From Archangium sp. (GTDB lineage: Bacteria > Myxococcota > Myxococcia > Myxococcales > Myxococcaceae): 57,074 nt of DNA. The DNA lies in NCBI GenBank assembly GCA_030695565.1, contig JAUYRZ010000013.1, positions 1 through 57,074 of the forward strand, given 5' to 3'. The notes below the pieces were generated by a model. That model saw only the letters and a program-made list of their open reading frames with translations. It was not told the DNA's origin and did no database searches. Of this stretch, positions 1 to 57,074 are shown piece after piece; positions within the stretch are counted from its first letter, which is position 1; every line of letters starts with the position of its first letter. The position numbers were made by a program, and so were the translations under genes.

Positions 1-450
1 ACCGGCGGCGGCACGGGTACCGGCGGCGGCACGGCGACGGGCGGCGGCGGGGGCACGACCAACGCGTGCACCACCTACGGAAACCGGTACGCGGCGCTGA
101 TGGCCGGCCGGAGCGCCTGCCCCAGCGGCAGCGTGCAGCTCAACGCGGCGCCCAGCCTCTCTTCTTCCTGTCTGAGCGCCTGCAACACGGCTGATCAGTC
201 GCTCATCCAGACCTTCACGAATTGCCTGAGCGGCGTGCCCAACTGCACCACCGGCAACGAGAGCAACACCGTCAACGGTTTCCAGGCCTGTGGTAGCGAC
301 GTGCTGTTCGGCTTGAGCCCCTCCTGCCAGTCAGCCCTGACCACGTTCGGCTCCACGGGCACCGGCGGCGGCGGCGGCGCTCCCACGGGCGGCGGCACCG
401 GCACCGGTGGCGGCACGGCGACCGGCGGTGGCGGAGGCACCACGACCTGC
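1..450 (+). repeat. Duplicated Gly/Thr-codon tract (copies at 1-60 and about 355-450)
   Basis: Two GGC/ACC-rich tracts encode nearly the same Thr-Gly linker and are about 370 bases apart in the same gene. At DNA level they are highly similar over about 60 bases. The tract is prone to slippage, and more copies may exist upstream of the window. Confidence 0.6.
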
Positions 451-903
451 ACCACGCTGCCTTCCCTCACTGGTCAGCGGACTGGCGCCCGCTACACCAA
501 CGGCACCAACTATGAGTACACCGTCGCCGAAGGTGCCAGCAGCGCAGGCGACCCGACCGATTTGCTCGGCATGGAGGTCATCTGGACCAACCAGGGAACC
601 CCCACCAACGTGACCGTGGGCACGCGCAACCTCGCCACCGAAGGCTCGTACTTCGCGTGTTCCTTCTGCGCGACCCTCCGCCGCGGCTGCACGGGCGGCA
701 CCTCCTGCACCGGCGGCGTCTACCTCGCCCGGAGCGGCAGCATGACGGTCACCAGCGCCCCCCGCACCACCACGGGCACCTTTAGCGGCTCACTGAGCAC
801 CGTGCGCTTCGAGGAGTGGAACCTGAGCACGGACACGGCGGTGACCGGCGGCCGCTGCTTCATCGTGCCGAGCGGAAGTATCAGCGCCACCGTCATGCCG
901 TAA
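1..903 (+). CDS. Thr/Gly-rich, Cys-containing secreted protein (5' partial)
   Basis: The reading frame is open from the first base, so the N-terminus lies outside the window; at least 300 residues are visible. Two Thr/Gly-rich linkers (bases 1-60 and about 355-450) flank a domain of roughly 100 residues with about seven cysteines. A second domain of about 150 residues with a Cys cluster near 652-720 follows and ends the protein. Gly/Thr linkers between Cys-rich modules are typical of myxobacterial surface lipoproteins, so an extracytoplasmic location is inferred. The stop lies 9 bases before the kinase start, which suggests co-transcription. I do not recognise a family. A start at the ATG at 100 would be artificial because coding continues upstream. 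Confidence 0.75.
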   Translation, partial: TGGGTGTGGGTATGGGGGTTNACTTYGNRYAALMAGRSACPSGSVQLNAAPSLSSSCLSACNTADQSLIQTFTNCLSGVPNCTTGNESNTVNGFQACGSDVLFGLSPSCQSALTTFGSTGTGGGGGAPTGGGTGTGGGTATGGGGGTTTCTTLPSLTGQRTGARYTNGTNYEYTVAEGASSAGDPTDLLGMEVIWTNQGTPTNVTVGTRNLATEGSYFACSFCATLRRGCTGGTSCTGGVYLARSGSMTVTSAPRTTTGTFSGSLSTVRFEEWNLSTDTAVTGGRCFIVPSGSISATVMP

Positions 904-912
904 GCTTCGGCA

Positions 913-2655
913 GTGTCGCTCGAACCCGGTACCAGAGTCGGTCGCTACACCATCTCCCGCCTGGTGGCGCAGGGCGGGATGGCCGAGGTGTATCGAGCCG
1001 AGCAGGATCTCACGGGCGGCATCGTGCGGCCCGTGGCGGTGAAGGTGATCCGCCCGGAGTACTCGGAGTCGGCCGACTTCCGGGAGATGTTCCTCGACGA
1101 AGCGCGCACCGCCTGCACGCTCAGTCACCCCAACATCGTTCACATCTACGAGGTGGGGGAGAGCGAAGACGGCCTGCTCTACATGGCGATGGAGCTGGTG
1201 GCCGGCGAGACCCTGGCCACCGTCAATCGCACGCTGCGCACCCACGATGAGCGCTTCTCCGACGAGGCGCTCTTCTCCATCGGCATCCTCTGCTGCTCTG
1301 CGCTCGACGCGGTGCACGCCCTCAAGGTGGAGAGCGGTCACGCGAACCTGGTGCACCGCGACGTCTCACCGCACAACCTGCTGCTGTCGACCTCGGGCAG
1401 CCTCAAGCTGATCGACTTCGGCATCGCCAAGGCGGCCACCAACCGCAACCTGACCATGCCCGGCGTGACCAAGGGCAAGGCCGGTTACTTCTCGCCCGAG
1501 CAGGCCATGGGCAAGAAGCTCGACGGCCGCAGCGATCTCTTCTCGCTGGGCGTCACGCTCTACAAGCTCGCGTCGGGCGGCACGCCGTTCGACGAACACA
1601 AGAACCACGGCGAGCGTCACGCGGCGTTGGTGCGCGGCCAGTGGAAGAACCTCGAAGAGGTGTACCCGGGGTTGCCCGACGGGTTCTACGAGGTGGTCAA
1701 ACGCTCACTGGGCGTCAAGCAGGAGGACCGCTACCAGACCGCGCGCGAGATGCGTGAAGCGCTGGAGCGGGCCGCCTTCGACGCGCACATCCGCATCGGG
1801 CAATCGAGCCTGATGGGCTACCTCGATGACGACGGGGAAGTGACCGCTGAAGGCGGCAGCCGCATGTCGGCCTTCCCCGGAATCAGCGCGGGCCCGAGCA
1901 TCACCATCCGCGCACCGGTCACCTCGCCGATGGCCACGCCCGCGCCGCAGGCCTCTTCAGTGCGTTCGTTGCCCGCGCAGCGGCAGAGACACTCCACCGA
2001 GCGGCTGCCTCCGCTGAACGAAGCACCTCCGTCGAAGAACCGCGGCCTGCTCATCGGTGCGTTCGCGTTGGCCGTCGCGCTCGGCGTGGGCGCCACCGTC
2101 GCGCTGCTGGGCCCTTCGAGTGAGCCCCTGGTGGTGGCGCCTCCGCCGCCTCGGGTGGAGCCGAAGGTGGTGGCCGCCCGGGTGGATCCGCCGCGCGACC
2201 CGCCGTTGTTGTTCGCCGAAAAAATTCAGCCCCCCATCGATGCCGGTGAAGAGACCATCGAGGTGGAAGAGGTGGTGCGGCCGACGCCGACGTTGAAGCC
2301 GAAGGTGATCAAACCGAAGGTCGTGAGCGCGGTGAAGCCGCCGGTCGAGAAGACCGAGAAGCCTCAGAAGGTCGACGCGCCTCCCCCTGTTCCGAAGGAC
2401 GAGCCGATCCCCGAAGGCACCGGCAAGCTGGTGATCAGCGTGGGCGACAACACCGCGCGCCACATCATCACCGTGCAGGGTGAGGAGTGGGGCACGCCTC
2501 CGATGAACCGCAAGGTCTCCAGCGGTCTGTACAAGGTGCAGGTGAAGCTGGAGAACGGCACCGTCACCACCTTCAAGGCCGCGGTGATGCCCGACAAGAC
2601 GACGGTGCTCACGCTCGATCCGGCCAACCTGCGGTGGTCTTCACGGAGCCAGTGA
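913..2655 (+). CDS. Membrane-anchored Ser/Thr protein kinase
   Basis: A 580-residue Hanks-type kinase. The kinase domain (about 10-290) shows a Gly-rich loop near 19-25, the ATP-binding Lys in VAVK at 44, catalytic HRD with Asp150, metal-binding Asn155, DFG at 168-170 and SPEQ at 194-197. The usual catalytic-loop HRDLKPxN reads HRDVSPHN, so the loop Lys is replaced by Ser; I recall this from many myxobacterial kinases. A Pro-rich linker leads to one transmembrane segment at about 377-399, then a Pro/Lys-rich stretch and a C-terminal beta-rich domain (about 505-575) resembling PEGA domains. The kinase would be cytoplasmic and the tail periplasmic. The start is GTG at 913, 9 bases after the upstream stop. 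Substrates are unknown. Confidence 0.93.
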   Translation: MSLEPGTRVGRYTISRLVAQGGMAEVYRAEQDLTGGIVRPVAVKVIRPEYSESADFREMFLDEARTACTLSHPNIVHIYEVGESEDGLLYMAMELVAGETLATVNRTLRTHDERFSDEALFSIGILCCSALDAVHALKVESGHANLVHRDVSPHNLLLSTSGSLKLIDFGIAKAATNRNLTMPGVTKGKAGYFSPEQAMGKKLDGRSDLFSLGVTLYKLASGGTPFDEHKNHGERHAALVRGQWKNLEEVYPGLPDGFYEVVKRSLGVKQEDRYQTAREMREALERAAFDAHIRIGQSSLMGYLDDDGEVTAEGGSRMSAFPGISAGPSITIRAPVTSPMATPAPQASSVRSLPAQRQRHSTERLPPLNEAPPSKNRGLLIGAFALAVALGVGATVALLGPSSEPLVVAPPPPRVEPKVVAARVDPPRDPPLLFAEKIQPPIDAGEETIEVEEVVRPTPTLKPKVIKPKVVSAVKPPVEKTEKPQKVDAPPPVPKDEPIPEGTGKLVISVGDNTARHIITVQGEEWGTPPMNRKVSSGLYKVQVKLENGTVTTFKAAVMPDKTTVLTLDPANLRWSSRSQ

Positions 2656-2926
2656 ATGAGCGCGCTCGACCGCTGGCTCAAGCTGAGGGATCACCTGTCG
2701 GATGATCTGCTGGGGGGGCCCTCGCGTGCTCAAGGCCGCGTGGGTAATCCACCTGCAGAAGGGCGGCACCCTGCCCTTCGTGCTCGCGTTGATGTGGCAC
2801 TTCGATTGTTGGACTCCGACCGCGTGGACGTACGCGGCGCTGCACGGCAGTTATGGGCTGTGCTGGTTGCTGAAGGGAGAGGGGACTCGACTCAGTGCGG
2901 GGCGAGCACTTCTTGAACGACCTTGA
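2656..2926 (+). pseudogene. Frameshifted and truncated DUF1295-type membrane protein
   Basis: An ATG directly after the kinase stop opens a frame reading MSALDRWLKLRDHLSDDLLGG. It then meets a run of seven G (2712-2718). Downstream the meaningful frame is +1: PRVLKAAWVIHLQKGG and on through WTPTAWTYAALHGSYG. That stretch resembles the N-terminus of DUF1295/steroid-reductase-like membrane proteins as I remember them. Six G instead of seven would join the halves exactly. The restored frame still stops at 2926 after about 90 residues, well short of a DUF1295 protein, and its 3' end overlaps the convergent response regulator. So it is truncated as well as shifted. Family assignment is from memory; the frame break is seen directly. 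Confidence 0.6.
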
Positions 2927-3293
2927 GCAGCTCGTCGATGTCGAAGGGTTTGCGCAGCAGGCGATCCGCACCGAACTTGTGAGCGGTCGCCAGGTAGTCG
3001 ACGCTGGTCTGCCGCGTGACGAACTTCGCGCCCCCTGACATCGCGATGATGGGCGTGTTGGGGAACTCCTTCTTCAACAACCCGATGGTCTCGATGCCGT
3101 CTTGCTGCGGCATGAAGATGTCGGTGATCGCCAGGTCGCACGCTTCCTGGCGTTGCGCCTCGAGGCCCTTGCCGCCATCCACCGCGAGCGTGACCTCGTA
3201 ACCGGCGTGCACGAGCACCGTGCGGATCATCTCGCGGATGTCGCTGTTGTCATCGATGACGAGAACGCGAGCGAGTGGACGTTTGGCTTGCAT
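2892..3293 (-). CDS. Single-domain response regulator (CheY-like receiver)
   Basis: A stand-alone receiver of 133 residues starting at the ATG at 3293 (MQAKRPLARVLVIDD). It has the acidic pocket VIDDN, the phospho-acceptor Asp in AITDIFMP, the switch residue in IIAMSGG and the conserved Lys in LLRKPF. There is no output domain, so it probably acts through partner proteins or in a phosphorelay. The frame is open upstream to 3353, but residues before the chosen Met do not look like receiver sequence. It is convergent with the kinase/DUF1295 remnant and shares its last 35 bases with the remnant. No cognate kinase is adjacent. Confidence 0.9.
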   Translation of the reverse strand: MQAKRPLARVLVIDDNSDIREMIRTVLVHAGYEVTLAVDGGKGLEAQRQEACDLAITDIFMPQQDGIETIGLLKKEFPNTPIIAMSGGAKFVTRQTSVDYLATAHKFGADRLLRKPFDIDELLKVVQEVLAPH

Positions 3294-3337
3294 GGGCTTC
3301 CGAGCGTTGGCGACCGGGTGAATCGTAAGAGCGTGAA

Positions 3338-3367
3338 GCCGCGTTTTGCTCACAAAAGAACCGCGGC
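3338..3367. other. Imperfect inverted repeat between ATPase and response regulator
   Basis: GCCGCG and TTTTG on the left pair with CAAAA and CGCGGC on the right, around a CTCA loop and with a four-base bulge on the right arm. It lies 45 bases upstream of the response-regulator start and 121 bases downstream of the ATPase stop, both on the minus strand. There is no U tract, so a leader structure or protein-binding site is as likely as a terminator. Confidence 0.35.
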
Positions 3368-3487
3368 GTCCGCTCGCTGATCAACGCTGCCAGAAGAGGG
3401 AGCCGCTGTACCCACTTCCGTGGAGCAGGTTTCGCTTCCCCGCCCACTGCAAACCGCCACTCGAAGACCGCAGCTCGGGGCGAACGG

Positions 3488-6154
3488 TCAGTCCAACTTG
3501 CCGAAGGTGCCGCGCCGCTCGAGCCATTTGGTGAACTCCAGCACGGGCACCACCGTGAACGCCGCGCCGGCGATCACCAACCAGTCGATGGCCGACAGCG
3601 CGAAGGTGTCGAACAGGTTCTGGAAGAACGGCACGTAGAGAATCGCGAAGAGCAGCACGAACTCCCAGCCCACGGCGATGTTGAGCCACTTGTTGGCGAA
3701 CGGCTTGTGCAGCACCGAGCGGCGATCCGACCGGTAGCTGTAGGCCTTGAAGAACTGGATCAACACCAGCGAGACGAAGGTCATCGACATCGCCTCGGCG
3801 AGGCCGCGGCCCGATTGCTGGGCCCAGGCGAAGAGGCTCACGTTCACCAGCATCGACCACACGCCACCGGCGAGCATCAGCGCGATCACCGGCCTGGTGA
3901 AGATGCCCACCTTGCCGTCGCGCGGGTGCCGCTTCATCAGGTCGTCTTCCGGAGGGTCGACCGCGAGCGCCAAGGCGGGCAGGCCGTCGGTGGCGAGGTT
4001 CACCCAGAGAATCTGCACGGCGGTCAGCGGGAGCGGCAGGCCCAGCAACGACGCGCCCACCATCAAGCCGATCTCTCCGATGTTCGAGCTGAGCAGGTAC
4101 ATCAGGTACTTCTTGATGTTGCCGAAGACGCGCCGGCCCTCCTCCACCGCGGCCACGATGGAGGCGAAGCTGTCGTCGGTCAGGGTCATCGCCGCTGCGT
4201 CACGCGAGACGTCGGTGCCGGTGATGCCCATCGCGATGCCGATGTCGGCCTTGCGCAACGAAGGCGCGTCGTTCACGCCGTCACCGGTCATCGCCACGGT
4301 GTGCCCGCCGGCTTGCAGCGCCGTCACGATGCGCAGCTTGTGAGCGGGCGACACGCGGGCGAACACGTCGATGAGCTCGATGTCGCGGGCCAGCTGCGCT
4401 TCGTCCATCGCCTCCAACTCGCGCCCGGTCACCACCCGGCCCTGCTTCAAGATGCCCAGCTCGCGCGCCACCGCTTCGGCGGTCTCGGGGTGATCGCCGG
4501 TGATCATCACCGCGCGAATGCCGGCCGACTCACACTTCGCGATGGCGTCGAAGGCCTCGGGCCGCGGGGGGTCGATCATGCCCACCAGGCCCAGCAGCAC
4601 CAGGCCGTCGTCCAGCTGCTGCAGCGACCCGTTGGGTTTGTGCGCGATGGCCAACACGCGCAACGCTTCGCCGGCGAACTGCTCGGCTGCGCCCAGCACC
4701 TTCTCGCGCCCGGTGGCATCGAACGCCACCGCCCCGTTGACACCCTCGAAGTGAGAGCACGCGCCCAGCAGCACCTCGGGCGCGCCTTTCACGAACACCG
4801 AAGTGCCATGCAGGGTGGCCATGCGCCGCGACTCCGAGGTGAACGGCACCTCATCCTGCCGCGGCCGTTCGGCGTCGAGCGCGCTCTTGTCGATGCCCAC
4901 CTTGGCGGCCACCACCACCAACGCCCCTTCGGTGGGATCGCCCAGCACCGACCACTCCGCGCCGTCGTGCCCCTTCACCAACTTCGCATCAGAGGCGAGC
5001 ACGCCGGCCTCCAGCAGCAGGCGCACCGGCGCACTCAGCTCGACCTTCTGGCCTTCGCGGGTGAGCTCACCCTTCGGCTCGTAGCCTGCGCCCGAGACCT
5101 CGAGCACCTCACCGGCCACGAACAGGCGCCGCACGGTCATCTCGTCTTTGGTGAGCGTGCCGGTCTTGTCGGAGCAGATGACCGAGGTGCTGCCCAGGGT
5201 CTCCACGGCGGGAAGGCGGCGGATGAGCGCGTTGCGCTTGACCATGCGCTGCAGGCCCAGCGCCAGCGAGATGGTCACCACTGCGGGCAGCGCCTCGGGC
5301 ACCACCGCGACCGCCAGCGCGATGCCGAAGATGAGCATCTCCACGAAGGGCTGCCCGCGCACCAGGCCGAGCACCACCACCAGGGCCACCACCACCAGCG
5401 CGACCTTCGCGAGCACCGAACCGACCTTGTCGAGGTTCTTCTGCAGCGGCGTCTTGCTGGTCTCCACCGTGTCGAGCATCGAGGCGATGCGGCCGAACTC
5501 GGTCTGCATGCCGGTGGCCGCCACCACGGCGCGCCCGCGGCCGTAGGTGAGCGCGGTGCCCGCGTGCACGATGTTCTTGCGATCGCCCACCGGCAATTCG
5601 CCGCTGAGCGTCTGGGTGTGTTTCTCGATGGGCAACGACTCGCCGGTGAGCGCGGCCTCTTCAGCCTGCAGGTTCACCGCCTCGAGCAGCCGGGCATCGG
5701 CAGGCACCCGGTCGCCGGTGTGCAGCATCACCACGTCACCGGGCACCACCTCGCGCGCGGGCACCTTCTTCTCTTCTCCGCCGCGCAGCACGTTGGCGTG
5801 AGGCGCGGCGAGCTTCTTGAGTGATTCGATGGCGCGTTCGGCGCGGTACTCCTGCACGAAGCCCAGCAGCACGGCGAAGAGCACGATGACCGCGATCACC
5901 AGCGACTCGAGCCCATGGCCCATCGCCACGGAGAGCACGGTGGCGCCGAGCAGAATGAGGATGAGCACGTTCTTGAACTGCGCGAGGAGAATGCGCCAGG
6001 CAGACACGCGCTCGGTGGCGCGCAGCTCGTTGGGCCCCACCTCCGCCAGGCGTCGGGCGGCCTCCGCGTCGGTCAGGCCCTTGTCGTTGCTGTTCAGCTT
6101 CGCGAGCGCGTCACCGGTCGAAAGGGTGTGCCAAAGAGTCGCTGAAGAATCCAT
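3488..6154 (-). CDS. P-type cation-transporting ATPase (Ca2+/P2A type)
   Basis: An 888-residue ATP-driven cation pump of the inner membrane. From the ATG at 6154 it has the N-terminal cation-ATPase domain, TM1-2 at about 60-100, actuator motif TGES at 170-173, PEALP in TM4 at 286-290, phosphorylation site DKTGTLT with Asp329, and TGDGVNDAP in the P domain. Four or more C-terminal membrane segments follow. PEALP plus the NLATDGLPALALA segment fits bacterial SERCA-like Ca2+ pumps; Mn2+ or other divalent cations cannot be excluded. The frame stays open to 6301, but residues before this Met look non-coding; an ATG at 6187 is the other candidate. It is divergent from the outer-membrane gene at 6282. 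Confidence 0.93.
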   Translation of the reverse strand: MDSSATLWHTLSTGDALAKLNSNDKGLTDAEAARRLAEVGPNELRATERVSAWRILLAQFKNVLILILLGATVLSVAMGHGLESLVIAVIVLFAVLLGFVQEYRAERAIESLKKLAAPHANVLRGGEEKKVPAREVVPGDVVMLHTGDRVPADARLLEAVNLQAEEAALTGESLPIEKHTQTLSGELPVGDRKNIVHAGTALTYGRGRAVVAATGMQTEFGRIASMLDTVETSKTPLQKNLDKVGSVLAKVALVVVALVVVLGLVRGQPFVEMLIFGIALAVAVVPEALPAVVTISLALGLQRMVKRNALIRRLPAVETLGSTSVICSDKTGTLTKDEMTVRRLFVAGEVLEVSGAGYEPKGELTREGQKVELSAPVRLLLEAGVLASDAKLVKGHDGAEWSVLGDPTEGALVVVAAKVGIDKSALDAERPRQDEVPFTSESRRMATLHGTSVFVKGAPEVLLGACSHFEGVNGAVAFDATGREKVLGAAEQFAGEALRVLAIAHKPNGSLQQLDDGLVLLGLVGMIDPPRPEAFDAIAKCESAGIRAVMITGDHPETAEAVARELGILKQGRVVTGRELEAMDEAQLARDIELIDVFARVSPAHKLRIVTALQAGGHTVAMTGDGVNDAPSLRKADIGIAMGITGTDVSRDAAAMTLTDDSFASIVAAVEEGRRVFGNIKKYLMYLLSSNIGEIGLMVGASLLGLPLPLTAVQILWVNLATDGLPALALAVDPPEDDLMKRHPRDGKVGIFTRPVIALMLAGGVWSMLVNVSLFAWAQQSGRGLAEAMSMTFVSLVLIQFFKAYSYRSDRRSVLHKPFANKWLNIAVGWEFVLLFAILYVPFFQNLFDTFALSAIDWLVIAGAAFTVVPVLEFTKWLERRGTFGKLD

Positions 6155-6281
6155 GGGTAGGGTGTGTAGTGACACGCCGAGCCACATGCTCCCCCGTATT
6201 TGCGGGGTTGGGGAGACAAGCTCTCGATGATGCTGAACGCGCAAGTTCTGCGTGGGCTGAACTGCTAGGGAGGGCGGCCTG

Positions 6282-6950
6282 ATGCGGCCTCTCGTGTTCA
6301 TCCTGCTGCTGTGGGCCAGCGCCGCTCGAGCCGAGGACGAGTTGTCTCACGAGCCGCAAGCGTGGTTCGGCTTGTTTTCAGGCGGCCCGCTCGCGGGGCG
6401 CTTCGTGGGCTGGTTCGACGCGCACGGCCGCTTCGCTTTCGAGCCGGCGAAGACCACCTCGATCCTCCTGCGCCCCGCGGTGGGCTACCGCGTGCGTGAC
6501 GACATGACGGTGTTCCTCGGCTACCTCTGGGCGCCGGTCTGGCGCGACGGCCGGCAGACGCTCGACGAACACCGGCTCTGGCAACAGTGGACCTGGGACC
6601 TCGTCTTTCAATCGGGCGCCCGGATGCAGGCCCGCAGCCGCCTGGAGCAACGGTTCGCGCAAGGTGACGTGGGCCTGCGTTTCCGCCAGTTCGTGCGCGC
6701 GCAGACCGCGCCGCTGGGGGGCCTGAGAACCCTGCTGGTCGTCTGGGATGAGGTGTTCCTCGCGCTCAACGACACCCGCTTCGGGCAGCGTGCGGGCTTC
6801 GACCAGAACCGCCTCTTTCTCGGGGTGGGCTACCCGTTGACCAAACAGCTGCGCGTCGAGGGCGGCTACTTCAACCAATATCTCCCGCGGCCCACGGTGC
6901 CCGACCCCATGCGGCACGCGGCCATGCTCAACCTCTACGTGAACTGGTAG
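6282..6950 (+). CDS. DUF2490-like outer-membrane beta-barrel protein
   Basis: A 222-residue exported protein. A signal peptide (MRPLVFILLLWASAARA) precedes a mature protein of alternating aromatic/polar strands that ends in Asn-Trp, as expected for a BAM-assembled beta barrel. Features such as WQQWTWDLVFQS, SRLEQRF and FDQNRLFLGVGY match the DUF2490 family as I know it. The role is unknown. The gene starts 127 bases from the divergent ATPase and ends 60 bases before the DUF58 gene, so it may be read together with the latter. Confidence 0.72.
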   Translation: MRPLVFILLLWASAARAEDELSHEPQAWFGLFSGGPLAGRFVGWFDAHGRFAFEPAKTTSILLRPAVGYRVRDDMTVFLGYLWAPVWRDGRQTLDEHRLWQQWTWDLVFQSGARMQARSRLEQRFAQGDVGLRFRQFVRAQTAPLGGLRTLLVVWDEVFLALNDTRFGQRAGFDQNRLFLGVGYPLTKQLRVEGGYFNQYLPRPTVPDPMRHAAMLNLYVNW

Positions 6951-7010
6951 CCAGGCCGTTCACGCGGGATGCGACGGCCCTGAGCGTGGGTTAGGAAGGC
7001 CGTGCACTCC

Positions 7011-7889
7011 ATGCTCCTCGACGCCGCGACCCTCTCCCGCATCACGGGCCTCAAGCTCCGCGCCCGTGCAGTGGTGGAAGGCGTGCTCTCGGGTCTGCAC
7101 AAGTCACCCAACCAGGGTCAGAGCGTGGAGTTCGCCGAGCACAAGGAATACGCGCCCGGCGACGAGATCCGCCACCTCGACTGGAAGGCGTACGGCAAGT
7201 TCGACAAGTATTACGTCAAACGCTACGAGCACGAGACCAACCTGCGCTCGGTGATGGTGGTCGACACCTCGGGCTCGATGGGTTTTGGCACCACCGGTCT
7301 CTCCAAGCTCGACGTGGGCCGCATCATGGCGGCCACGCTCTCCCACCTGCTCATTCGCCAGCAAGACGCCGCGGGGGTGGCCCTGGTCGCGCAAGGCCGC
7401 TTCGCCGAGATTCCGCCGCGCTCGAGCGCAGGTCACCTGGGCGCGGTGATGGATGCGTTGGAGAGCGCCGTGCCTTCGGGGCTCACGGATCTCGCGATGA
7501 CCGCCGACGCGCTCGCCGAGAAGTTGCCCCGCCGCAGCCTGGTGTGCGTGTTCTCCGATTTCTTCGACGATCATCAAGACGCGCTCAAACGCATCCTCGC
7601 GCTGCGTTCGCGCAAGCACGACGTGGCGCTCTTTCACCTGGTCGACAAGGCCGAGCTCGAGTTTCCCTACGACGACCCCACGCTCTTCACCTCGATGGAA
7701 GACGGGCGGCACGTCGAGGTGAACCCGCGCGAAATCAGGGCGAGCTACCTCGAGGAGTTCAACCGGTTCCTCGACGCGACCCGCGACGCCTGCCGCGCGG
7801 CCGACTGCGACTACGAACGCGTGCGCACCGACGAGCCCATCGATGAAGTGTTGCTGCGCTTCCTGGGCCGGCGCGGAGGCAAGCTGTGA
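7011..7889 (+). CDS. DUF58 domain protein (MoxR-associated)
   Basis: A 292-residue DUF58 protein with the signature YAPGDEIRHLDWKAYGKFDKYY near 45-66 and a von Willebrand A-like fold carrying a MIDAS-type DTSGSMG near 85-91. DUF58 proteins usually act with a MoxR AAA+ ATPase and BatA-like vWA proteins in envelope stress or protein maturation. I chose the ATG at 7011 because an AGGAAGG ribosome site at 6993-6999 has normal spacing to it; the in-frame GTG at 7002 would be only 2 bases from it. The gene overlaps the BatA-like gene by 4 bases (GTGA), so translation is coupled. No moxR gene is visible in the window. Confidence 0.9.
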   Translation: MLLDAATLSRITGLKLRARAVVEGVLSGLHKSPNQGQSVEFAEHKEYAPGDEIRHLDWKAYGKFDKYYVKRYEHETNLRSVMVVDTSGSMGFGTTGLSKLDVGRIMAATLSHLLIRQQDAAGVALVAQGRFAEIPPRSSAGHLGAVMDALESAVPSGLTDLAMTADALAEKLPRRSLVCVFSDFFDDHQDALKRILALRSRKHDVALFHLVDKAELEFPYDDPTLFTSMEDGRHVEVNPREIRASYLEEFNRFLDATRDACRAADCDYERVRTDEPIDEVLLRFLGRRGGKL

Positions 7890-9976
7890 CGTTCGGCCAG
7901 CCGTGGTTCCTGCTGGGCATGTTGGCGGCGTTCATCCCGCTGCTGGTGCATCTGTTCGATCGAAGGCGGCCCCGCGAGGTGCCGTTCGCAGCGCTCGACT
8001 TCGTGTTGCGCAGCCAGCGGCGCACCGCCTCGCGGCTCAAGCTCAAGCGGCTGCTGCTCTACCTGCTGCGCACGCTGGTGCTGCTGGCGATCCCCATCGC
8101 GCTCGCCCGGCCGTCGTTCGCGACGCAAGACCTGGCGGCGGCGCGCCGCGGCGTGGCGGCCACCGCCATCGTGCTCGACACCTCCCTGGCCCTGCGCTGG
8201 GAAGGGCGCACCCGTCTCTTCGAAGTCGCGAAGGATGAAGCGCGCGCGGCGTTGCGCAACCTCGCGCCCGAAGAGCCGGCCACGGTGGTCATCTGCTCTC
8301 GAACCCCCACCTCCGTGGCGCCGGTGGGCTTCGAACGCGCGCGCCTGGTGAACGCCATCGAAGACGCCACGCCCGGCTACGAAGCGGTCGACTTGAACCG
8401 CTGCCTCGAGGTGGCCGCCCGTTCGCTCGACGACTCGCCGCTGCCCAACCGCCGGCTGGTGCTGGTGAGCGCGTTGACCCAGTCTTCTCTGCGGCTGGAG
8501 TCTTCGCCCCCGCTCGGCGCCGGCCTCAAAGGCGAGAAGGTGAAGCCGGAGTTCGTGGTGCGTGACGTGGCGAAGGGCAAGGAGCTGCCCAACCGCGCGC
8601 TGGTCGACGTGCACGCCGAAGCCGCTCCCCAGCTCGGGCCGCGGGCGTGGCAGTTCACCTTCACGGTGCGCAACTTCTCGAAAGAGGCCGCGCGCGACGT
8701 GGAGCTCCTTCTCGAGGTCGATGGAGAAGTGGTGCAGAAGGGCTTCGTCGATCTCGCCGCCGAAGGCACCGCGCAGAAGACGTTGTCGTGGAAGTTCGCC
8801 AAAGGCGGCGTGACCACGGTGACCGGAAGACTCGAAGCCGACGCGCTGCCCGAGGACGACGCGCACAGCGTGGTGCTCTCGGTGCCGCGGGCGCTGACCG
8901 CGCTGGTGATCAACGGCAGCCCCAGCCCGCAGAAGTACAAAGACGAAGCCTTCTTCACCGAAGCCGCGCTGGCCGCGACGGGGAGCCCGGTGCGCGCGGT
9001 GCTGCGTGATGCCGACGCCGCGTGGCGCGAGAAGTTGTCTGACTACGACGTGGTGTTGTTGCTCAACGTCGAAGCGCCTCCTGCCGAAGCGGCTGATCGA
9101 TTGGCTGAGTTCGTCAACGCGGGTGGCGGCCTGTTCGTCAGCGTGGGCGACCGGGTGGATCCCGATGCGTGGAATCAGTCGATGGGTGGAGTGCTGCCTC
9201 GCAAGCTCCGGGTGATCAAGACCGCGGTCGAGCCGGGCCAGGGCGACGCCGACACGCGCGCGGCCCGCCTCACCCAGGTCGCGCTCAATCACCCGGTGAT
9301 GGTGCCCTTCACCGGCCGCGCGCGCGAGGGGCTGCTCTCCACCCGCTTCTATCGGTACGCCTTGTTCGAAGGTGACGCGCAGGGCGTGGAGACCGAGGTG
9401 CTGGGCACGATGGATGACGGCGCGCCGGTGTTCCTCTCGGCGCGGCGAGGCAAGGGCCGGGTGTTCGTCTTCTGCTCCACCGTCGATCGCGACTGGAGCG
9501 ACCTGCCGATTCGCACCTCGTTCCTGCCGCTGATGCAGCGCATCGCGGGCTGGTTGACCGGCACCCTGGACGAGCGAGAAGAGATCCGCGCGAAGGTGGG
9601 CGAGTCGGTGACGCTCAAGCCCGACCCCAATCAGTCACCGGCGTGGGCGCGTGCGGGCTCGGGTGCCGAGGTGGCGTTGACCGCGCTGCCTCAAGGCGAC
9701 GGCGTGACGGGTGGGCCGATGCCCGAGCCGGGCCCGTACCTGGTGGTGGATGCGAAGGGCGCCACGCTGGAGAAGCTGGGGTTCGCGGTGTCCATCGACG
9801 CGGGCGCGAGCAACCTCTCGCGGCACAGCCTCGATGCGCTGAGCGACTGGCTGGGTGAAGAGTCGGTGCGCACCTCGGGCAGTGGAGGGCCGGAGTCGTC
9901 CACCCCGCTGTGGACGTGGCTCATCACCCTGGCGGTGATTGCCTTCTTCTTCGAAGGCCTGCTGCTGCGGAAGTAG
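7886..9976 (+). CDS. BatA-like membrane protein with vWA and amidotransferase-like domains
   Basis: A 696-residue inner-membrane protein. The N-terminus (FGQPWFLLGMLAAFIPLLVHLFDRRRP) is the BatA/aerotolerance N-terminal domain, with two membrane helices within about the first 75 residues. A von Willebrand A-like region follows (VLDTSLALRWEG near 90-105, with a weakened MIDAS DTSLA), then a beta-sandwich region, a glutamine-amidotransferase-like domain (about 340-560, with GGGLFVSVG) and a single C-terminal helix at about 675-692. The degenerate MIDAS suggests a scaffolding role. Coupled to the DUF58 gene by the overlap at 7886-7889, it probably forms a complex with it at the membrane. Confidence 0.85.
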   Translation: MTFGQPWFLLGMLAAFIPLLVHLFDRRRPREVPFAALDFVLRSQRRTASRLKLKRLLLYLLRTLVLLAIPIALARPSFATQDLAAARRGVAATAIVLDTSLALRWEGRTRLFEVAKDEARAALRNLAPEEPATVVICSRTPTSVAPVGFERARLVNAIEDATPGYEAVDLNRCLEVAARSLDDSPLPNRRLVLVSALTQSSLRLESSPPLGAGLKGEKVKPEFVVRDVAKGKELPNRALVDVHAEAAPQLGPRAWQFTFTVRNFSKEAARDVELLLEVDGEVVQKGFVDLAAEGTAQKTLSWKFAKGGVTTVTGRLEADALPEDDAHSVVLSVPRALTALVINGSPSPQKYKDEAFFTEAALAATGSPVRAVLRDADAAWREKLSDYDVVLLLNVEAPPAEAADRLAEFVNAGGGLFVSVGDRVDPDAWNQSMGGVLPRKLRVIKTAVEPGQGDADTRAARLTQVALNHPVMVPFTGRAREGLLSTRFYRYALFEGDAQGVETEVLGTMDDGAPVFLSARRGKGRVFVFCSTVDRDWSDLPIRTSFLPLMQRIAGWLTGTLDEREEIRAKVGESVTLKPDPNQSPAWARAGSGAEVALTALPQGDGVTGGPMPEPGPYLVVDAKGATLEKLGFAVSIDAGASNLSRHSLDALSDWLGEESVRTSGSGGPESSTPLWTWLITLAVIAFFFEGLLLRK

Positions 9977-10058
9977 CGGGCGCAGGGTCGGGGTGAGCGG
10001 CCGTCGCAGCCCAAATCCCTCGACTCCGCTCGGGCCGAACGGTGATCATGGGAGTTCG

Positions 10059-11162
10059 ATGTCAGCAGCTCAGACCGACCCGAAACCGCTGGTGCTGGTC
10101 GTCGACGACGACGAGGCGATTCGCCGCCTGGTTCGCCTCGCGCTCCTTCAGCGCTTCGAGGTGATCGAAGCCGAAGACGCGTTCCAGGCGATCGAGCTGG
10201 TCGCCACGCGCGACGTCGAGGTGGTGCTCATCGACGTGATGATGCCCGGCATGACGGGCATCGAAGCGGTGCCGAAGCTCAAGGAGAAGGCGCGCGGCCC
10301 CCTGCCCGTGCTGCTGCTCACCGCGCTCGATGCACAGGACCAGAGGAACCGCGGCCTCGAAGCGGGCGCCGACGACTACCTGAGCAAACCCGTCGATCGC
10401 CGTGAGCTGGTGCTGCGCGTGCAGAACTTCGTGCGGCTGCGCCGGCAGGAGCAGCTCATTCGCTCGCAGCTCTCGGCGCTCACCGAGCTCTACGCGCTCA
10501 AAGACGACCTCACCGCGCTGATGGTGCACGACCTGCGCAACCCGCTCACCGCCGTGAAGGGCGCCTTCCAGCTGCTCGAGGCGAACGTGGTGGAGGAGGA
10601 TCGCGAGATCTTCCGGCTCGGCAAGAACGCGCTCGACCGGGTGATGGAGGCGGTGGGCGACCTGCTCAAGGTGCGCATGCTCGAGCAGGGCAAGCTCGCG
10701 CTCGAGCGCGTGCCCACGGTGGTGAGCGAGCTGGCGGCCACGGTGATCGAGACCCTGCGCACCGCCGCGATGGAGGGCCGGGTGAAGGTGCAGCAGCTCG
10801 ACTCGGGCGACACCGCCATGGAGCTCGACGCCAAGCTGGTGAAGCGCGCGCTGGAGAACCTGCTGATCAACGCTTTCCGCCACACCAACGACTGGGTCGA
10901 GGTGTCGATCACCGGTGATGCGCAGGCCGTGACGCTGGTGGTGGCCGACCGCGGCCCCGGCGTGCCCGACTTCTTGAAGGGCGAGCTGTTCGACATGTTC
11001 GGGTCGATCACCCTGCAGAAGGCGGGCGCGCGCAGGGGCCATGGGCTGGGCCTGTACCTGGTGAAGCTGGTCGCGCAGGCGCACGGTGGCAGCGTGGTGG
11101 TGAAGGATCGCAGCGGTGGCGGCGCAGAGTTCGTCATCACGCTTCCCCGGCCAGCGGCGTAA
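10059..11162 (+). CDS. Receiver-histidine kinase hybrid (cytoplasmic)
   Basis: A 367-residue protein with an N-terminal receiver (acidic VVDDDE, phospho-acceptor Asp59 in VLIDVMMPG, Lys in LSKPVDRREL) followed by a short coiled linker. A HisKA domain comes next with His157 in MVHDLRNPLTAVKG, then an HATPase_c domain with the N box (LENLLINAFRHT), G1 box (ADRGPGVP) and G2 box (GHGLGLYLVK). There is no signal peptide or membrane segment. Receiver-first kinases usually act in the middle of phosphorelays, taking input from another kinase. The ATG at 10059 follows a GGGAG site. Upstream in-frame codons do not look like receiver sequence. The partner is unknown. Confidence 0.9.
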   Translation: MSAAQTDPKPLVLVVDDDEAIRRLVRLALLQRFEVIEAEDAFQAIELVATRDVEVVLIDVMMPGMTGIEAVPKLKEKARGPLPVLLLTALDAQDQRNRGLEAGADDYLSKPVDRRELVLRVQNFVRLRRQEQLIRSQLSALTELYALKDDLTALMVHDLRNPLTAVKGAFQLLEANVVEEDREIFRLGKNALDRVMEAVGDLLKVRMLEQGKLALERVPTVVSELAATVIETLRTAAMEGRVKVQQLDSGDTAMELDAKLVKRALENLLINAFRHTNDWVEVSITGDAQAVTLVVADRGPGVPDFLKGELFDMFGSITLQKAGARRGHGLGLYLVKLVAQAHGGSVVVKDRSGGGAEFVITLPRPAA

Positions 11163-11175
11163 GAAGTTCGGAATC

Positions 11176-11766
11176 ATGACGAGACTCCTGCTGGTGCTCC
11201 CGCTCGCGGCGTCGGTTGCGTTCGCTCAGGAAGCATCACCCGTGCTGACGCCCACTGATCAGGTTCGACTGCAGATGCACGAGTACTACCGGGGCGAGCG
11301 GCTCTCGGGCTTCGTGCCGTTCACCGGTTCCGGTGTGGGCTCGCTCGTCGCGGGGTCTTTGCTGCTCACGAGCGGCACCGAGCTCGGTCGCGGCGCCGGC
11401 TGGGTGAACTTGAGCTTCGGCGTGCTCGAGGTGGTGGCCGGCCTCTATTTCGCGCTCAGCTCGTACGGCAAGGAGCGGTCGCTCGACGCCGCGCTCACCA
11501 CCAACCCCGCCGAGTTCGCGCGCAGTGAACGCGAGCGGGTGGCGCGCATCACCAATCGGTTTCAGCCGATCCTGCTGGCGGTGGAAGGGGTGATCAGCGC
11601 GGGTGGCGGCGTGGTCGCGGGCGTGGGCGCGCTGCAGAAGAATGATCTGATGCTCGGCCTGGGCCTGGGCTTCGCGGTGCAGGGGCTGGTGATGTTCTTG
11701 ATTGATTGGGCGGTGCTCGATCGGGCGAGTGCGTATGGGACAGCGCTCTCGATCTTTCGGTTCTGA
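11176..11766 (+). CDS. Hypothetical membrane protein with signal peptide
   Basis: A 196-residue protein starting at ATG 11176, 13 bases after the hybrid kinase and probably co-transcribed. A cleavable signal (MTRLLLVLPLAASVAFA) is followed by about four hydrophobic segments (near 45-65, 70-90, 130-150 and 160-180), many of them Gly-rich such as GVISAGGGVVAGVGAL. A charged stretch in the middle (ARSERERVARITNRFQP) separates two helix pairs. I recognise no family. The pattern suggests a small integral membrane protein, perhaps linked to the sensor upstream, but that link is positional only. Confidence 0.7.
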   Translation: MTRLLLVLPLAASVAFAQEASPVLTPTDQVRLQMHEYYRGERLSGFVPFTGSGVGSLVAGSLLLTSGTELGRGAGWVNLSFGVLEVVAGLYFALSSYGKERSLDAALTTNPAEFARSERERVARITNRFQPILLAVEGVISAGGGVVAGVGALQKNDLMLGLGLGFAVQGLVMFLIDWAVLDRASAYGTALSIFRF

Positions 11767-11775
11767 AGACACGTG

Positions 11776-11815
11776 GGCCCCGCACCCCGACCCTCTCCCG
11801 AGGGGAGCGGGGGCC
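11776..11815. terminator. Long hairpin between convergent genes
   Basis: The outer arms GGCCCCGC and GCGGGGGCC pair with one bulged base. Inside, CTCCC and GGGAG pair around a GAG loop. The element fills the 48-base gap between the stops of the plus-strand membrane protein and the minus-strand hybrid kinase, so it could end transcription both ways. There is no U tract, as is common at very high GC. Confidence 0.5.
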
Positions 11816-13491
11816 TAATTTCCGAGCAGCCGGGCCAACACTTCGCGCAACGTGTCGAGGTGAATGGGCTTGGCGAGCACCTCATTCATGCCCGCGCGGC
11901 GGCAGGCTTCGACGTCGTCGGGCGTGGCCGAGGCCGTGAGCGCGACGATGGGCAACTGCAACCCCAGCGGCATCCGCCGGATGCGCTCGGTGGCTTCGAA
12001 ACCATCCATCTCGGGCATGTGACAATCCATCAGCACCAACGCGACGTCACCCGCGCTCATCAGCTCGAGCGCCTCGCGGCCGCTGGTGGCGCGTAAGGAA
12101 ACGAAGCCCGCTTTCTCCACCAGGCTGGAGGCCACGCGCAGGTTGATGGGGTTGTCATCGACCACCAGCACCCGCCGGCTTCGCGTCTCCATCACCAGGG
12201 GCGCGATCACCTTCGGCGCCGGGAGGACCGCAGGCGTGCAGGGCAAAGTGAAGCCGAACGTCGAGCCCTTGCCGGGCTCAGACTCCACCTCGATGCGGCC
12301 GCCCATCAGGGTGACCAGCTGACTCGAAATGGCGAGCCCGAGCCCCGTGCCCCCATGGCGGCGCGTCGACGAGCCGTCGGCCTGCTCGAAGGGCCTGAAC
12401 AACCGCTTGAGCACCTCAGGCGTGATGCCGATGCCCGAGTCACGCACCTCGAAGCGCACCTTCTTACCGCCTTGCATCTTCACGCAGATGCGCACCTCAC
12501 CTGCGTCGGTGAACTTGATGGCGTTGTTGACGAGGTTGTTGAGCACCTGGGTCAGCCGCATGCCGTCTCCGAGCACGATGCGGGGGATGCTGGGGCCGCG
12601 CTCCAACACGAGGGCGAGGCCCTTGGCGGTGGCGTGACCACGCGCGAGCACCTCGAGATCTTTGATCAACGCGTCGAGATCGAACGGAGCGTCGTCGACG
12701 TCGAGCTTGCGGGCCTCGAGCCGGGTGAGGTCGAGCAGGTCGTTGATCAACGACACCAGGCCGCGGCCGCTCCGCTGGATCACCTCGAGCTGATCGCGCT
12801 GAGTCGGCGACTGCGGCTCTTGCAACATCACCTCGGTCATACCCAGCACCCCGTTCATGGGCGTGCGGATCTCGTGACCAATGGTGGCCAGGAAGGTGGT
12901 CTTCGCGCGATCGGCCTGTCGCATGCGCTCGAGCGAGTTGCTGCGAAGCTGATCGAAGCGCCGGGTCAGCACCCACGAGGCGATCACGTTCACCGCGATG
13001 TTGAACGCGGCGCTGGCCACGGGCTCCGGGTCGTTCACGGGCACGGTGATGCCATGAGAGGCGAGCGTGAGGGCGGCCGCTCCCGTCGCGCTGGCGGCCA
13101 CCACCCAGATGAAGCTGTGGCGTACCAGCAGGTAGCTGGCGATCAACGGCACCAGCACCAGGGTGAGGAGATTGGAGATGTCGGCAGGGGTCTGCATCAG
13201 GGCCGAGGCCCCGAAGGTCAGCGTGAGGGTCACCAACGACGCGTGCGTGACGATGACCAGCTTCACCGAGCGGCGGAGGAGGAAGAGGATCGAGCCAGCC
13301 GCCACGAAGACGAAGCACATGAGGGCCAGTTGGCCCCACATCTTCGACATCAGGTTGAGCGGCACGAACGCGATGGACGCCGCGAGAAGCAGCAACCAGA
13401 TCTGCACCAGAAAACGGGCGCGATCCGTCTCGTCATCGCTCGCCTGAGGGGGCGTGAGCGCGTCGACGAGAGCTGTGAGCGTGCGACCCAT
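11815..13491 (-). CDS. Membrane hybrid histidine kinase with C-terminal receiver
   Basis: A 558-residue kinase starting at ATG 13491. Five to six membrane helices fill about residues 28-175 with no obvious periplasmic sensor domain, as in 7TM/MASE-type sensors. The HisKA domain has His206 in GHEIRTPMNGVLGM, typical of hybrid kinases. HATPase_c shows NNLVNNAIKFTD, RDSGIGI and GGTGLGLAIS. The C-terminal receiver (about 435-558) has VVDDNPINL, phospho-acceptor Asp in LMDCHMPEMDG and Lys in LAKPIH. No HPt domain is present, so phosphate must pass to a separate HPt protein or stay internal. The gene is convergent with the membrane protein at 11176 across the hairpin. Confidence 0.93.
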   Translation of the reverse strand: MGRTLTALVDALTPPQASDDETDRARFLVQIWLLLLAASIAFVPLNLMSKMWGQLALMCFVFVAAGSILFLLRRSVKLVIVTHASLVTLTLTFGASALMQTPADISNLLTLVLVPLIASYLLVRHSFIWVVAASATGAAALTLASHGITVPVNDPEPVASAAFNIAVNVIASWVLTRRFDQLRSNSLERMRQADRAKTTFLATIGHEIRTPMNGVLGMTEVMLQEPQSPTQRDQLEVIQRSGRGLVSLINDLLDLTRLEARKLDVDDAPFDLDALIKDLEVLARGHATAKGLALVLERGPSIPRIVLGDGMRLTQVLNNLVNNAIKFTDAGEVRICVKMQGGKKVRFEVRDSGIGITPEVLKRLFRPFEQADGSSTRRHGGTGLGLAISSQLVTLMGGRIEVESEPGKGSTFGFTLPCTPAVLPAPKVIAPLVMETRSRRVLVVDDNPINLRVASSLVEKAGFVSLRATSGREALELMSAGDVALVLMDCHMPEMDGFEATERIRRMPLGLQLPIVALTASATPDDVEACRRAGMNEVLAKPIHLDTLREVLARLLGN

Positions 13492-13545
13492 TCCCAAACC
13501 TCGGGTGTTTGAATAGCGGGCCGAACCGACCTGCGCCCGCGAGAG

Positions 13546-13716
13546 TTACTCCAGTCGACCCCGCTTGAGACGCTTCATCATCGTTCGCACCGTACCCCCT
13601 GGGTCTTTCGCAGCCCCCCGGCCGACTTCGCCCAGCAATCTGGCCGCTTCCGCGACGTTGCCCTGCGTGCGCCGCAGCGCGAGCTCGAGCGCGCGGCCAC
13701 GATTGACCTGCAGCTC
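13546..13716 (-). pseudogene. Orphan Fis-type HTH fragment (NtrC-family C-terminus relic)
   Basis: The minus strand reads 56 codons to a TAA, containing RALELALRRTQGNVAEAARL and then DPGGTVRTMMKRLKRG. This looks like the Fis-like helix-turn-helix that ends many sigma-54-dependent activators of myxobacteria. No ATG, GTG or TTG opens the frame: about 17 codons upstream it meets a stop inside the neighbouring lipoprotein gene. No receiver or AAA+ part is nearby. It is most simply the leftover tail of a deleted activator gene; expression from a non-standard start is possible. The family call is from memory of the motif. Confidence 0.5.
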
Positions 13717-15991
13717 AGTCGTCGCGGCAGTTCGAGGTGGCGTTCGCCGCGGGGCTCACCAGCGCCCACCCGCTCACGTCGCAGGCGGTCAGCGCGTTGA
13801 ATCGAATGCGCCCCACGCTGCCGCCCCCCCCGCCCCCGGGCGACCGGTTGCCACAATCGGGATCGCGCCCGTTGCCCGCTCCATCATTGCGCGCGCCACC
13901 CGAGCCGCCGTTGCCGCCGCAGCCGATGGCGAAGCTGCTGGCGCGCGAGGTGCTGCGCTGACCGCTCTGGCCGTCGGCGCCGTTGCTGAAGCCGCTGCCT
14001 TCACCGCCTTCGCCGCCGTTGGCCACCACCGCCGCGCCGGGGCTGATGGTCAGCCGGTTGGCCTCGAGGAAGACAGCCCCCCCGCTCCCGCCGCCGCCGC
14101 CCCCCACGCGCAGGTTGGCCGCGCCGCCTTTGCCCCCTTCGCCTTGAGCGCTGACCGTCGCGCCCGCGCCGAGCGTGATGGAGGCGGCTGTCACCTGCAC
14201 CGCACCGCCGCCCCGGCCTCCGAGGCCCGACCCAGGTGACGCACGGCCTCCATCACCACCCCGGCAGCCGCCGCGCAGGGGAGCCAGGCCCCCGTTGCCG
14301 TTCGCGTCGCCGCGATCGCCTTCATCACCGCCGTGGTCGCCTTCGCTGCCGCGGCCTCCGTTGGCGCCGAAACCGCCGCCCCCACCACCACCCGCCGTCT
14401 GGGGATTGCCCCCCGCGCCACCGTTCTCGCCGACGCCCCTGCCGCACGAGAGCTCGCTGCCCGCGCCTTTGACGCCGTCGCTGCTGGCCGTCAGCGTGCC
14501 GTCGATCAACACCGCGCCCTGGGCCGCGAGGATCAGCGGCCGGTCGCCTCGCGCCGTCACCGTCGCCGAGGCGCCGATGGTGAGGCTGTCGAAGAAGAGC
14601 AACATCGCGCCGTTCACCACTGCCCACTGCGGCGCGGGCGCACCGCCGGCACAGGTGGTCCAGCCCAGGGCTCCGCCCGCCGCCCGGGTGTCGATGGTCA
14701 CGTCGCAGCTCAACACCACCGCGCCGGCCGAAGGTGGCAGCTGCGAAGTGCTGAAGTTGGTGGGCGTGAGCGGGAAGGCGGGCCCCGAAGGAACGCAAAC
14801 GCCCGCCGCGTTGCAGCTGCCCCCGGTGCACGCGCCTGAGCGCACGCTGAAGAGACACCCCCCGCTCGCGGAGCAACCACTGGCCGCGAAACATTCACCG
14901 GGCGGGGTGCAGGTCACTGGTGTGCCGGTGCAGGCGCCGGCGCCCCCGCAGGTGTCGTTGCGCGTACAGCTGTCACCGTCGTCACACGCGCCGGTACGGG
15001 GAGCGTAGCTGCACGCGCCGCTCTGGCTCTCGGAGCAGGTGCCGCTGGCCACGAAGCACGGCCCGGGCGGCGTGGCACACGAGCGTTGCGTGCCCCGGCA
15101 GGTTCCATCGGCCGCGCAGGCGTCGCCTTCGGTGCAGGCCAGCCCATCGCTGCACGGGCCCGGCGTCACGGGATAGCTGCAAGTACCGGCGACACATTGC
15201 CCGGTGGGGGCGAAACACTGCGCGGCCGGCGGTTGATTGCAGACCCGGGCGGCGCCGCGGCAGCCCTGACCCGGCGAACCGCACACGTCACCGTCGGTGC
15301 AGGCGTTCGAGTCATTGCAGGCCGTGCCCATCGGGCAGTCGGTGTCGTCACAATCCACTTCGCCGTCGGCGTCGTTGTCGAGGCCGTCGGCGCACAAGCC
15401 CGCTTCGGTGGGCGCCAGGCAGACCGTTCCATTGCACCGACCGTTCACGCCGCAGGCCTGCCCCAGGCAACCGGGGTCGGCGCAGTCCACCGCGCGGTTG
15501 CAGTCGTCGTCGACGCCGTTCTGACAGACCTCCTTTGCGGCGGGGTGAACGGTGGCGTCGCGGTCATCGCAGTCGAGCCCCACCACGAAGCCGTCGCCAT
15601 CGGCGTCGACACCTGCGTCCAGGCCCGGGCTCTGCCGCAACACCAGCATGGCTGAGGTGGTGGGCGTACCGAAGCGGGTCACCAGCGGCTCGGAGTTCTC
15701 CGCCGGCACGCTGAGCCGGGTGCACTCGTCATCCGCGAAGCCCTGCGCCTGCAGGATCACCTCTTCGGGCTCGTGCTCCTGGGCGATGCCGATCACGAAG
15801 CTGGTGCGGCCCGAGAGCAGCACGGGCGACGAGTCACGTTGGGCGCTGCCGCGAGCGATCACCCGGGCACATCGGCTGCCGAGGCCGGGCTCCACGTGCA
15901 CCACCACGCGCAACGAGCCTGAGGATGACGGCGGCGGGCTCGCGCAACCGAGCATCACGGCGGAAGTGAGGAGAAGCAGTCGTCTGCGCAT
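13715..15991 (-). CDS. MopE-like Cys-rich lipoprotein with Gly-rich C-terminal half
   Basis: A 758-residue lipoprotein. The signal with lipobox (LTSAVMLGCAS, Cys at about 16) is best served by the ATG at 15991, not the one six codons upstream. An N-terminal beta domain (about 25-120) leads to a metal-binding MopE-type motif (DADGDGFVVGLDCDDRDATV, then NGVDDDCN). A second copy (DGLDNDADGEVDCDDTDC) follows. Next come about six Cys-rich modules of the C(T/D)DGDxC type up to about 410. The second half is very Gly-rich, with a beta-helix-like pattern (TIGASATVTARG, TLGAGATVSAQG). No MYXO-CTERM sorting tail is present; it ends NCRDD. Probably a cell-surface, metal-dependent adhesive or matrix protein. 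Confidence 0.85.
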   Translation of the reverse strand: MRRRLLLLTSAVMLGCASPPPSSSGSLRVVVHVEPGLGSRCARVIARGSAQRDSSPVLLSGRTSFVIGIAQEHEPEEVILQAQGFADDECTRLSVPAENSEPLVTRFGTPTTSAMLVLRQSPGLDAGVDADGDGFVVGLDCDDRDATVHPAAKEVCQNGVDDDCNRAVDCADPGCLGQACGVNGRCNGTVCLAPTEAGLCADGLDNDADGEVDCDDTDCPMGTACNDSNACTDGDVCGSPGQGCRGAARVCNQPPAAQCFAPTGQCVAGTCSYPVTPGPCSDGLACTEGDACAADGTCRGTQRSCATPPGPCFVASGTCSESQSGACSYAPRTGACDDGDSCTRNDTCGGAGACTGTPVTCTPPGECFAASGCSASGGCLFSVRSGACTGGSCNAAGVCVPSGPAFPLTPTNFSTSQLPPSAGAVVLSCDVTIDTRAAGGALGWTTCAGGAPAPQWAVVNGAMLLFFDSLTIGASATVTARGDRPLILAAQGAVLIDGTLTASSDGVKGAGSELSCGRGVGENGGAGGNPQTAGGGGGGGFGANGGRGSEGDHGGDEGDRGDANGNGGLAPLRGGCRGGDGGRASPGSGLGGRGGGAVQVTAASITLGAGATVSAQGEGGKGGAANLRVGGGGGGSGGAVFLEANRLTISPGAAVVANGGEGGEGSGFSNGADGQSGQRSTSRASSFAIGCGGNGGSGGARNDGAGNGRDPDCGNRSPGGGGGGSVGRIRFNALTACDVSGWALVSPAANATSNCRDD

Positions 15992-16193
15992 GCTCCTCAG
16001 CGCTTGCAAGAGTCGCTGCCAACTCAGGCAGGCCCCAGAATCAGGAGGCCTCGCTCCCGCTCAAATGCAGCCGTTGCGTGGGGGCTCACCGCCTCTTGCG
16101 CACCAGCCAGGGCGAACACGCCGGCCGCCGGCGTGCGTTTCGCTGACCGGCGACTTCCTCCGAAGCAACAGTCCCACCGTTCGCAGCGAGCGC

Positions 16194-16700
16194 TCAGCCG
16201 CGCGTCCACGGCGGCGCATCCCGTGGCGTGTAGTTCGCGCACTTGAGGCGAACTCTCCCCAGCAGCGCGGCCATGAACTTCTCAGGAGCATCCACGAACC
16301 CGAGGTCGACCACCCACCGCTTCTCCGGGTGCGCGCGGAACAGGTACAGCGCGTCGACCCGACTCGGCTTGCCCGTATTGAGACGCCCCGAGACCCGCTC
16401 GATCGACGTCAGATCCGAGAGCGGAATCGCAGTGGAGAGAAAGAGCCGGTTCTCGCGCAGCTCGCTGTCGCTCAGCTCGAGGCGCGGGCGAGTGATGAAG
16501 CGCGCGATGAGGGCGAGGCCGGCCCAGCCCACTCCAGTCACGATGACCAATACGTCGGCGCCGTCGGTCACCGAGCCACCCCGCAGCAGGTCCAGGGGCC
16601 ACGAGACAGCAGTCGGTAGAAAGATCAGGCCCCCCACCACGCCCATGAGGATCGCGAAGGTCCGGTGCACTCGAAAGGTTGCCTGCTCTTTCGAACTCAT
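16194..16700 (-). CDS. Membrane protein with PH-like cytoplasmic domain
   Basis: A 168-residue protein read from ATG 16700 (MSSKEQATFRVHRTF). Two membrane helices (about 15-35 and 48-68) are followed by a soluble beta-rich part, with RLELSDSELRENRLFLSTAI and PLSDLTSIERVSGR. This is the pattern of bacterial PH-like (bPH) domains, in which a strand pair reads L-t-d-r-i. The frame is open far upstream to 17291 but there it is antiphase to the YggT-like gene and not coding. It starts 29 bases after the YggT-like gene on the same strand, so the two probably form an operon. The function is unknown. Confidence 0.65.
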   Translation of the reverse strand: MSSKEQATFRVHRTFAILMGVVGGLIFLPTAVSWPLDLLRGGSVTDGADVLVIVTGVGWAGLALIARFITRPRLELSDSELRENRLFLSTAIPLSDLTSIERVSGRLNTGKPSRVDALYLFRAHPEKRWVVDLGFVDAPEKFMAALLGRVRLKCANYTPRDAPPWTRG

Positions 16701-16729
16701 GCGGCGCAGCTTCGCCGATTTCGCGTGTT

Positions 16730-17245
16730 TCAGATCTCCGTCTTGCGGTGAGCGATCAACCGCAGCAACCCCTTGATGCCAAAGTGCAGCAGGCCATACG
16801 CCGCCAACGCGATGAGAATGGGCACGGCCAGCGTGAAGCCGCCCGCGCTGGGGCTGGCCACGATGCCGTTGAACATCGCGTAGAACGGGTCGGTGAGCGC
16901 GCGAATGACGCGCACGAAGCCGATGCCGGGGCGCGCCGCGATCAAGGTGAGCACCAGGCGGACACCCAGCAAGCCGTAGAGCACGAAGAAGAGATAGTCG
17001 ATGACCTGGGACACCCGGGCCAACACCCGCGCGCGCCGCACCTCGCGGTCCTTGCCGGCCACCTCGTCGATGGCCTTGCCGCGGAACTGACCTGCCACCT
17101 TGTCCATCTCCTTCGCTTCGGTGGTGGTGGTGAGCTCGGTGCGCGCGGCGATCTTCGCGTTCACGTCGTCGTCGACCTGCGACTTCATCTCGTCGTGGTG
17201 CGCCACGCGGCGGGCTTCGTCTGCGACCAGCGGGTTCTGATTCAT
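16730..17245 (-). CDS. YggT-like membrane protein
   Basis: A 171-residue protein starting at ATG 17245, preceded by a GAAGGG ribosome site. The first 85 residues are hydrophilic and helical. Two pairs of membrane helices follow (about 88-110 and 135-165), and the RPGIGFVRVIRALTDPFYAMFNG stretch between them contains the YggT-family signature (ALTDPFY, with Pro before the helix). YggT proteins are small inner-membrane proteins, and some relate to cell-division or osmotic functions. The N-terminal extension is unusual. It is first in a pair with the PH-like membrane gene. Confidence 0.75.
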   Translation of the reverse strand: MNQNPLVADEARRVAHHDEMKSQVDDDVNAKIAARTELTTTTEAKEMDKVAGQFRGKAIDEVAGKDREVRRARVLARVSQVIDYLFFVLYGLLGVRLVLTLIAARPGIGFVRVIRALTDPFYAMFNGIVASPSAGGFTLAVPILIALAAYGLLHFGIKGLLRLIAHRKTEI

Positions 17246-17426
17246 GAGCCCTTCGCTGAGCACCTTTCGCGCCGCGGGCTGATCCGAGCAAGAGCCGGTG
17301 CTTGAGACCACGCGCCGGCGTTTCGCTCCATCAGGATGGCGGGTACTCCCTCAATTCGACAGAGCGCGCCGCGTGCCTCGATGGGGTGTGGCAGGAATTT
17401 TCCACCAGCGCCTGAGCATCGAGCTT

Positions 17427-17885
17427 CTACAGGGTGCGCTCGGTCCAGTTGGAGCGCCGGCGCCCCTCTTGTTCGCAGAGCAACCGGGCCAGCGTCTCGG
17501 CCAGCACCGAGGAGGCGTCGGCCTCATACGGCGCAGGCGGCGACGACTGCGAGGTCGACACCGGCTGCGGGCCCAGGTTCACCGTCTGAGGGGTCGCCAT
17601 GTTTGCGTTTCGCGCAAAGACATTTCGCAGCTCGATCATCGCGCGGGTGAAGTCGCAGTCCTGCGTGTCGGGCTGCATGATGAACTTGTCGAACTCGAGT
17701 ACGCGCAAGGTATCGAGCTCGCTGGGTTCCCGGTGGTACCGGCTCACCCAGGAGACCAACGCGCCGCTGTTCATGCCGTGGGGAGCGCCGTAGTTCCGCC
17801 GCGCCCAGTCTCCGAAGCTCTCGGCCGTCAGTTCACGCCGCAACATCAGGATGCAGAGTTCACTCATCGCGAGCGTGTTCTTCAT
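17427..17885 (-). CDS. Uncharacterised protein, tandem paralogue A
   Basis: A 152-residue cytoplasmic protein. Its first 100 residues align with the neighbour at 17924-18238 without gaps, at roughly half identity. Shared blocks are (G/S)ELC-LML-R-LT-(E/D)SF, W-RR-YG-P, LDTLRVLEFD and AM-ELRNVFARNAN. The domain looks mainly helical. This copy adds a Pro/Ser/Gln linker and a 50-residue tail ending in ETLARLLCEQEGRRRSNW. There is no signal peptide, membrane segment or catalytic motif that I recognise. The two genes are in the same direction, 38 bases apart, probably one transcript. It could be an adaptor or a signalling domain; no function is claimed. Confidence 0.7.
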   Translation of the reverse strand: MKNTLAMSELCILMLRRELTAESFGDWARRNYGAPHGMNSGALVSWVSRYHREPSELDTLRVLEFDKFIMQPDTQDCDFTRAMIELRNVFARNANMATPQTVNLGPQPVSTSQSSPPAPYEADASSVLAETLARLLCEQEGRRRSNWTERTL

Positions 17886-17923
17886 GAAGCCGCTGCGAAT
17901 TCACGCGATGTGCCACGGGGCGT

Positions 17924-18238
17924 TCACGTGCTCTGACTCTCAGCCGGAGCGATGTTTGCGTTGCGAGCAAACACGTTACGCAGCTCCAGCATGGCGCGCC
18001 TGAAGCCCGAGTCGCGGAGCTCCTGGCCCTGGAGATAGCGGTCGAACTCCAGCACCCGCAACGTGTCGAGGGGGTGCGGTTGCGCATGATGTTTCGCGAC
18101 CAATCGCACCAGCCCTGCGCTGCTCTGGTCTTTGGGCTCCCCGTAATACCGCCGCACCCACCGGGCGAAGCTGTCGGAGGTCAGCTGTCGAAGCAGCATC
18201 AACGTGCACAGTTCGCCCATCGCCGTACGGAATCGCAT
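17924..18238 (-). CDS. Uncharacterised protein, tandem paralogue B
   Basis: A 104-residue protein that is essentially only the domain shared with the downstream paralogue: MGELCTLML near the start, RRYYGEP, LDTLRVLEFDRYL and LELRNVFARNAN at the end. ATG 18238 is used; a second Met at 18220 precedes GELC exactly as in paralogue A, so either may be used. It reads first in the pair. Its 5' end overlaps, on the other strand, the antitoxin-like relic at 18237. The function is unknown. Confidence 0.65.
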   Translation of the reverse strand: MRFRTAMGELCTLMLLRQLTSDSFARWVRRYYGEPKDQSSAGLVRLVAKHHAQPHPLDTLRVLEFDRYLQGQELRDSGFRRAMLELRNVFARNANIAPAESQST

Positions 18239-18486
18239 GGAGCGCCGACTGATTCACGGGGTGTGCCAGCACCCGCTCGAAAGGCTGTACCGGCCGCCCA
18301 GGGTTCACCGGGCGCTGCTGAAGAAGGCCGAAGCGCGAGGGGTGAGTCTGAACACCCTCCTCGTTCAGGCGCTCGAGGCTGGAGCTTCGCGTTCACGACG
18401 ACCTCGACGACCTCTTCGGGAGTTGGGTGCACGACGCAGCCGTCGACAAAGCGCTCGCCGAATCCCGCAACTGCCGCGGGCGTTGA
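18237..18486 (+). pseudogene. Frameshifted ribbon-helix-helix antitoxin-like relic
   Basis: The plus strand from ATG 18237 reads a short odd stretch and then RVHRALLKKAEARGVSLNTL followed by LVQALEAG, a good match to the ribbon-helix-helix end of HicB/Arc-type antitoxins (H-x2-L-x3-A-x3-G-x-SLN). After about 18382 the sense moves to the +1 frame: ELRVHDDLDDLFGSWVHDAA and on to a stop at 18486. DDLDDL-GSWV-D looks like the toxin-binding tail of such antitoxins. The 5' end is degenerate and no toxin gene follows. I judge it a decayed antitoxin rather than an expressed gene. Confidence 0.45.
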
Positions 18487-18487
18487 T

Positions 18488-20632
18488 TCAGGCGTCGAGG
18501 ACCTGACGAACCTTGCGCAGCAGGGCCTCGGGCACGATCGGCTTGGGCAGGAACTCGATGCCGGCATCCAGCACGCCGTGATGCACGATGGTGTTCTCGG
18601 TGTAGCCCGACACGTAGAGCACGCGCATCGCCGGCCGCACGGGCTTGAGCCGCTCCGCCAGTTGCCGCCCGCTCATGTGCGGCATCACCACGTCGGTCAG
18701 CAGCAGGTGAATGGTGGCGGTGAACTGCTCACAGAGGAGGAACGCCTCTCCGCCGTTGGCCGCCTCGAGCACGTTGTAGCCGGCCTTGCGCAGCACCAGC
18801 CGCATCACCTCGCGCACCTGCTCCTGATCTTCCACCAGCAGGACGGTCTCGGTGCCGCGCAAGGTGGTCGAAGGCGCGCTGGGCGCAGCGTGCTGCGTCA
18901 CTTCGCGATCGGTGCGCGGCAGGTAGACCTTGAACGTCGTGCCCACGCCCGGCTCGCTGTAGACCCAGATGTGACCGCCGCTCTGCTTCACGATGCCGTA
19001 CACCGTGGAGAGCCCCAGGCCAGTGCCCTTGCTCTTGTCCTTGGTGGTGAAGAACGGCTCGAAGATGCGGTCCTTCGTCGCGCGATCCATGCCGATGCCC
19101 GTGTCGGTGACGGCCAGCAGCACGTAGGGCCCGGCGGTCACGTCGGCGTGCTCGGCGGCGTAGGCCTCGTCGAGCGCCACGTTGGCGGTCTCCAGGGTCA
19201 CCCGGCCGCCGTGAGGCATCGCGTCTCGCGCGTTGACCACCAGGTTGACGATCACCTGCTCGAGCTGGCCGACGTCGGCGTTCACGTTGCCCGCTTGCTG
19301 CGAGGGCAGCACGGTCAGCTTGATGTTCTCGGTGAGCAGGCGAACCAGCATCTTCTGCACGCCCCCGATGACTTCGTTCAGCGCGAGCACCTCGGGCCTG
19401 AGGATCTGCTTGCGGCTGAAGGCCAACAACTGGCGGGTCAGCTCGGCGGCGCGTTGGCCGGCCTTCTTGATTTCGATCAGATCATCCCGCAGCGGGTCGT
19501 CGGGCTTGAGCTCCTCGATGACGAAGCCCGAGTAGCTGAGGATGACCGAGAGCAGGTTGTTGAAGTCGTGCGCGACGCCACCCGCGAGGCTGCCGACCGC
19601 CTCCATCTTCTGCATCTGGCGCAGCTGGCCCTCGAGCTTCTGCTCGCGCTCATGGGCGGCCTTCTCGGGGGTGATGTCTTGAATCGAGCCCTGCACGTGG
19701 GTGATGGCGCCCGTCACGTCGCGCTCGGCGTTGCCGATGCTGCGAACCCAGAGGCGGTTGCCGCGGGCCGTGATCAGCTGGGCCTCGATGTCGAAAGGCG
19801 TTCCCTCTTCGAGACAGGCTCGCACGCCTTCGCGCACCGGCTCGCGTGACTCGGGCGCGTAGAACTCGATGCCGCTCTCGACCGTGGGCTGCTGGCCCTC
19901 CGGGAGCTCGTGCAGCTCGCGGGTCTCCTCCGACCAGACGACCTTCTGATCGCGCACGCTGACCCGCCAGCCCCCCAGCCGCGCCGTGCGGCCCGCGATG
20001 CGGAGCAATGCGCGGCCTTCACGCAGCGCCTCTTCAGAGCGCGCGCGCCGGGCCACTTCTTCGGTCAGCGTGAGGTTCGAACGCTCCAGCGCCTCGATGA
20101 CCGCGCCGAACGCCAGCACCAGGCACACGTTCACGAAGGTGAAGTTGGCCGTGACCAGCGTCCACCCCGGCAGATCCATGATCCAGCGGGGAGCGACCAT
20201 CTCGGGAGCGGTGATGCCCAGCGCGCCGACGCCCAGCAACGTGAGCGCGTTGAGCACCACCGACGCGAGGCCCCAGCGCAAGCTGAGCAACAGCGTGGCG
20301 AAGAGCGAAAAGGCGAAGAGATAGATCTGGCTGACCGAGCCCACGGTGATCATCAGCCCGGCGCCCAGCATGTAGAAGAGGGTCGAGGTGAAGGCGGCGC
20401 GGGTCTTGAGCGGAATGCGCTCCACCAACCAGAGGGTGATCACCCCGACGATGGCGACGGTGTCGATCACCACCACGCCCCACATGGCGTTGACGTACGC
20501 GAGCCAGACGCTGGGCAGGTAGACCAGGCCGCCCAACACCGCGGTGACTCGCAAGACGACCCGGAGCAAGTCACCCCGCCAGCTCTCGGGGCGCAGACCC
20601 AGCCATCGCTTCTGCCGAGGAGCTTCGCTCAC
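18488..20632 (-). CDS. Membrane PAS hybrid histidine kinase with receiver
   Basis: A 714-residue kinase. GTG 20632 is chosen because GGAGG precedes it at short spacing. Six or so membrane helices lie within about 25-190, then a coiled segment and a PAS domain (about 210-335, with [20 protein letters not shown] and the PAC end VQGSIQDIT). HisKA has His355 in [20 protein letters not shown], the HFNNLL-type box common in PAS kinases. HATPase_c shows [17 protein letters not shown] and [20 protein letters not shown]. The receiver (about 595-714) has VEDQEQVR, Asp in LLTDVVMP and Lys in LPKPI. It is a full HK-receiver hybrid, downstream of the SDR gene in the same direction. Confidence 0.93.
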
Positions 20633-20678
20633 GTCCCTCCAACGGTAGGGGCGAACCGGGCGCGATGCTCGAAGTTCT

Positions 20679-21683
20679 TCAGACCTCGTTGTTGCGCAAC
20701 GAAGCCGCATCGGTGAGCCGGGTGAAGATCCTCGGCATTCGCCGAGACTGTGCGTCTTTGCCCTCCACGCTCTGGTCGCTGCCGCCTTCCGGGCTGGGGA
20801 GCAGCCGGTTGACCACCCCCAACAGGTCCTGCATCAACGAAGGCCCAAAGGCGTACAGGCGGGCCAACAACCGGGCCGGCAGCGAGAGCACCACCTCTGC
20901 GTCGCCCCGCTCGCAGGCGTCGATGATCTGTTTGGCTGCGCGTTCGGCGCTCATGGAGAGGCCCGGCAGGCTGTCGCTCAGCTTGAACCACGCGTACTCG
21001 GCCTCTTGTCGGCCTTTCACCTGCGCGTGCCGCGGGCTCCCGGTGCGCATCAGCCCGGGGCAGACCGTGGTCACTTTGACCCCATCGCGCGCGAGCTCGG
21101 CGCGCAGGCCGGTGGAGAACCCGTAGGCGGCGAACTTGCTGGCGCTGTACGGCAGCAGATGGGGGATGGGCACCTTGGCGCCGATCGAGGTGATGTTCAC
21201 GATGCGGCCCGCGTGGCGCCGGCGCATCTGCGGCAAGACGGCGAAGGTGGCGTAGAGCGGCGCCCAGAAGTGGATGCGCATGGCCGCGTCGTAGTCTTCA
21301 GGGCTCATCAGCTCCAACGGCCCGACCTGGATGACGCCGGCGTTGTTGATCAACACGTCGACCGGCCCGAGCGCCGCCTGAACCTGGGCGAGGAAGTGCG
21401 TGAGCTGATCTCGTTCGGTGACGTCGCAAGCCGCGGCGAACACGGTGCCGCCCCCGGAGGCCAGCTCGGCCCGGGCCTTCTGCACCTCGCTGACGTTGCG
21501 CGAACAGATGGCCACCTCGGCGCCGCGTTCGATCAGCTCGCGCGCGAGCACCAGCCCCAGTCCGCGCGCGCCGCCGGTGACCACCACCACCTTGCCGCGC
21601 AAGTCGTAGCGGGCGAGCCGGGCGATCAATCGTCGGGTGATGACCAATCCAGCGACCAGGCCCGCCAGCGCGCGTTTGTTCAT
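20679..21683 (-). CDS. Short-chain dehydrogenase/reductase
   Basis: A 334-residue classical SDR. The Rossmann motif is TGGARGLG at 36-43, NNAG at 113-116, and the catalytic residues are Ser166, Tyr179 and Lys183 (YSASK). Position 61-62 (Ser-Arg after the second strand) favours NADP(H). A hydrophobic N-terminal segment (about 5-22) and a 60-residue extension after the fold, with a helical stretch [19 protein letters not shown], suggest membrane association, as in SDRs acting on lipids or sterols. The substrate is unknown. The stop is 46 bases before the hybrid kinase start in the same direction. Confidence 0.9.
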
Positions 21684-21728
21684 CTTGAACCCGTAACGGT
21701 GTCCGTCACAGGCACATCACCCATCCGC

Positions 21729-22466
21729 TCAGTTGCAGCGGCCGGCGTTGCACTGCCCCGAGCAGCACTGGCCTTGCGCGGCGCACGGCATTTGCGCGGC
21801 CACGCAACTGCCGCGGCACTGACCGAGCTGACACTGCAGGCCCAGACAACAATCGCCCGACTGGCTGCAGCTCTCCATCGCCTGCCGGCACTGCGAGCGG
21901 CAGGTGAAGGTGTCGGGGCTGCAGAACCCCACGCAGCACTCCGCATCCATTGCGCACGTGACGCCCGCGGCCTTGCAGGTGGAGGAGCGGCAGAGGTTGA
22001 TGTTGCAGGTGCCTTCACAACAATCGCTCTGTTCGATGCACGAGCCCGCGGTCGCCGCGCACGAGGTGGAGCGGCAGAGGTTGCCGATGCAGCTCGAGCC
22101 GGTGCAGCAGTCCGTGGTGTCCACGCAGCTCTGACCGGGCACGCCACACGTGCCGTCACCGGCGCAGCGGTTGTTGAGACAGGTCTTCGAACAACAAATC
22201 GACGAACTCGCGCAGCCGTCGCCACTGGCCGCGCAGCCACAGACGCCGTTGCGGCACAACCCATCGCAACAGTCGGAGTTGAACAGGCACATTTCGCCCG
22301 CGGGCCTGCAGGGCAACAGGCACTGCCCCCCGACACACGAGCCTTCACAACACGCGGCGCTCTCTGCGCAGCTCGCGCGCAACGCCGTGCACGGAGCGGG
22401 CGGCACGATGGTGGGCCCACAGGCGACCAGAGACCAACAGACCGAGGCGAGAGCGAGGTGACGCAC
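21729..22466 (-). CDS. Cys-rich repeat lipoprotein (CC-x-G-x-C modules)
   Basis: A lipoprotein of about 245 residues. The lipobox is SLVACG, with Cys about 16 residues after the GTG at 22466; a TTG at 22502 would give a longer signal, and neither has a clear ribosome site. The mature part is eight or nine modules of 20-25 residues of the form C-x5-6-C-x5-CC-x2-x-C-x3-x-C. Examples are SAACCEGSC, NSDCCDGLC, SDCCEGTC and DAECCVGFC. This resembles knottin/Dickkopf-like Cys repeats and would form several disulphides per module outside the cell. It is divergent from the ceramidase operon, with a gap of about 42 bases. Role: surface structural or protease-resistant protein, inferred. Confidence 0.75.
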   Translation of the reverse strand: MRHLALASVCWSLVACGPTIVPPAPCTALRASCAESAACCEGSCVGGQCLLPCRPAGEMCLFNSDCCDGLCRNGVCGCAASGDGCASSSICCSKTCLNNRCAGDGTCGVPGQSCVDTTDCCTGSSCIGNLCRSTSCAATAGSCIEQSDCCEGTCNINLCRSSTCKAAGVTCAMDAECCVGFCSPDTFTCRSQCRQAMESCSQSGDCCLGLQCQLGQCRGSCVAAQMPCAAQGQCCSGQCNAGRCN

Positions 22467-22508
22467 CGGCGCACGCTGATACGAACGTGGACACGCGCGC
22501 AATACCTG

Positions 22509-24506
22509 ATGAAGCTCCGCCCCATGCGTGTCGGGTGGGTGCTGTTGGTGGGCTGTCTGCTGTCGTCGTGTCTCGCCAATGGTCCCCTGCTCTGGGTACG
22601 CAACAAGGCGCCTGAACCCGCGGTGAGGGTCGACCGGCTCAGAGCGGGCGTCGCGGAGGTCGACCTCACGCCGCCTCCGGGGCTTCCCACGTACGGCTTC
22701 TCGTCAGCGGGTGCAGCGCACGCCGAGGGCTACTGGTTGCGGCTGCGGGGGCGCATCATCGTGCTCCAGTCGGGCACCACGAAGCTGGCCCTGCTGCAGC
22801 TGGACCTGGGGGCGGCGAGCCCGCTGCTTCACCGGAAAATCGCGCAGCGCATCGAACGTTTCGGCATCGCAGCGCCGCAGCTGGTGATGGCCACCGTGCA
22901 CACGCATGGCGGCCCGTCGGCCATCTACGGCGACAAGTTCTTCAACACCGTGGTCGGAGCCGCCGCGAAGTTCGACGAACACCTGGTCGACGCGATGGCC
23001 GACTCACTCGCGAAGGGCGTGGAGACCGCGCTCGGTCAGATGAAAGACGCGCGCGCCGCGTGGGGCCAGGCCCAGGTGCCCGGCCCCGCCAGCTCGAACC
23101 GCAGCCGCGACGCGTGGCTCAACAACTTCGCCGACGGGCGCGTGCCGGGCACCGACATCGACCGCACGCTCACCCTGCTGCGCCTCGATGCCGAAGAGAA
23201 CGGCACCACGTCACCACTCGCGGCGTGGTCGATCTTCGCGGTGCACGGCAACAGCATCGGCCCGGTGCGTGCCGACGAGCCGAAGGCCTCGCTCTTTCAC
23301 GGCGACATTCACGGCCTCGCCGCGCGCCTCACCGCGCGGAAGATCGAACGACGCGCGAACGTGACCGGGTTCCTGGCGGCCACCACCACCGGCGCTGAAG
23401 GCGACGTCACGCCGGGGCCCACACCCGGTGGGCCGCAAGGCCTGACGCTGACCATGTCGGTGGCGGAGTTGATCGCTCAGACCGCAGACCAGCTCCACCA
23501 GAGCCTCGACGAGGCCATCGCCCGGCCCGAAGCCGCGACGGTGCCCATCGCCGTGGTCTACGACGAGACCTCGTTGCGCGGCGCCAACACCACCGAGGGC
23601 CGCTTGTGCCCCAGCGCGTTCCTCGGCGGGCCGCAGATGCGTGGCTCGGAAGAAGGCCGCGGCGTGCCGGGGTGGGCCGCTCCGATTCTGCGCACCGATG
23701 AAGGCATCGTGGATCCGCCTCACGGCTGCACCGCCACCAAGGTCTATGCGCTTGGTCCCCTGGGCCTGCAGGAGATCGCCGTGATGCCGGAAGACTTTCC
23801 CGACGTGGGCACCTTTCAGTTGGTCACCTTCGGTGAACCCGCCACCGGTCTCGCGCTCGCGGGTGTGCCGGGAGAACCGACCACCGAAGTGGGCCGCATG
23901 GTGATGTCGCAGATCGCGCGGGAACGGTGGAGAGGCCCGATCGCCGTGATGGGCCTGACCAACGCGTACCTGCTCTACATCACCACCGGCGCCGAATACC
24001 TCATCCAGGACTACGAAGGCGGCGGCACCATCTTCGGTGGGCACGAAGGCACCTTCGTGGCGGAAGAATTCGGCCGCCTCGCCGCGCGATGGAAGCCGCA
24101 GCAGGTGACCGTCAACGGCTTCGACTCGAACCGCTCCTTCCGGCCCGGAGCGCAGACCGATCTCATTCCCACCAGCAACCCGTGTGAGCCCTCGAAGTGG
24201 TCACCCGGCGCGCTCGACCTCGGCGCGCGACGCATCGTCTTCCACTGGAGCGGCGCGCACGAAGACGAAGCCTGCGCGCTGGCGAAGATTCGCGTGGAGT
24301 GTGGAGGCCAGGTGTTGCTCGGTGAAGGCGGCTTCGCGCAGAACGACGAGGGCTACAGCTTCGAGGTGCGCCGCGAGAAGGGCAACGCGTGGTCAGCGAG
24401 CTGGGCGGTGAACGGCAGCAGCGCTCAGCCTTGCCAGTTCGTGGTCGAGGCCGGCGCCACGCAGGTTCGTTCGAAGACCTTCGAGCTGACGGGGAGCACG
24501 CCATGA
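22509..24506 (+). CDS. Neutral/alkaline ceramidase family lipoprotein
   Basis: A 665-residue protein of the neutral ceramidase family, which hydrolyses the N-acyl bond of ceramide. The signal with lipobox (WVLLVGCLLSSC) suggests a lipid anchor. Family features in order are AGVAEVDLTPPPGLPTYGF, zinc-ligand VHTHGGPS (His131, His133), a second His in AVHGNSIG, GAEGDVTPG, and NAYLLYITTGAEYLIQDYEG with GGGTIFGGHEG. A C-terminal beta-sandwich (about 555-665) is present, as in PaCD-type enzymes. ATG 22509 or 22524 could be the start. The frame is open far upstream but there it lies opposite the Cys-rich lipoprotein. It is first in a three-gene ATGA-coupled operon. Confidence 0.9.
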   Translation: MKLRPMRVGWVLLVGCLLSSCLANGPLLWVRNKAPEPAVRVDRLRAGVAEVDLTPPPGLPTYGFSSAGAAHAEGYWLRLRGRIIVLQSGTTKLALLQLDLGAASPLLHRKIAQRIERFGIAAPQLVMATVHTHGGPSAIYGDKFFNTVVGAAAKFDEHLVDAMADSLAKGVETALGQMKDARAAWGQAQVPGPASSNRSRDAWLNNFADGRVPGTDIDRTLTLLRLDAEENGTTSPLAAWSIFAVHGNSIGPVRADEPKASLFHGDIHGLAARLTARKIERRANVTGFLAATTTGAEGDVTPGPTPGGPQGLTLTMSVAELIAQTADQLHQSLDEAIARPEAATVPIAVVYDETSLRGANTTEGRLCPSAFLGGPQMRGSEEGRGVPGWAAPILRTDEGIVDPPHGCTATKVYALGPLGLQEIAVMPEDFPDVGTFQLVTFGEPATGLALAGVPGEPTTEVGRMVMSQIARERWRGPIAVMGLTNAYLLYITTGAEYLIQDYEGGGTIFGGHEGTFVAEEFGRLAARWKPQQVTVNGFDSNRSFRPGAQTDLIPTSNPCEPSKWSPGALDLGARRIVFHWSGAHEDEACALAKIRVECGGQVLLGEGGFAQNDEGYSFEVRREKGNAWSASWAVNGSSAQPCQFVVEAGATQVRSKTFELTGSTP

Positions 24507-26089
24507 GGCTGCGCTTGATGGCGGCCGCGGTGTTGGCGAGCGCGTGCGTGACGACGACCTGGCGCTACCAGCGCATCGAGGGCGAGGTGGCCAGCATTCA
24601 CCCCGACCTCTGGTACGAGATCGAGTGCACCGGCAAAGAGCCGCTGCGGGGTGATGGGGGCTGCGCCGCCGCGCTCGCACCGGCGGTGAGCTGCGAGACC
24701 CGCCCTGAACTCTGCGCCCAGCTGCCGGGTGGAGGCACGAGCGTGGCCTGCACGGGTTTGGAGCCGCTGCTCAGCTTCGTGCAGCTCAGCGACGTGAAGC
24801 TGCGTGAACACGCGGTGCTGGTGACCGATGAGTCGAGCACTGGACTCCCGAAAGCGCTTGATCAGCAGTACCGCAACGACGACGCGGTGCTGCTCGCCAC
24901 GGTGCTGGGCATCAACCAACTGGGCTCGAGTGGAGCGCCGCTGGGTACCTGCCCTGCCCTCTCCGCGCCGCAGTTCGTCATCCACACGGGGAACTCGGTC
25001 GAGCTCGGCTTGTTCTCCGAGTTGACGCAGTTCATCGGCGGCATGAACGAGCTGGTGATTCCCTGGTTCAACGTGGTGGGTCCCAACGACGTGGCGTTCC
25101 TCGGCGCGCGGCCCAACGAGCGGGTCTCGGGTGCGAACGCGGTGGTGCCCTTTGCACCCATCGCCGACGTGGATCGTTTCATGCGGTTTCATTCACAGAA
25201 GGGCGCGAAGAAAGACGTCAGCCTCCCCAACCCGGATCAACGCACCGCCGACAAGGGTCCGAACAAGACGGGCTGCAGGCTACAGCCGAACGGCCTGTGC
25301 AACCCGGACCCGCGGTATCCCCGCAGCCTCTTCCACGGCTTCGATGTGAACTGCGTGAAGGCGGGCAAGGGTTTGACTCAGCTGGAGGCCGACCTCGACA
25401 CGCTGTGCTCCACGGCGCGCGGCTACTACGCGTTCACCGTGCCTTCGCCCCGTCCGGAGATTTCGTTTCGCGTGGTGGTGCTCAACTCAGCGGAGAGCGT
25501 GCTCGACGATGGAGCCTCCGGCGGCCGCGAGGGCCGCATGCTGCAGGAGCAACTGCGTTGGCTGCAGCGGGAGCTCGACGCGCTTCCTTCGGGAACGTTC
25601 GCGCTGGTCTTCGGTCACCATCCACTGAGCGGCCTGGGCGATTCGGTGCGCGAGCCGTTGACGGACCTGCTGAGCGGTCGACCGCGTGTGCTCGGCTATT
25701 TCCACGGAGGAGAGGGCGACAGCTTCCGCCTGCACGCACGCGACGCCGGGGTGGGCCTTGCCGAAGTGGGCACCGGCGCGCTGCTCGACTTTCCCCAGCT
25801 CGGCCGCGAGGTCGAAGTGCTGCGCGCAGCCGACGGCAGTCTCTCCGTGCGCGTGGCCTCGTTCAGCCAGGGGCCCGCTTCGCGCGCCTTGCCCGACCCG
25901 GCTCCACTGCAGCCCCTGGGCGGAAACTGTGAGCGGTTGAACGACGGCACCAGCTTCTGCCGCAAGCTCAGCTACCGCGCAGGCCGGGGGTTCGAAGCCT
26001 CGCGACAACTCTCGGCCGATGCAGGCCTCAGCCCGGAGAACGCGAACGGCCTCTTCCTCGCGTGGACACCAGAAGGAGCAGCACGATGA
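24503..26089 (+). CDS. Calcineurin-like phosphoesterase lipoprotein
   Basis: A 528-residue exported lipoprotein (MRLRLMAAAVLASAC). Its ATG overlaps the ceramidase stop (ATGA at 24503), so the two are translationally coupled. Motifs resemble calcineurin-like metallophosphoesterases: LSFVQLSDVKL near 90-100, HTGNSVE near 155-161 where the family has GDNxD/E, and FGHHPLSGLGD near 373-384. The usual GDxVD is altered and the final GHxH is not clear (GYFHGGEGD), so activity is uncertain. Cysteines in the inserted middle region (about 250-300) suggest disulphides. The substrate is unknown; the operon context suggests a phospholipid or sphingolipid-related phosphate. Confidence 0.7.
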   Translation: MRLRLMAAAVLASACVTTTWRYQRIEGEVASIHPDLWYEIECTGKEPLRGDGGCAAALAPAVSCETRPELCAQLPGGGTSVACTGLEPLLSFVQLSDVKLREHAVLVTDESSTGLPKALDQQYRNDDAVLLATVLGINQLGSSGAPLGTCPALSAPQFVIHTGNSVELGLFSELTQFIGGMNELVIPWFNVVGPNDVAFLGARPNERVSGANAVVPFAPIADVDRFMRFHSQKGAKKDVSLPNPDQRTADKGPNKTGCRLQPNGLCNPDPRYPRSLFHGFDVNCVKAGKGLTQLEADLDTLCSTARGYYAFTVPSPRPEISFRVVVLNSAESVLDDGASGGREGRMLQEQLRWLQRELDALPSGTFALVFGHHPLSGLGDSVREPLTDLLSGRPRVLGYFHGGEGDSFRLHARDAGVGLAEVGTGALLDFPQLGREVEVLRAADGSLSVRVASFSQGPASRALPDPAPLQPLGGNCERLNDGTSFCRKLSYRAGRGFEASRQLSADAGLSPENANGLFLAWTPEGAAR

Positions 26090-26346
26090 GCAATCTCGAG
26101 GTGAAGGTGGCGATCACGAAGGCGTTCGAGCCCTACTGCCGCGGCTTCTGCAAAGAAGTGGCGCGCCTCGAGGTCAACGTGATGGACGAGTTCGTCAACG
26201 GCCACCTGTTTCTCTCGGCGGCGGATCTCGCAGCGATCGACCCCGGGGAGATCGCCAACAACCTGCACACCTGCTTCGACCTCCTCGGTAAGGAATTGGG
26301 CGAAGGGCGTGAGCGGCTGGGCCTGGACCTCGTGCCCAAGCCCTGA
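26086..26346 (+). CDS. Small hypothetical protein of the ceramidase operon
   Basis: An 86-residue protein (MSNLEVKVAITKAFEPYC) whose ATG overlaps the preceding stop (ATGA at 26086), the second such overlap in this operon. No signal peptide is present. The sequence is mostly helical and acidic, with two Cys in YCRGFC and one later, and a repeated pattern of hydrophobic heptads. I recognise no family. Coupled translation with two exported proteins suggests a cytoplasmic accessory role. Confidence 0.7.
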   Translation: MSNLEVKVAITKAFEPYCRGFCKEVARLEVNVMDEFVNGHLFLSAADLAAIDPGEIANNLHTCFDLLGKELGEGRERLGLDLVPKP

Positions 26347-26348
26347 AG

Positions 26349-27479
26349 TCAGCGCTGCGCGACGACCCGCTCGTAGACCGACTCGTAGGCCAAAAGCGTG
26401 TGTTCGATGCCGAAGCCCTCGACGGCCGCGAGGGTCTTCTCCCGCTCTCGCGCCTGGCGCTCCGGGTGCTCGAACCAGTCATCGAGACGGTTCGTGAGCG
26501 CCTGCACGTCACCCGTGGGAAACACGTGATCTGCGTCGAGCGCGAACTGCTTGGTGGCGCTGGTGCGCGAATCGGAGGTCAGCGTCGGGCAACCGCAGCG
26601 CATCGCCTCGAGCACCGCCATGCCTTCCAGCTCGACCTCCGAGGCGTGCACGTAGAGATCGGCCGTCTGGTACAGGCGCAACAACTCCTGGTCTGACTTG
26701 AAGCCCAGCTCGGCGCCCAGCGGGAGGCTCTTCGCCTGCTGCTCGAGCTTCTCCTGGAGCGGACCGCGGCCGGCGATCACCAGGCGCACCTTCGCGGCAT
26801 GTTTCGAACGCCGCACCGCCTCGACCAGCAGGTCATGCCGCTTCTCGGGCACCAACCGGCCCACGGTGAGCACCGTAAAAGGCCCCGGCGGCCGCGACGG
26901 CAGCGGGGCGAACTGAGCGGGCGCGCCATTCGAGATGACCACCGCGGGCGCAGTGAGCCCCGCCGTGACCAGCTCGTCGAGCGCCAGCTGGGAGGGACAG
27001 ATGATGGCCGACGCGCGGTTGAAGAACGTTTGGGTGACCATCTTGTTGAGCGCGCGGGCGACGCCGGGCCGGTTGATCAACGCTGCGAAACGCGGCGCGA
27101 TGAGCGAGATGCCCCTCAAGATGTTCTCGGGCTGCACGTGATGCGCGGCCACCACGGGAATGCGCAGCTCCTGGGCCACGGCGATGGCGGCGAAGCCCAG
27201 AAAGAACGGCAGCTGCACGTGCACCACGTCGACGCCGTCGAAGGCCCGGTACAGCAGATCGGTGTCGGGCTTGGCAAAGGCGAACGAGTTCGACTCGATG
27301 AGCTCGCGCCCCACGGGAAAGTGGAACTGCTCGAGGTCGACGTCGCCGCCCAACCCCACCGAAATGACGTCGTGATGCCGTCGTAATGATTGAATCATGC
27401 GCTCGGCGGCGACGAGGCCCCCGGCGCGCGCACTCCCTGCGGAGTCGACCACGTAGGCAATCCTGAGACGGCGCACCAT
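26349..27479 (-). CDS. Family 4 glycosyltransferase
   Basis: A 376-residue GT-B glycosyltransferase. ATG 27479 is preceded by GAAGG at 5 bases. The N-terminal half holds the acceptor domain (VVAAHHVQPENIL near 110-122). The C-terminal half has TVLTVGRLVPEKRHDLL near 205-220, VIAGRGPLQEKLE, a YQTADLYVHASEVELEGMAV stretch near 285-305 and the EAMRCGCP box with the E-x7-E motif of GT4 enzymes. The donor is likely a UDP/GDP-sugar; the product is unknown. The last base is 3 bases from the ceramidase-operon end on the other strand (convergent). Confidence 0.9.
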   Translation of the reverse strand: MVRRLRIAYVVDSAGSARAGGLVAAERMIQSLRRHHDVISVGLGGDVDLEQFHFPVGRELIESNSFAFAKPDTDLLYRAFDGVDVVHVQLPFFLGFAAIAVAQELRIPVVAAHHVQPENILRGISLIAPRFAALINRPGVARALNKMVTQTFFNRASAIICPSQLALDELVTAGLTAPAVVISNGAPAQFAPLPSRPPGPFTVLTVGRLVPEKRHDLLVEAVRRSKHAAKVRLVIAGRGPLQEKLEQQAKSLPLGAELGFKSDQELLRLYQTADLYVHASEVELEGMAVLEAMRCGCPTLTSDSRTSATKQFALDADHVFPTGDVQALTNRLDDWFEHPERQAREREKTLAAVEGFGIEHTLLAYESVYERVVAQR

Positions 27480-27595
27480 GGCCGCCTTCACAGCACCCGC
27501 CGTGCCATCGGCTGTCTGACCTGGCTCGTCTGGACAGGACCTGCGCGTCCGGCTCGCTCGCGCACCGGGGTCACCGTCGTATGTGTTGAGCCCTC

Positions 27596-28192
27596 GTGCT
27601 CTCGAACCTGCTCATCGCCACCCTCCTCCTCGTTTCCAGTGAAACCCCGGAGGAGCCCGCGTGGAAGGCCATGCGCACGGTCGATGGGCTCACCATCTCG
27701 GCGCGTGAGGTCAACGGCTCGCACTTCGAAGAGGTGATGGTGACCACCCTCAGCATGCAGCCGCTGGCGGCGTTGTGCGACGCCGTGTGGGGCCGCGACG
27801 CGAAGGTCGAAGGGCACTTCAAGAAGCGCGTGGTGATTCGGGAGAGCCACTCCGAGCGGTGGACCTACGAGCAGCTCAAGGTGCCCATCGTGACCGACCG
27901 CGACATCGTGGTGCACTCGCAGCTGGTCGCCTCGGCGGACACCGGGCGGTGTGAAGTGCTCTTCGAGACGGGCACTGACCCCGACTTTCCGAAGACGCGC
28001 GATCACGTGCGAGTCACGTCACTGCGCGGCCGCTGGACCCTGGAGCCGACCACCGACGGAAAAGTCGCCATCACGTACACGGTGTACAGCGAGCCCGGCG
28101 GGAAGATCCCCGCGTGGATGGCGCGGGGTGGCCAGCGCGACGCGGCGCTCATCTTCATGAAGACCATTCTCTCGCGCGCGGCGGGCCCGTGA
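27596..28192 (+). CDS. START/lipid-transfer domain protein with signal peptide
   Basis: A 198-residue protein. The start is GTG 27596; a short signal (LSNLLIATLLLVSS) precedes a START-like domain: WKAMRTVDGLTISAREVNGS, then VWGRDAKVEGHFKKRVV, VPIVTDRDIVVHSQLV, and the helix WMARGGQRDAALIFMKTIL at the end, which in START domains caps the lipid cavity. Exported START proteins occur in myxobacteria and related taxa and are thought to carry lipids. It is translationally coupled to the GH38-like gene by a GTGA overlap at 28189. Confidence 0.75.
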   Translation: MLSNLLIATLLLVSSETPEEPAWKAMRTVDGLTISAREVNGSHFEEVMVTTLSMQPLAALCDAVWGRDAKVEGHFKKRVVIRESHSERWTYEQLKVPIVTDRDIVVHSQLVASADTGRCEVLFETGTDPDFPKTRDHVRVTSLRGRWTLEPTTDGKVAITYTVYSEPGGKIPAWMARGGQRDAALIFMKTILSRAAGP

Positions 28193-30558
28193 AGGAGGCA
28201 GCGCTCCGGCAGTCGCTCGGGGTGCCTGCGGCGGCGAAGCGGGTGATGCTCTTCGTGGAGAGCAGCCACTGGGACACCAACTGGCTGTCGACCTCGGAGG
28301 AGTATTTCGCCGACCGCGTCGAGCCCATCTTCGACACGGTGATCGCCGCGCTGAAGGCAGAGCCCACGCGGGTGTACTGCATCGAGAGCGTCTTCTTCTT
28401 GAAGCGCTACTGGGAGAGCCGGCCCGATTCGCACGCCCCGCTGCGTGACCTGTTCGCGCGCCGGCAGCTGCGGTTGATGGCGAACTCCTTCACCACGCCC
28501 GACACGCTGCTGCCCCATGCAGAGACCGTGCTGCGCGACTTTCAGCTCGGCCATGAATGGCTCAAGGCGCAGGGCCTGCCCGACGCACCCGGCACCGCGT
28601 ATTTCCCCGACAACTTCGGCCACTCACCGCACCTGCCGTCGTTGATGCAGTCGGTGGGCGTGCACAGCGTCGCGCTCACCCGCATCGACGGCATGTACTT
28701 CATCGGCGCAGATTGGAAGCTGAAGAGCCGATTCCCGCTGCCCAGCTCGACCGCTGAGCTGCTGGAGAAGATTCACCGCTCGCACGACTTCGTGTGGCGC
28801 GACAACAGCGGCGCCGAGGTGCTCTGCCATTGGAACGCGCACACGTATTTTCTGGGCGACATGCTGGCCCACAAGGGCGTCATTCGCTGGGCGGGCAAGA
28901 CCTTCGCGTTGCCCTGGCGCACGCGCCGTCACATCGCCTCTCGCATCGATGGCTACTGCGCGAGCCTCGAACCCTTCGCGCGCACGCCGTACCTGCTGTG
29001 CCCCATCGGGATGGACTTCAACGATCCCATCGAGGGGCTGACGGGCCTGCTGCAGCGGTACAACCACGAGCGCTCTCCGCAGACCGGCACCTGGGCGGTG
29101 GTGGCCGGGCTCGATGACGCCTTCGCGTTGATCGACTGTCATCGCGCGGCGCTGCCGGTGCTGGAGGCGGATCCCAACCCGTATTGGATGGGCTTCCTCG
29201 CCACGCGGCCCGAGGTAAAGCAGCGCCCCAACCGCATCGCGAAGAAGCTGCTGCTGGCTGAGCGGATCTCTTCCGTGCACGCGGTGGATCCGGTGCTGGA
29301 GAAGTCGCTGAGTGAGGCGTGGAGCAAGCTCGTGCTCAGCAATCACCACGACTACATCCCCGGCACGTCACCTGACCGGGTGTGGGAAGCAGAGCAGAAG
29401 CCGTGGCTCGACCTCGCGGAGGCCGCCGCGGATCACTCGTTGTCGTTGGTGCGGAAGACCCAGGGAACTTTGAATCGGCGTGGTGTGGCGGGCGCCATCG
29501 GCATCGATGATCGCGGGCAGTCGATGCTGCTGGAGACGGCGCACTTCAAGCTGACCGTCTCGCGCGCCGATGGGGGGTGCCTGGCGTCGTTCGTCACGGG
29601 TGACGGCGAGCTGCTGAAGGGGCTCGGCTTCGACTTGCTCTCGTTTCACGACGACGGGGGTCTGTGGCGTCTGGGGCACGAGTTCGTCGGCGGGCGCTTC
29701 GAAGAAGTCGAACGTGCCAGTCAGCGCCCATCGCGCGTGCACGTCGTGCGTCACGGCTCGCAGGTCACGGTGCGCGTGCACTCCGAGTTGGGTGGGGAGC
29801 GTTTCCTGCGCCGGCTCGACTTCGAGGCCGACTCACCGCTGCTGCGCCTCACCACGCGCGGCATTGCACGACCGCGCACGACGCTCACGTGCCGCTTCGA
29901 GGTCGCCGTCGTGCCCGAGTCACTGGAGATGGACACCGTGGGTGGGGAGATCGCGCGGCCTCGCGAGCGGCAGTACAGCCCCACGTTCTGGGCCGTGCCT
30001 TCCCGGCTCACGCTCGACGACGGCAAGGTGCTGCACGCGCTGTTCGAGTCACCTTCGGCGGTGTCGGTGGGGCCGACCGGTGCGCTGGAGTGGATCGTCG
30101 CTCGCAACGCACCCAAGGAGCGCGCGTTTGGTTGGCTGCCGGTGCTCGCTCACCCGATCGGCGGCACGAACCCTGACGTGCAGGTGCATCACGCGGCGCT
30201 GATGGGCCGGGGTGAGCTCGCTCCGGCCCGGCGGGCGCTGGAGCTGCACTGGTTGCCTGAGGATCACCGCGAGGCTTCGGAGCACGCGGAGGATTTCGTG
30301 CAGTGCGATCACGGCGCGGTGACCATCAAGTCGGTGCGACGTTCAGGTGGAGGGATGACGGTTCGGCTCTACCGGGAGGAGCCACTGCCGGGTCCGGTGC
30401 GGGTGTGGCTCAAAGAGCGAGGCGTGACGGAGGCGTGGATCTGCGACGCGCTCGACCGGCAGTTGGAGTCGTTGAAGGTCGATGGGGATGGGCGCGTGGT
30501 GGTGCCGCTCGCTTCGCGCCTGACGTCGGTTCGATTCGAGGGCGTGCGGTCGAGCTGA
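28189..30558 (+). CDS. GH38-type alpha-mannosidase-like glycoside hydrolase
   Basis: A 789-residue protein starting at GTG 28189. It shows the metal-binding H-x-D of GH38 in ESSHWDTNW (His27, Asp29), the nucleophile segment YFPDNFGHSPHLP with Asp141, and the conserved NHHDYIPGTS (386-388) that matches the HHD-GTS motif of the family. The C-terminal part (about 440-789) is beta-rich, as in GH38 mannosidases. There is no signal peptide, unlike many; with the START gene coupled upstream, a cytoplasmic enzyme acting on a mannosylated lipid or glycan is possible. It could also be a related GH38-like family with another specificity. Confidence 0.82.
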   Translation: MKEAALRQSLGVPAAAKRVMLFVESSHWDTNWLSTSEEYFADRVEPIFDTVIAALKAEPTRVYCIESVFFLKRYWESRPDSHAPLRDLFARRQLRLMANSFTTPDTLLPHAETVLRDFQLGHEWLKAQGLPDAPGTAYFPDNFGHSPHLPSLMQSVGVHSVALTRIDGMYFIGADWKLKSRFPLPSSTAELLEKIHRSHDFVWRDNSGAEVLCHWNAHTYFLGDMLAHKGVIRWAGKTFALPWRTRRHIASRIDGYCASLEPFARTPYLLCPIGMDFNDPIEGLTGLLQRYNHERSPQTGTWAVVAGLDDAFALIDCHRAALPVLEADPNPYWMGFLATRPEVKQRPNRIAKKLLLAERISSVHAVDPVLEKSLSEAWSKLVLSNHHDYIPGTSPDRVWEAEQKPWLDLAEAAADHSLSLVRKTQGTLNRRGVAGAIGIDDRGQSMLLETAHFKLTVSRADGGCLASFVTGDGELLKGLGFDLLSFHDDGGLWRLGHEFVGGRFEEVERASQRPSRVHVVRHGSQVTVRVHSELGGERFLRRLDFEADSPLLRLTTRGIARPRTTLTCRFEVAVVPESLEMDTVGGEIARPRERQYSPTFWAVPSRLTLDDGKVLHALFESPSAVSVGPTGALEWIVARNAPKERAFGWLPVLAHPIGGTNPDVQVHHAALMGRGELAPARRALELHWLPEDHREASEHAEDFVQCDHGAVTIKSVRRSGGGMTVRLYREEPLPGPVRVWLKERGVTEAWICDALDRQLESLKVDGDGRVVVPLASRLTSVRFEGVRSS

Positions 30559-30941
30559 CCGTGAAGTGTTTGCCAGCTCATCCGGAGCCCCGCGACCTCG
30601 CGAAGACGGGTCACTGAAGGGCTTCCCGATGAGGGAAGCCTCCCAGTTGGGTCAACGTCATTGAGGCGTCGAGAGCGTGCCGCTCGCGCACGCAACGAGT
30701 CAGGGGAAGCGCGTGGCGAACGGAAAAATGAGGCATGTGGTTGGCCGTGTCGGTGGGCTGCGGGGTGACGGTGAGCCCCCTCATGGCTACGGACACGGGC
30801 GTGAAGGCGTTCGGCTCCAGGTCGCTGCCGCGCATGCAGGCGAGAGCGTGAACGATCTCACCGACGAGTTCGCCATCGACGCGCTCAGCGGAAACGCGGC
30901 GTTAGTGGCGTGCGTGTGCAGGTCGAGCGGATGGCGCTGTG
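30559..30941. other. 383-base region without a confident gene
   Basis: The stretch from the GH38 stop to the ATG at 30942 holds no clear gene. The plus strand reads a 38-codon frame at 30735-30851 whose start (MWLAVSVGCGVTVSP) looks like a small lipoprotein signal, but it stops early. A second frame over 30850-30935 (ESVNDLTDEFAIDALSG) reads like coding sequence, without a start. This may be another decayed small gene. No tRNA or strong hairpin was seen. Confidence 0.4.
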
Positions 30942-31396
30942 ATGCACGTGTGTCTGCTCGTGGTCGTCGTCGCCGCGCCTCCCGAGCTCCGCCTGCCTCC
31001 GTCCGACAGCTGGGAAGTCGCCGACGATCCCGTGCCTCAGCCCGGAGTCACTGGCGGGAAGTTCTTCCTCTGGAAGAAGAACCACGACGTGCGCCTGCGC
31101 TACGGAACCGTGGCGGCCATGAAGCAGGACTACACACAGTCCTGGTGCTGGCGTTCGCAGGGAAGATGGCGCAGCAGTCCCGTACGGCGGGAGGAGATCT
31201 GAAGGTGACCGAGGGGCTCGTCTTCGAAGCCGATGGCGCGGTGGTGGCGAAGATCCGCACGACCGACGGGCCGACGAAGACGCTCATGTACTGGATGCCC
31301 GGGAGCGAAGGTGACGCCGTGGTGAGCCTCATGGGCGCCAACGGCGCGTGGGATGACGACGCGAAGGAAGAGGTCGAGCGCAGCGTTCCATGGTGA
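30942..31396 (+). pseudogene. Frameshifted small secreted protein
   Basis: ATG 30942 opens a signal peptide (MHVCLLVVVVAAPPELRLPP) and a mature part to MKQDYTQ near 31139. There an ACACACAG sequence lies; after it the sense continues two bases out of frame: TVLVLAFAGKMAQQSRTAGG, then TEGLVFEADGAVVAKIRTTD and on to EEVERSVPW and the stop at 31396. Removing one CA from the (CA)3 run would join the halves as DYTVLVLAFAGKM. The restored protein would be about 150 residues with a C-terminal beta-rich domain. I know no family. The break is seen; whether it is real or a sequencing error is not decidable here. Confidence 0.6.
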
Positions 31397-31536
31397 AGGG
31401 CCTTCGCCGCGCGGGGCCGTCCGTCGACGAGTCAGTGGAGACGGCCGCCCACTTCGCCGTCTTCGGGGCCGCAGGCGTGGTCGTCATCGGGGGCTTGATC
31501 GCGCTGGCGTTGAGGAAGCGAGAGCCACGTCAGTGA
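31390..31536 (+). CDS. Small single-helix membrane protein
   Basis: A 48-residue frame from ATG 31390, overlapping the stop of the frameshifted gene by 7 bases. One transmembrane helix (VFGAAGVVVIGGLIALAL) sits between a hydrophilic N-terminus and a positively charged end (RKREPRQ). The overlap suggests co-translation with the upstream gene. Its 3' end overlaps the toxin gene on the other strand by 7 bases. It is too short to assign; the hydrophobic pattern and start position support it modestly. Confidence 0.4.
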   Translation: MVKGLRRAGPSVDESVETAAHFAVFGAAGVVVIGGLIALALRKREPRQ

Positions 31537-31838
31537 TAGTCACTCTCGCGCTGGTGGCGCACCGCGAGAATCGTCACCACGTCATCGCCCTCGATCTCGA
31601 ACAGCGCGACGTAGCCACGCTTCCCGAAGGGAATGACGAGCTCGCGGAAGCGTGAGCGAGAGATGGCGGTCGACGCGCGGCACGACCATGGAAACTCTTC
31701 GAGCAACGAAAGCGCCCGCTCGATGGTGGCCAGCGCCGACTCGGCCGCAGTGCTCGAGTGCGCGGCGAGAAAGGCATGCAGTTCGAGAAGATCCTCTCTC
31801 GCCGCGTCAGTGAAGCGGACCTCGTAGCGGCCACTCAC
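31530..31838 (-). CDS. ParE/RelE-family toxin
   Basis: A 102-residue protein of the ParE/RelE superfamily: YEVRFTDAAREDLLELHAFL at the N-terminus, then ERALSLLEEFP, CRASTAISRSRFRELVIPFG with the conserved RELVIPFGKRGYVALFEI core, and VVTILAVRHQRE at the end. ParE toxins inhibit gyrase; RelE relatives cut mRNA, and sequence alone does not choose between them. It overlaps the antitoxin by 4 bases (31835-31838) and follows it, the normal order for parDE pairs. Confidence 0.85.
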   Translation of the reverse strand: MSGRYEVRFTDAAREDLLELHAFLAAHSSTAAESALATIERALSLLEEFPWSCRASTAISRSRFRELVIPFGKRGYVALFEIEGDDVVTILAVRHQRESDYH

Positions 31839-32113
31839 CGTCGCTTGCCATGATTCTTCCGCGCCGCGCGCGTCTGCACCTTGAGTTCTCGCAATACCGA
31901 AGCAGCACTGTGATAGCGCCCAGTCTTCTTGCTCTCGGCGCGTGAAGCCAACGCTCGGGCGCCAAACTCGGCATCCGCGAGCCGCCGGTCGACGCTGTCT
32001 CGGACGGCACGTTCAACGAACGTCGAGATCGTCTCGCCGGGTTCGAGGAGGCGCTCGACGTCTTTTCGAAGCTGAGGTTCGACCCGGAGCGGAGGGATGG
32101 TCGCGGTCTTCAT
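31835..32113 (-). CDS. Ribbon-helix-helix antitoxin (YlcI/YnfO-like)
   Basis: A 92-residue protein, first in the pair. IPPLRVEPQLRKDVERLLEP and ETISTFVERAVRDSVDRRLA fit a ribbon-helix-helix DNA-binding domain of the YlcI/YnfO type often paired with ParE-like toxins. The remaining 40 basic residues (RYHSAASVLREL) would wrap the toxin. ATG 32113 lies 9 bases from a perfect palindrome, suggesting self-repression by the antitoxin or the complex. Confidence 0.8.
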   Translation of the reverse strand: MKTATIPPLRVEPQLRKDVERLLEPGETISTFVERAVRDSVDRRLADAEFGARALASRAESKKTGRYHSAASVLRELKVQTRAARKNHGKRR

Positions 32114-32122
32114 GACCTCAAT

Positions 32123-32140
32123 GTATCGCAGAGGCGATAC
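32123..32140. promoter_or_regulatory. Toxin-antitoxin operator palindrome
   Basis: GTATCGC AGAG GCGATAC is a perfect 7-base inverted repeat with a 4-base spacer. It sits just upstream of the antitoxin ATG (32113) in the minus-strand 5' region, where such pairs usually bind their own operator. Binding is inferred, not seen. Confidence 0.65.
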
Positions 32141-32203
32141 GTGGCGCCACTCAGCGCTTCACCGCGGCGGTAGCGGATGCCGTGACCGCGGAGAGGAACG
32201 CCT

Positions 32204-34525
32204 TCACTTACCGCGCAGCGACTTGCTCTGACCCGTGCACGTCGCAACCAGCGCCGAGAGCGTGGTCTCCGCGCCCGCCACGGTGAACTTGCGCTCTTTG
32301 AGCTCGGGGTTGCGCTGGCCCAGGATGATGCCGGTCGCGATGCACTCATCGAACTGGGCGATCGCCTCGGGCTTCTTACCCTTGCCGACGAACCCCTTGG
32401 CTGCCTCGTACGCCTTCTTGGGACCCTCTTCGAAAGCGAGGAAAGGAATGACGTCCTTGAGCAGCTTCTCGGTCGCGACCGTCTGCTGGGCGCAGAGCGT
32501 GAGCACTTCTTTGGGCGTGCTGTTGCGGCCGTCGAGCAGCACCTGCACGTTGCTGAGCATGGGGTACTCCCTGACCATGCCGCCGCCGTCGGCGGTGCAC
32601 GACTTGAACTGCTGAATCGCCTTCTCGTAGCTGCTCTTCTGCGTGCGCAGATCCGCGCTCTGCGCTGCGGTCACCGCCGCCAGGCCTGCCGAGAACAGCT
32701 CGACCGTGCGCTTGCGCACCTCCCGCACCTGCTTGGCGCGCTCGAGCCCCTCGACCAGCTTGAAGAAGTCGTCGCGCGCCTTGTTGGCCTGCGCGTAGTA
32801 GCCCCGGTCCTGCGTCTCCATCGGGGTCTGCGTCTCGATGGCCTGGTTGAGCGCCTCGACGGCCTGACCCGCGGCGGTGAGCTGGGCGTCGGTCGAGTCG
32901 GGCTGCTTCGCGGCCTCGAGCTTCACCTTGGCCCACTCGGTCTTCTCCACCAGCAACGCGCGGCCTTCGTTGGCCTGCAGCTGCACCTTGCGGGCGGCGA
33001 TCTTCGTGCCGAGCTCGGTGACGCGCTTGCGCACTTCGCGATCGTACGCGCTGTACTCGCGATCTTTCTTGGTCAACGGCGCACCTGCATCGAGCACCGC
33101 CACCAGCCTGGCGACGCCCGCTTCGGTGGCCTCAATCTTCTCCTTCGAGAGACCAGGCTGGCCCAGCGCGTCGAGCAGCGTGCTGGTGTTCTTGCGCTCT
33201 TCTTCGACCTTCACCTTCTGGCGTTCGACGTCGATCTCCACGCGGCGGGCGTTCACGCTGGCCTTCGCGTCGCGCACCAGCGCCTTCGCGTCGAACACGT
33301 ACGGCCCCATCACGGGGTCCTTCGCGTTGATGGTGCTGATGGTCTTCTCGAGAATGCCCAACGCGCTGTTGGCCTCATCGAACGCTTCATCGGGCGGCGA
33401 GCGCTTGGTCAACGCCTTCAGGGCCTGGTTCACCTCTGCGCTGGCGGCCTCGAGGTTGCGGCGCTGGAGCTGGCCTTCGACCTCGACCAGCAACACCTGC
33501 ACCTCGGCGACGTACTGCGCGAAGGCCTGGCTGCGGGCGGCTTCAGGCTGGAACTTCTCGATCAACTTGCGAACCACGATGGCCACCGTGCGCGCTTCGG
33601 CGAGCTGATCTTCGGTCGGCCTGCGGGCCCGCACGTTCCTGGCCACGCCCTGCAGGTCTTTGCGGCTGGGTTCGATCTCGGCCTTCAGACGGGCCAGGCC
33701 GGTCTCGCTCCACAGCTCATCCATCTTCTTCTTCGCGGCGGCGACGTCACCGCGCACCTTCGCGGCCTCCGCGCCGTACTTCTTGTCTTTGCCCTCGAGC
33801 GCCTTGCCTTCGTCGAGGCGCTTGGTGAGCCCGGCGATGGCGTTGTCGGCGTCTTTGAACTGCGCGTCACTGGCGGTCTTGGCGAGCGGAGCCATCGCGG
33901 CCGTGAGCGCCTGCTTGCCTTCATCGATGAGGCCCCGCTGCTTGGCGACCAGCAAGCCGGTGGCACGCTCGTCGATGGCCTTCTCGCGGCGCGCCATCGT
34001 GGCCTCCATCTCGCTCAGATACGTGGCGAACTTCGGGTCTTCCTTGCCGAACGGCTTCGACTCGTCGACCAGCTTGCGGAGCGCCGCGATGGCGGCGAGC
34101 GCGTCTTCGAACTCCTTCACACCCGCGTCTTTCGCGTCGGCCCTGGTGGCACGTTCGGTCAGCGTGGCCGCGGCGTCGTCGATCAACCGGCGGTGCTCGT
34201 GGATGTGCACGTTCGCGCGGCGCTGATCGACGTAGGCGCGCTGGGTACGGAACTCCTTGCGCGCGGCGAGCACCGCCTTGGCGTACTCGAGGTCGTTCTG
34301 TTCGTACTCCGCGCCCGAGTCGATGGCCGTCTTGAGCGCTTCGACCGCGGCGTGGGCCGCCTCGAGGTCGGGCGTGCTGGGCGGATCTTTCTCGATGCGC
34401 TGCACCGCCTCGGTCAGCTTCGCCCGCGCGCCATCGAGCGCCTTCTGCGCGGCGGCGACGTCGGCCCGGGCGTGGAACGAGAGGAGGACGAGTGAGCTGA
34501 CCGTGAGTGCCTGTGCGAATTTCAT
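32204..34525 (-). CDS. Exported seven-repeat alpha-helical protein
   Basis: A 773-residue protein with a signal peptide (MKFAQALTVSSLVLLSFHARA), so periplasmic or secreted. The mature part is mainly charged helices arranged in about seven repeats of 90-100 residues. Each has a core of A-x2-AL-x-L-x2-x(I/L)D-G-x4-KD-x-(K/E)Y followed by a long helix. Visible cores are SGAEYEQNDLEYAKAVL, ESKPFGKEDPKFATYL, EGKALEGKDKKYGAEA, a weaker FQPEAARSQAFAQYV, INAKDPVMGPYVFDA, AGAPLTKKDREYSAYD and TQTPMETQDRGYYAQA. The last 130 residues have four Cys in a different, conserved end domain. I do not recognise the family. Likely a rod-like structural or scaffold protein of the envelope. Confidence 0.75.
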   Translation of the reverse strand: MKFAQALTVSSLVLLSFHARADVAAAQKALDGARAKLTEAVQRIEKDPPSTPDLEAAHAAVEALKTAIDSGAEYEQNDLEYAKAVLAARKEFRTQRAYVDQRRANVHIHEHRRLIDDAAATLTERATRADAKDAGVKEFEDALAAIAALRKLVDESKPFGKEDPKFATYLSEMEATMARREKAIDERATGLLVAKQRGLIDEGKQALTAAMAPLAKTASDAQFKDADNAIAGLTKRLDEGKALEGKDKKYGAEAAKVRGDVAAAKKKMDELWSETGLARLKAEIEPSRKDLQGVARNVRARRPTEDQLAEARTVAIVVRKLIEKFQPEAARSQAFAQYVAEVQVLLVEVEGQLQRRNLEAASAEVNQALKALTKRSPPDEAFDEANSALGILEKTISTINAKDPVMGPYVFDAKALVRDAKASVNARRVEIDVERQKVKVEEERKNTSTLLDALGQPGLSKEKIEATEAGVARLVAVLDAGAPLTKKDREYSAYDREVRKRVTELGTKIAARKVQLQANEGRALLVEKTEWAKVKLEAAKQPDSTDAQLTAAGQAVEALNQAIETQTPMETQDRGYYAQANKARDDFFKLVEGLERAKQVREVRKRTVELFSAGLAAVTAAQSADLRTQKSSYEKAIQQFKSCTADGGGMVREYPMLSNVQVLLDGRNSTPKEVLTLCAQQTVATEKLLKDVIPFLAFEEGPKKAYEAAKGFVGKGKKPEAIAQFDECIATGIILGQRNPELKERKFTVAGAETTLSALVATCTGQSKSLRGK

Positions 34526-34679
34526 TCGCGGGCGACCCTACACGCTCGTTTGCGATCTGTGATTTTTCGCGACGTCGAGCGCGGGGCGAGCCACACCTAC
34601 ACTCCAGGCCGGGAGCGCCTGCCCGCTCGGTCTGGAGCGCCTGTGCACCTCGCGCGCGAGCGTGTCTACGGTCGAACGA

Positions 34680-35834
34680 ATGACGGCTCCAACGCGATAC
34701 CGCGCCCTTCGAAAGATCGCCGAAGGTGGTTCGGCCGAGGTGTACCTGGCGGAGCAGGTCGGCGCTGCCGGCTTCAAACGCCCGGTGGTGCTCAAACGCA
34801 TTCGCGCCGAGCTCTACGCCGACGCGGAGTACCGCGAGATGTTGCTGGATGAAGCACGGCTGGCGATGCGGCTGCACCACTCGAACCTGGTCGAGGTGCT
34901 CGACCTGGGTGAGGCCCAGGGCCACTACTTCCTGGTGTTGGAGCTGGTCGACGGCTGGCCCCTGCTGCAGGTGATGAAACGCGCGCGCGACCTGGGCGTG
35001 CCGATACCGCCGTCGTTGGCCGTCTACATCGCGGCGGAGATCTGCCGGGGCCTCGCCTACGCCCACGAACGCAGTGAAGAGGGCCAGCCGCTGGGCATCG
35101 TTCACCGCGACATCTGCCCCAACAACGTGCTGCTCTCGACGCACGCCGAGGTGAAGCTGATCGACTTCGGCATCGCAAGGTCCCGCACCCGGCTCGCGCG
35201 CACCGGCATCGGCCGTACCCGCGGAAAGCCCGCGTGGATGTCGCCGGAGCAGGCCGGCGGCGATCCACTCGACGCGCGCAGCGATCTCTTCTCGGTGGGC
35301 TCGCTGCTGTTCGCGTTGCTCACTGACGTACCGCCGTTCACCGCGGCGAACGATCTCGAGGTGCTCACGCTGGTCTCGAAGTGCCGGTTTCACCCCGAAG
35401 CACTCGCGCGGCCGGGCATCCCTTCGCAGCTGTGCGCGCTCGTGCTCAAGGCGATGTCGAAGCAGCGCGAAGATCGCTTCGCCTCGGCTCAGGAGATGTT
35501 GCATGCCCTGGAAGATCTCCAGCGCACCGTGTTGCCCATCGCCGGCCGCTCTGACCTGCAGAACTTCTTGCGCAGCTTGAGCGAGCGCGACGGCGATACG
35601 GCCATCACGCGGCAGCAGATACCTCCGTCGAGGCCGAGCTCACCGGGGCTGGTGATGTTGTCGGGCGAGCAGACGGTGGTCTTCAACGTGGGCGACGCGC
35701 GAAGACGCGTGGCGCGCTGGGTCGCCGCCGGCATCGCGGTGGCCGGGTTGGCGATGGCGGGTTGGTGGCTCCAGCACGATGTCGCCGCCCGCTTCGACAG
35801 CGTCGGAGTGAGCCCGGTGGTGGTCGAGGACTGA
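34680..35834 (+). CDS. Ser/Thr protein kinase with one membrane helix
   Basis: A 384-residue kinase starting at ATG 34680 (MTAPTRYRALRKIAEGG); a GTG at 34662 is possible. Gly-rich loop IAEGGSAEVY at 13-22, Lys39 in VVLK, catalytic Asp144 in HRDICPNN with Asn149, DFG at 162-164, SPEQ at 188-191. The catalytic-loop Lys is replaced by Cys. A C-terminal membrane helix (about 344-365) puts about 20 residues outside. It is divergent from the repeat protein (154 bases) and otherwise alone. Substrates are unknown. Confidence 0.92.
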   Translation: MTAPTRYRALRKIAEGGSAEVYLAEQVGAAGFKRPVVLKRIRAELYADAEYREMLLDEARLAMRLHHSNLVEVLDLGEAQGHYFLVLELVDGWPLLQVMKRARDLGVPIPPSLAVYIAAEICRGLAYAHERSEEGQPLGIVHRDICPNNVLLSTHAEVKLIDFGIARSRTRLARTGIGRTRGKPAWMSPEQAGGDPLDARSDLFSVGSLLFALLTDVPPFTAANDLEVLTLVSKCRFHPEALARPGIPSQLCALVLKAMSKQREDRFASAQEMLHALEDLQRTVLPIAGRSDLQNFLRSLSERDGDTAITRQQIPPSRPSSPGLVMLSGEQTVVFNVGDARRRVARWVAAGIAVAGLAMAGWWLQHDVAARFDSVGVSPVVVED

Positions 35835-35879
35835 AATCAGTTCTCGGCCATGCCCGAATCGACCCACCCGACCACCCGG

Positions 35880-36773
35880 TTACTGAAGGAACGTGGGCTC
35901 ACACGCGTGACGCGTGCAGCCGTTCTGCCAGCTCACGGTGGAGTACCCCTCGTCGCACGCCGGCACGAAGGCCGCGCAGAACCGGGGCAGCGTGCAGCCA
36001 GACGGCACCACGCAGCGGTTCTCGGTGCGCTCGTACGCAGGCACTTCGGTGTCAGCGCACACCGGCTCGGGCATCTTGGGGCAGCTCACGGTGCGGTCGG
36101 GCAGCTCGACGAACACCTGGCGCGCGACCACGGTGACGTGGCCGTTCTGGCGCACCACCCGGCCTGCCACGATGCCGCGGCCGAACAACACGCGGTTGTG
36201 CACCCACTGCGCCTCGACCAACGAACCGAGCGCCTCGTTCACGTCGATGTCGCTGGCCATGGTGTGGCCGGTGGTGCGGTTGAGCCGGGTGGTGGAGAGG
36301 TTCGCGCAGGGCGTGGTGATGCAGGCGATGCGCGAGGGGAACACCTTGTAGAACTTGTCGTCGGCCTCGAAGGTCTGGCCGGGCAACCCGCGGTACGCCA
36401 GCAACACCTTCAAGGAGCGCGTGTCGAAGCGGTTTTCTTTGGGGCCGAGGCGGCCGAAGAGCACCAGCTCGTTGTCAGGCGCGGTCGCCACCTGCTGCTG
36501 CACTTCGTCGCTCAGGCCCGAGCCGGTGAAGTCGAAGCCGCTCACGTAGCGCTCCTGCATGGTGCTGTTGAGGTCTTTGACCCAGTAGCCGCCACACATG
36601 GGAAACACGCACTTCCGGTAGTCGCGGCGCGCGATGAGGAAGGTGTCTTTGGTGGTCGAGAGCTCGAAGCTGTCGTCGGCCGCCACGTCATCGACGTCGT
36701 TCACCACCGCGTCGCTGGTCGAAACACCACAACCGAACGACAAAACGAGGAGCGCCAGAGCCAGTGATCGCAT
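35880..36773 (-). CDS. DUF6748-like lipoprotein
   Basis: A 297-residue lipoprotein: MRSLALALLVLSFGCG gives a lipobox at Cys15. The mature part has ARRDYRKCVFPMCGGYWVKD near 48-67 and later SRIACITTPCANLSTTRLNR, which I associate with the DUF6748 family of myxobacterial secreted proteins. A C-terminal Cys-rich segment (about 230-297, at least 8 Cys) would form disulphides. The function is unknown; extracytoplasmic by the signal. It is convergent with the kinase, with 45 bases between the stops. Confidence 0.72.
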   Translation of the reverse strand: MRSLALALLVLSFGCGVSTSDAVVNDVDDVAADDSFELSTTKDTFLIARRDYRKCVFPMCGGYWVKDLNSTMQERYVSGFDFTGSGLSDEVQQQVATAPDNELVLFGRLGPKENRFDTRSLKVLLAYRGLPGQTFEADDKFYKVFPSRIACITTPCANLSTTRLNRTTGHTMASDIDVNEALGSLVEAQWVHNRVLFGRGIVAGRVVRQNGHVTVVARQVFVELPDRTVSCPKMPEPVCADTEVPAYERTENRCVVPSGCTLPRFCAAFVPACDEGYSTVSWQNGCTRHACEPTFLQ

Positions 36774-36874
36774 GGTGGGTGCATGTGCGACATAAGCCCA
36801 CCGCCTGTCAAGACCTCACCTTCCAGATTCGAAGGCCCGTCGCTGCGCACGCACTCGGGTTCCGAGCGGCGAGG

Positions 36875-37501
36875 TCAGCTCACCTGACGATTCGGCAGCA
36901 TTTTCAGGGCTGTTTTTTCCCCGCGCCGCGCATCGAGCGCTCCTTCGGCTTCGACCTTCTCCAGCCAGCGGGTGCGTTGGGTGGCGCCGAGCTTCCTCGT
37001 GTCGAACACCAGGGTGCGGCGAATCGGCGCGAAGCCGCAGAAGGCCAGGGTGCCGCGGCCAAAACTGCCCGCGAGCGAGTCGTGATGGGCCAGCCGGTAC
37101 CAGAGGCTCGGGCTGTCCATCGTGGTGAGGTAGCGCGCCGACCTGCCCGCCATCAGGCCGGTGGGCAACGCCTTGCCCTCGAACTTGAACGCCCAGCCGG
37201 GCAGCAGCAAGCGGTCGACGAGGCCCTTCATCACCGCCGGCAAGCCGACCCACCAGGTGGGGAAGACGAAGGTCACGTGGGAAGAGGCGGCCACCGAAGC
37301 GCGCACCTCGGCGAGGTCGGGCTCGTCGGCCATCTCGCCGCGGTAGGCGTGACGCAGCACCGGGTCGAAGCGCAGGGTGTTCACGTCGAAGTGACGCACG
37401 GTGGCCCCCGCACGTTCGGCGCCCTGTTTCCAGGCGGCGGCCAGTGAGGTGTTGAAGGAGTCTTCGACGGGGTGGGCGGTCAACAGGGTCATCAGGGTCA
37501 T
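36875..37501 (-). CDS. NAD(P)H-dependent quinone/flavin oxidoreductase
   Basis: A 208-residue flavodoxin-fold protein (MTLMTLLTAHPVEDSFNTSL). The FMN-binding loop after the first strand (AHPVEDSFN) and FVFPTWWVGLPAVMKGLVDR near 92-111 match NAD(P)H dehydrogenase (quinone)/MdaB-type enzymes that reduce quinones by two electrons. ATG 37501 is used; ATG 37492 is close behind. It is divergent from a LysR-type regulator at 37568, which probably controls it. Confidence 0.87.
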   Translation of the reverse strand: MTLMTLLTAHPVEDSFNTSLAAAWKQGAERAGATVRHFDVNTLRFDPVLRHAYRGEMADEPDLAEVRASVAASSHVTFVFPTWWVGLPAVMKGLVDRLLLPGWAFKFEGKALPTGLMAGRSARYLTTMDSPSLWYRLAHHDSLAGSFGRGTLAFCGFAPIRRTLVFDTRKLGATQRTRWLEKVEAEGALDARRGEKTALKMLPNRQVS

Positions 37502-37546
37502 GGCCCTTGAGTACTCAGCTGGCAGGCTCCATGGCCCCTGCGATGA

Positions 37547-37580
37547 ATGCATGAGACACATGCATCCATGCATGAGGCAT
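37547..37580. promoter_or_regulatory. Repeated ATGCAT elements between oxidoreductase and LysR gene
   Basis: Three ATGCAT hexamers lie at 37547-37552, 37560-37565 and 37568-37573. The last two form the perfect palindrome CATGCATCCATGCATG at 37559-37574. A LysR-type protein would be expected to bind such repeats. The last hexamer contains the ATG chosen as the LysR start, so binding could also block its own translation start. Confidence 0.5.
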
Positions 37581-38452
37581 TGAACTGGGATGATCTGCGA
37601 TTCTTTCTGGCGGCAGCGCAACACGGTGGTTTCGGCGCGGCGGCCCGCAAGCTCGACCAGCAGCAGTCGACGGTGAGCCGGCGGGTGGCGGCGCTGGAGT
37701 CGAAGCTGGGCGCGGCGGTGTTCGACCGCACGGCGGCCGGGCTCACCCTCACGGGCCTGGGGCGGCGGGTGCTCAACGAAGCGCAGGTGATGGAGGCCGC
37801 GCTCCATCGGGTCGCTCACGCGGCCTCAGCCACCGAGAAGGGGGTGGAGGGCGTGGTGCGGGTGGCGATGACCGAGACGCTGGCGTCGGTGTTCGTCATT
37901 CCCCAGGTGTTGCCCGGCCTGCTGGCGGCGCACCCGAAGCTGCGGCTCGACCTGGTCATCGGCAACACCTCGGCGGATCTCGCGCGCCGGGAAGCCGACA
38001 TCGCGGTGCGCTTCTTCTTGATGCCCAGCGGCGACTTGATGACCAGGCGGGTGGCGCGGCTGGAGACCGCGGTGGTGGGTTCGCGCGCGTTGGTAAAGAA
38101 GCTCAGCAAGCTGAAACCGGCGCAGTGGCCCTTCGTGGCGGCCTGGTTGCCGGGTGGTGAGGTGCCGGAAGAAGCGTGGCGAGAAGCGTTCGGGCGCGGG
38201 GAGGTGCGGGTGACCACCAACAGTTTTCACGCGCAGGTCGAAGCGGTGCGTGCGGGCCTGGGCGTGGCGGTGTTGCCGGTCGCGCTCTGCGAGCCGCTGA
38301 CTCTTTCCGTCCTCTCACTCCCGCAGGGCACACCACCGCCCCCTCCGCTGGACACGTACCTGGTCACCCCGCGGGCGTTGCGAAGGGTGCCGCGAGTGGC
38401 CGCGGTCTTCGACGCGTTGGCAACCGCACTGTCCTCCCTCTGTCCGGTGTGA
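37568..38452 (+). CDS. LysR-type transcriptional regulator
   Basis: A 294-residue LysR regulator. The winged HTH (about 3-62) reads NWDDLRFFLAAAQHGGFGAA, then QQSTVSRRVAALE as recognition helix; the effector-binding domain follows with two alpha/beta lobes (VRVAMTETLASVFVIPQV near 92-109, VRAGLGVAVLPVALCEP near 218-234). Start candidates are ATG 37547, ATG 37568 and TTG 37580; I chose 37568. It is divergent from the quinone oxidoreductase, the classic LysR arrangement, and probably responds to a quinone or electrophile. Confidence 0.9.
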   Translation: MHEALNWDDLRFFLAAAQHGGFGAAARKLDQQQSTVSRRVAALESKLGAAVFDRTAAGLTLTGLGRRVLNEAQVMEAALHRVAHAASATEKGVEGVVRVAMTETLASVFVIPQVLPGLLAAHPKLRLDLVIGNTSADLARREADIAVRFFLMPSGDLMTRRVARLETAVVGSRALVKKLSKLKPAQWPFVAAWLPGGEVPEEAWREAFGRGEVRVTTNSFHAQVEAVRAGLGVAVLPVALCEPLTLSVLSLPQGTPPPPPLDTYLVTPRALRRVPRVAAVFDALATALSSLCPV

Positions 38453-38493
38453 AATCCGTGACGCGCTGCACCTTCGTCGGTTACTCGAAGACC

Positions 38494-41265
38494 ATGAGGC
38501 CCCTGCAGCGCACTGACGTCGAAGGTTCCACCGAGAACCGGCCGCTGATCGAAGACATCCGCCTGCTCGGCCGCCTGCTGGGCGCGGTGGTGCGCGAGAA
38601 CGAAGGGCAGAAGGTGTTCGACACGGTCGAGGAGATCCGCCAGCGCTCCGTCGCCGTTCGCCTGGAGAAGGACACCCAGGCCGGCAAGAAGCTCGACACC
38701 CTGCTGGGCCAGCTCAGCGACGACACCGCGGCCAGCGTCATCCGCGCGTTCAGCTACTTCTCGTTCCTGGCCAACATCGCCGAAGACCGGCACACCGCGC
38801 GGCGGCGCGAGGCGCGTGAACTCTCGGGTGAAGCCGACGAGAACACGCTGGCCCCCACCGTGGCCCGGCTCGAGCGCGCCGGGGTGAGCCCGAAACGCAT
38901 CGCCGCGCTGCTGGACCACGCGATCATCTCGCCCGTGCTGACGGCGCACCCCACCGAGGTGCAGCGCCGCAGCATTCTCGACGCCGCGCGCGCCATCGCC
39001 GAGCTGGTGGCACAACGCGACCTGCCTCTGACGCCGCGGCAGCTGGCCCAGAACGAAGCTGCGCTCGCCGGCCGCATCGCTCAGCTCTGGCAGACCCGAA
39101 TGATCCGCACCTCGCGGCTCTCGGTGGCCGACGAGATCGAAAACGCGCTCTCGTATTACCAGTCGACCTTCTTGACCCAGGTGCCGAAGCTGTACGCCGA
39201 GCTCGAGGCGTTGCTGCCCGGCAAGCAGCTCGCGCCGTTCCTGCGCATGGGGAGCTGGATCGGCGGCGATCGCGACGGCAACCCCAACGTCAACGCCGAC
39301 ACCCTGCACCGCGCCTTCTCGCGGCAGACCGAGGTGGCGATTCAGCACTACCTCGGTCAACTCCATCAGCTGGGGGCCGAGCTCTCGATGTCGCTCACCT
39401 TGACCCGCGTCTCGCCCGGCCTGGCGAGGCTGGCGAAGGCCTCGCCGGATCATTCGGAGCACCGCGAAGACGAGCCCTATCGCCGCGCGCTCTCGTACAT
39501 CTACACGCGGCTGGCCGGCACCTTGCGCGCCCTGACCGGAGCGCAGCCGCTGCGGCGCGAGCTGCCCGGTGCCTCGCCGTACACCCTGCCCTCGGAGCTG
39601 CTGGCGGATCTCTCCACGGTGGAGCAGTCGTTGCTCCACCATCACGGCCGCGCGCTGGTGCAGGTGCGGCTGACGTCACTGCGCCGCGCCGTCGAAGTGT
39701 TCGGCTTCCACCTCGCCACGCTCGACCTGCGTCAGAGCAGCGACAAACACGAAGCGGTGGTAGCCGAGCTGCTCGCCGTCGCCCGCGTCGAAGCCGACTA
39801 TGCCGCGCTCGACGAGAAGCGCCGCCGCAAGCTGCTGCTGCGGCTGCTGTCAGAGGCGCGCTCCATTCGGGTGCGGGGCGCTCAGTACTCGGAGCTGACG
39901 CGCGAAGAGCTGCGCATCTTCGAGACGGCGGCCGTGCACGCCAGGCAGCTGGGCCCCCGCGCGCTCGAGCACTGCATCATCTCGCACACCGAAGAAGTCA
40001 GTGACCTGCTCGAGGTGCTGCTGCTCCAGAAGGAGACGGGCCTGATGACCGGCACGCTCGATGGGGACGCCCACGTCGAGATGATCGTGGTGCCGCTCTT
40101 CGAGACCATCGGCGACTTGAGGAAAGCCGCGCAGGTGATGAAGGAGTACTTCGCCCTGCCCGGCATCAGTGAGCTGCTGGAGCGCTCCGCGGGCGAGCAG
40201 GAGATCATGCTCGGCTACTCCGACAGCAACAAAGACGGCGGCGTGTTCACCAGCAACTGGGAGCTGTACCGCGCGGAGCTGGCGCTGCGAGCGCTGTTCG
40301 GTTCGATGAAGACGCCGCTGCGCATGCGCCTCTTCCACGGGCGCGGCGGCACGGTGGGGCGCGGCGGAGGACCCAGCCACGAGGCCATTCTCGCGCAGCC
40401 GGCCGGCACGGTGGGTGGGCAGTTCCGCCTCACCGAGCAGGGCGAAGTGATCGCCTCCAAGTACGCGCACGCGGAGAACGGCCGGCACAACCTCGAGCTC
40501 ATCGTGGCCGGCGTGCTGGAGGCGAGCCTGGGCGCCCGCAGCCCCGAAGCCCCCCAGGAGTTCCTCACCGCCGCCGAAGCGCTCTCGAAGGCAGGCATGA
40601 AGGCCTACCGCTCGTTGGTCTACGAGACGCCCGGTTTCGTCGACACCTTCTACGAAGCGACGCCCATCGCGGAGATCGCCGAGCTGAACATCGGCTCACG
40701 CCCCGCCGCGCGAAAGAAGACCCGGGCCATCGAAGACCTGCGTGCCATTCCGTGGTCGTTCAGCTGGGGCCAGTGCCGGGTCAGCTTGCCGGGTTGGTAC
40801 GGTTTCGGCTCGGCGGTGTCCTCGTACCTGGCCGGCGGCAACAGGAAGAAGCGGCTCGAGCTGCTGCGTCGCATGGCCAGCGAGTGGCGCTTCTTCGGAG
40901 CGCTGTTGTCGAACCTCGACATGGTGATGGCCAAGAGCGACCTGGGCATCGCCGCCCGCTACGCCACGCTGGTCAACGATAAGAAGAACAGCCGCGAAAT
41001 CTTCGGGCGCATTCACGAAGAGTGGCAACGCACCACCGACGCGCTGGCCGCCATCACCGGTCAGACCACCCGGCTGGCCACCAACCCCGCGCTCGCGCTG
41101 TCTTTGAAACACCGCTTCCCGTACATCGACCCGCTCAACTACCTGCAGGTCGAGCTGCTGCGCCGGCTGCGCAAGAGTTCGAAGCAGCCGGTGAGCGAGC
41201 GGGTCAAACGGGCCGTTCACATCAGCATCAACGGCGTGGCCGCCGGCCTGCGAAACAGTGGATGA
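38494..41265 (+). CDS. ppc: Phosphoenolpyruvate carboxylase
   Basis: A 923-residue enzyme carboxylating PEP to oxaloacetate with bicarbonate, feeding the TCA cycle. Catalytic motifs are present: LTAHPTEVQRRS near 149-160 (active-site His), GSWIGGDRDGNPNV near 253-266, GYSDSNKDGGVFTSNW, the glycine-rich FHGRGGTVGRGGGPSHEAI and GTVGGQFRLTEQGEV. It ends in the usual C-terminal helix with NG (SINGVAAGLRNSG). ATG 38494 is chosen because upstream residues in the open frame lie over the LysR gene and are not PEPC-like. The diguanylate cyclase starts 10 bases after its stop. Confidence 0.97.
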   Translation: MRPLQRTDVEGSTENRPLIEDIRLLGRLLGAVVRENEGQKVFDTVEEIRQRSVAVRLEKDTQAGKKLDTLLGQLSDDTAASVIRAFSYFSFLANIAEDRHTARRREARELSGEADENTLAPTVARLERAGVSPKRIAALLDHAIISPVLTAHPTEVQRRSILDAARAIAELVAQRDLPLTPRQLAQNEAALAGRIAQLWQTRMIRTSRLSVADEIENALSYYQSTFLTQVPKLYAELEALLPGKQLAPFLRMGSWIGGDRDGNPNVNADTLHRAFSRQTEVAIQHYLGQLHQLGAELSMSLTLTRVSPGLARLAKASPDHSEHREDEPYRRALSYIYTRLAGTLRALTGAQPLRRELPGASPYTLPSELLADLSTVEQSLLHHHGRALVQVRLTSLRRAVEVFGFHLATLDLRQSSDKHEAVVAELLAVARVEADYAALDEKRRRKLLLRLLSEARSIRVRGAQYSELTREELRIFETAAVHARQLGPRALEHCIISHTEEVSDLLEVLLLQKETGLMTGTLDGDAHVEMIVVPLFETIGDLRKAAQVMKEYFALPGISELLERSAGEQEIMLGYSDSNKDGGVFTSNWELYRAELALRALFGSMKTPLRMRLFHGRGGTVGRGGGPSHEAILAQPAGTVGGQFRLTEQGEVIASKYAHAENGRHNLELIVAGVLEASLGARSPEAPQEFLTAAEALSKAGMKAYRSLVYETPGFVDTFYEATPIAEIAELNIGSRPAARKKTRAIEDLRAIPWSFSWGQCRVSLPGWYGFGSAVSSYLAGGNRKKRLELLRRMASEWRFFGALLSNLDMVMAKSDLGIAARYATLVNDKKNSREIFGRIHEEWQRTTDALAAITGQTTRLATNPALALSLKHRFPYIDPLNYLQVELLRRLRKSSKQPVSERVKRAVHISINGVAAGLRNSG

Positions 41266-41275
41266 TGCGGCCAGC

Positions 41276-42622
41276 ATGATTCCGGCGTCGATTCCCCCCA
41301 ACGAAACCGAGCGCCTCGCCGAGCTGCTCCGGTACCGCGTGCTCGATACGGCCCGCGAACCCGCGTTCGAGCGCATCACCCGCCTCGCCTCCACCTTGCT
41401 CGAGACGCCCATCGCGCTGGTGTCGTTGGTCGACGAGAGCCGCCAGTGGTTCAAGTCGGAGGTGGGCATGGGCGTCGCGCAGACGCCGCGGGAGCTCTCC
41501 TTCTGCGCGCACGCCATCCACGACACGACGACGATGGTGGTGGGCGACACGCACACCGATGCCCGCTTCGCCTCGAACCCGCTGGTGCTGGGCGACCCGA
41601 AGATCCGCTTCTACGCGGGCGCGCCGCTCACCACGCCTCGCGGCTTCAACGTGGGCACGTTGTGCGTGATCGATCGCAAGCCGCGCGTCTTCTCGTCGAA
41701 ACAGGCGCAGGTGCTCGCCGATCTCGCCGCGCTCGCCGTCGACGAGCTGGAGCTGCGGGCCGCGCGCGCGCTGGCCGAACAACGCGCGGCCGTGCTTCAG
41801 CAGACGGTGCTCATCTTCGACAACCTCCCGCAGGGCGTCGTCTTCTTCGACGCGCAGTTCAAGTGCGTCTACGCGAACAAGGCGATGGGCGAGGCCTTCG
41901 ACCTGCCACCCGAACAGATGCTCGGGTGGACGCCGGAGCGCGCCAACACCCACGTGGCCGGGTTGTGCGACGACCCCGACGAGGTGCTCAGCCGCATGCA
42001 GGGGGTGCGCGAGGTGCAGACGGGCGAGAGTCGCAGCAGCATCTTCCTGTTCGCCCGGCCGCGGCCCCGGGTGATGCGCCGCACGCTGCATCGGTTACCC
42101 GACCCGGAGCGCCCGTGGCTCGCCATGTGGACGGACATCAGCCACGAAACGGCCCTGCTGCGCCGCTCCGAGCAAGAAGCGAGCACCGACGCGCTGACCG
42201 GCCTGCCCAATCGGCGCGCCGCGGAGGCCGCGTTGAACACCGCGCTCGCGAGTGGTGCCGCGGTGTCGGTGGCGCTCTTCGACGTCGATCACTTCAAGCG
42301 GGTCAACGACACCTTCGGTCACCCCGTGGGCGACGAGGTGCTTCGCCGGGTGGGGCAGACGCTCGCCGGCATCGCGCGAGGCTCCGACTTCGTGGGCCGC
42401 TGGGGTGGTGAAGAGTTCGTGGCGGTGGTGCGCACCGAGGTCGACGGCGCGCGCGCCATGGCCGAGCGGGTGCGTGCCGCCGTCGAGCTGCTGGAGACCT
42501 CCGCAGGCAAGGTCACGCTCTCTGCCGGCGTCGCCCGGGTCGAGAAGCTGAACGAGCTCGGTGCCGTCGACGCGAAGCTCTACGAAGCCAAGCGTTCCGG
42601 CCGCAACCGCGTGGCGAGCTAA
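41276..42622 (+). CDS. GAF-PAS diguanylate cyclase
   Basis: A 448-residue cytoplasmic protein making c-di-GMP. An N-terminal GAF domain (about 20-165, with VSLVDESRQWFKSEVGM and FYAGAPLTTPRGFNVGTLCV) precedes a PAS-like domain (about 180-300), then GGDEF. The GGDEF A-site reads GGEEF and the I-site RGSD is five residues upstream, so feedback inhibition by c-di-GMP is expected. ATG 41276 lies 10 bases after the PEP carboxylase stop; a GTG at 41258 overlaps it. The GAF domain may bind a nucleotide or metabolite. Confidence 0.93.
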   Translation: MIPASIPPNETERLAELLRYRVLDTAREPAFERITRLASTLLETPIALVSLVDESRQWFKSEVGMGVAQTPRELSFCAHAIHDTTTMVVGDTHTDARFASNPLVLGDPKIRFYAGAPLTTPRGFNVGTLCVIDRKPRVFSSKQAQVLADLAALAVDELELRAARALAEQRAAVLQQTVLIFDNLPQGVVFFDAQFKCVYANKAMGEAFDLPPEQMLGWTPERANTHVAGLCDDPDEVLSRMQGVREVQTGESRSSIFLFARPRPRVMRRTLHRLPDPERPWLAMWTDISHETALLRRSEQEASTDALTGLPNRRAAEAALNTALASGAAVSVALFDVDHFKRVNDTFGHPVGDEVLRRVGQTLAGIARGSDFVGRWGGEEFVAVVRTEVDGARAMAERVRAAVELLETSAGKVTLSAGVARVEKLNELGAVDAKLYEAKRSGRNRVAS

Positions 42623-42631
42623 GGTCGCTCC

Positions 42632-43249
42632 ATGCCTCGAGCCGTCAAGACCAGGCGCGCGCCCAGCCGCCGACCTGCCCAGCGCCCGCGAGAGCGCATT
42701 CTCATCGCGGCCCTGGAGTCCTTCGCCGCTCGCGGCGCGGGCGCCAGCAGCATTCAAGACGTGGCCGACGTCGCGGGCATGAGCAAGCAGGCCCTGCTGC
42801 ACCACTTCCGCAGCAAGGAGCTGCTGCGCGCCGGCGTCTACGAGCTGCTGGCCGCCCGGTTGCGCGATCAACTGCCGGCCGCCGCCGCCGAGCTGGTCAG
42901 CCGTTCGCACGACCGGTACCGCGGGCTGCTCGAGGTGGTGCACCAGCGGTTCGTGGAGAACCCCGAGCTGACCCGCTTCCTGGTGTTCGAGCTGCTCGAG
43001 CGGCCAGACGCGGTGCTGGCGTGGTTGCGCGACGAAGCGGCGCCCTGGCTGGGCCTCATTCGCGGCGTGGTGGCGCAGTCGAAAGACGCCAGCCCCCGGT
43101 TCGACGCGGAGGCCCACCTCACCGTGCTGGGGGTGTTGATGCTGGCCCAGAGCGCCTTGCTCCCCCGAAGTGACCGGCGCTGGCTCAAGCGCATGGACGC
43201 GGCGACCCTGCGCGTGATGTTTCTGGGGAGTCACCTGGCCGCACCCTGA
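42632..43249 (+). CDS. TetR-family transcriptional regulator
   Basis: A 205-residue regulator. The HTH (about 20-70) reads RERILIAALESFAARGAGAS, then VADVAGMSKQALLHHFRSKE, a clear TetR_N pattern. The rest is the helical ligand/dimer domain. Its stop at 43249 is one base from a large palindrome that reaches to the P450 start, so it probably represses the P450 in response to a hydrophobic ligand. It is 9 bases after the diguanylate cyclase. Confidence 0.92.
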   Translation: MPRAVKTRRAPSRRPAQRPRERILIAALESFAARGAGASSIQDVADVAGMSKQALLHHFRSKELLRAGVYELLAARLRDQLPAAAAELVSRSHDRYRGLLEVVHQRFVENPELTRFLVFELLERPDAVLAWLRDEAAPWLGLIRGVVAQSKDASPRFDAEAHLTVLGVLMLAQSALLPRSDRRWLKRMDAATLRVMFLGSHLAAP

Positions 43250-43287
43250 CTTGCCATGCGGTATCGACTTCCTTACCGTATGGCAAG
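43250..43287. promoter_or_regulatory. TetR operator in front of the P450 gene
   Basis: The 14-base arms CTTGCCATGCGGTA (43250-43263) and TACCGTATGGCAAG (43274-43287) are reverse complements at 13 of 14 positions and are separated by 10 bases. The right arm ends 2 bases before the P450 ATG (43290). The size and location fit a TetR-type operator. The overlapping ribosome-site region implies that binding would block both transcription and translation. Confidence 0.72.
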
Positions 43288-43289
43288 CC

Positions 43290-44672
43290 ATGTCGACCAC
43301 CGCACTGACCTCGTCGCCGCCCGCCCAGCCCCCCGGCCCACCTGGCTGGCCCTTCGTGGGGCACCTGCCGCAGGCCGGTAAGGAGGGCATTCTCCAGTTC
43401 CTCGAGCGCACCTGGCACCAGTACGGCGACGTCTTCTCGGTGAACCTGGGCTTCCCCGTGGTGGTGGTGGCGCACCCCGACGGCATCAAGCGGATCCTCG
43501 CGGGCAACGCGAAGAACTACGTGAAGGGCAAGACCTACGACGGCGTGCGCAAGATCATCGGCAACGGCCTGCTCGCGCTCGAAGGCGACGCGTGGAAGGC
43601 GAGGCGTCAGCTGGTGCAGCCGGCCTTTCATCGTTCGGCGTTGGGCAAGCTGACCGAAGCGATGGTGGAGAGCGGCCGGAACCACTTCGACGCGCTTCTT
43701 TCTCGGCACGGGTCGGAGAAGTTCAGCCTCGACGCGCATCGCGACATGGTCGAGCTCACCCTCGACGTGGTGGTGGCGGCGCTCTTCGGGCGCGAGCTCA
43801 CCGGTGCGGCGCAGGTGTCGTACGAGGCGCTGGGCGCGGCGCTCGAGCTGGTGAGCCATCGCAGCAACGGCATCGTCTTTCCCAGGTGGGTGCCCACGCC
43901 GCACAACCTCAAGTTCCACCGCACCATGGAGGAAGTGGAGGGCGCGGTGTACCGGGTCATCGAAGCGGGCCGGAAGTCGGGCGCCGCCGAAGGCACCCTG
44001 CTGGCCATGTTGCTGGGCAGCAAAGACGCGAGCACCGGCGAGTTCCTCACCGACACCGACCTGCGCGACGAGATCTTCACCATGTTCGTGGCGGGCCATG
44101 AGACCACCGCGCTCACGATGACCTGGCTCTTCACGCTGCTGGAAGGCCGCGACGACGTGATGCAGCGCATGCACGCCGAGGTCGACACCGTGTTGGGCGA
44201 TCGCGACCCGACCTTCGAAGACTTTCCGAAGCTGACCTACTTGCGGCAAGTCATCGACGAGACGCTGCGCCTGCGCGGGCCGGTGGCGATGAACGCCCGC
44301 ACCGCGGTGGTGGATGACGAGGTGCTCGGCATGAAGGTGCGCGCGGGCGACGTGGTGATGCCGTTCTTCTACGCGGTGCACCGGCACCCTGAGTTCTGGG
44401 TCGAGCCGAACACATTCGATCCCGATCGGTTCTCCGCCGAGAACAGCCAGGGCCGCGAGTCGTGGAGCTACGTGCCCTTCGCCGCAGGTCAACGGCAGTG
44501 CATCGGCAACATGTTCTCGCTGGTGGAGACGGTGGTGTTGCTCGCGCAGCTGCTGCGCCGCTTCGACGTCGAGGTGGGCCCGGGGCTCGATCAGGTCGAG
44601 CCGGTGGCGGTGGTCACCGTGCGCCCCGACCGGCCGGTGATGATCAGCCTGCGCGCGCGAGCTCCTCGATGA
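43290..44672 (+). CDS. Cytochrome P450
   Basis: A 460-residue P450 monooxygenase. I-helix MFVAGHETTALTMT, K-helix ETLR, and heme motif FAAGQRQCIG with the thiolate Cys404 are intact. The N-terminus is Pro-rich (PPAQPPGPPGWPFVGHLP), like membrane-type P450s, but no transmembrane helix precedes it. A redox partner is not encoded nearby. Substrate probably a fatty acid or other lipid, inferred from similarity to CYP102/CYP4-type lengths only. ATG 43290 is right after the operator. The 3' end overlaps the sirtuin gene by 29 bases on the other strand. Confidence 0.95.
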   Translation: MSTTALTSSPPAQPPGPPGWPFVGHLPQAGKEGILQFLERTWHQYGDVFSVNLGFPVVVVAHPDGIKRILAGNAKNYVKGKTYDGVRKIIGNGLLALEGDAWKARRQLVQPAFHRSALGKLTEAMVESGRNHFDALLSRHGSEKFSLDAHRDMVELTLDVVVAALFGRELTGAAQVSYEALGAALELVSHRSNGIVFPRWVPTPHNLKFHRTMEEVEGAVYRVIEAGRKSGAAEGTLLAMLLGSKDASTGEFLTDTDLRDEIFTMFVAGHETTALTMTWLFTLLEGRDDVMQRMHAEVDTVLGDRDPTFEDFPKLTYLRQVIDETLRLRGPVAMNARTAVVDDEVLGMKVRAGDVVMPFFYAVHRHPEFWVEPNTFDPDRFSAENSQGRESWSYVPFAAGQRQCIGNMFSLVETVVLLAQLLRRFDVEVGPGLDQVEPVAVVTVRPDRPVMISLRARAPR

Positions 44673-45450
44673 GTCGAGGCAACAGCGCTCCGGCGCGCGC
44701 TTCGAGCTTCACCGTTGCGTCGCCGTCGGCGCGGGTGGGCCCCAGGTTCAGCACCGCGATGGGTTGGCCCCGCTCCTTCGCGCGCAAGACGAAGCGGTAG
44801 CCCGAGAACACCGTCAACGAGCTGCCCACCACCAAGAGCGCATCGGCGGCGTCGAGCAGCGCGAAGGCGGTCTCGACGCGCGGTCTGGGCACCGCATCAC
44901 CGAAGAAGACCACGTCGGGTTTGAGCACGCCGCCGCACGTGCACGGGCGCACCACGAAGTCCTTCACCACTTCATCGGGCAGATCCGCGTCGCCGTCGGC
45001 GAAGAGCGTGTAGCTCCAGGCGAGCGCGGCGGGGTTGTCGGCCTCCAAGGTCTCCTGGAGCGTGTCGCGATCGATGCGGGTGGGGCACGAGAGGCACCGC
45101 ACCTCGGCGAGCGCGCCGTGCAGCTCGACCACTTCGCCGTGCCCCGCCTTCTGGTGCAGCCGGTCGACGTTCTGGGTAATGAGGCCCGTGGCGGCGCTCC
45201 ACTTCGCCAGCGCGAGGTGCGCGGCGTTGGGCGCGAAGTCACGGAACCGGGGCCAGCCCAACATCGAGCGGGCCCAGTAGCGGGCGCGGGTACCCGGCTG
45301 TTCGAGGAAGTCGCGGTGCTGAATGGGCGGCCGGCGCCGAGGGGGCGCGGTGGGGCCACGGTAATCGGGAATGCCCGATTCGGTGCTGATGCCTGCTCCG
45401 GTGAGCACACAGATCCGCTTGCCTCGCAGCAACTCCACCAGGGCGTCCAC
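44644..45450 (-). CDS. Sir2-family NAD-dependent protein deacylase
   Basis: A 268-residue sirtuin. The Rossmann NAD site is [15 protein letters not shown] at 18-32, [12 protein letters not shown] at 92-103 and catalytic His111. The zinc site is Cys119, Cys122, Cys170 and Cys172. GSS near 210-220 and the NLGPT end complete the fold. The [15 protein letters not shown] form resembles class II sirtuins (SIRT4-like), which may act on lipoyl or other acyl groups. Convergent with the P450. Confidence 0.93.
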
Positions 45451-45535
45451 GCGTGGGGCTTTAACGCGTCACCGCCCGGCGCGCAGCGAAGTGCCTCGTA
45501 CGGCGATCTGCGCGCGCAGTACGGTGCGCGGCATC

Positions 45536-45742
45536 ATGACGCGCGCCATCTCACTTGGAGTTCTTGCAGGGGGCATTGCGCTCACCATCTACGGCGTCAA
45601 CGCGTCGAACTCGTTCGGCTCCGAAGTGAGCAAGGTGTTCACCGGCAATCCCACCGACCGGGCGATGTGGTTGCTCGGTGTCGGGGTCGCGATGATCGTC
45701 GCGGGTGCGATCGGCTTCTTCGTGGGGTTGAAGAAGCGCTGA
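45536..45742 (+). CDS. DUF3185 small membrane protein
   Basis: A 68-residue protein (MTRAISLGVLAGGIALTIYG) with two membrane helices (about 5-20 and 45-63) around a polar loop with NASNSFGSEVSKVFTGNPTD. This is the DUF3185 pattern of small membrane proteins. The ATG at 45536 is supported by the family start; the open frame upstream is antisense to the sirtuin. The function is unknown. It is 19 bases before the DUF2723 gene. Confidence 0.85.
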   Translation: MTRAISLGVLAGGIALTIYGVNASNSFGSEVSKVFTGNPTDRAMWLLGVGVAMIVAGAIGFFVGLKKR

Positions 45743-45761
45743 TCGTTGTAGGAACGGAGAA

Positions 45762-47603
45762 GTGCCGACCGCCTCCCGATGGGCAGCAGCCGCGGGTGTC
45801 TTCGCGTTCTTCGCGTACGCGGCCACCTTGCATCCCGGCATCCCCGGCGGCGACGCGGGTGAGTTGGCGGCGGCGGCGTGTGCAGGCGGCGTGGCGCACC
45901 CGCCGGGGTATCCGCTTCACGGCCTGCTGTTGCGCCTGTTCGGGCTCTTCGGCCCGAAGCTGACGGCGTTTCACCTGGTGTCGGCCGGGTGCAGCGCGTT
46001 CACCGTGGCGTTGCTGGTCGACCTGGTGACCCGGTGGACGAAGCGGCTCGCGTCGGGGGTGCTGGCCGGCGCTGCGTGGTTCGCGTCGCCCCTGGCGTGG
46101 CTCTACTCGACCAGCGTCGAGGTGTTCGCGTTGCACGCGCTGCTGGTCACCGCGGTGGCGTGGGCGCTCACGGTGGATCTCCAGAAGGGTACGAAGCAGA
46201 CGGCGCTCCTGCTCGGCGTGGTGAGCGGGCTTGCGCTGACGCATCATCAGACCGCGCTCTTCGTGGTGGCGCCGCTGTGGCTCGCTCGCATCAGGCTTCG
46301 CGCCGCGTGGCCGCACGTGTTCGCGGGTCTGGTGTTGGGCTGCACCCCGCTGCTGTTGCTCCCGCTGTGGAGCGGCCACGACACGCTGTTTTCGTGGGGC
46401 GAACAACGGTCGTTCAGCGGGTTCTTCACGCATGTGCTTCGGCGCGAGTACGGCACCTTTCAGCTCGCTTCGGGTGAGCACAGCGGCACGGGGCTGGGCA
46501 GCTTCCTCGGCGCCTTCGCGAAGTTCGAAGGGACGCAGTCGTTCGCGATCGTCGCGGGCCTCGCGCTCTTCGGCGCCTTCTGCGCGCCGCGCCGCTGGTT
46601 CCTCACCGGGTTGGCCTGCCTTTCACTGAGCGTCGGGGTGTTCGGTGCGCTGACCAACCTGCCGCTCGACAATCCGCTCTTCCGCGACGTGGTCTCCCGC
46701 TTCTTCTTGATGCCGCACCTGATGCTCTGCGCCGCGGCCGGGCTGGCGTTGAGCCGAAGAGACGTTCGGCTTTCGTTCGGCCTCGCCGTGGTCCTGGGGA
46801 TTCTGGGCTTCGTACAGCGGCCCGTGCACGACGCGCGCTCGGTGAAGAACTACGGGCTCGCGCTGCTCAATCAACCCGACGACGCGGTGGTGTTGATCCA
46901 GGGCGACCTCATCGGCAATTCGATGCGCGCGTTGCAGGCGTGCGAGGCGGTCAAGCCGGGGCTGCGGGTGATCGATCAGCAGCTGCTCAGCTACGACTGG
47001 TACACGTCGCGGCTTCGGCGCACGAACCCCGAGTTGGTGATTCCCCCGGGCTCGCGGTGGCATCCCACGGACGGCGATGCGTTCCGCTTGCAGGCGCTGC
47101 TGCTGGCCAACGCACAGCGGCCGTTGATCGTGTGTGGTGGGTTCAAGGAGGGCGAGCGCATCGAGCTGCGCTCGGTGCCGTGGGGGTTGTGCGAGCGGCT
47201 GCTGGTTCCCGGTGTTCCTTTCGACGCGGAGGGGTGGTTCAAGGAGAGCGCGGCGAAGCTGCCTTCGCTCGAGTGGACTCGCCGGGAGGCGGCCGCGGGG
47301 ACGTGGGAGGAGCGCGTGCGGCGCGATGTGTGGCACGCGCGGGCTCAACGCGGGTTGACGGCGCTCACGCTGGGCATCGAGCAGCACGCCGACGTCACGT
47401 GGCTCACGCGCGCGTATGCGATTCTGGGCGAGTGTGCCGACAGAGATGAGGCGCCGCAGCCCAGCGTGCTGAAGAACCTGGGCATTGCGGCGGGCAGGCT
47501 CGGGAAGACGGAGGAGATGAAGGCGGCACTGCGGCGCTACCTTGCTGTTGCTCCGAAAGAGGATCCGGAGCTGGCGGCGGTGCGTGCGCTCGTGGAGAAG
47601 TAG
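45762..47603 (+). CDS. DUF2723 membrane protein (O-mannosyltransferase-like)
   Basis: A 613-residue integral membrane protein with about ten helices in the first 360 residues. The family signature GGDAGELAAAACAGGVAHPP and GYPLHGLLL near 28-56 is the DUF2723/TMEM260 motif: an acidic pair in the first loop, as in GT-C transferases that use polyprenol-phosphate sugars. The last 250 residues are soluble and TPR-like at the end (LKNLGIAAGRLGKTEEMKAA). GTG 45762 is preceded by GGAACGGAGAA. The acceptor is unknown. Confidence 0.82.
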   Translation: MPTASRWAAAAGVFAFFAYAATLHPGIPGGDAGELAAAACAGGVAHPPGYPLHGLLLRLFGLFGPKLTAFHLVSAGCSAFTVALLVDLVTRWTKRLASGVLAGAAWFASPLAWLYSTSVEVFALHALLVTAVAWALTVDLQKGTKQTALLLGVVSGLALTHHQTALFVVAPLWLARIRLRAAWPHVFAGLVLGCTPLLLLPLWSGHDTLFSWGEQRSFSGFFTHVLRREYGTFQLASGEHSGTGLGSFLGAFAKFEGTQSFAIVAGLALFGAFCAPRRWFLTGLACLSLSVGVFGALTNLPLDNPLFRDVVSRFFLMPHLMLCAAAGLALSRRDVRLSFGLAVVLGILGFVQRPVHDARSVKNYGLALLNQPDDAVVLIQGDLIGNSMRALQACEAVKPGLRVIDQQLLSYDWYTSRLRRTNPELVIPPGSRWHPTDGDAFRLQALLLANAQRPLIVCGGFKEGERIELRSVPWGLCERLLVPGVPFDAEGWFKESAAKLPSLEWTRREAAAGTWEERVRRDVWHARAQRGLTALTLGIEQHADVTWLTRAYAILGECADRDEAPQPSVLKNLGIAAGRLGKTEEMKAALRRYLAVAPKEDPELAAVRALVEK

Positions 47604-47636
47604 CCTCGCGATCCGGGAGAGGTCGTTCCGCAGGAC

Positions 47637-47680
47637 CGGGTGGGGGTTTCGGCTCCGGAGCTTCGACGGCCCCACACCCC
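47637..47680. terminator. Hairpin between convergent DUF2723 and M15-like genes
   Basis: GGGTGGGG on the left and CCCCACACCC on the right surround the perfect 10-base palindrome GCTCCGGAGC at 47652-47661. The element lies within the 113-base gap between two convergent stops and probably serves as a transcription end. The pairing is imperfect outside the core. Confidence 0.35.
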
Positions 47681-47716
47681 GCCCCTCACCCCCCATCGCC
47701 GGGAGAGGGAGAGAGG

Positions 47717-49246
47717 TCAGCGGAACTTCATGGCCCACTCGGGGATCGGGCGACCCATCGCGGCGTGCGGATCAGGCGCGCTGCCGATGAGCGCGTCACC
47801 ACCCGCGAAGTACTCGCGGACCTGCGAACGCGCACCCGACGAGAGATCGCGATCTCCGATGGCGATGGCGTGAATGTGATCAGGGCTCCAGGCCGGCGCG
47901 GCGCGGTGGTACGCGGCGAAACCGGCGCGGCGCAGCGCCTCGACCATCACGCGGATCTGCTTCAGGCTCTTCCCGCTCGCGGTGGTCTTGAAGTCGATCG
48001 CGCCGCCGCCATCGTGAGTGCCCGCAGACGCTTCGGTGCCCGAGTGGAAGCTGCCCTGGTACGGCGCCCAGCCCGGGGGTACGCCGCGCTTCTTCGCCCA
48101 CGCCTCAGCCTGATTCACCATCTCGATGGTGCGGCCGTTGAGCGTGACGCCGCGGAAGGCGATGCGGTTGTAGTTGGGCCTGGGCTCGCTGAACGAAGGC
48201 TTGAGCAGCTTCTTGAGCGCCGCGAGATCGCCGGTGCTGAGCTTTCCATCGACGGTGCGCCTGGTCTTCTTCTCGAGCGCCTTCACCGCCTTCGCCGTCT
48301 GCGCGGTGAAGAGCCCGTCGACCTCACCCGTCGCAAAGCCGGCCTTCTTGAGCAACGCCTCGGTGCGCTTCACTTCGCCCGAACGCTCGTTGATCGTCTG
48401 CGCGGGCGCGGTCGGTGAGGCCGAGTCGATGATGGTCTTCTTGAGCTTGTTCCAGGTCGCGCCATCGAGGCGGCCGTTGACGGTCACGCCGCTCTTGCGT
48501 TGGAACGCCTCGAGGGCGCCGCGGGTACGTTCATCGAAGATCCCGTCGGTCTTCTTCGGGTCGAAGCCCGCCGCCTTGAGCCGGAGCTGCAGCTGCGCGA
48601 TCGCCGGGCGCGCGGCGCCTTCACCGATGCCGACCGTGCCATTCGGGTTTGCCCGTTTGCTCAGCTCGGCCAGCACGCCATCCGCCCGCTTCATCTCAGG
48701 GGTGAGCACGAAACGGTTTCGCTGCACGGCGTGATTGAACTTCGCCGATTCCGCCGCGAGCACCTGCTGCCCCCGGGTGCCCAGCGCCGACGACGAGTCC
48801 TTGAGGTTCGCCTGATCCGCCTTGAACGCCTGAATCGCCTTGCCCAGCGAGCGATCGGCGACGCCGTCGGCCTTGCCCACGCGGTAACCGAGCCGGGCGA
48901 GCTGCTTTTCCGTCAACGCGTTGCGCGTGCTCTTGGTGCCCAGCGCCACGGTCTCGGGGCTGCTGCGAACGCGCGCGAGCGCCGACTTGAGCTGGGTGAG
49001 CGTCTTGGTGTCGAGCACGCCGGTCGCCGGCAGGCCCACCGCGGCCTGGAACTGCTTGAGCTCGGCGGCGGTGGTGGTGGAGAAGTCGGTGTCGACGGTG
49101 CCGGGCTTGAAGCCGATGGAGGACAACACGTTCTCCAGGGCACGCACGGCGGCTCCCTGATCACCTGATCCAAGGGTCTGGGTGCGATCGAGGCGGGCCT
49201 TCATGGCCGCAAGGCGGCTCTGATCGACGGTCGTGAGGGTAGGCAT
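47717..49246 (-). CDS. Peptidoglycan-binding protein with M15-like peptidase domain
   Basis: A 509-residue protein. Three clear PG_binding_1 repeats, of the LQxxL-x-GxF/GxVDGxFxxxTxxAVxxFQ type, are at about 30-90, 215-275 and 295-345, with a fourth weaker one at about 110-160. The C-terminus (about 370-490) has GTHDGGGAIDF and DHIHAIAIGD, matching SxHxxGxAxD and HxH zinc ligands of M15 D,D-carboxypeptidases. No signal peptide is visible (MPTLTTVDQSRLAAMKARLD), so export would need another route or the enzyme is released by lysis. A cell-wall hydrolase, possibly for predation or sporulation, is inferred. Confidence 0.82.
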   Translation of the reverse strand: MPTLTTVDQSRLAAMKARLDRTQTLGSGDQGAAVRALENVLSSIGFKPGTVDTDFSTTTAAELKQFQAAVGLPATGVLDTKTLTQLKSALARVRSSPETVALGTKSTRNALTEKQLARLGYRVGKADGVADRSLGKAIQAFKADQANLKDSSSALGTRGQQVLAAESAKFNHAVQRNRFVLTPEMKRADGVLAELSKRANPNGTVGIGEGAARPAIAQLQLRLKAAGFDPKKTDGIFDERTRGALEAFQRKSGVTVNGRLDGATWNKLKKTIIDSASPTAPAQTINERSGEVKRTEALLKKAGFATGEVDGLFTAQTAKAVKALEKKTRRTVDGKLSTGDLAALKKLLKPSFSEPRPNYNRIAFRGVTLNGRTIEMVNQAEAWAKKRGVPPGWAPYQGSFHSGTEASAGTHDGGGAIDFKTTASGKSLKQIRVMVEALRRAGFAAYHRAAPAWSPDHIHAIAIGDRDLSSGARSQVREYFAGGDALIGSAPDPHAAMGRPIPEWAMKFR

Positions 49247-49382
49247 GCAGTGTTATCGGCCCCGCTCGTTTCCCAGGTGACGCCGCGCGCTGGTAAGGCG
49301 CCTGACAACTCGGGGGGATTTCGGGGCGTATTTCCCACGAATTCTTGCACACGGTTCCCAGACCCGGTGTCTTGTGCGAGCC

Positions 49383-50828
49383 ATGACCTATCGCCTGACC
49401 GCGCTGTGCCTTCTCGCTGCCGCTTGCGCCCCGACCCCGACCACCCCCGAGGGCTCACTCATCGAGAACCACGGGCCGACTTCCCAGGCGGTGAAGGGTC
49501 TGCTCCGCACCGCTCAGGGCCCCTTCCTCAAAGGCCAGCTCGAGACGCTCACCGCCCTCTACGACGCAGCCCACGTGCGCTCGGTGAGCTGGTCGGCCAC
49601 GGGCGGTGCGCTCAGCTCGCGCGAAGCGAAGGTGAGCTGGACCCTGCCGGAGACCGAGCAGGCAGAGCTCACGCTCACCCTCACCCTCGACGACGGCCAG
49701 GAGCTGGTGACGCCTTTCAGCTTCTCGCTGGTCGAAGCCCCGGAGCAGGAGAACACCCACGTGTCGCGTTCAGCGCGTGAAGCACTGCTGGCCACGCCGA
49801 TGCCCGTGCTCGATGGCGGCGTCTCCGAGATTTCGGGCGGCGCGTGCGACCTCGCTTACGACTCCACCGCGGCCGTGCACCTCACGTTCACCTCGAGCAC
49901 GCACCCCGCCGTCTATTACGGCAAGTGGAACGGCACGGCGTGGACGCTCGAGGTGATGGACACCCTGGGCTTCAACACCGGCGGCCGCATCACCACCAGC
50001 CAGGCGCAGCTTCGGGTCGACTCGGCCAACAATCCGCACATCCTCTACGTGCGTGACAATCAGGTCTATTACGCGACCCGGGTCGGCGCCGGCGCGTGGA
50101 CGCGTGAACGGGTGGACAGCGCGGGCCTGCTCCTCATGAGCGACACCAACCGCGCCCTGGGTTTCGGTCTCAACGCCAGCGGGCGCCCTTCAGTCGTCTA
50201 CATGACGATGGTTGGCTCGTACGAGCGCGTGGTGTTCGCCACCCGCACCGCCGCCAACACCTGGAGCACCACCCAGCTCAACTTCACCACCGGCACGAAC
50301 ACCGTCAGCCGCGTCGAGGGCGACATTCTGTTCGATTCAGCGGGCACGGCCTTCTTCCCGGTGACCGTCTACACCTCGCTCGCCAACAACTATCAGGACT
50401 ACCTCGCCTCGTGGAACGGCACGGCCACCGACGTGAAGTTGATGACCAACACCACCATCGCGTCGGGCTGGGACACCACCCGCACCTCGGCCGCCTGGGC
50501 GGGCACCGGGCGCGCGCTCTTCCGCACCGCGGCAGGGCTCTACGATTTCACCATCGCGGCTCCCCTGAGCAACTCGACCTGGACCTGGTCTGCCAATGAG
50601 AGCAGCGGCGCGGGCGTGGGCGATCTCGCGTGGAACGGCCGGCCGGTGATGCTGCACCACCACGGCGGCAACCTCGAGTTGGTCACGCCGTCGAGCACCG
50701 GCGCCGCGTTCTGGACCTGGACACAGCTGGGCAGCAGCAGCGGCGTGTCGTCGGCCATCGCGGTGCACCCCACCACGGGCGTGCCGAGCATCTGCTACCA
50801 GGCCAACGGCCGCGTCATGTTCCAGTGA
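49383..50828 (+). CDS. Lipoprotein with repeat-type C-terminal domain (paralogue 1)
   Basis: A 481-residue lipoprotein (MTYRLTALCLLAAACAP, lipobox Cys16). An N-terminal Ig-like domain (about 45-125) is followed by a long domain of about 320 residues rich in Trp/Tyr, with recurring HxxYxxxNxxxYYAxRxGAGxW units. It may be a beta propeller. The same domain recurs in the next gene (DTLGFN-GGR, WTRERVDSA, MVGSYERVV, GTNTV-R--GDI), at roughly 45% identity by eye. It is coupled to that gene by a GTGA overlap at 50825. Probably displayed on the cell surface; the function is unknown. Confidence 0.8.
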   Translation: MTYRLTALCLLAAACAPTPTTPEGSLIENHGPTSQAVKGLLRTAQGPFLKGQLETLTALYDAAHVRSVSWSATGGALSSREAKVSWTLPETEQAELTLTLTLDDGQELVTPFSFSLVEAPEQENTHVSRSAREALLATPMPVLDGGVSEISGGACDLAYDSTAAVHLTFTSSTHPAVYYGKWNGTAWTLEVMDTLGFNTGGRITTSQAQLRVDSANNPHILYVRDNQVYYATRVGAGAWTRERVDSAGLLLMSDTNRALGFGLNASGRPSVVYMTMVGSYERVVFATRTAANTWSTTQLNFTTGTNTVSRVEGDILFDSAGTAFFPVTVYTSLANNYQDYLASWNGTATDVKLMTNTTIASGWDTTRTSAAWAGTGRALFRTAAGLYDFTIAAPLSNSTWTWSANESSGAGVGDLAWNGRPVMLHHHGGNLELVTPSSTGAAFWTWTQLGSSSGVSSAIAVHPTTGVPSICYQANGRVMFQ

Positions 50829-53611
50829 GGCCCAGCGTGAGAACGCCTTCGAGGGGCCCGCTCTGGAGCGTGGCGGCGGTGTGCGCTGTGCTCTGCGGTT
50901 GTGATTGTGGCAGCGCCACCAACCAGCCGCCCGACGTGCGCATCGACGCTCCGAGCGATGGAGAAGTGCTGCGCGGCTCGGGGCCGTTTCTTTTGCAGGG
51001 CACCGTCACCGATCCCGACGAGGTCATTCCGCTCGCCAACATCAGCTGGGGCAGCGATCGCCAGGGAGGCCTGGGCCAGGGCCCGATTCTCTCGAGCGCG
51101 CTCATCCCCGGGCCCCATCGCCTCAAGCTGCAGGCGGTCGACTCGGCGGGCGTCACCTCGAGCGCTGAGATCTCCATCACCGTCATCGACGAGGGGGTGA
51201 CCAACACGCCGCCGGTGGTGATGATCGACGGGCCAGCGAACGGCGCGGTGTTCGACGAAGGCATGCCCATCGAGCTGCGGGGTCACGCCACCGATGTGCA
51301 AGACGGCATGCTCTCGGGCGGTGCGCTCGCGTGGAGCTCCAGCCTGGGCGGCGCGCTCGGCGCAGGCGGCACCCTCACCTTCAGCAACGCAGCGCTGGGC
51401 CATCACCGCATCGTGCTCACCGCGACCGACGTGGCCGGCGCTTCGTCGGTGGCCACCGTCGAGCTCGACGTGGTGCAGCCGGGTACGAACCGCGCGCCGG
51501 TGGTGACCATCTCTGCGCCTGTGAATGGAGCGGCGCTGCTGCTGGGCAGCCAGGTCACGCTCACCGGCAGCGCGAACGACACGGAAGACGGCGCGCTTGG
51601 CGGCGCGAGCCTCGCGTGGTCTTCCAGCCGTGACGGCGCTTTGGGCACGGGCCTGAGCCTGAACACCACGCTGACGCAGGGCGTGCACGTGCTCACCCTC
51701 ACCGCGACCGACAGTATGAACGCGACGGGCAGGGCGTCGATCACCGTCTCGGTCAACACGCCCAACAATGCAGCGCCCCTGGTCACCATCACGGCGCCCG
51801 CCAACAACACCACCGTCTTTCAGGGCAGCAGCGTGACCTTCACGGGCAGCGGCACCGACGCCGAAGACGGCGCGCTCACCGGCGCTGCGCTCGAGTGGAG
51901 CTCCAGCCGCGACGGCGTGCTGGGCACCGGCGTTTCGGTGACCACCACCACGCTCACCGCCGGCAGCCACCTCATCACCCTGGTGGGCCGTGACAGCGGC
52001 GGCAACACCGGCACCGCCACGCGCACCGTGCAGGTGTTGCCGATGAACGCCGCGCCCACCGTCACCATCACCGCGCCTGCCAACAACACGCAGGTGGCCG
52101 CGGGCACCAGCCTCACGTTCACCGCGACCGCGACGGATCCCGAAGACGGCGCGCTCACCGGCATGGCTCTTCGCTGGACCTCGAGCGTCAGCGGCGTGCT
52201 CGGCACCGGTGCGAGCCTCACCACGTCATCTCTCACGCAAGGGGCCCACACCATCACGGTGAGCGCAACCGACTCGGGTGGGCGCAACGCCAGCGCGTCG
52301 ATCTCCCTCACCATCACGCCGGGCGCCAGCAACCTGCCGCCGGTGGCGCTGCTCACCGGGCCCACCACGGGCCAGGCGACCCTGGGCCTCACCTTCGACG
52401 GCTCGACCTCGAACGATCCCGACGGCACCATCGCGAGCTGGCGCTTCGCCTTCTCCGACGGCAGCCCTGACGTGACGGGCGCCAATCAAACGACGCACGT
52501 GTTCGCGACGCCGGGCACGTTCACCGTGACGCTCACGGTGACGGACGACCGCGGGGCCATGAGCAGCACCAGCCTCACGGTGACCATCGACGCGTACGTG
52601 CGCGTGCCGGTGGTGGCCGATGGTTCGGACGAAGGGGCCTCCGCGGCCTGTGGCCTGGCGGCGCGGGGCACCACCCTGCATGTCGCCTGGTACACCTCGA
52701 AACACCCGACGCTCTGGTACGGCACCTGGACCAACGGCGTGCTGACGCGCGAGGTGGTCGACACGCTGGGCTTCAACCTGGGCGGGCGCGTCGGCCCGAC
52801 CGTGCAGCTCGCGCTCGACGGCGCGGGCGTGCCGCACCTGGTCTACCTGCGCGACGAGCAAGTCTGGTTCGCCGTGAAGACCGGCAGCGGGTGGACGCGC
52901 GAGCGGGTGGACTCCGCGACGATGCCGGCTCGCACGTCGAGCAACCCCAGCATCGCCCTCAGCGCCACCGGCGCGGTCGCGGCGGCTTACGAGACGATGG
53001 TCGGCAGCTACGAGCGCGTGGTGGTGGCCAATCGCATGGCCGCGGGCGCGTGGTCACAGACGTTGATCACCGTGCCGCTGGGCACGAACACCGTGGGCCG
53101 GCTCAAGGGCGACATCACCTTCAACGCAGCTGGCGTCTTGTTGATGCCGCTGCAGGTCTACACCTCGAGCGCGAACAGCTACGTCTCGTACCTCGTGTCG
53201 TGGAACGGCAGCGTGGTGGAGTTGTTCCGGCTCGACACCACCCCGTTGCCCGGGCTCACCGATGCGAGCTCCTTTGCGTGGGCCGGTGGAAGCCGCCTCT
53301 TCTTGCTCGGGGGCAGTGGGCTGTTCGACTTCGCGCTGGGCACGCCGCTCTCCGCCACCACGGCGCGCATGTCGTATCTGGAGACCTCGCAGACCTCACA
53401 ACACGCCATCGCCGCGACGACCACCGGTGAACCGCGCATCGTGATCAATCACGGGAGCACCCTGGAGAGCGTGTGGCCGCTCTCCACGCCGGGCTTCTGG
53501 GCGCGCTCCGAGCTCGGCCCGACGGACTCAGGGCGAATCGACGCCGCGGTGGATGGCAACGGCGACACGCGCGCCTGCTTCTTCAGGGCGCAGAAGCTCG
53601 TCTTGTACTGA
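50825..53611 (+). CDS. Ig/PKD repeat lipoprotein (paralogue 2)
   Basis: A 928-residue lipoprotein beginning at GTG 50825, with lipobox in AVLCGCDCG. Five Ig-like repeats of about 95 residues follow, each with APxVTIxAPANxTxVxxGxxVTxTxxxxDxEDGALxGxALxWSSS. A PKD domain comes next (LTGPTTGQATLGLTFDGSTS). The last 340 residues form the same Trp/Tyr-rich domain as paralogue 1. Ig-like repeats usually act as spacers, so this would hold the end domain away from the surface. Function unknown; adhesion or sugar recognition is inferred. Confidence 0.85.
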   Translation: MRPSVRTPSRGPLWSVAAVCAVLCGCDCGSATNQPPDVRIDAPSDGEVLRGSGPFLLQGTVTDPDEVIPLANISWGSDRQGGLGQGPILSSALIPGPHRLKLQAVDSAGVTSSAEISITVIDEGVTNTPPVVMIDGPANGAVFDEGMPIELRGHATDVQDGMLSGGALAWSSSLGGALGAGGTLTFSNAALGHHRIVLTATDVAGASSVATVELDVVQPGTNRAPVVTISAPVNGAALLLGSQVTLTGSANDTEDGALGGASLAWSSSRDGALGTGLSLNTTLTQGVHVLTLTATDSMNATGRASITVSVNTPNNAAPLVTITAPANNTTVFQGSSVTFTGSGTDAEDGALTGAALEWSSSRDGVLGTGVSVTTTTLTAGSHLITLVGRDSGGNTGTATRTVQVLPMNAAPTVTITAPANNTQVAAGTSLTFTATATDPEDGALTGMALRWTSSVSGVLGTGASLTTSSLTQGAHTITVSATDSGGRNASASISLTITPGASNLPPVALLTGPTTGQATLGLTFDGSTSNDPDGTIASWRFAFSDGSPDVTGANQTTHVFATPGTFTVTLTVTDDRGAMSSTSLTVTIDAYVRVPVVADGSDEGASAACGLAARGTTLHVAWYTSKHPTLWYGTWTNGVLTREVVDTLGFNLGGRVGPTVQLALDGAGVPHLVYLRDEQVWFAVKTGSGWTRERVDSATMPARTSSNPSIALSATGAVAAAYETMVGSYERVVVANRMAAGAWSQTLITVPLGTNTVGRLKGDITFNAAGVLLMPLQVYTSSANSYVSYLVSWNGSVVELFRLDTTPLPGLTDASSFAWAGGSRLFLLGGSGLFDFALGTPLSATTARMSYLETSQTSQHAIAATTTGEPRIVINHGSTLESVWPLSTPGFWARSELGPTDSGRIDAAVDGNGDTRACFFRAQKLVLY

Positions 53612-53619
53612 GCAACTCC

Positions 53620-53645
53620 CTCTCCTTGCGACGAAGCGAGGAGAG
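53620..53645. terminator. Hairpin between convergent genes
   Basis: CTCTCCT and AGGAGAG pair over 7 bases around a 12-base loop, which can itself pair partly. It lies 9 bases after the stop of the lipoprotein gene and 36 bases before the end of the carbonic anhydrase gene. A bidirectional transcription end is likely. Confidence 0.45.
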
Positions 53646-53680
53646 GTCGGGGCGAACCGATGGCCTATCGGTCAGAAAAT

Positions 53681-54397
53681 CTAGAGTCCCGCTTGGTGTT
53701 CAGCCGAGGCCAGCACGCGCACCTGCGTCTCCCGCTCGGAGAGCGCTTCGAGCGCCGGCACGAACGCCCGTGCGGCCTCCGACCACGCGAGCATCACGCC
53801 GGCCGAGATGTCGAACCACCACGAATGCAGCCGCACCTCGCCGCGCAGCACACGCTCGCGCACGAACGAGTACGTCATCAGGTTGTCCAGCTGGGCGCGG
53901 GTGACGAACTGCGAGAGGCGATCGTGCGGCGGGAGCACGTCGTCGGTGGGCTCCGTGGCGCGCCACTGCTCGACGAGCGGGGCGGCAGCCGCCAGCCAGC
54001 GCTCCAACGACGGCGAAGGCGGCGCACCCGACAGCAAGGCCTTCACGCCGCCGCAGCCCGAGTGTCCACACACCACCACGTCTTTGACCTTGAGCACCTC
54101 CAGCGCGTACCAGACCGCCGAAGAGACGCTGGAGTCGGCCCCCACATCGGGCGCCTCGGGCGTCGACGGGGGCACCTGGTTGGCCACGTTGCGCACCACG
54201 AACAGTTCCCCCGGGCCCGCCGAAGCCAGCAGGCTCGGCACCACCCGGCTGTCCGAGCAGGTGAGGAAAAGAGCGTGCGGGGACTGGCCGTGCGCCAGCT
54301 CCGCGAAGCGCTCGCTGAGGTGGGGCCGCGACAGCCGTTCGTACTCTTCGATTCCCTTGATGAGTGAGCGCATGAAGGGCAGCGCTACAACGTGCAT
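53681..54397 (-). CDS. Beta-class carbonic anhydrase
   Basis: A 238-residue enzyme interconverting CO2 and bicarbonate. Zinc ligands Cys47, His112 and Cys115 with the Asp49-Arg51 dyad (CSDSR) and HSGCGG are intact. ATG 54397 has GAAGG at 9 bases; ATG 54373 (MRSLIKGIEEYERL) is the alternative. The frame is open far upstream but there it is antisense to the sensor kinase. It may supply bicarbonate for carboxylases such as the PEP carboxylase in this window. Confidence 0.94.
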   Translation of the reverse strand: MHVVALPFMRSLIKGIEEYERLSRPHLSERFAELAHGQSPHALFLTCSDSRVVPSLLASAGPGELFVVRNVANQVPPSTPEAPDVGADSSVSSAVWYALEVLKVKDVVVCGHSGCGGVKALLSGAPPSPSLERWLAAAAPLVEQWRATEPTDDVLPPHDRLSQFVTRAQLDNLMTYSFVRERVLRGEVRLHSWWFDISAGVMLAWSEAARAFVPALEALSERETQVRVLASAEHQAGL

Positions 54398-54547
54398 GCC
54401 ACGGGGCCTTCGAGAGCGACACCGGCTGCGGAGGGCTCGGATCGTCTCTGGGGAACGACAGGGTCTGTCTGGTTTTCCCGACAACCACCCGGGGCCGGGT
54501 GAAATGTGAGTGGCAGGCGTCACCGCAGCTCCGTAACTTGGCGCGCG

Positions 54548-56029
54548 ATGCTGTTTCGTTCCCGCCTGGCCACCCGCTTGAGTCTGACGCACGGCGTGCT
54601 GGTGGCTCTGCTCGTGGCGCTCTTCGCGGTGACGTTGCAGGGCCTGCTGCGCATGCACGACGTCATGACGATGATCAGCACCGAGAAGTTTTCGGCGCTC
54701 GACGCTGAAGAGGGTCTGCACCGCGCGGCGTGGAACATCGAACTGGCGGTGCGTCACGGCCGCATCGAGTGTTCGGAAGGCGTGCCGCAGGAGACCGTTC
54801 GCCAGCGGGTGTTGGAGGCGCGCCAGGCCTTTTCTTCGGTGGTGTCGGGGGCAGGCGCCGCGGCGCCCCGGCGCCTGAAAGACGCCGCGGTGGGCTACGG
54901 CACCTTCGCCGACGAGGCGCTGAAGGCGAACACCTGCGCGTTCCTGGTGCTCAACGAGACCGACCGAAGGCGGGCCCGCCTCGACGAAGAGATGACCAAC
55001 GCGTGGATCGATCGCCTGCACGAGCTGCACACCGACATCGAAGCCAAGGAGCAGACCGTTCGCACCATCGGCCGGCGCACCACCTCGATGGGCCTGGCGG
55101 TCGCGTTGTTGGGGGCGCTCACCGCGGTGGTGGTGGTGCGGTGGACGGCGCGCAGCATCGCCACCCCGGTCGCCCGCCTCGCCGCCGATGCCACCCGGTT
55201 GGGCGAAGGCAACTTCGCGCCGATCGCCCCGGTCGACGGGCCCATGGAGATCGAAGAGCTGCGCCGTCACCTCGAGCGCACGCGCGAGAAGCTGCTCGAG
55301 GTCGACCGCCTCAAACAGTCGTTCCTCGCCAGCGTGAGCCACGAACTGCGCTCCCCCCTGGGCCGGTTGCGCCAGGCGCTCTCGCTGCTGGCCGACGGCA
55401 CGGTGGGCGAGCTGTCCGAGCGGCAGTCGCGCGTGTTGTCGCTGGCGTGGAAGGCCTGTGAGCAGGAAGTGCGCATCGTGGAGGCGCTGCTCGACATGTC
55501 GCGGGTGAGCTCGGGCATGCCGGTGCAGAAAGAGGCCGGCTGCGATCTCGAGCGCGTGGTGCAGGCCGCGGTGCGCAGCGAAACCGACGTGGCCCAGGAG
55601 CGCGGCGTCGAGCTTCGGGTGGTGACCCAGGTGCGCCCGCCCAGCCTCCGGCTCGACTCGGCGCTCATCGAACGCACCGTGGCCAACCTCATCCGCAACG
55701 CGATCTCCGTCTCGCCGAAGTCGAGCGAGGTGAAGGTGGTGATCGGGGTGAACGAGAACGGCCCCGGCCGGGTGGCGCGCGTCGACGTGGTCGATTGTGG
55801 GCCGGGCTTGAGCGCAGAGGTCGAGAGCCGGTTGTTCCGGCCCTTCTCCGCGGCGAACGTCGAGGGAGCGGCCCGCCCCGCCGGCATCGGCCTGGGCCTG
55901 TCGCTCGCCCGTGAAGTGGCCCGCGCCCACGGCGGCGAGCTGGGCGTCAGTCGAGAGGCAGGCCTGACCACCTTCAGGCTCGAGCTCCCCGTGGAGCATG
56001 AACAACCCAGGCCGGAGACGCCTTCATGA
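54548..56029 (+). CDS. Membrane sensor histidine kinase
   Basis: A 493-residue kinase. TM1 at about 10-35, a helical periplasmic sensor of about 145 residues, TM2 at about 180-200 and a HAMP domain lead to HisKA with His265 in ASVSHELRSPLGRLRQ. HATPase_c follows with NLIRNAISVSPK, DCGPGLS and GIGLGLSLAREVARAHGGE. ATG 54548 is used; it lies in front of LFRSRLATRLSL, the n-region of TM1. It overlaps the NtrC-type regulator by 4 bases (ATGA), so the pair is one operon and probably a cognate two-component system. Confidence 0.94.
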   Translation: MLFRSRLATRLSLTHGVLVALLVALFAVTLQGLLRMHDVMTMISTEKFSALDAEEGLHRAAWNIELAVRHGRIECSEGVPQETVRQRVLEARQAFSSVVSGAGAAAPRRLKDAAVGYGTFADEALKANTCAFLVLNETDRRRARLDEEMTNAWIDRLHELHTDIEAKEQTVRTIGRRTTSMGLAVALLGALTAVVVVRWTARSIATPVARLAADATRLGEGNFAPIAPVDGPMEIEELRRHLERTREKLLEVDRLKQSFLASVSHELRSPLGRLRQALSLLADGTVGELSERQSRVLSLAWKACEQEVRIVEALLDMSRVSSGMPVQKEAGCDLERVVQAAVRSETDVAQERGVELRVVTQVRPPSLRLDSALIERTVANLIRNAISVSPKSSEVKVVIGVNENGPGRVARVDVVDCGPGLSAEVESRLFRPFSAANVEGAARPAGIGLGLSLAREVARAHGGELGVSREAGLTTFRLELPVEHEQPRPETPS

Positions 56030-57074
56030 CGACCGCACCCATCCCCGCCCGAGGCACCTCCCGGCAGTTGCGCGAGGAGTCAGGCCTCGAGCCTGCCCAC
56101 GTGCTGCTGGTCGACGACGACGTCGAGCTGTGCGAGCTGCTCACCATTCGCATCGAAGCCGCGGGGTACCGGGTGTCGGCGGCGCACGACGTGGCCTCGG
56201 GCCTGGCGCGCATCGAACAAGACAGCGTCGACGCGGTGTTGCTCGACCTGCGTCTGGGCAACGAAGACGGCTTCGCGCTGCTCGACAGCATCAACCGGCG
56301 CTCGGCCGACGTGGCGGTGATCATCCTCACCGCGCACGGCACCATCGACCTCGCGGTGGAGGCGATGAGCAAAGGCGCGTGGGGCTTCGTGACCAAGCCG
56401 TTCCACGATCACGATCTGCTGCAGAAGCTCAAGCACACGGTGGAGAGCCACCGCCTGCGGCGCGAAGTCGCGGGGCTGCGGCGCATCGTGGGCTTGCCCG
56501 AAGCGCACGCGCGCCTGGTGGGCATGAGCCCGGCGCTCCAGCGGGTGCGCGAGATGATCGGCCTCATCGCGCCCAGCGACACCACCGTGTTGTTGCTGGG
56601 CGAATCGGGCACCGGGAAAGAAGTGGTGGCGCGTTCGATTCACGCGGCCTCGTCGAGGCAGAGCGGCCCTTTCGTGGCGGTCAATTGCGCAGGGCTCTCC
56701 GCCGAGCTGCTGGAGAGCACCCTGTTCGGGCACAAACGCGGCGCGTTCACCGGCGCGGTGGCGGATCGGGAAGGCCTCTTCGGCGCCGCGAAGAAGGGCA
56801 CGCTGTTCCTCGATGAAGTCGGCGAGACGCCCCCTCAGGTGCAGGCCCGCCTGCTGCGGGTGTTGCAGGAGCGGCGCTTCACGGCGGTGGGCTCCACCGT
56901 CGAGGTCGAGGCCGACGTGCGCATCATCGCGGCCACCAACCGCTCACCCATGCAAGCCGTGAAAGACGGCAAGCTGCGCGAAGATTTGCTGTACCGCTTG
57001 AATGTTTTCCCGATCCACCTGCCCGCCTTGCGCGAACGCGCAGAAGACGTGCCGTTGATCGCTGAACACTTCCT
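56026..57074 (+). CDS. NtrC-family sigma-54-dependent response regulator (3' partial)
   Basis: Only the first 349 residues are in the window; the gene runs off the end with no stop. The receiver has DDDVEL, phospho-acceptor Asp74 in VLLDLRLG and Lys in VTKPF. The AAA+ domain shows Walker A GESGTGKE (about 192-199), the sigma-54 contact loop GAFTGA (about 239-244), Walker B GTLFLDE and sensor/arginine-finger region [20 protein letters not shown]. The HTH lies outside. ATG 56026 overlaps the sensor kinase stop. It activates sigma-54 promoters in response to the kinase. Confidence 0.95.

Follow-up and report, generated by a model that had tools for sequence, protein, structure and literature searches.

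A genus-restricted family of small helical proteins in Archangium, with a tandem bare and tailed pair, as a possible protein-interaction module

Introduction

Taxonomically restricted (ORFan) families of small bacterial proteins are short and fast-evolving. They belong to a single genus and have no recognisable homologue. VapBC and FitAB modules likewise consist of small dispersed genes. Among eukaryotic proteins, the HEAT, CID and VHS-type domains are helical and bind peptides or proteins.

We analysed a stretch of 57,074 nucleotides from Archangium sp. (the window). It carries a tandem pair of small genes resembling the ORFan families in all these respects. We tentatively favour reading them as a cytosolic module for protein interaction that is specific to the genus, in which the pair would probably form a hetero-complex and the tail helix of one copy would dock a partner.

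Results

A tandem pair with a shared core

An earlier note, made from the letters alone, described two adjacent genes in the same direction at 17427-18238. Both open reading frames are there, on the minus strand:

17924..18238, minus strand: bare five-helix domain protein, 104 aa, calculated pI 10.1
17427..17885, minus strand: tailed paralogue, 152 aa, with the core at residues 1 to ~100, a Pro/Ser-rich linker at ~101-122 and a C-terminal helix with SSVLAETLARLL from ~123

The tailed gene lies downstream, after a gap of 38 bases. Some 100 residues of the two proteins can be aligned without a gap, as the note had said; their identity is about 52-54%. A search of the own genome with the bare copy recovers the tailed copy at E 9.6e-31. 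The block ELRNVFARNAN is identical in both copies, and so is LDTLRVLEFD except for its first flanking residues. The linker and C-terminal helix ascribed to one copy are also found, the tail being predicted at low confidence and conserved in two other species.

Coding status and age of the duplication

The GC content by codon position is 0.59/0.49/0.88 in the tailed frame and 0.65/0.45/0.80 in the bare frame. Between the two copies, pN/pS is 0.304/0.643. Both minus-strand frames are therefore genes, given the GC3 values of 0.88 and 0.80 and the excess of pS over pN. In an overlapping plus-strand frame (17298-17936), GC3 reaches only 0.59. A non-coding or wrong-strand artefact is ruled out by these values. 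Across the family copies, selection at the protein level is purifying. The synonymous divergence of the core is ordinary, which rules out an additional conserved DNA signal within it.

The pair had been described as recently duplicated. This does not hold. The duplication is old, since synonymous sites are near saturation (dS ~1.5) and genes from two further species carry the same kind of tail.

No described family

Family membership was accepted on a profile match over the curated cut-off, or on convincing E-values for at least two members. Pfam, NCBIfam, PHROGs and PADLOC gave neither. More precisely, Pfam has no family for either protein. NCBIfam returned one sub-threshold match (E 0.12), to IS66 TnpA; it is rejected as under the cut-off and missing from the other members. 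PHROGs gave one weak match (E 0.0027), to a single member, the G005 copy with a doubtful N-terminus. PADLOC likewise gave one weak match (E 0.0048), to a single member. There was no significant match among PDB sequences, and a literature search found nothing on the family. The earlier reader, to whom no family had come to mind, was thus right.

Pfam and NCBIfam detect neither a toxin domain nor an antitoxin DNA-binding domain in the two paralogues, which sets them apart from type II toxin-antitoxin pairs. Since the family alignments contain no invariant or near-invariant histidine, we also reject an HPt phosphotransfer protein.

Distribution and relationships

A profile was built from eight family copies and used for the searches. 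The copies come from four of the six genomes of the genus: three from the window's own genome (G000), three from G003, and one each from G004 and G005. The third G000 copy lies on contig C117. No member was found in the two other genomes of the genus, which are incomplete. The same profile found none in other genera, among 96 genomes of the taxonomic family and 195 of the phylum. When about 85,000 species genomes were scanned, the sole match was to a contig from "Myxococcales bacterium isolate Bin_62_4", presumably the G004 contig itself. Weak matches in G056, G052 and G000:C26, and further sub-threshold ones, fall in other large frames or contain stops. They were left out of the count. Within the collections searched, the family is an orphan confined to one genus. 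The phage, plasmid and viral-contig collections searched hold no member, and a phage or plasmid gene is rejected on this result.

The tree has three groups. One holds both window copies and the G004 copy, another C117 and G003:C10, and the last G005 and G003:C5. Support is full only for the last; the window copies and G004 form an open fork. All eight members are small stand-alone frames.

Recurrence of the pair and conservation of the tail

The tailed and untailed arrangement is borne out in a second species. At G003:C5, a short member (~75 aa from ATG) precedes a tailed member, the same order as in the window. The stop and start codons of this pair overlap (TGATG), and the overlap suggests translational coupling. 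The third helix is missing from the short member, and the N-terminus of the tailed one is divergent; the halves are therefore rearranged. In G005, homology to this locus starts only ~36 bases upstream of the second start codon; the first gene has therefore been lost or replaced.

The window tail was compared with other tails by shuffling. None of 1000 shuffles reaches the score against the G003 tail, and 1 of 1000 reaches it against the G004 tail. The similarity centres on the VLAExLxRLL helix, and the linker has diverged between species. The C117 tail has no significant similarity to that of the window in this comparison, and there is no tail in G003:C10 or in the bare copies.

Genomic neighbourhood and insertion sites

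Three features flank the pair:

18488..20710, minus strand: hybrid sensor histidine kinase, MASE11-PAS-HisKA-HATPase-REC, immediately upstream of the pair and on the same strand
18270..18487, plus strand: FitA/VapB-type (HicB-like) RHH antitoxin relic, frameshifted, between kinase and pair and not part of the pair; it marks a variable site
16730..17311, minus strand: YGGT-like membrane protein, downstream of the pair, a sub-threshold Pfam match

It had been stated that no neighbour suggests a role. The kinase corrects this, although as a neighbour it is weak evidence. Its MASE11 part is a membrane domain, and the kinase has five further strong matches in its own genome. Its G003 orthologue (73% identity) adjoins a family gene at its 3' end. 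There, the kinase and the family gene are convergent. The DNA similarity does not extend past the kinase gene; the family gene beyond it is inverted relative to the window. Such a kinase adjoins a family gene at two of the six loci and is missing from the other four.

The relic matches the HicB family (E 2e-4) in its first frame and continues as DDLFGSWVHDAAVDKALAE in the next. At G004:C667 (L056), an intact relative lies beside a PIN toxin. The G003 relative of the YGGT-like protein is located elsewhere, so the downstream side is not conserved. No sigma-70-type promoter or terminator was seen near the pair, which is uninformative in a GC-rich genome.

The remaining copies have other neighbours. 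The C117 copy lies between RecJ and a hydrolase, and the G003:C5 copies lie beside an FHA-sigma54 activator and an RdgC-like gene. The G004 neighbour reads like pgsA by eye (not by profile), and the G005 neighbour is a glycosyltransferase. Two dispersed copies thus adjoin recombination genes, RdgC-like and RecJ (L012 8760-9380, L016 7709-9469), possibly by chance. A protein with two near-identical DUF1554 repeats (L011 1878-3149, minus strand) adjoins the G003:C10 copy. The RecJ-hydrolase interval is a conserved location, but its gene content differs per species (L067 3312-4991, L068 3586-5242), as in a variable insertion site: in G000 it contains a family gene, whereas G003 and G005 have different genes there. 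Since the copies occupy variable sites, inference from neighbours is weakened, and this includes the kinase. A transposon-like element with shared ends is ruled out. Apart from a common dispersed 39-bp repeat, there is no flanking similarity outside the genes.

The main rival to an interaction module arises from this pattern. The copies could be cargo of genomic conflict that evolves fast and spreads among variable intergenic sites of the genus, in the form of small proteins of antitoxin, immunity or anti-phage type. Their unrelated loci, the changing content of the RecJ-hydrolase interval and the decayed VapB-type antitoxin beside the window pair would fit. So would the narrow distribution, the high divergence and the rearranged halves in G003 and G005. 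However, no toxin, effector, integrase or transposase was seen adjoining the copies, PADLOC and the phage, plasmid and viral-contig collections gave no meaningful match, and the flanking sequence beyond the genes is not shared. We consider this reading unlikely, though it keeps some weight.

Predicted structure and charge

The model of the core has five helices, at 2-15, 21-32, 40-50, 58-71 and 77-93 (pLDDT 85.5, pTM 0.76). The model of the whole tailed protein is moderate (pLDDT 68), with the linker and terminal helix at low confidence. The sequence has no hydrophobic stretch of the transmembrane type. In a Foldseek search with the core model, no match had an E-value below 1 (best 1.1). The best fold match is the Spiral2 C-terminal domain (VIA Z 5.5, 2.5 A over 77 residues), which is within the background for helical folds. 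Neither PDB nor BFVD offers a convincing known fold.

The cores of the window pair have calculated pI values of 10.1 (bare) and 6.1, and those of the G003 pair 4.1 and 9.9. The cores are thus of opposite calculated charge within each pair, which fits hetero-partners, although two pairs are too few for a claim.

Small DNA-binding regulators were also weighed. The core would then be a divergent domain of the helix-turn-helix (HTH) type and the tail an oligomerisation helix. The size of the all-helical core would indeed suit such a domain, the bare copy in the window is basic, and the best profile matches among PDB sequences are to the regulator Rot, though these are not significant (E 0.7-0.8). 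Nevertheless, most family copies are acidic or neutral by calculated pI. Pfam and NCBIfam give no HTH family, and HTH proteins do not rank at the top of the fold searches. This explanation seems to us improbable.

Discussion

An interaction module as the favoured reading

Protein-protein interaction is the most likely role of the domain, because it is small, soluble and helical, its bare and tailed forms are encoded together, and the conserved tail resembles a docking element. The two copies would probably be translated from one transcript. The conserved core may be the part by which the bare and tailed proteins bind each other. The tailed copy could then use its flexible linker and its conserved VLAExLxRLL helix to dock on a third protein. 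One candidate for this third protein is the hybrid histidine kinase next to the pair, a possible partner that is weakly supported.

We counted for the interaction module the purifying selection, the confident core model, the tail conservation, the pair order, the opposite charge and the adjoining orthologous kinases. Against it, we counted that no homologue has a known function and that no fold match is significant. The kinase adjacency is, moreover, inverted between species and missing at four loci, and the tail is not in all copies.

The earlier note had proposed an adaptor pair, or a signalling module whose tail recruits a target. The small soluble helical domain, the conserved tail helix and the kinase neighbour in two species are compatible with this proposal. 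On the other hand, the domain is not fused to a kinase, peptidase or nuclease in any of the 195 phylum genomes, and the kinase orientation is opposite in the two species. Adaptors are not always fused to other domains.

A bolder version can be imagined. A new five-helix interaction domain would have been born, or have radically diverged, in one Myxococcales genus. Its bare and tailed hetero-pair, with co-evolving opposite charge, would link hybrid histidine kinases with a partner that the tail helix captures. We hold this version to be very improbable. Least probable of all is a dedicated component of the MASE11-PAS hybrid kinase, for instance one that partners its receiver domain in phosphotransfer or output: orthologous kinases adjoin in two species, on the same strand as the pair in the window, but the missing conserved histidine, the inverted orientation in G003 and the four of six loci with no such kinase speak against it.

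Comparison with known systems

This is a clean example of a small protein family that is apparently folded, under selection and duplicated, and that is limited to a single uncultured genus. As a test bed, it could show how new domains originate and how they specialise into bare and tailed partners.

The VapBC and FitAB modules share its dispersed small genes, and a relic of their antitoxin type adjoins the window pair. However, neither protein of the pair contains an RHH or a PIN domain. The predicted five-helix arrangement has a weak partial likeness to the HEAT, CID and VHS-type domains. Examples are the Spiral2 C-terminal domain and the RPRD1B CID (VIA Z 5.5 and 3.9 over 77-79 residues). 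Unlike these eukaryotic families, which share no sequence similarity with it and score within the helical background, the domain is bacterial. In kind, the family resembles the ORFan families. In contrast to a typical one, this family has several paralogues per genome, a recurrent bare and tailed tandem pair and a confident predicted fold.

Follow-up and report, generated by a model that had tools for sequence, protein, structure and literature searches.

Layout of the locus

The window, by which we mean the complete 57,074-nucleotide stretch of Archangium sp. DNA that was analysed, contains three adjacent genes on the same strand, termed A, B and C. Their features are as follows, with L068 and L110 denoting two loci in other genomes at which homologues of all three genes were found.

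22509..24506, + strand: gene A, neutral/alkaline ceramidase-family lipoprotein, 665 aa (PF04734, PDB relatives and active-site positions)
22524, + strand: alternative ATG of gene A
24503..24506, + strand: ATGA overlap of the A stop and B start, GCCATGAGG; overlapping too in L068 (ATGA) and L110 (GTGA)
24503..26089, + strand: gene B, calcineurin-like metallophosphoesterase-derived lipoprotein, metal site lost, 528 aa (homology and ligand table)
26086..26089, + strand: ATGA overlap of the B stop and C start, ACGATGAGC; no overlap in L068 or L110
26086..26346, + strand: gene C, signal-less small protein of no known family, 86 aa (homologues at the corresponding position of L068 and L110)

The gene coordinates and the two ATGA junctions are exactly as described in the first-pass annotation of this DNA, which also proposed that the three proteins are made in step. 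The overlaps in the window do suggest translational coupling; such overlaps are, however, common in bacteria. The A/B overlap is four bases in the window, L068 and L110 alike, whereas that between B and C is confined to the window, the two genes being separated by 6 and 12 bases in L068 and L110, respectively. That all three genes are coding is backed by their third-position G+C (0.86, 0.83 and 0.87 for A, B and C, respectively, compared with 0.84-0.90 for neighbouring genes) and by the homologues in two other genomes; their overall G+C is 0.69, 0.67 and 0.63, that of the window being 0.68. Upstream, the neighbour of A is a divergent gene for a cysteine-rich lipoprotein, and a convergent glycosyltransferase gene terminates 2 bases past C. 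A sigma-70 scan found no promoter-like site.

Inspection of the sequences reveals lipoboxes within the first 21 residues of A (LSSC, Cys21) and B (LASAC, Cys15), on which their assignment as lipoproteins is based, and none in C, in agreement with the earlier description of two lipoproteins and a signal-less third protein. Lacking a signal, C should remain in the cytosol.

Occurrence of the trio

A search of genome contigs, for which B was aligned with its closest relative in the phylum, led to L068, in a Polyangiaceae MAG (38% identity over B), and a search of the family to which the L068 genome belongs led to L110. At both loci homologues of A, B and C are adjacent, in the same order and on the same strand; at L068, the gene after C encodes a lipoprotein that matches a CAP domain weakly, below the cut-off. 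The pairwise identities for window-L068, window-L110 and L068-L110 are 43.7%, 42.8% and 48.6% for A, 40.1%, 41.0% and 47.2% for B, and 25.9%, 29.3% and 29.1% for C, respectively. On these figures, divergence in the window is only slightly greater for B (40-41% identity versus 47% between the relatives) than for A (43-44% versus 49%), so that the decay of B has not been much quicker than that of A.

In a tree of 39 ceramidases (47 family hits, reduced to 45 rows by a length filter, window included, and to 39 by removal of duplicates), the three trio ceramidases form one clade with 100/100 support, in a region for which the tool warns of long branches, and B and C are present beside 3/3 of its members. 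The first-pass annotation had held that related genomes carrying the ceramidase without the other two genes would speak against its proposal; many such ceramidases do exist, but in other clades of the family, whereas the trio's own clade is complete. Outside that clade lies the ceramidase of L111 (genome G445), with 40% identity to A of L068 and with neither the trio B nor the trio C beside it; the same-strand genes at L111 encode a 160-aa protein and an unrelated calcineurin-like phosphoesterase.

These comparisons bear on whether A, B and C might be neighbours by chance, or through general operon packing, and have no joint function. The commonness of ATGA overlaps, the weak conservation of C (26-29%) and the finding of the trio in three genomes only would all be in keeping with such an arrangement, but the order has been held although protein identities have fallen to about 43% for A, 40% for B and 26-29% for C, and no such pairing occurs in 15 other ceramidase neighbourhoods, a motif-bearing phosphoesterase being present in one of them, over 5 kb away, and adjacent to the ceramidase in 0/15. 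We consider chance a very improbable explanation; the conserved order in L068 and L110 and the single ceramidase clade argue that the trio is more than a fortuitous row of genes.

The trio is very rare. None of the 194 further genomes searched in the phylum of the window, five from the same genus among them, yielded genes of the trio type; the three-gene order that the first-pass annotation proposed to seek in related bacteria thus occurs in L068 and L110 and in none of these 194. A search with the A protein (P0001) at E 1e-15 gave matches in 66/195 phylum genomes, the best other than the gene itself being at 4.7e-37. We considered, and rejected, a wide distribution of the trio in the phylum, those P0001 matches that were placed in the tree falling outside the trio clade. 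The B protein (P0002) matched in 6/195 phylum genomes at 1e-3 and the B alignment profile (A2), which detects general B relatives, in 26/195 at 1e-10, the window's own genome being included in both counts. With the C protein (P0003) at E 0.1, eight of the 195 genomes gave matches, of which that to its own genome alone is convincing, the seven others lying at E 0.05-0.1.

Similar results were obtained around L068. In a sample of 377 genomes from the phylum to which the L068 genome belongs, two matched trio-type B at 1e-10 (that of L068 itself and a distant one in G299, at 5.6e-11), and the C profile found the L068 genome plus one weak match at 0.003. Trio-type B was found in two of 183 genomes of the order, and trio-type A in three of 108 genomes of the family at 1e-40, one being G445; the trio itself is present in 2/108 of the latter, with the L111 ceramidase counted apart. 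A scan of genome contigs with the B protein (P0002) alone yielded 0/30 confirmed stretches, a scan of viral contigs yielded 0/32, and a scan of plasmids yielded two records with weak ceramidase matches. In the same-genus genome G069, a match to the downstream glycosyltransferase (72%) lies without the window's neighbours beside it and does not provide a clean empty site. The trio may have entered the lineage of the window by transfer, or it may have been lost widely.

Properties of the three proteins

A matches PF04734 with 129.4 bits, well over the Pfam gathering cut-off of 32.1, and its relatives of solved structure, 4wgk and 2zws in the PDB, are both neutral ceramidases. By alignment, A retains the positions that correspond to zinc ligands, as in the Pseudomonas enzyme, and to the catalytic His, Arg and Tyr, namely H131/H133, R198, H246, E456, Y490 and Y502. 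The motif GDVSPN, with its serine, is not found in the trio, being GDVTPG in the window A (T301), GDVGPG in L068 and GDVAPG in L110; GDVTPN is frequent among other family members in the alignment. For human ASAH2, one account describes His196, Arg257, Tyr579 and Tyr591 as critical, with Ser354 stabilising Arg257 (PMC6952831). Against the neutral ceramidase equivalog model NF041649, A scores 76.5 bits (L068, 125; L110, 118), compared with a cut-off of 1200. A has kept the zinc and tyrosine positions of the neutral ceramidases, yet is distant from those that have been characterised. Given its position far under the NF041649 cut-off, ceramide is a likely, but not an assured, predicted substrate and, considering also the replacement of the motif Ser by Thr (Gly and Ala in the trio relatives), the substrate may be another molecule. 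Two further ceramidase-family genes in the window's genome, on C130 and C44, lie elsewhere in the tree.

For C, Pfam gives no match over the cut-off and BLASTP does not match it to the small protein of L068. The alignment score with the L110 homologue was equalled by 0/5000 shuffles, both locally and globally; with the L068 homologue, the local score was equalled by 23/5000 shuffles and the global score by 0/5000. A profile made from the L068 and L110 proteins finds C with E 0.0028 among shuffles and 0.0021 among 2304 ORFs. C is accordingly a genuine small protein that evolves fast and cannot be placed in any known family. Its earlier description as a small helical protein holds as regards size, but the predicted structure, a weak model (pLDDT 54.7), is mixed alpha/beta, i.e. 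helix-strand-strand-helix.

Metallophosphoesterases are described as holding two metals by two Asp, one Asn and His residues, the ligands named for one such enzyme being Asp55, His57, Asp101, Asn135, His238, His269 and His271 (PMC11708047). At the seven corresponding positions the window B has D97, K99, N164, P194, H372/H373, G403 and G405, of which two, D97 and H372/H373, are retained. The losses comprise the bridging Asp (N164), the Asn and His of GNH (P194 and N195) and both His of GHxH (G403 and G405), leaving GHH as the one metal motif that is not altered. At the same positions, the B proteins of L068 and L110 both read D, Q, D, N, H, H and H, i.e. the His of DxH is Gln in both and the rest are intact. 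In a table of 38 B rows (the window's own copy, L083, and duplicates excluded, and fragments counted only where lettered), counting by eye gave GD in 34/35, GNH in 34/35 and [GA]HxH in 35/36 rows with letters, the window B being the sole exception each time. Profile searches follow the same pattern: Pfam assigns no family to the window B up to E 1, whereas its relatives match PF00149 with 45.7 and 39.9 bits (cut-off 21.5), and TIGR03767 gives 35.1 bits for the window B, 62 for L068, 56.2 for L110 and 90.9 for L069, compared with a curated cut-off of 330.75. The predicted structure of B (pLDDT 36.6) is too poor to judge the metal site, and no second relative of B was found in the window's genome.

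Judged by its sequence, the window B is catalytically dead. The first-pass annotation, in stating that the phosphoesterase lacks some metal ligands, understated the change, since most are lost; the loss of all of them, which it regarded as counting against its proposal, is nearly reached in the alignment. Its suggestion of a changed activity fares poorly in this genome, the bridging Asp, the GNH Asn-His and both GHxH His being gone. Gain of another activity, or of a modified site that binds one metal through D97, H372/H373 and H401, could be envisaged given that two ligand positions survive and that H401 is two residues N-terminal to the lost His of GHxH, but with N164, P194, N195, G403 and G405 in place of the bridging Asp, the Asn, the His and both GHxH His, and with no new ligand set visible, we regard it as quite improbable. 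B looks like a retained pseudoenzyme rather than an enzyme of altered activity.

It may instead be that B is decaying, because the phosphoesterase step is unneeded in this lineage and the frame is kept only for translation/expression of C. The confinement of the motif changes to the window, the lack of a close relative with B conserved in dead form and an identity deficit larger than that of A (40-41% versus 47%) are what decay would produce, and the window B could be a young pseudogene that is still in frame. The 528-codon frame is, however, free of stops and frameshifts, the lipobox and tight overlaps are retained, and the overall identity to the relatives is near that of A; we therefore think decay unlikely. 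The open frame, together with an identity deficit only slightly above that of A, favours a retained pseudoenzyme, which fits this one sequence better than does plain decay.

Proposed role and relation to known systems

On balance, we favour the proposal that A, B and C are inherited as a rare unit acting on surface lipids, in which the metal site of B has been lost in the window and B has been kept as a non-catalytic partner. A, as a member of the neutral ceramidase family, would hydrolyse N-acyl amides in a zinc-dependent manner and, presumably exported like B, would be anchored as a lipoprotein. In L068 and L110, B would be an intact lipid-anchored metallophosphoesterase that strips a phosphate or phospho-headgroup before A acts, with A then taking the acyl chain off a surface lipid, for which a sphingolipid, of the cell itself or of prey, is plausible. 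In the window, where the binuclear metal site is gone, B might, for example, hold A or the lipid in position. C, as a predicted cytosolic protein co-made with A and B, would perhaps function in regulation or folding.

A more specific, and doubtful, version of this proposal is that of a surface complex in which a phosphoesterase has, in one lineage, turned into a non-catalytic subunit of a divergent ceramidase, coupled to a cytosolic protein of a new family, C, with a sensing or controlling function. If correct, the trio would supply a natural before-and-after pair for a pseudoenzyme arising inside an operon. The operon carries the partner intact in two genomes and dead in a third, which permits a direct test of whether the dead partner raises ceramidase activity and whether the live partner acts on the same lipid.

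The first-pass annotation did not recognise the trio as a described system and, consistent with this, we found no description of it in the open-licence literature on ceramidases, myxobacterial sphingolipids, TIGR03767 or pseudoenzyme metallophosphoesterases. The action in turn of ceramidases and phosphoesterases on sphingolipids is known; what we did not find in that literature is an operon combining a lipid-anchored ceramidase-like enzyme, a calcineurin-like partner and a small protein of unknown family.

With respect to the neutral ceramidases of P. aeruginosa (2zws) and humans (ASAH2, 4wgk), A is alike in its PF04734 profile, in the zinc, arginine and tyrosine positions and, probably, in being exported; it differs in being a lipoprotein, in having Thr (Gly or Ala in its relatives) for the motif Ser, in scoring far under the NF041649 cut-off and in lying within a three-gene unit. 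The secreted metallophosphoesterases of the TIGR03767 type, in the PF00149 superfamily, have been discussed in the context of organic-phosphate solubilisation (PMC9723661). The L068 and L110 B proteins resemble them in scoring over the PF00149 cut-off and in keeping the ligands, and the window B is homologous; the trio B proteins are, however, all far below the TIGR03767 cut-off, and that of the window is without most of the ligands and matches no Pfam model.

The closest parallel in logic is with the bacterial sphingomyelinase and ceramidase pairs, reported to act sequentially on sphingomyelin in accounts of Tenacibaculum maritimum (PMC5561996) and P. aeruginosa (PMC5150637), in which removal of the headgroup likewise precedes deacylation. 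As described, the T. maritimum pair has distant locus numbers (MARIT_1748 and MARIT_2033) and includes a B. cereus-type sphingomyelinase (PMC5561996), whereas the partner in the trio is calcineurin-like, is encoded in the same operon as the ceramidase-like protein and, in the window, is predicted to be inactive.

Genes flanking the trio

Upstream of the trio (ceramidase-family lipoprotein A, phosphoesterase-derived lipoprotein B and small protein C) lies the following gene.

21729-22469, minus strand: cysteine-rich lipoprotein gene, divergent, with many CCxGxC-like repeats

The top Pfam match of its product is the I2-superfamily conotoxin family (39.8 bits versus a cut-off of 27), most likely reflecting a common cysteine pattern rather than a toxin. 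A downstream pair is close to the trio, but on the far side of the convergent glycosyltransferase gene.

27596-30558, plus strand: START/polyketide-cyclase-like protein gene, then family 38 alpha-mannosidase gene

Other small genes in the window

Two neighbouring small proteins, neither with a Pfam match, look like paralogues, and the small gene upstream of a ParE-type toxin gene may encode its antitoxin.

17427-17885 and 17924-18238, minus strand: paralogue-like small-protein genes
31530-32113, minus strand: ParE-type toxin gene (ParE match, 60.4 bits), overlapping the small upstream gene

Related loci in other genomes

In L068, a Polyangiaceae locus with the trio in the same order, a fourth gene follows, the CAP-domain match of which is weak (20.3 bits, below the cut-off of 21.1); its counterpart is absent downstream of C in the window.

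L068:8016-8939, plus strand: lipoprotein gene, overlapping C

A locus of a Planctomycetota MAG (L074) carries an intact relative of B, and L111 a ceramidase-family gene from outside the trio clade.

L074:5266-7778, plus strand: B relative, then an 83-aa small gene
L111:776-2154, minus strand: ceramidase-family gene, then, also in this orientation, genes for a 160-aa putative lipoprotein and an unrelated calcineurin-like phosphoesterase

The L111 phosphoesterase has intact motifs; its pairing with a ceramidase is perhaps an independent one.
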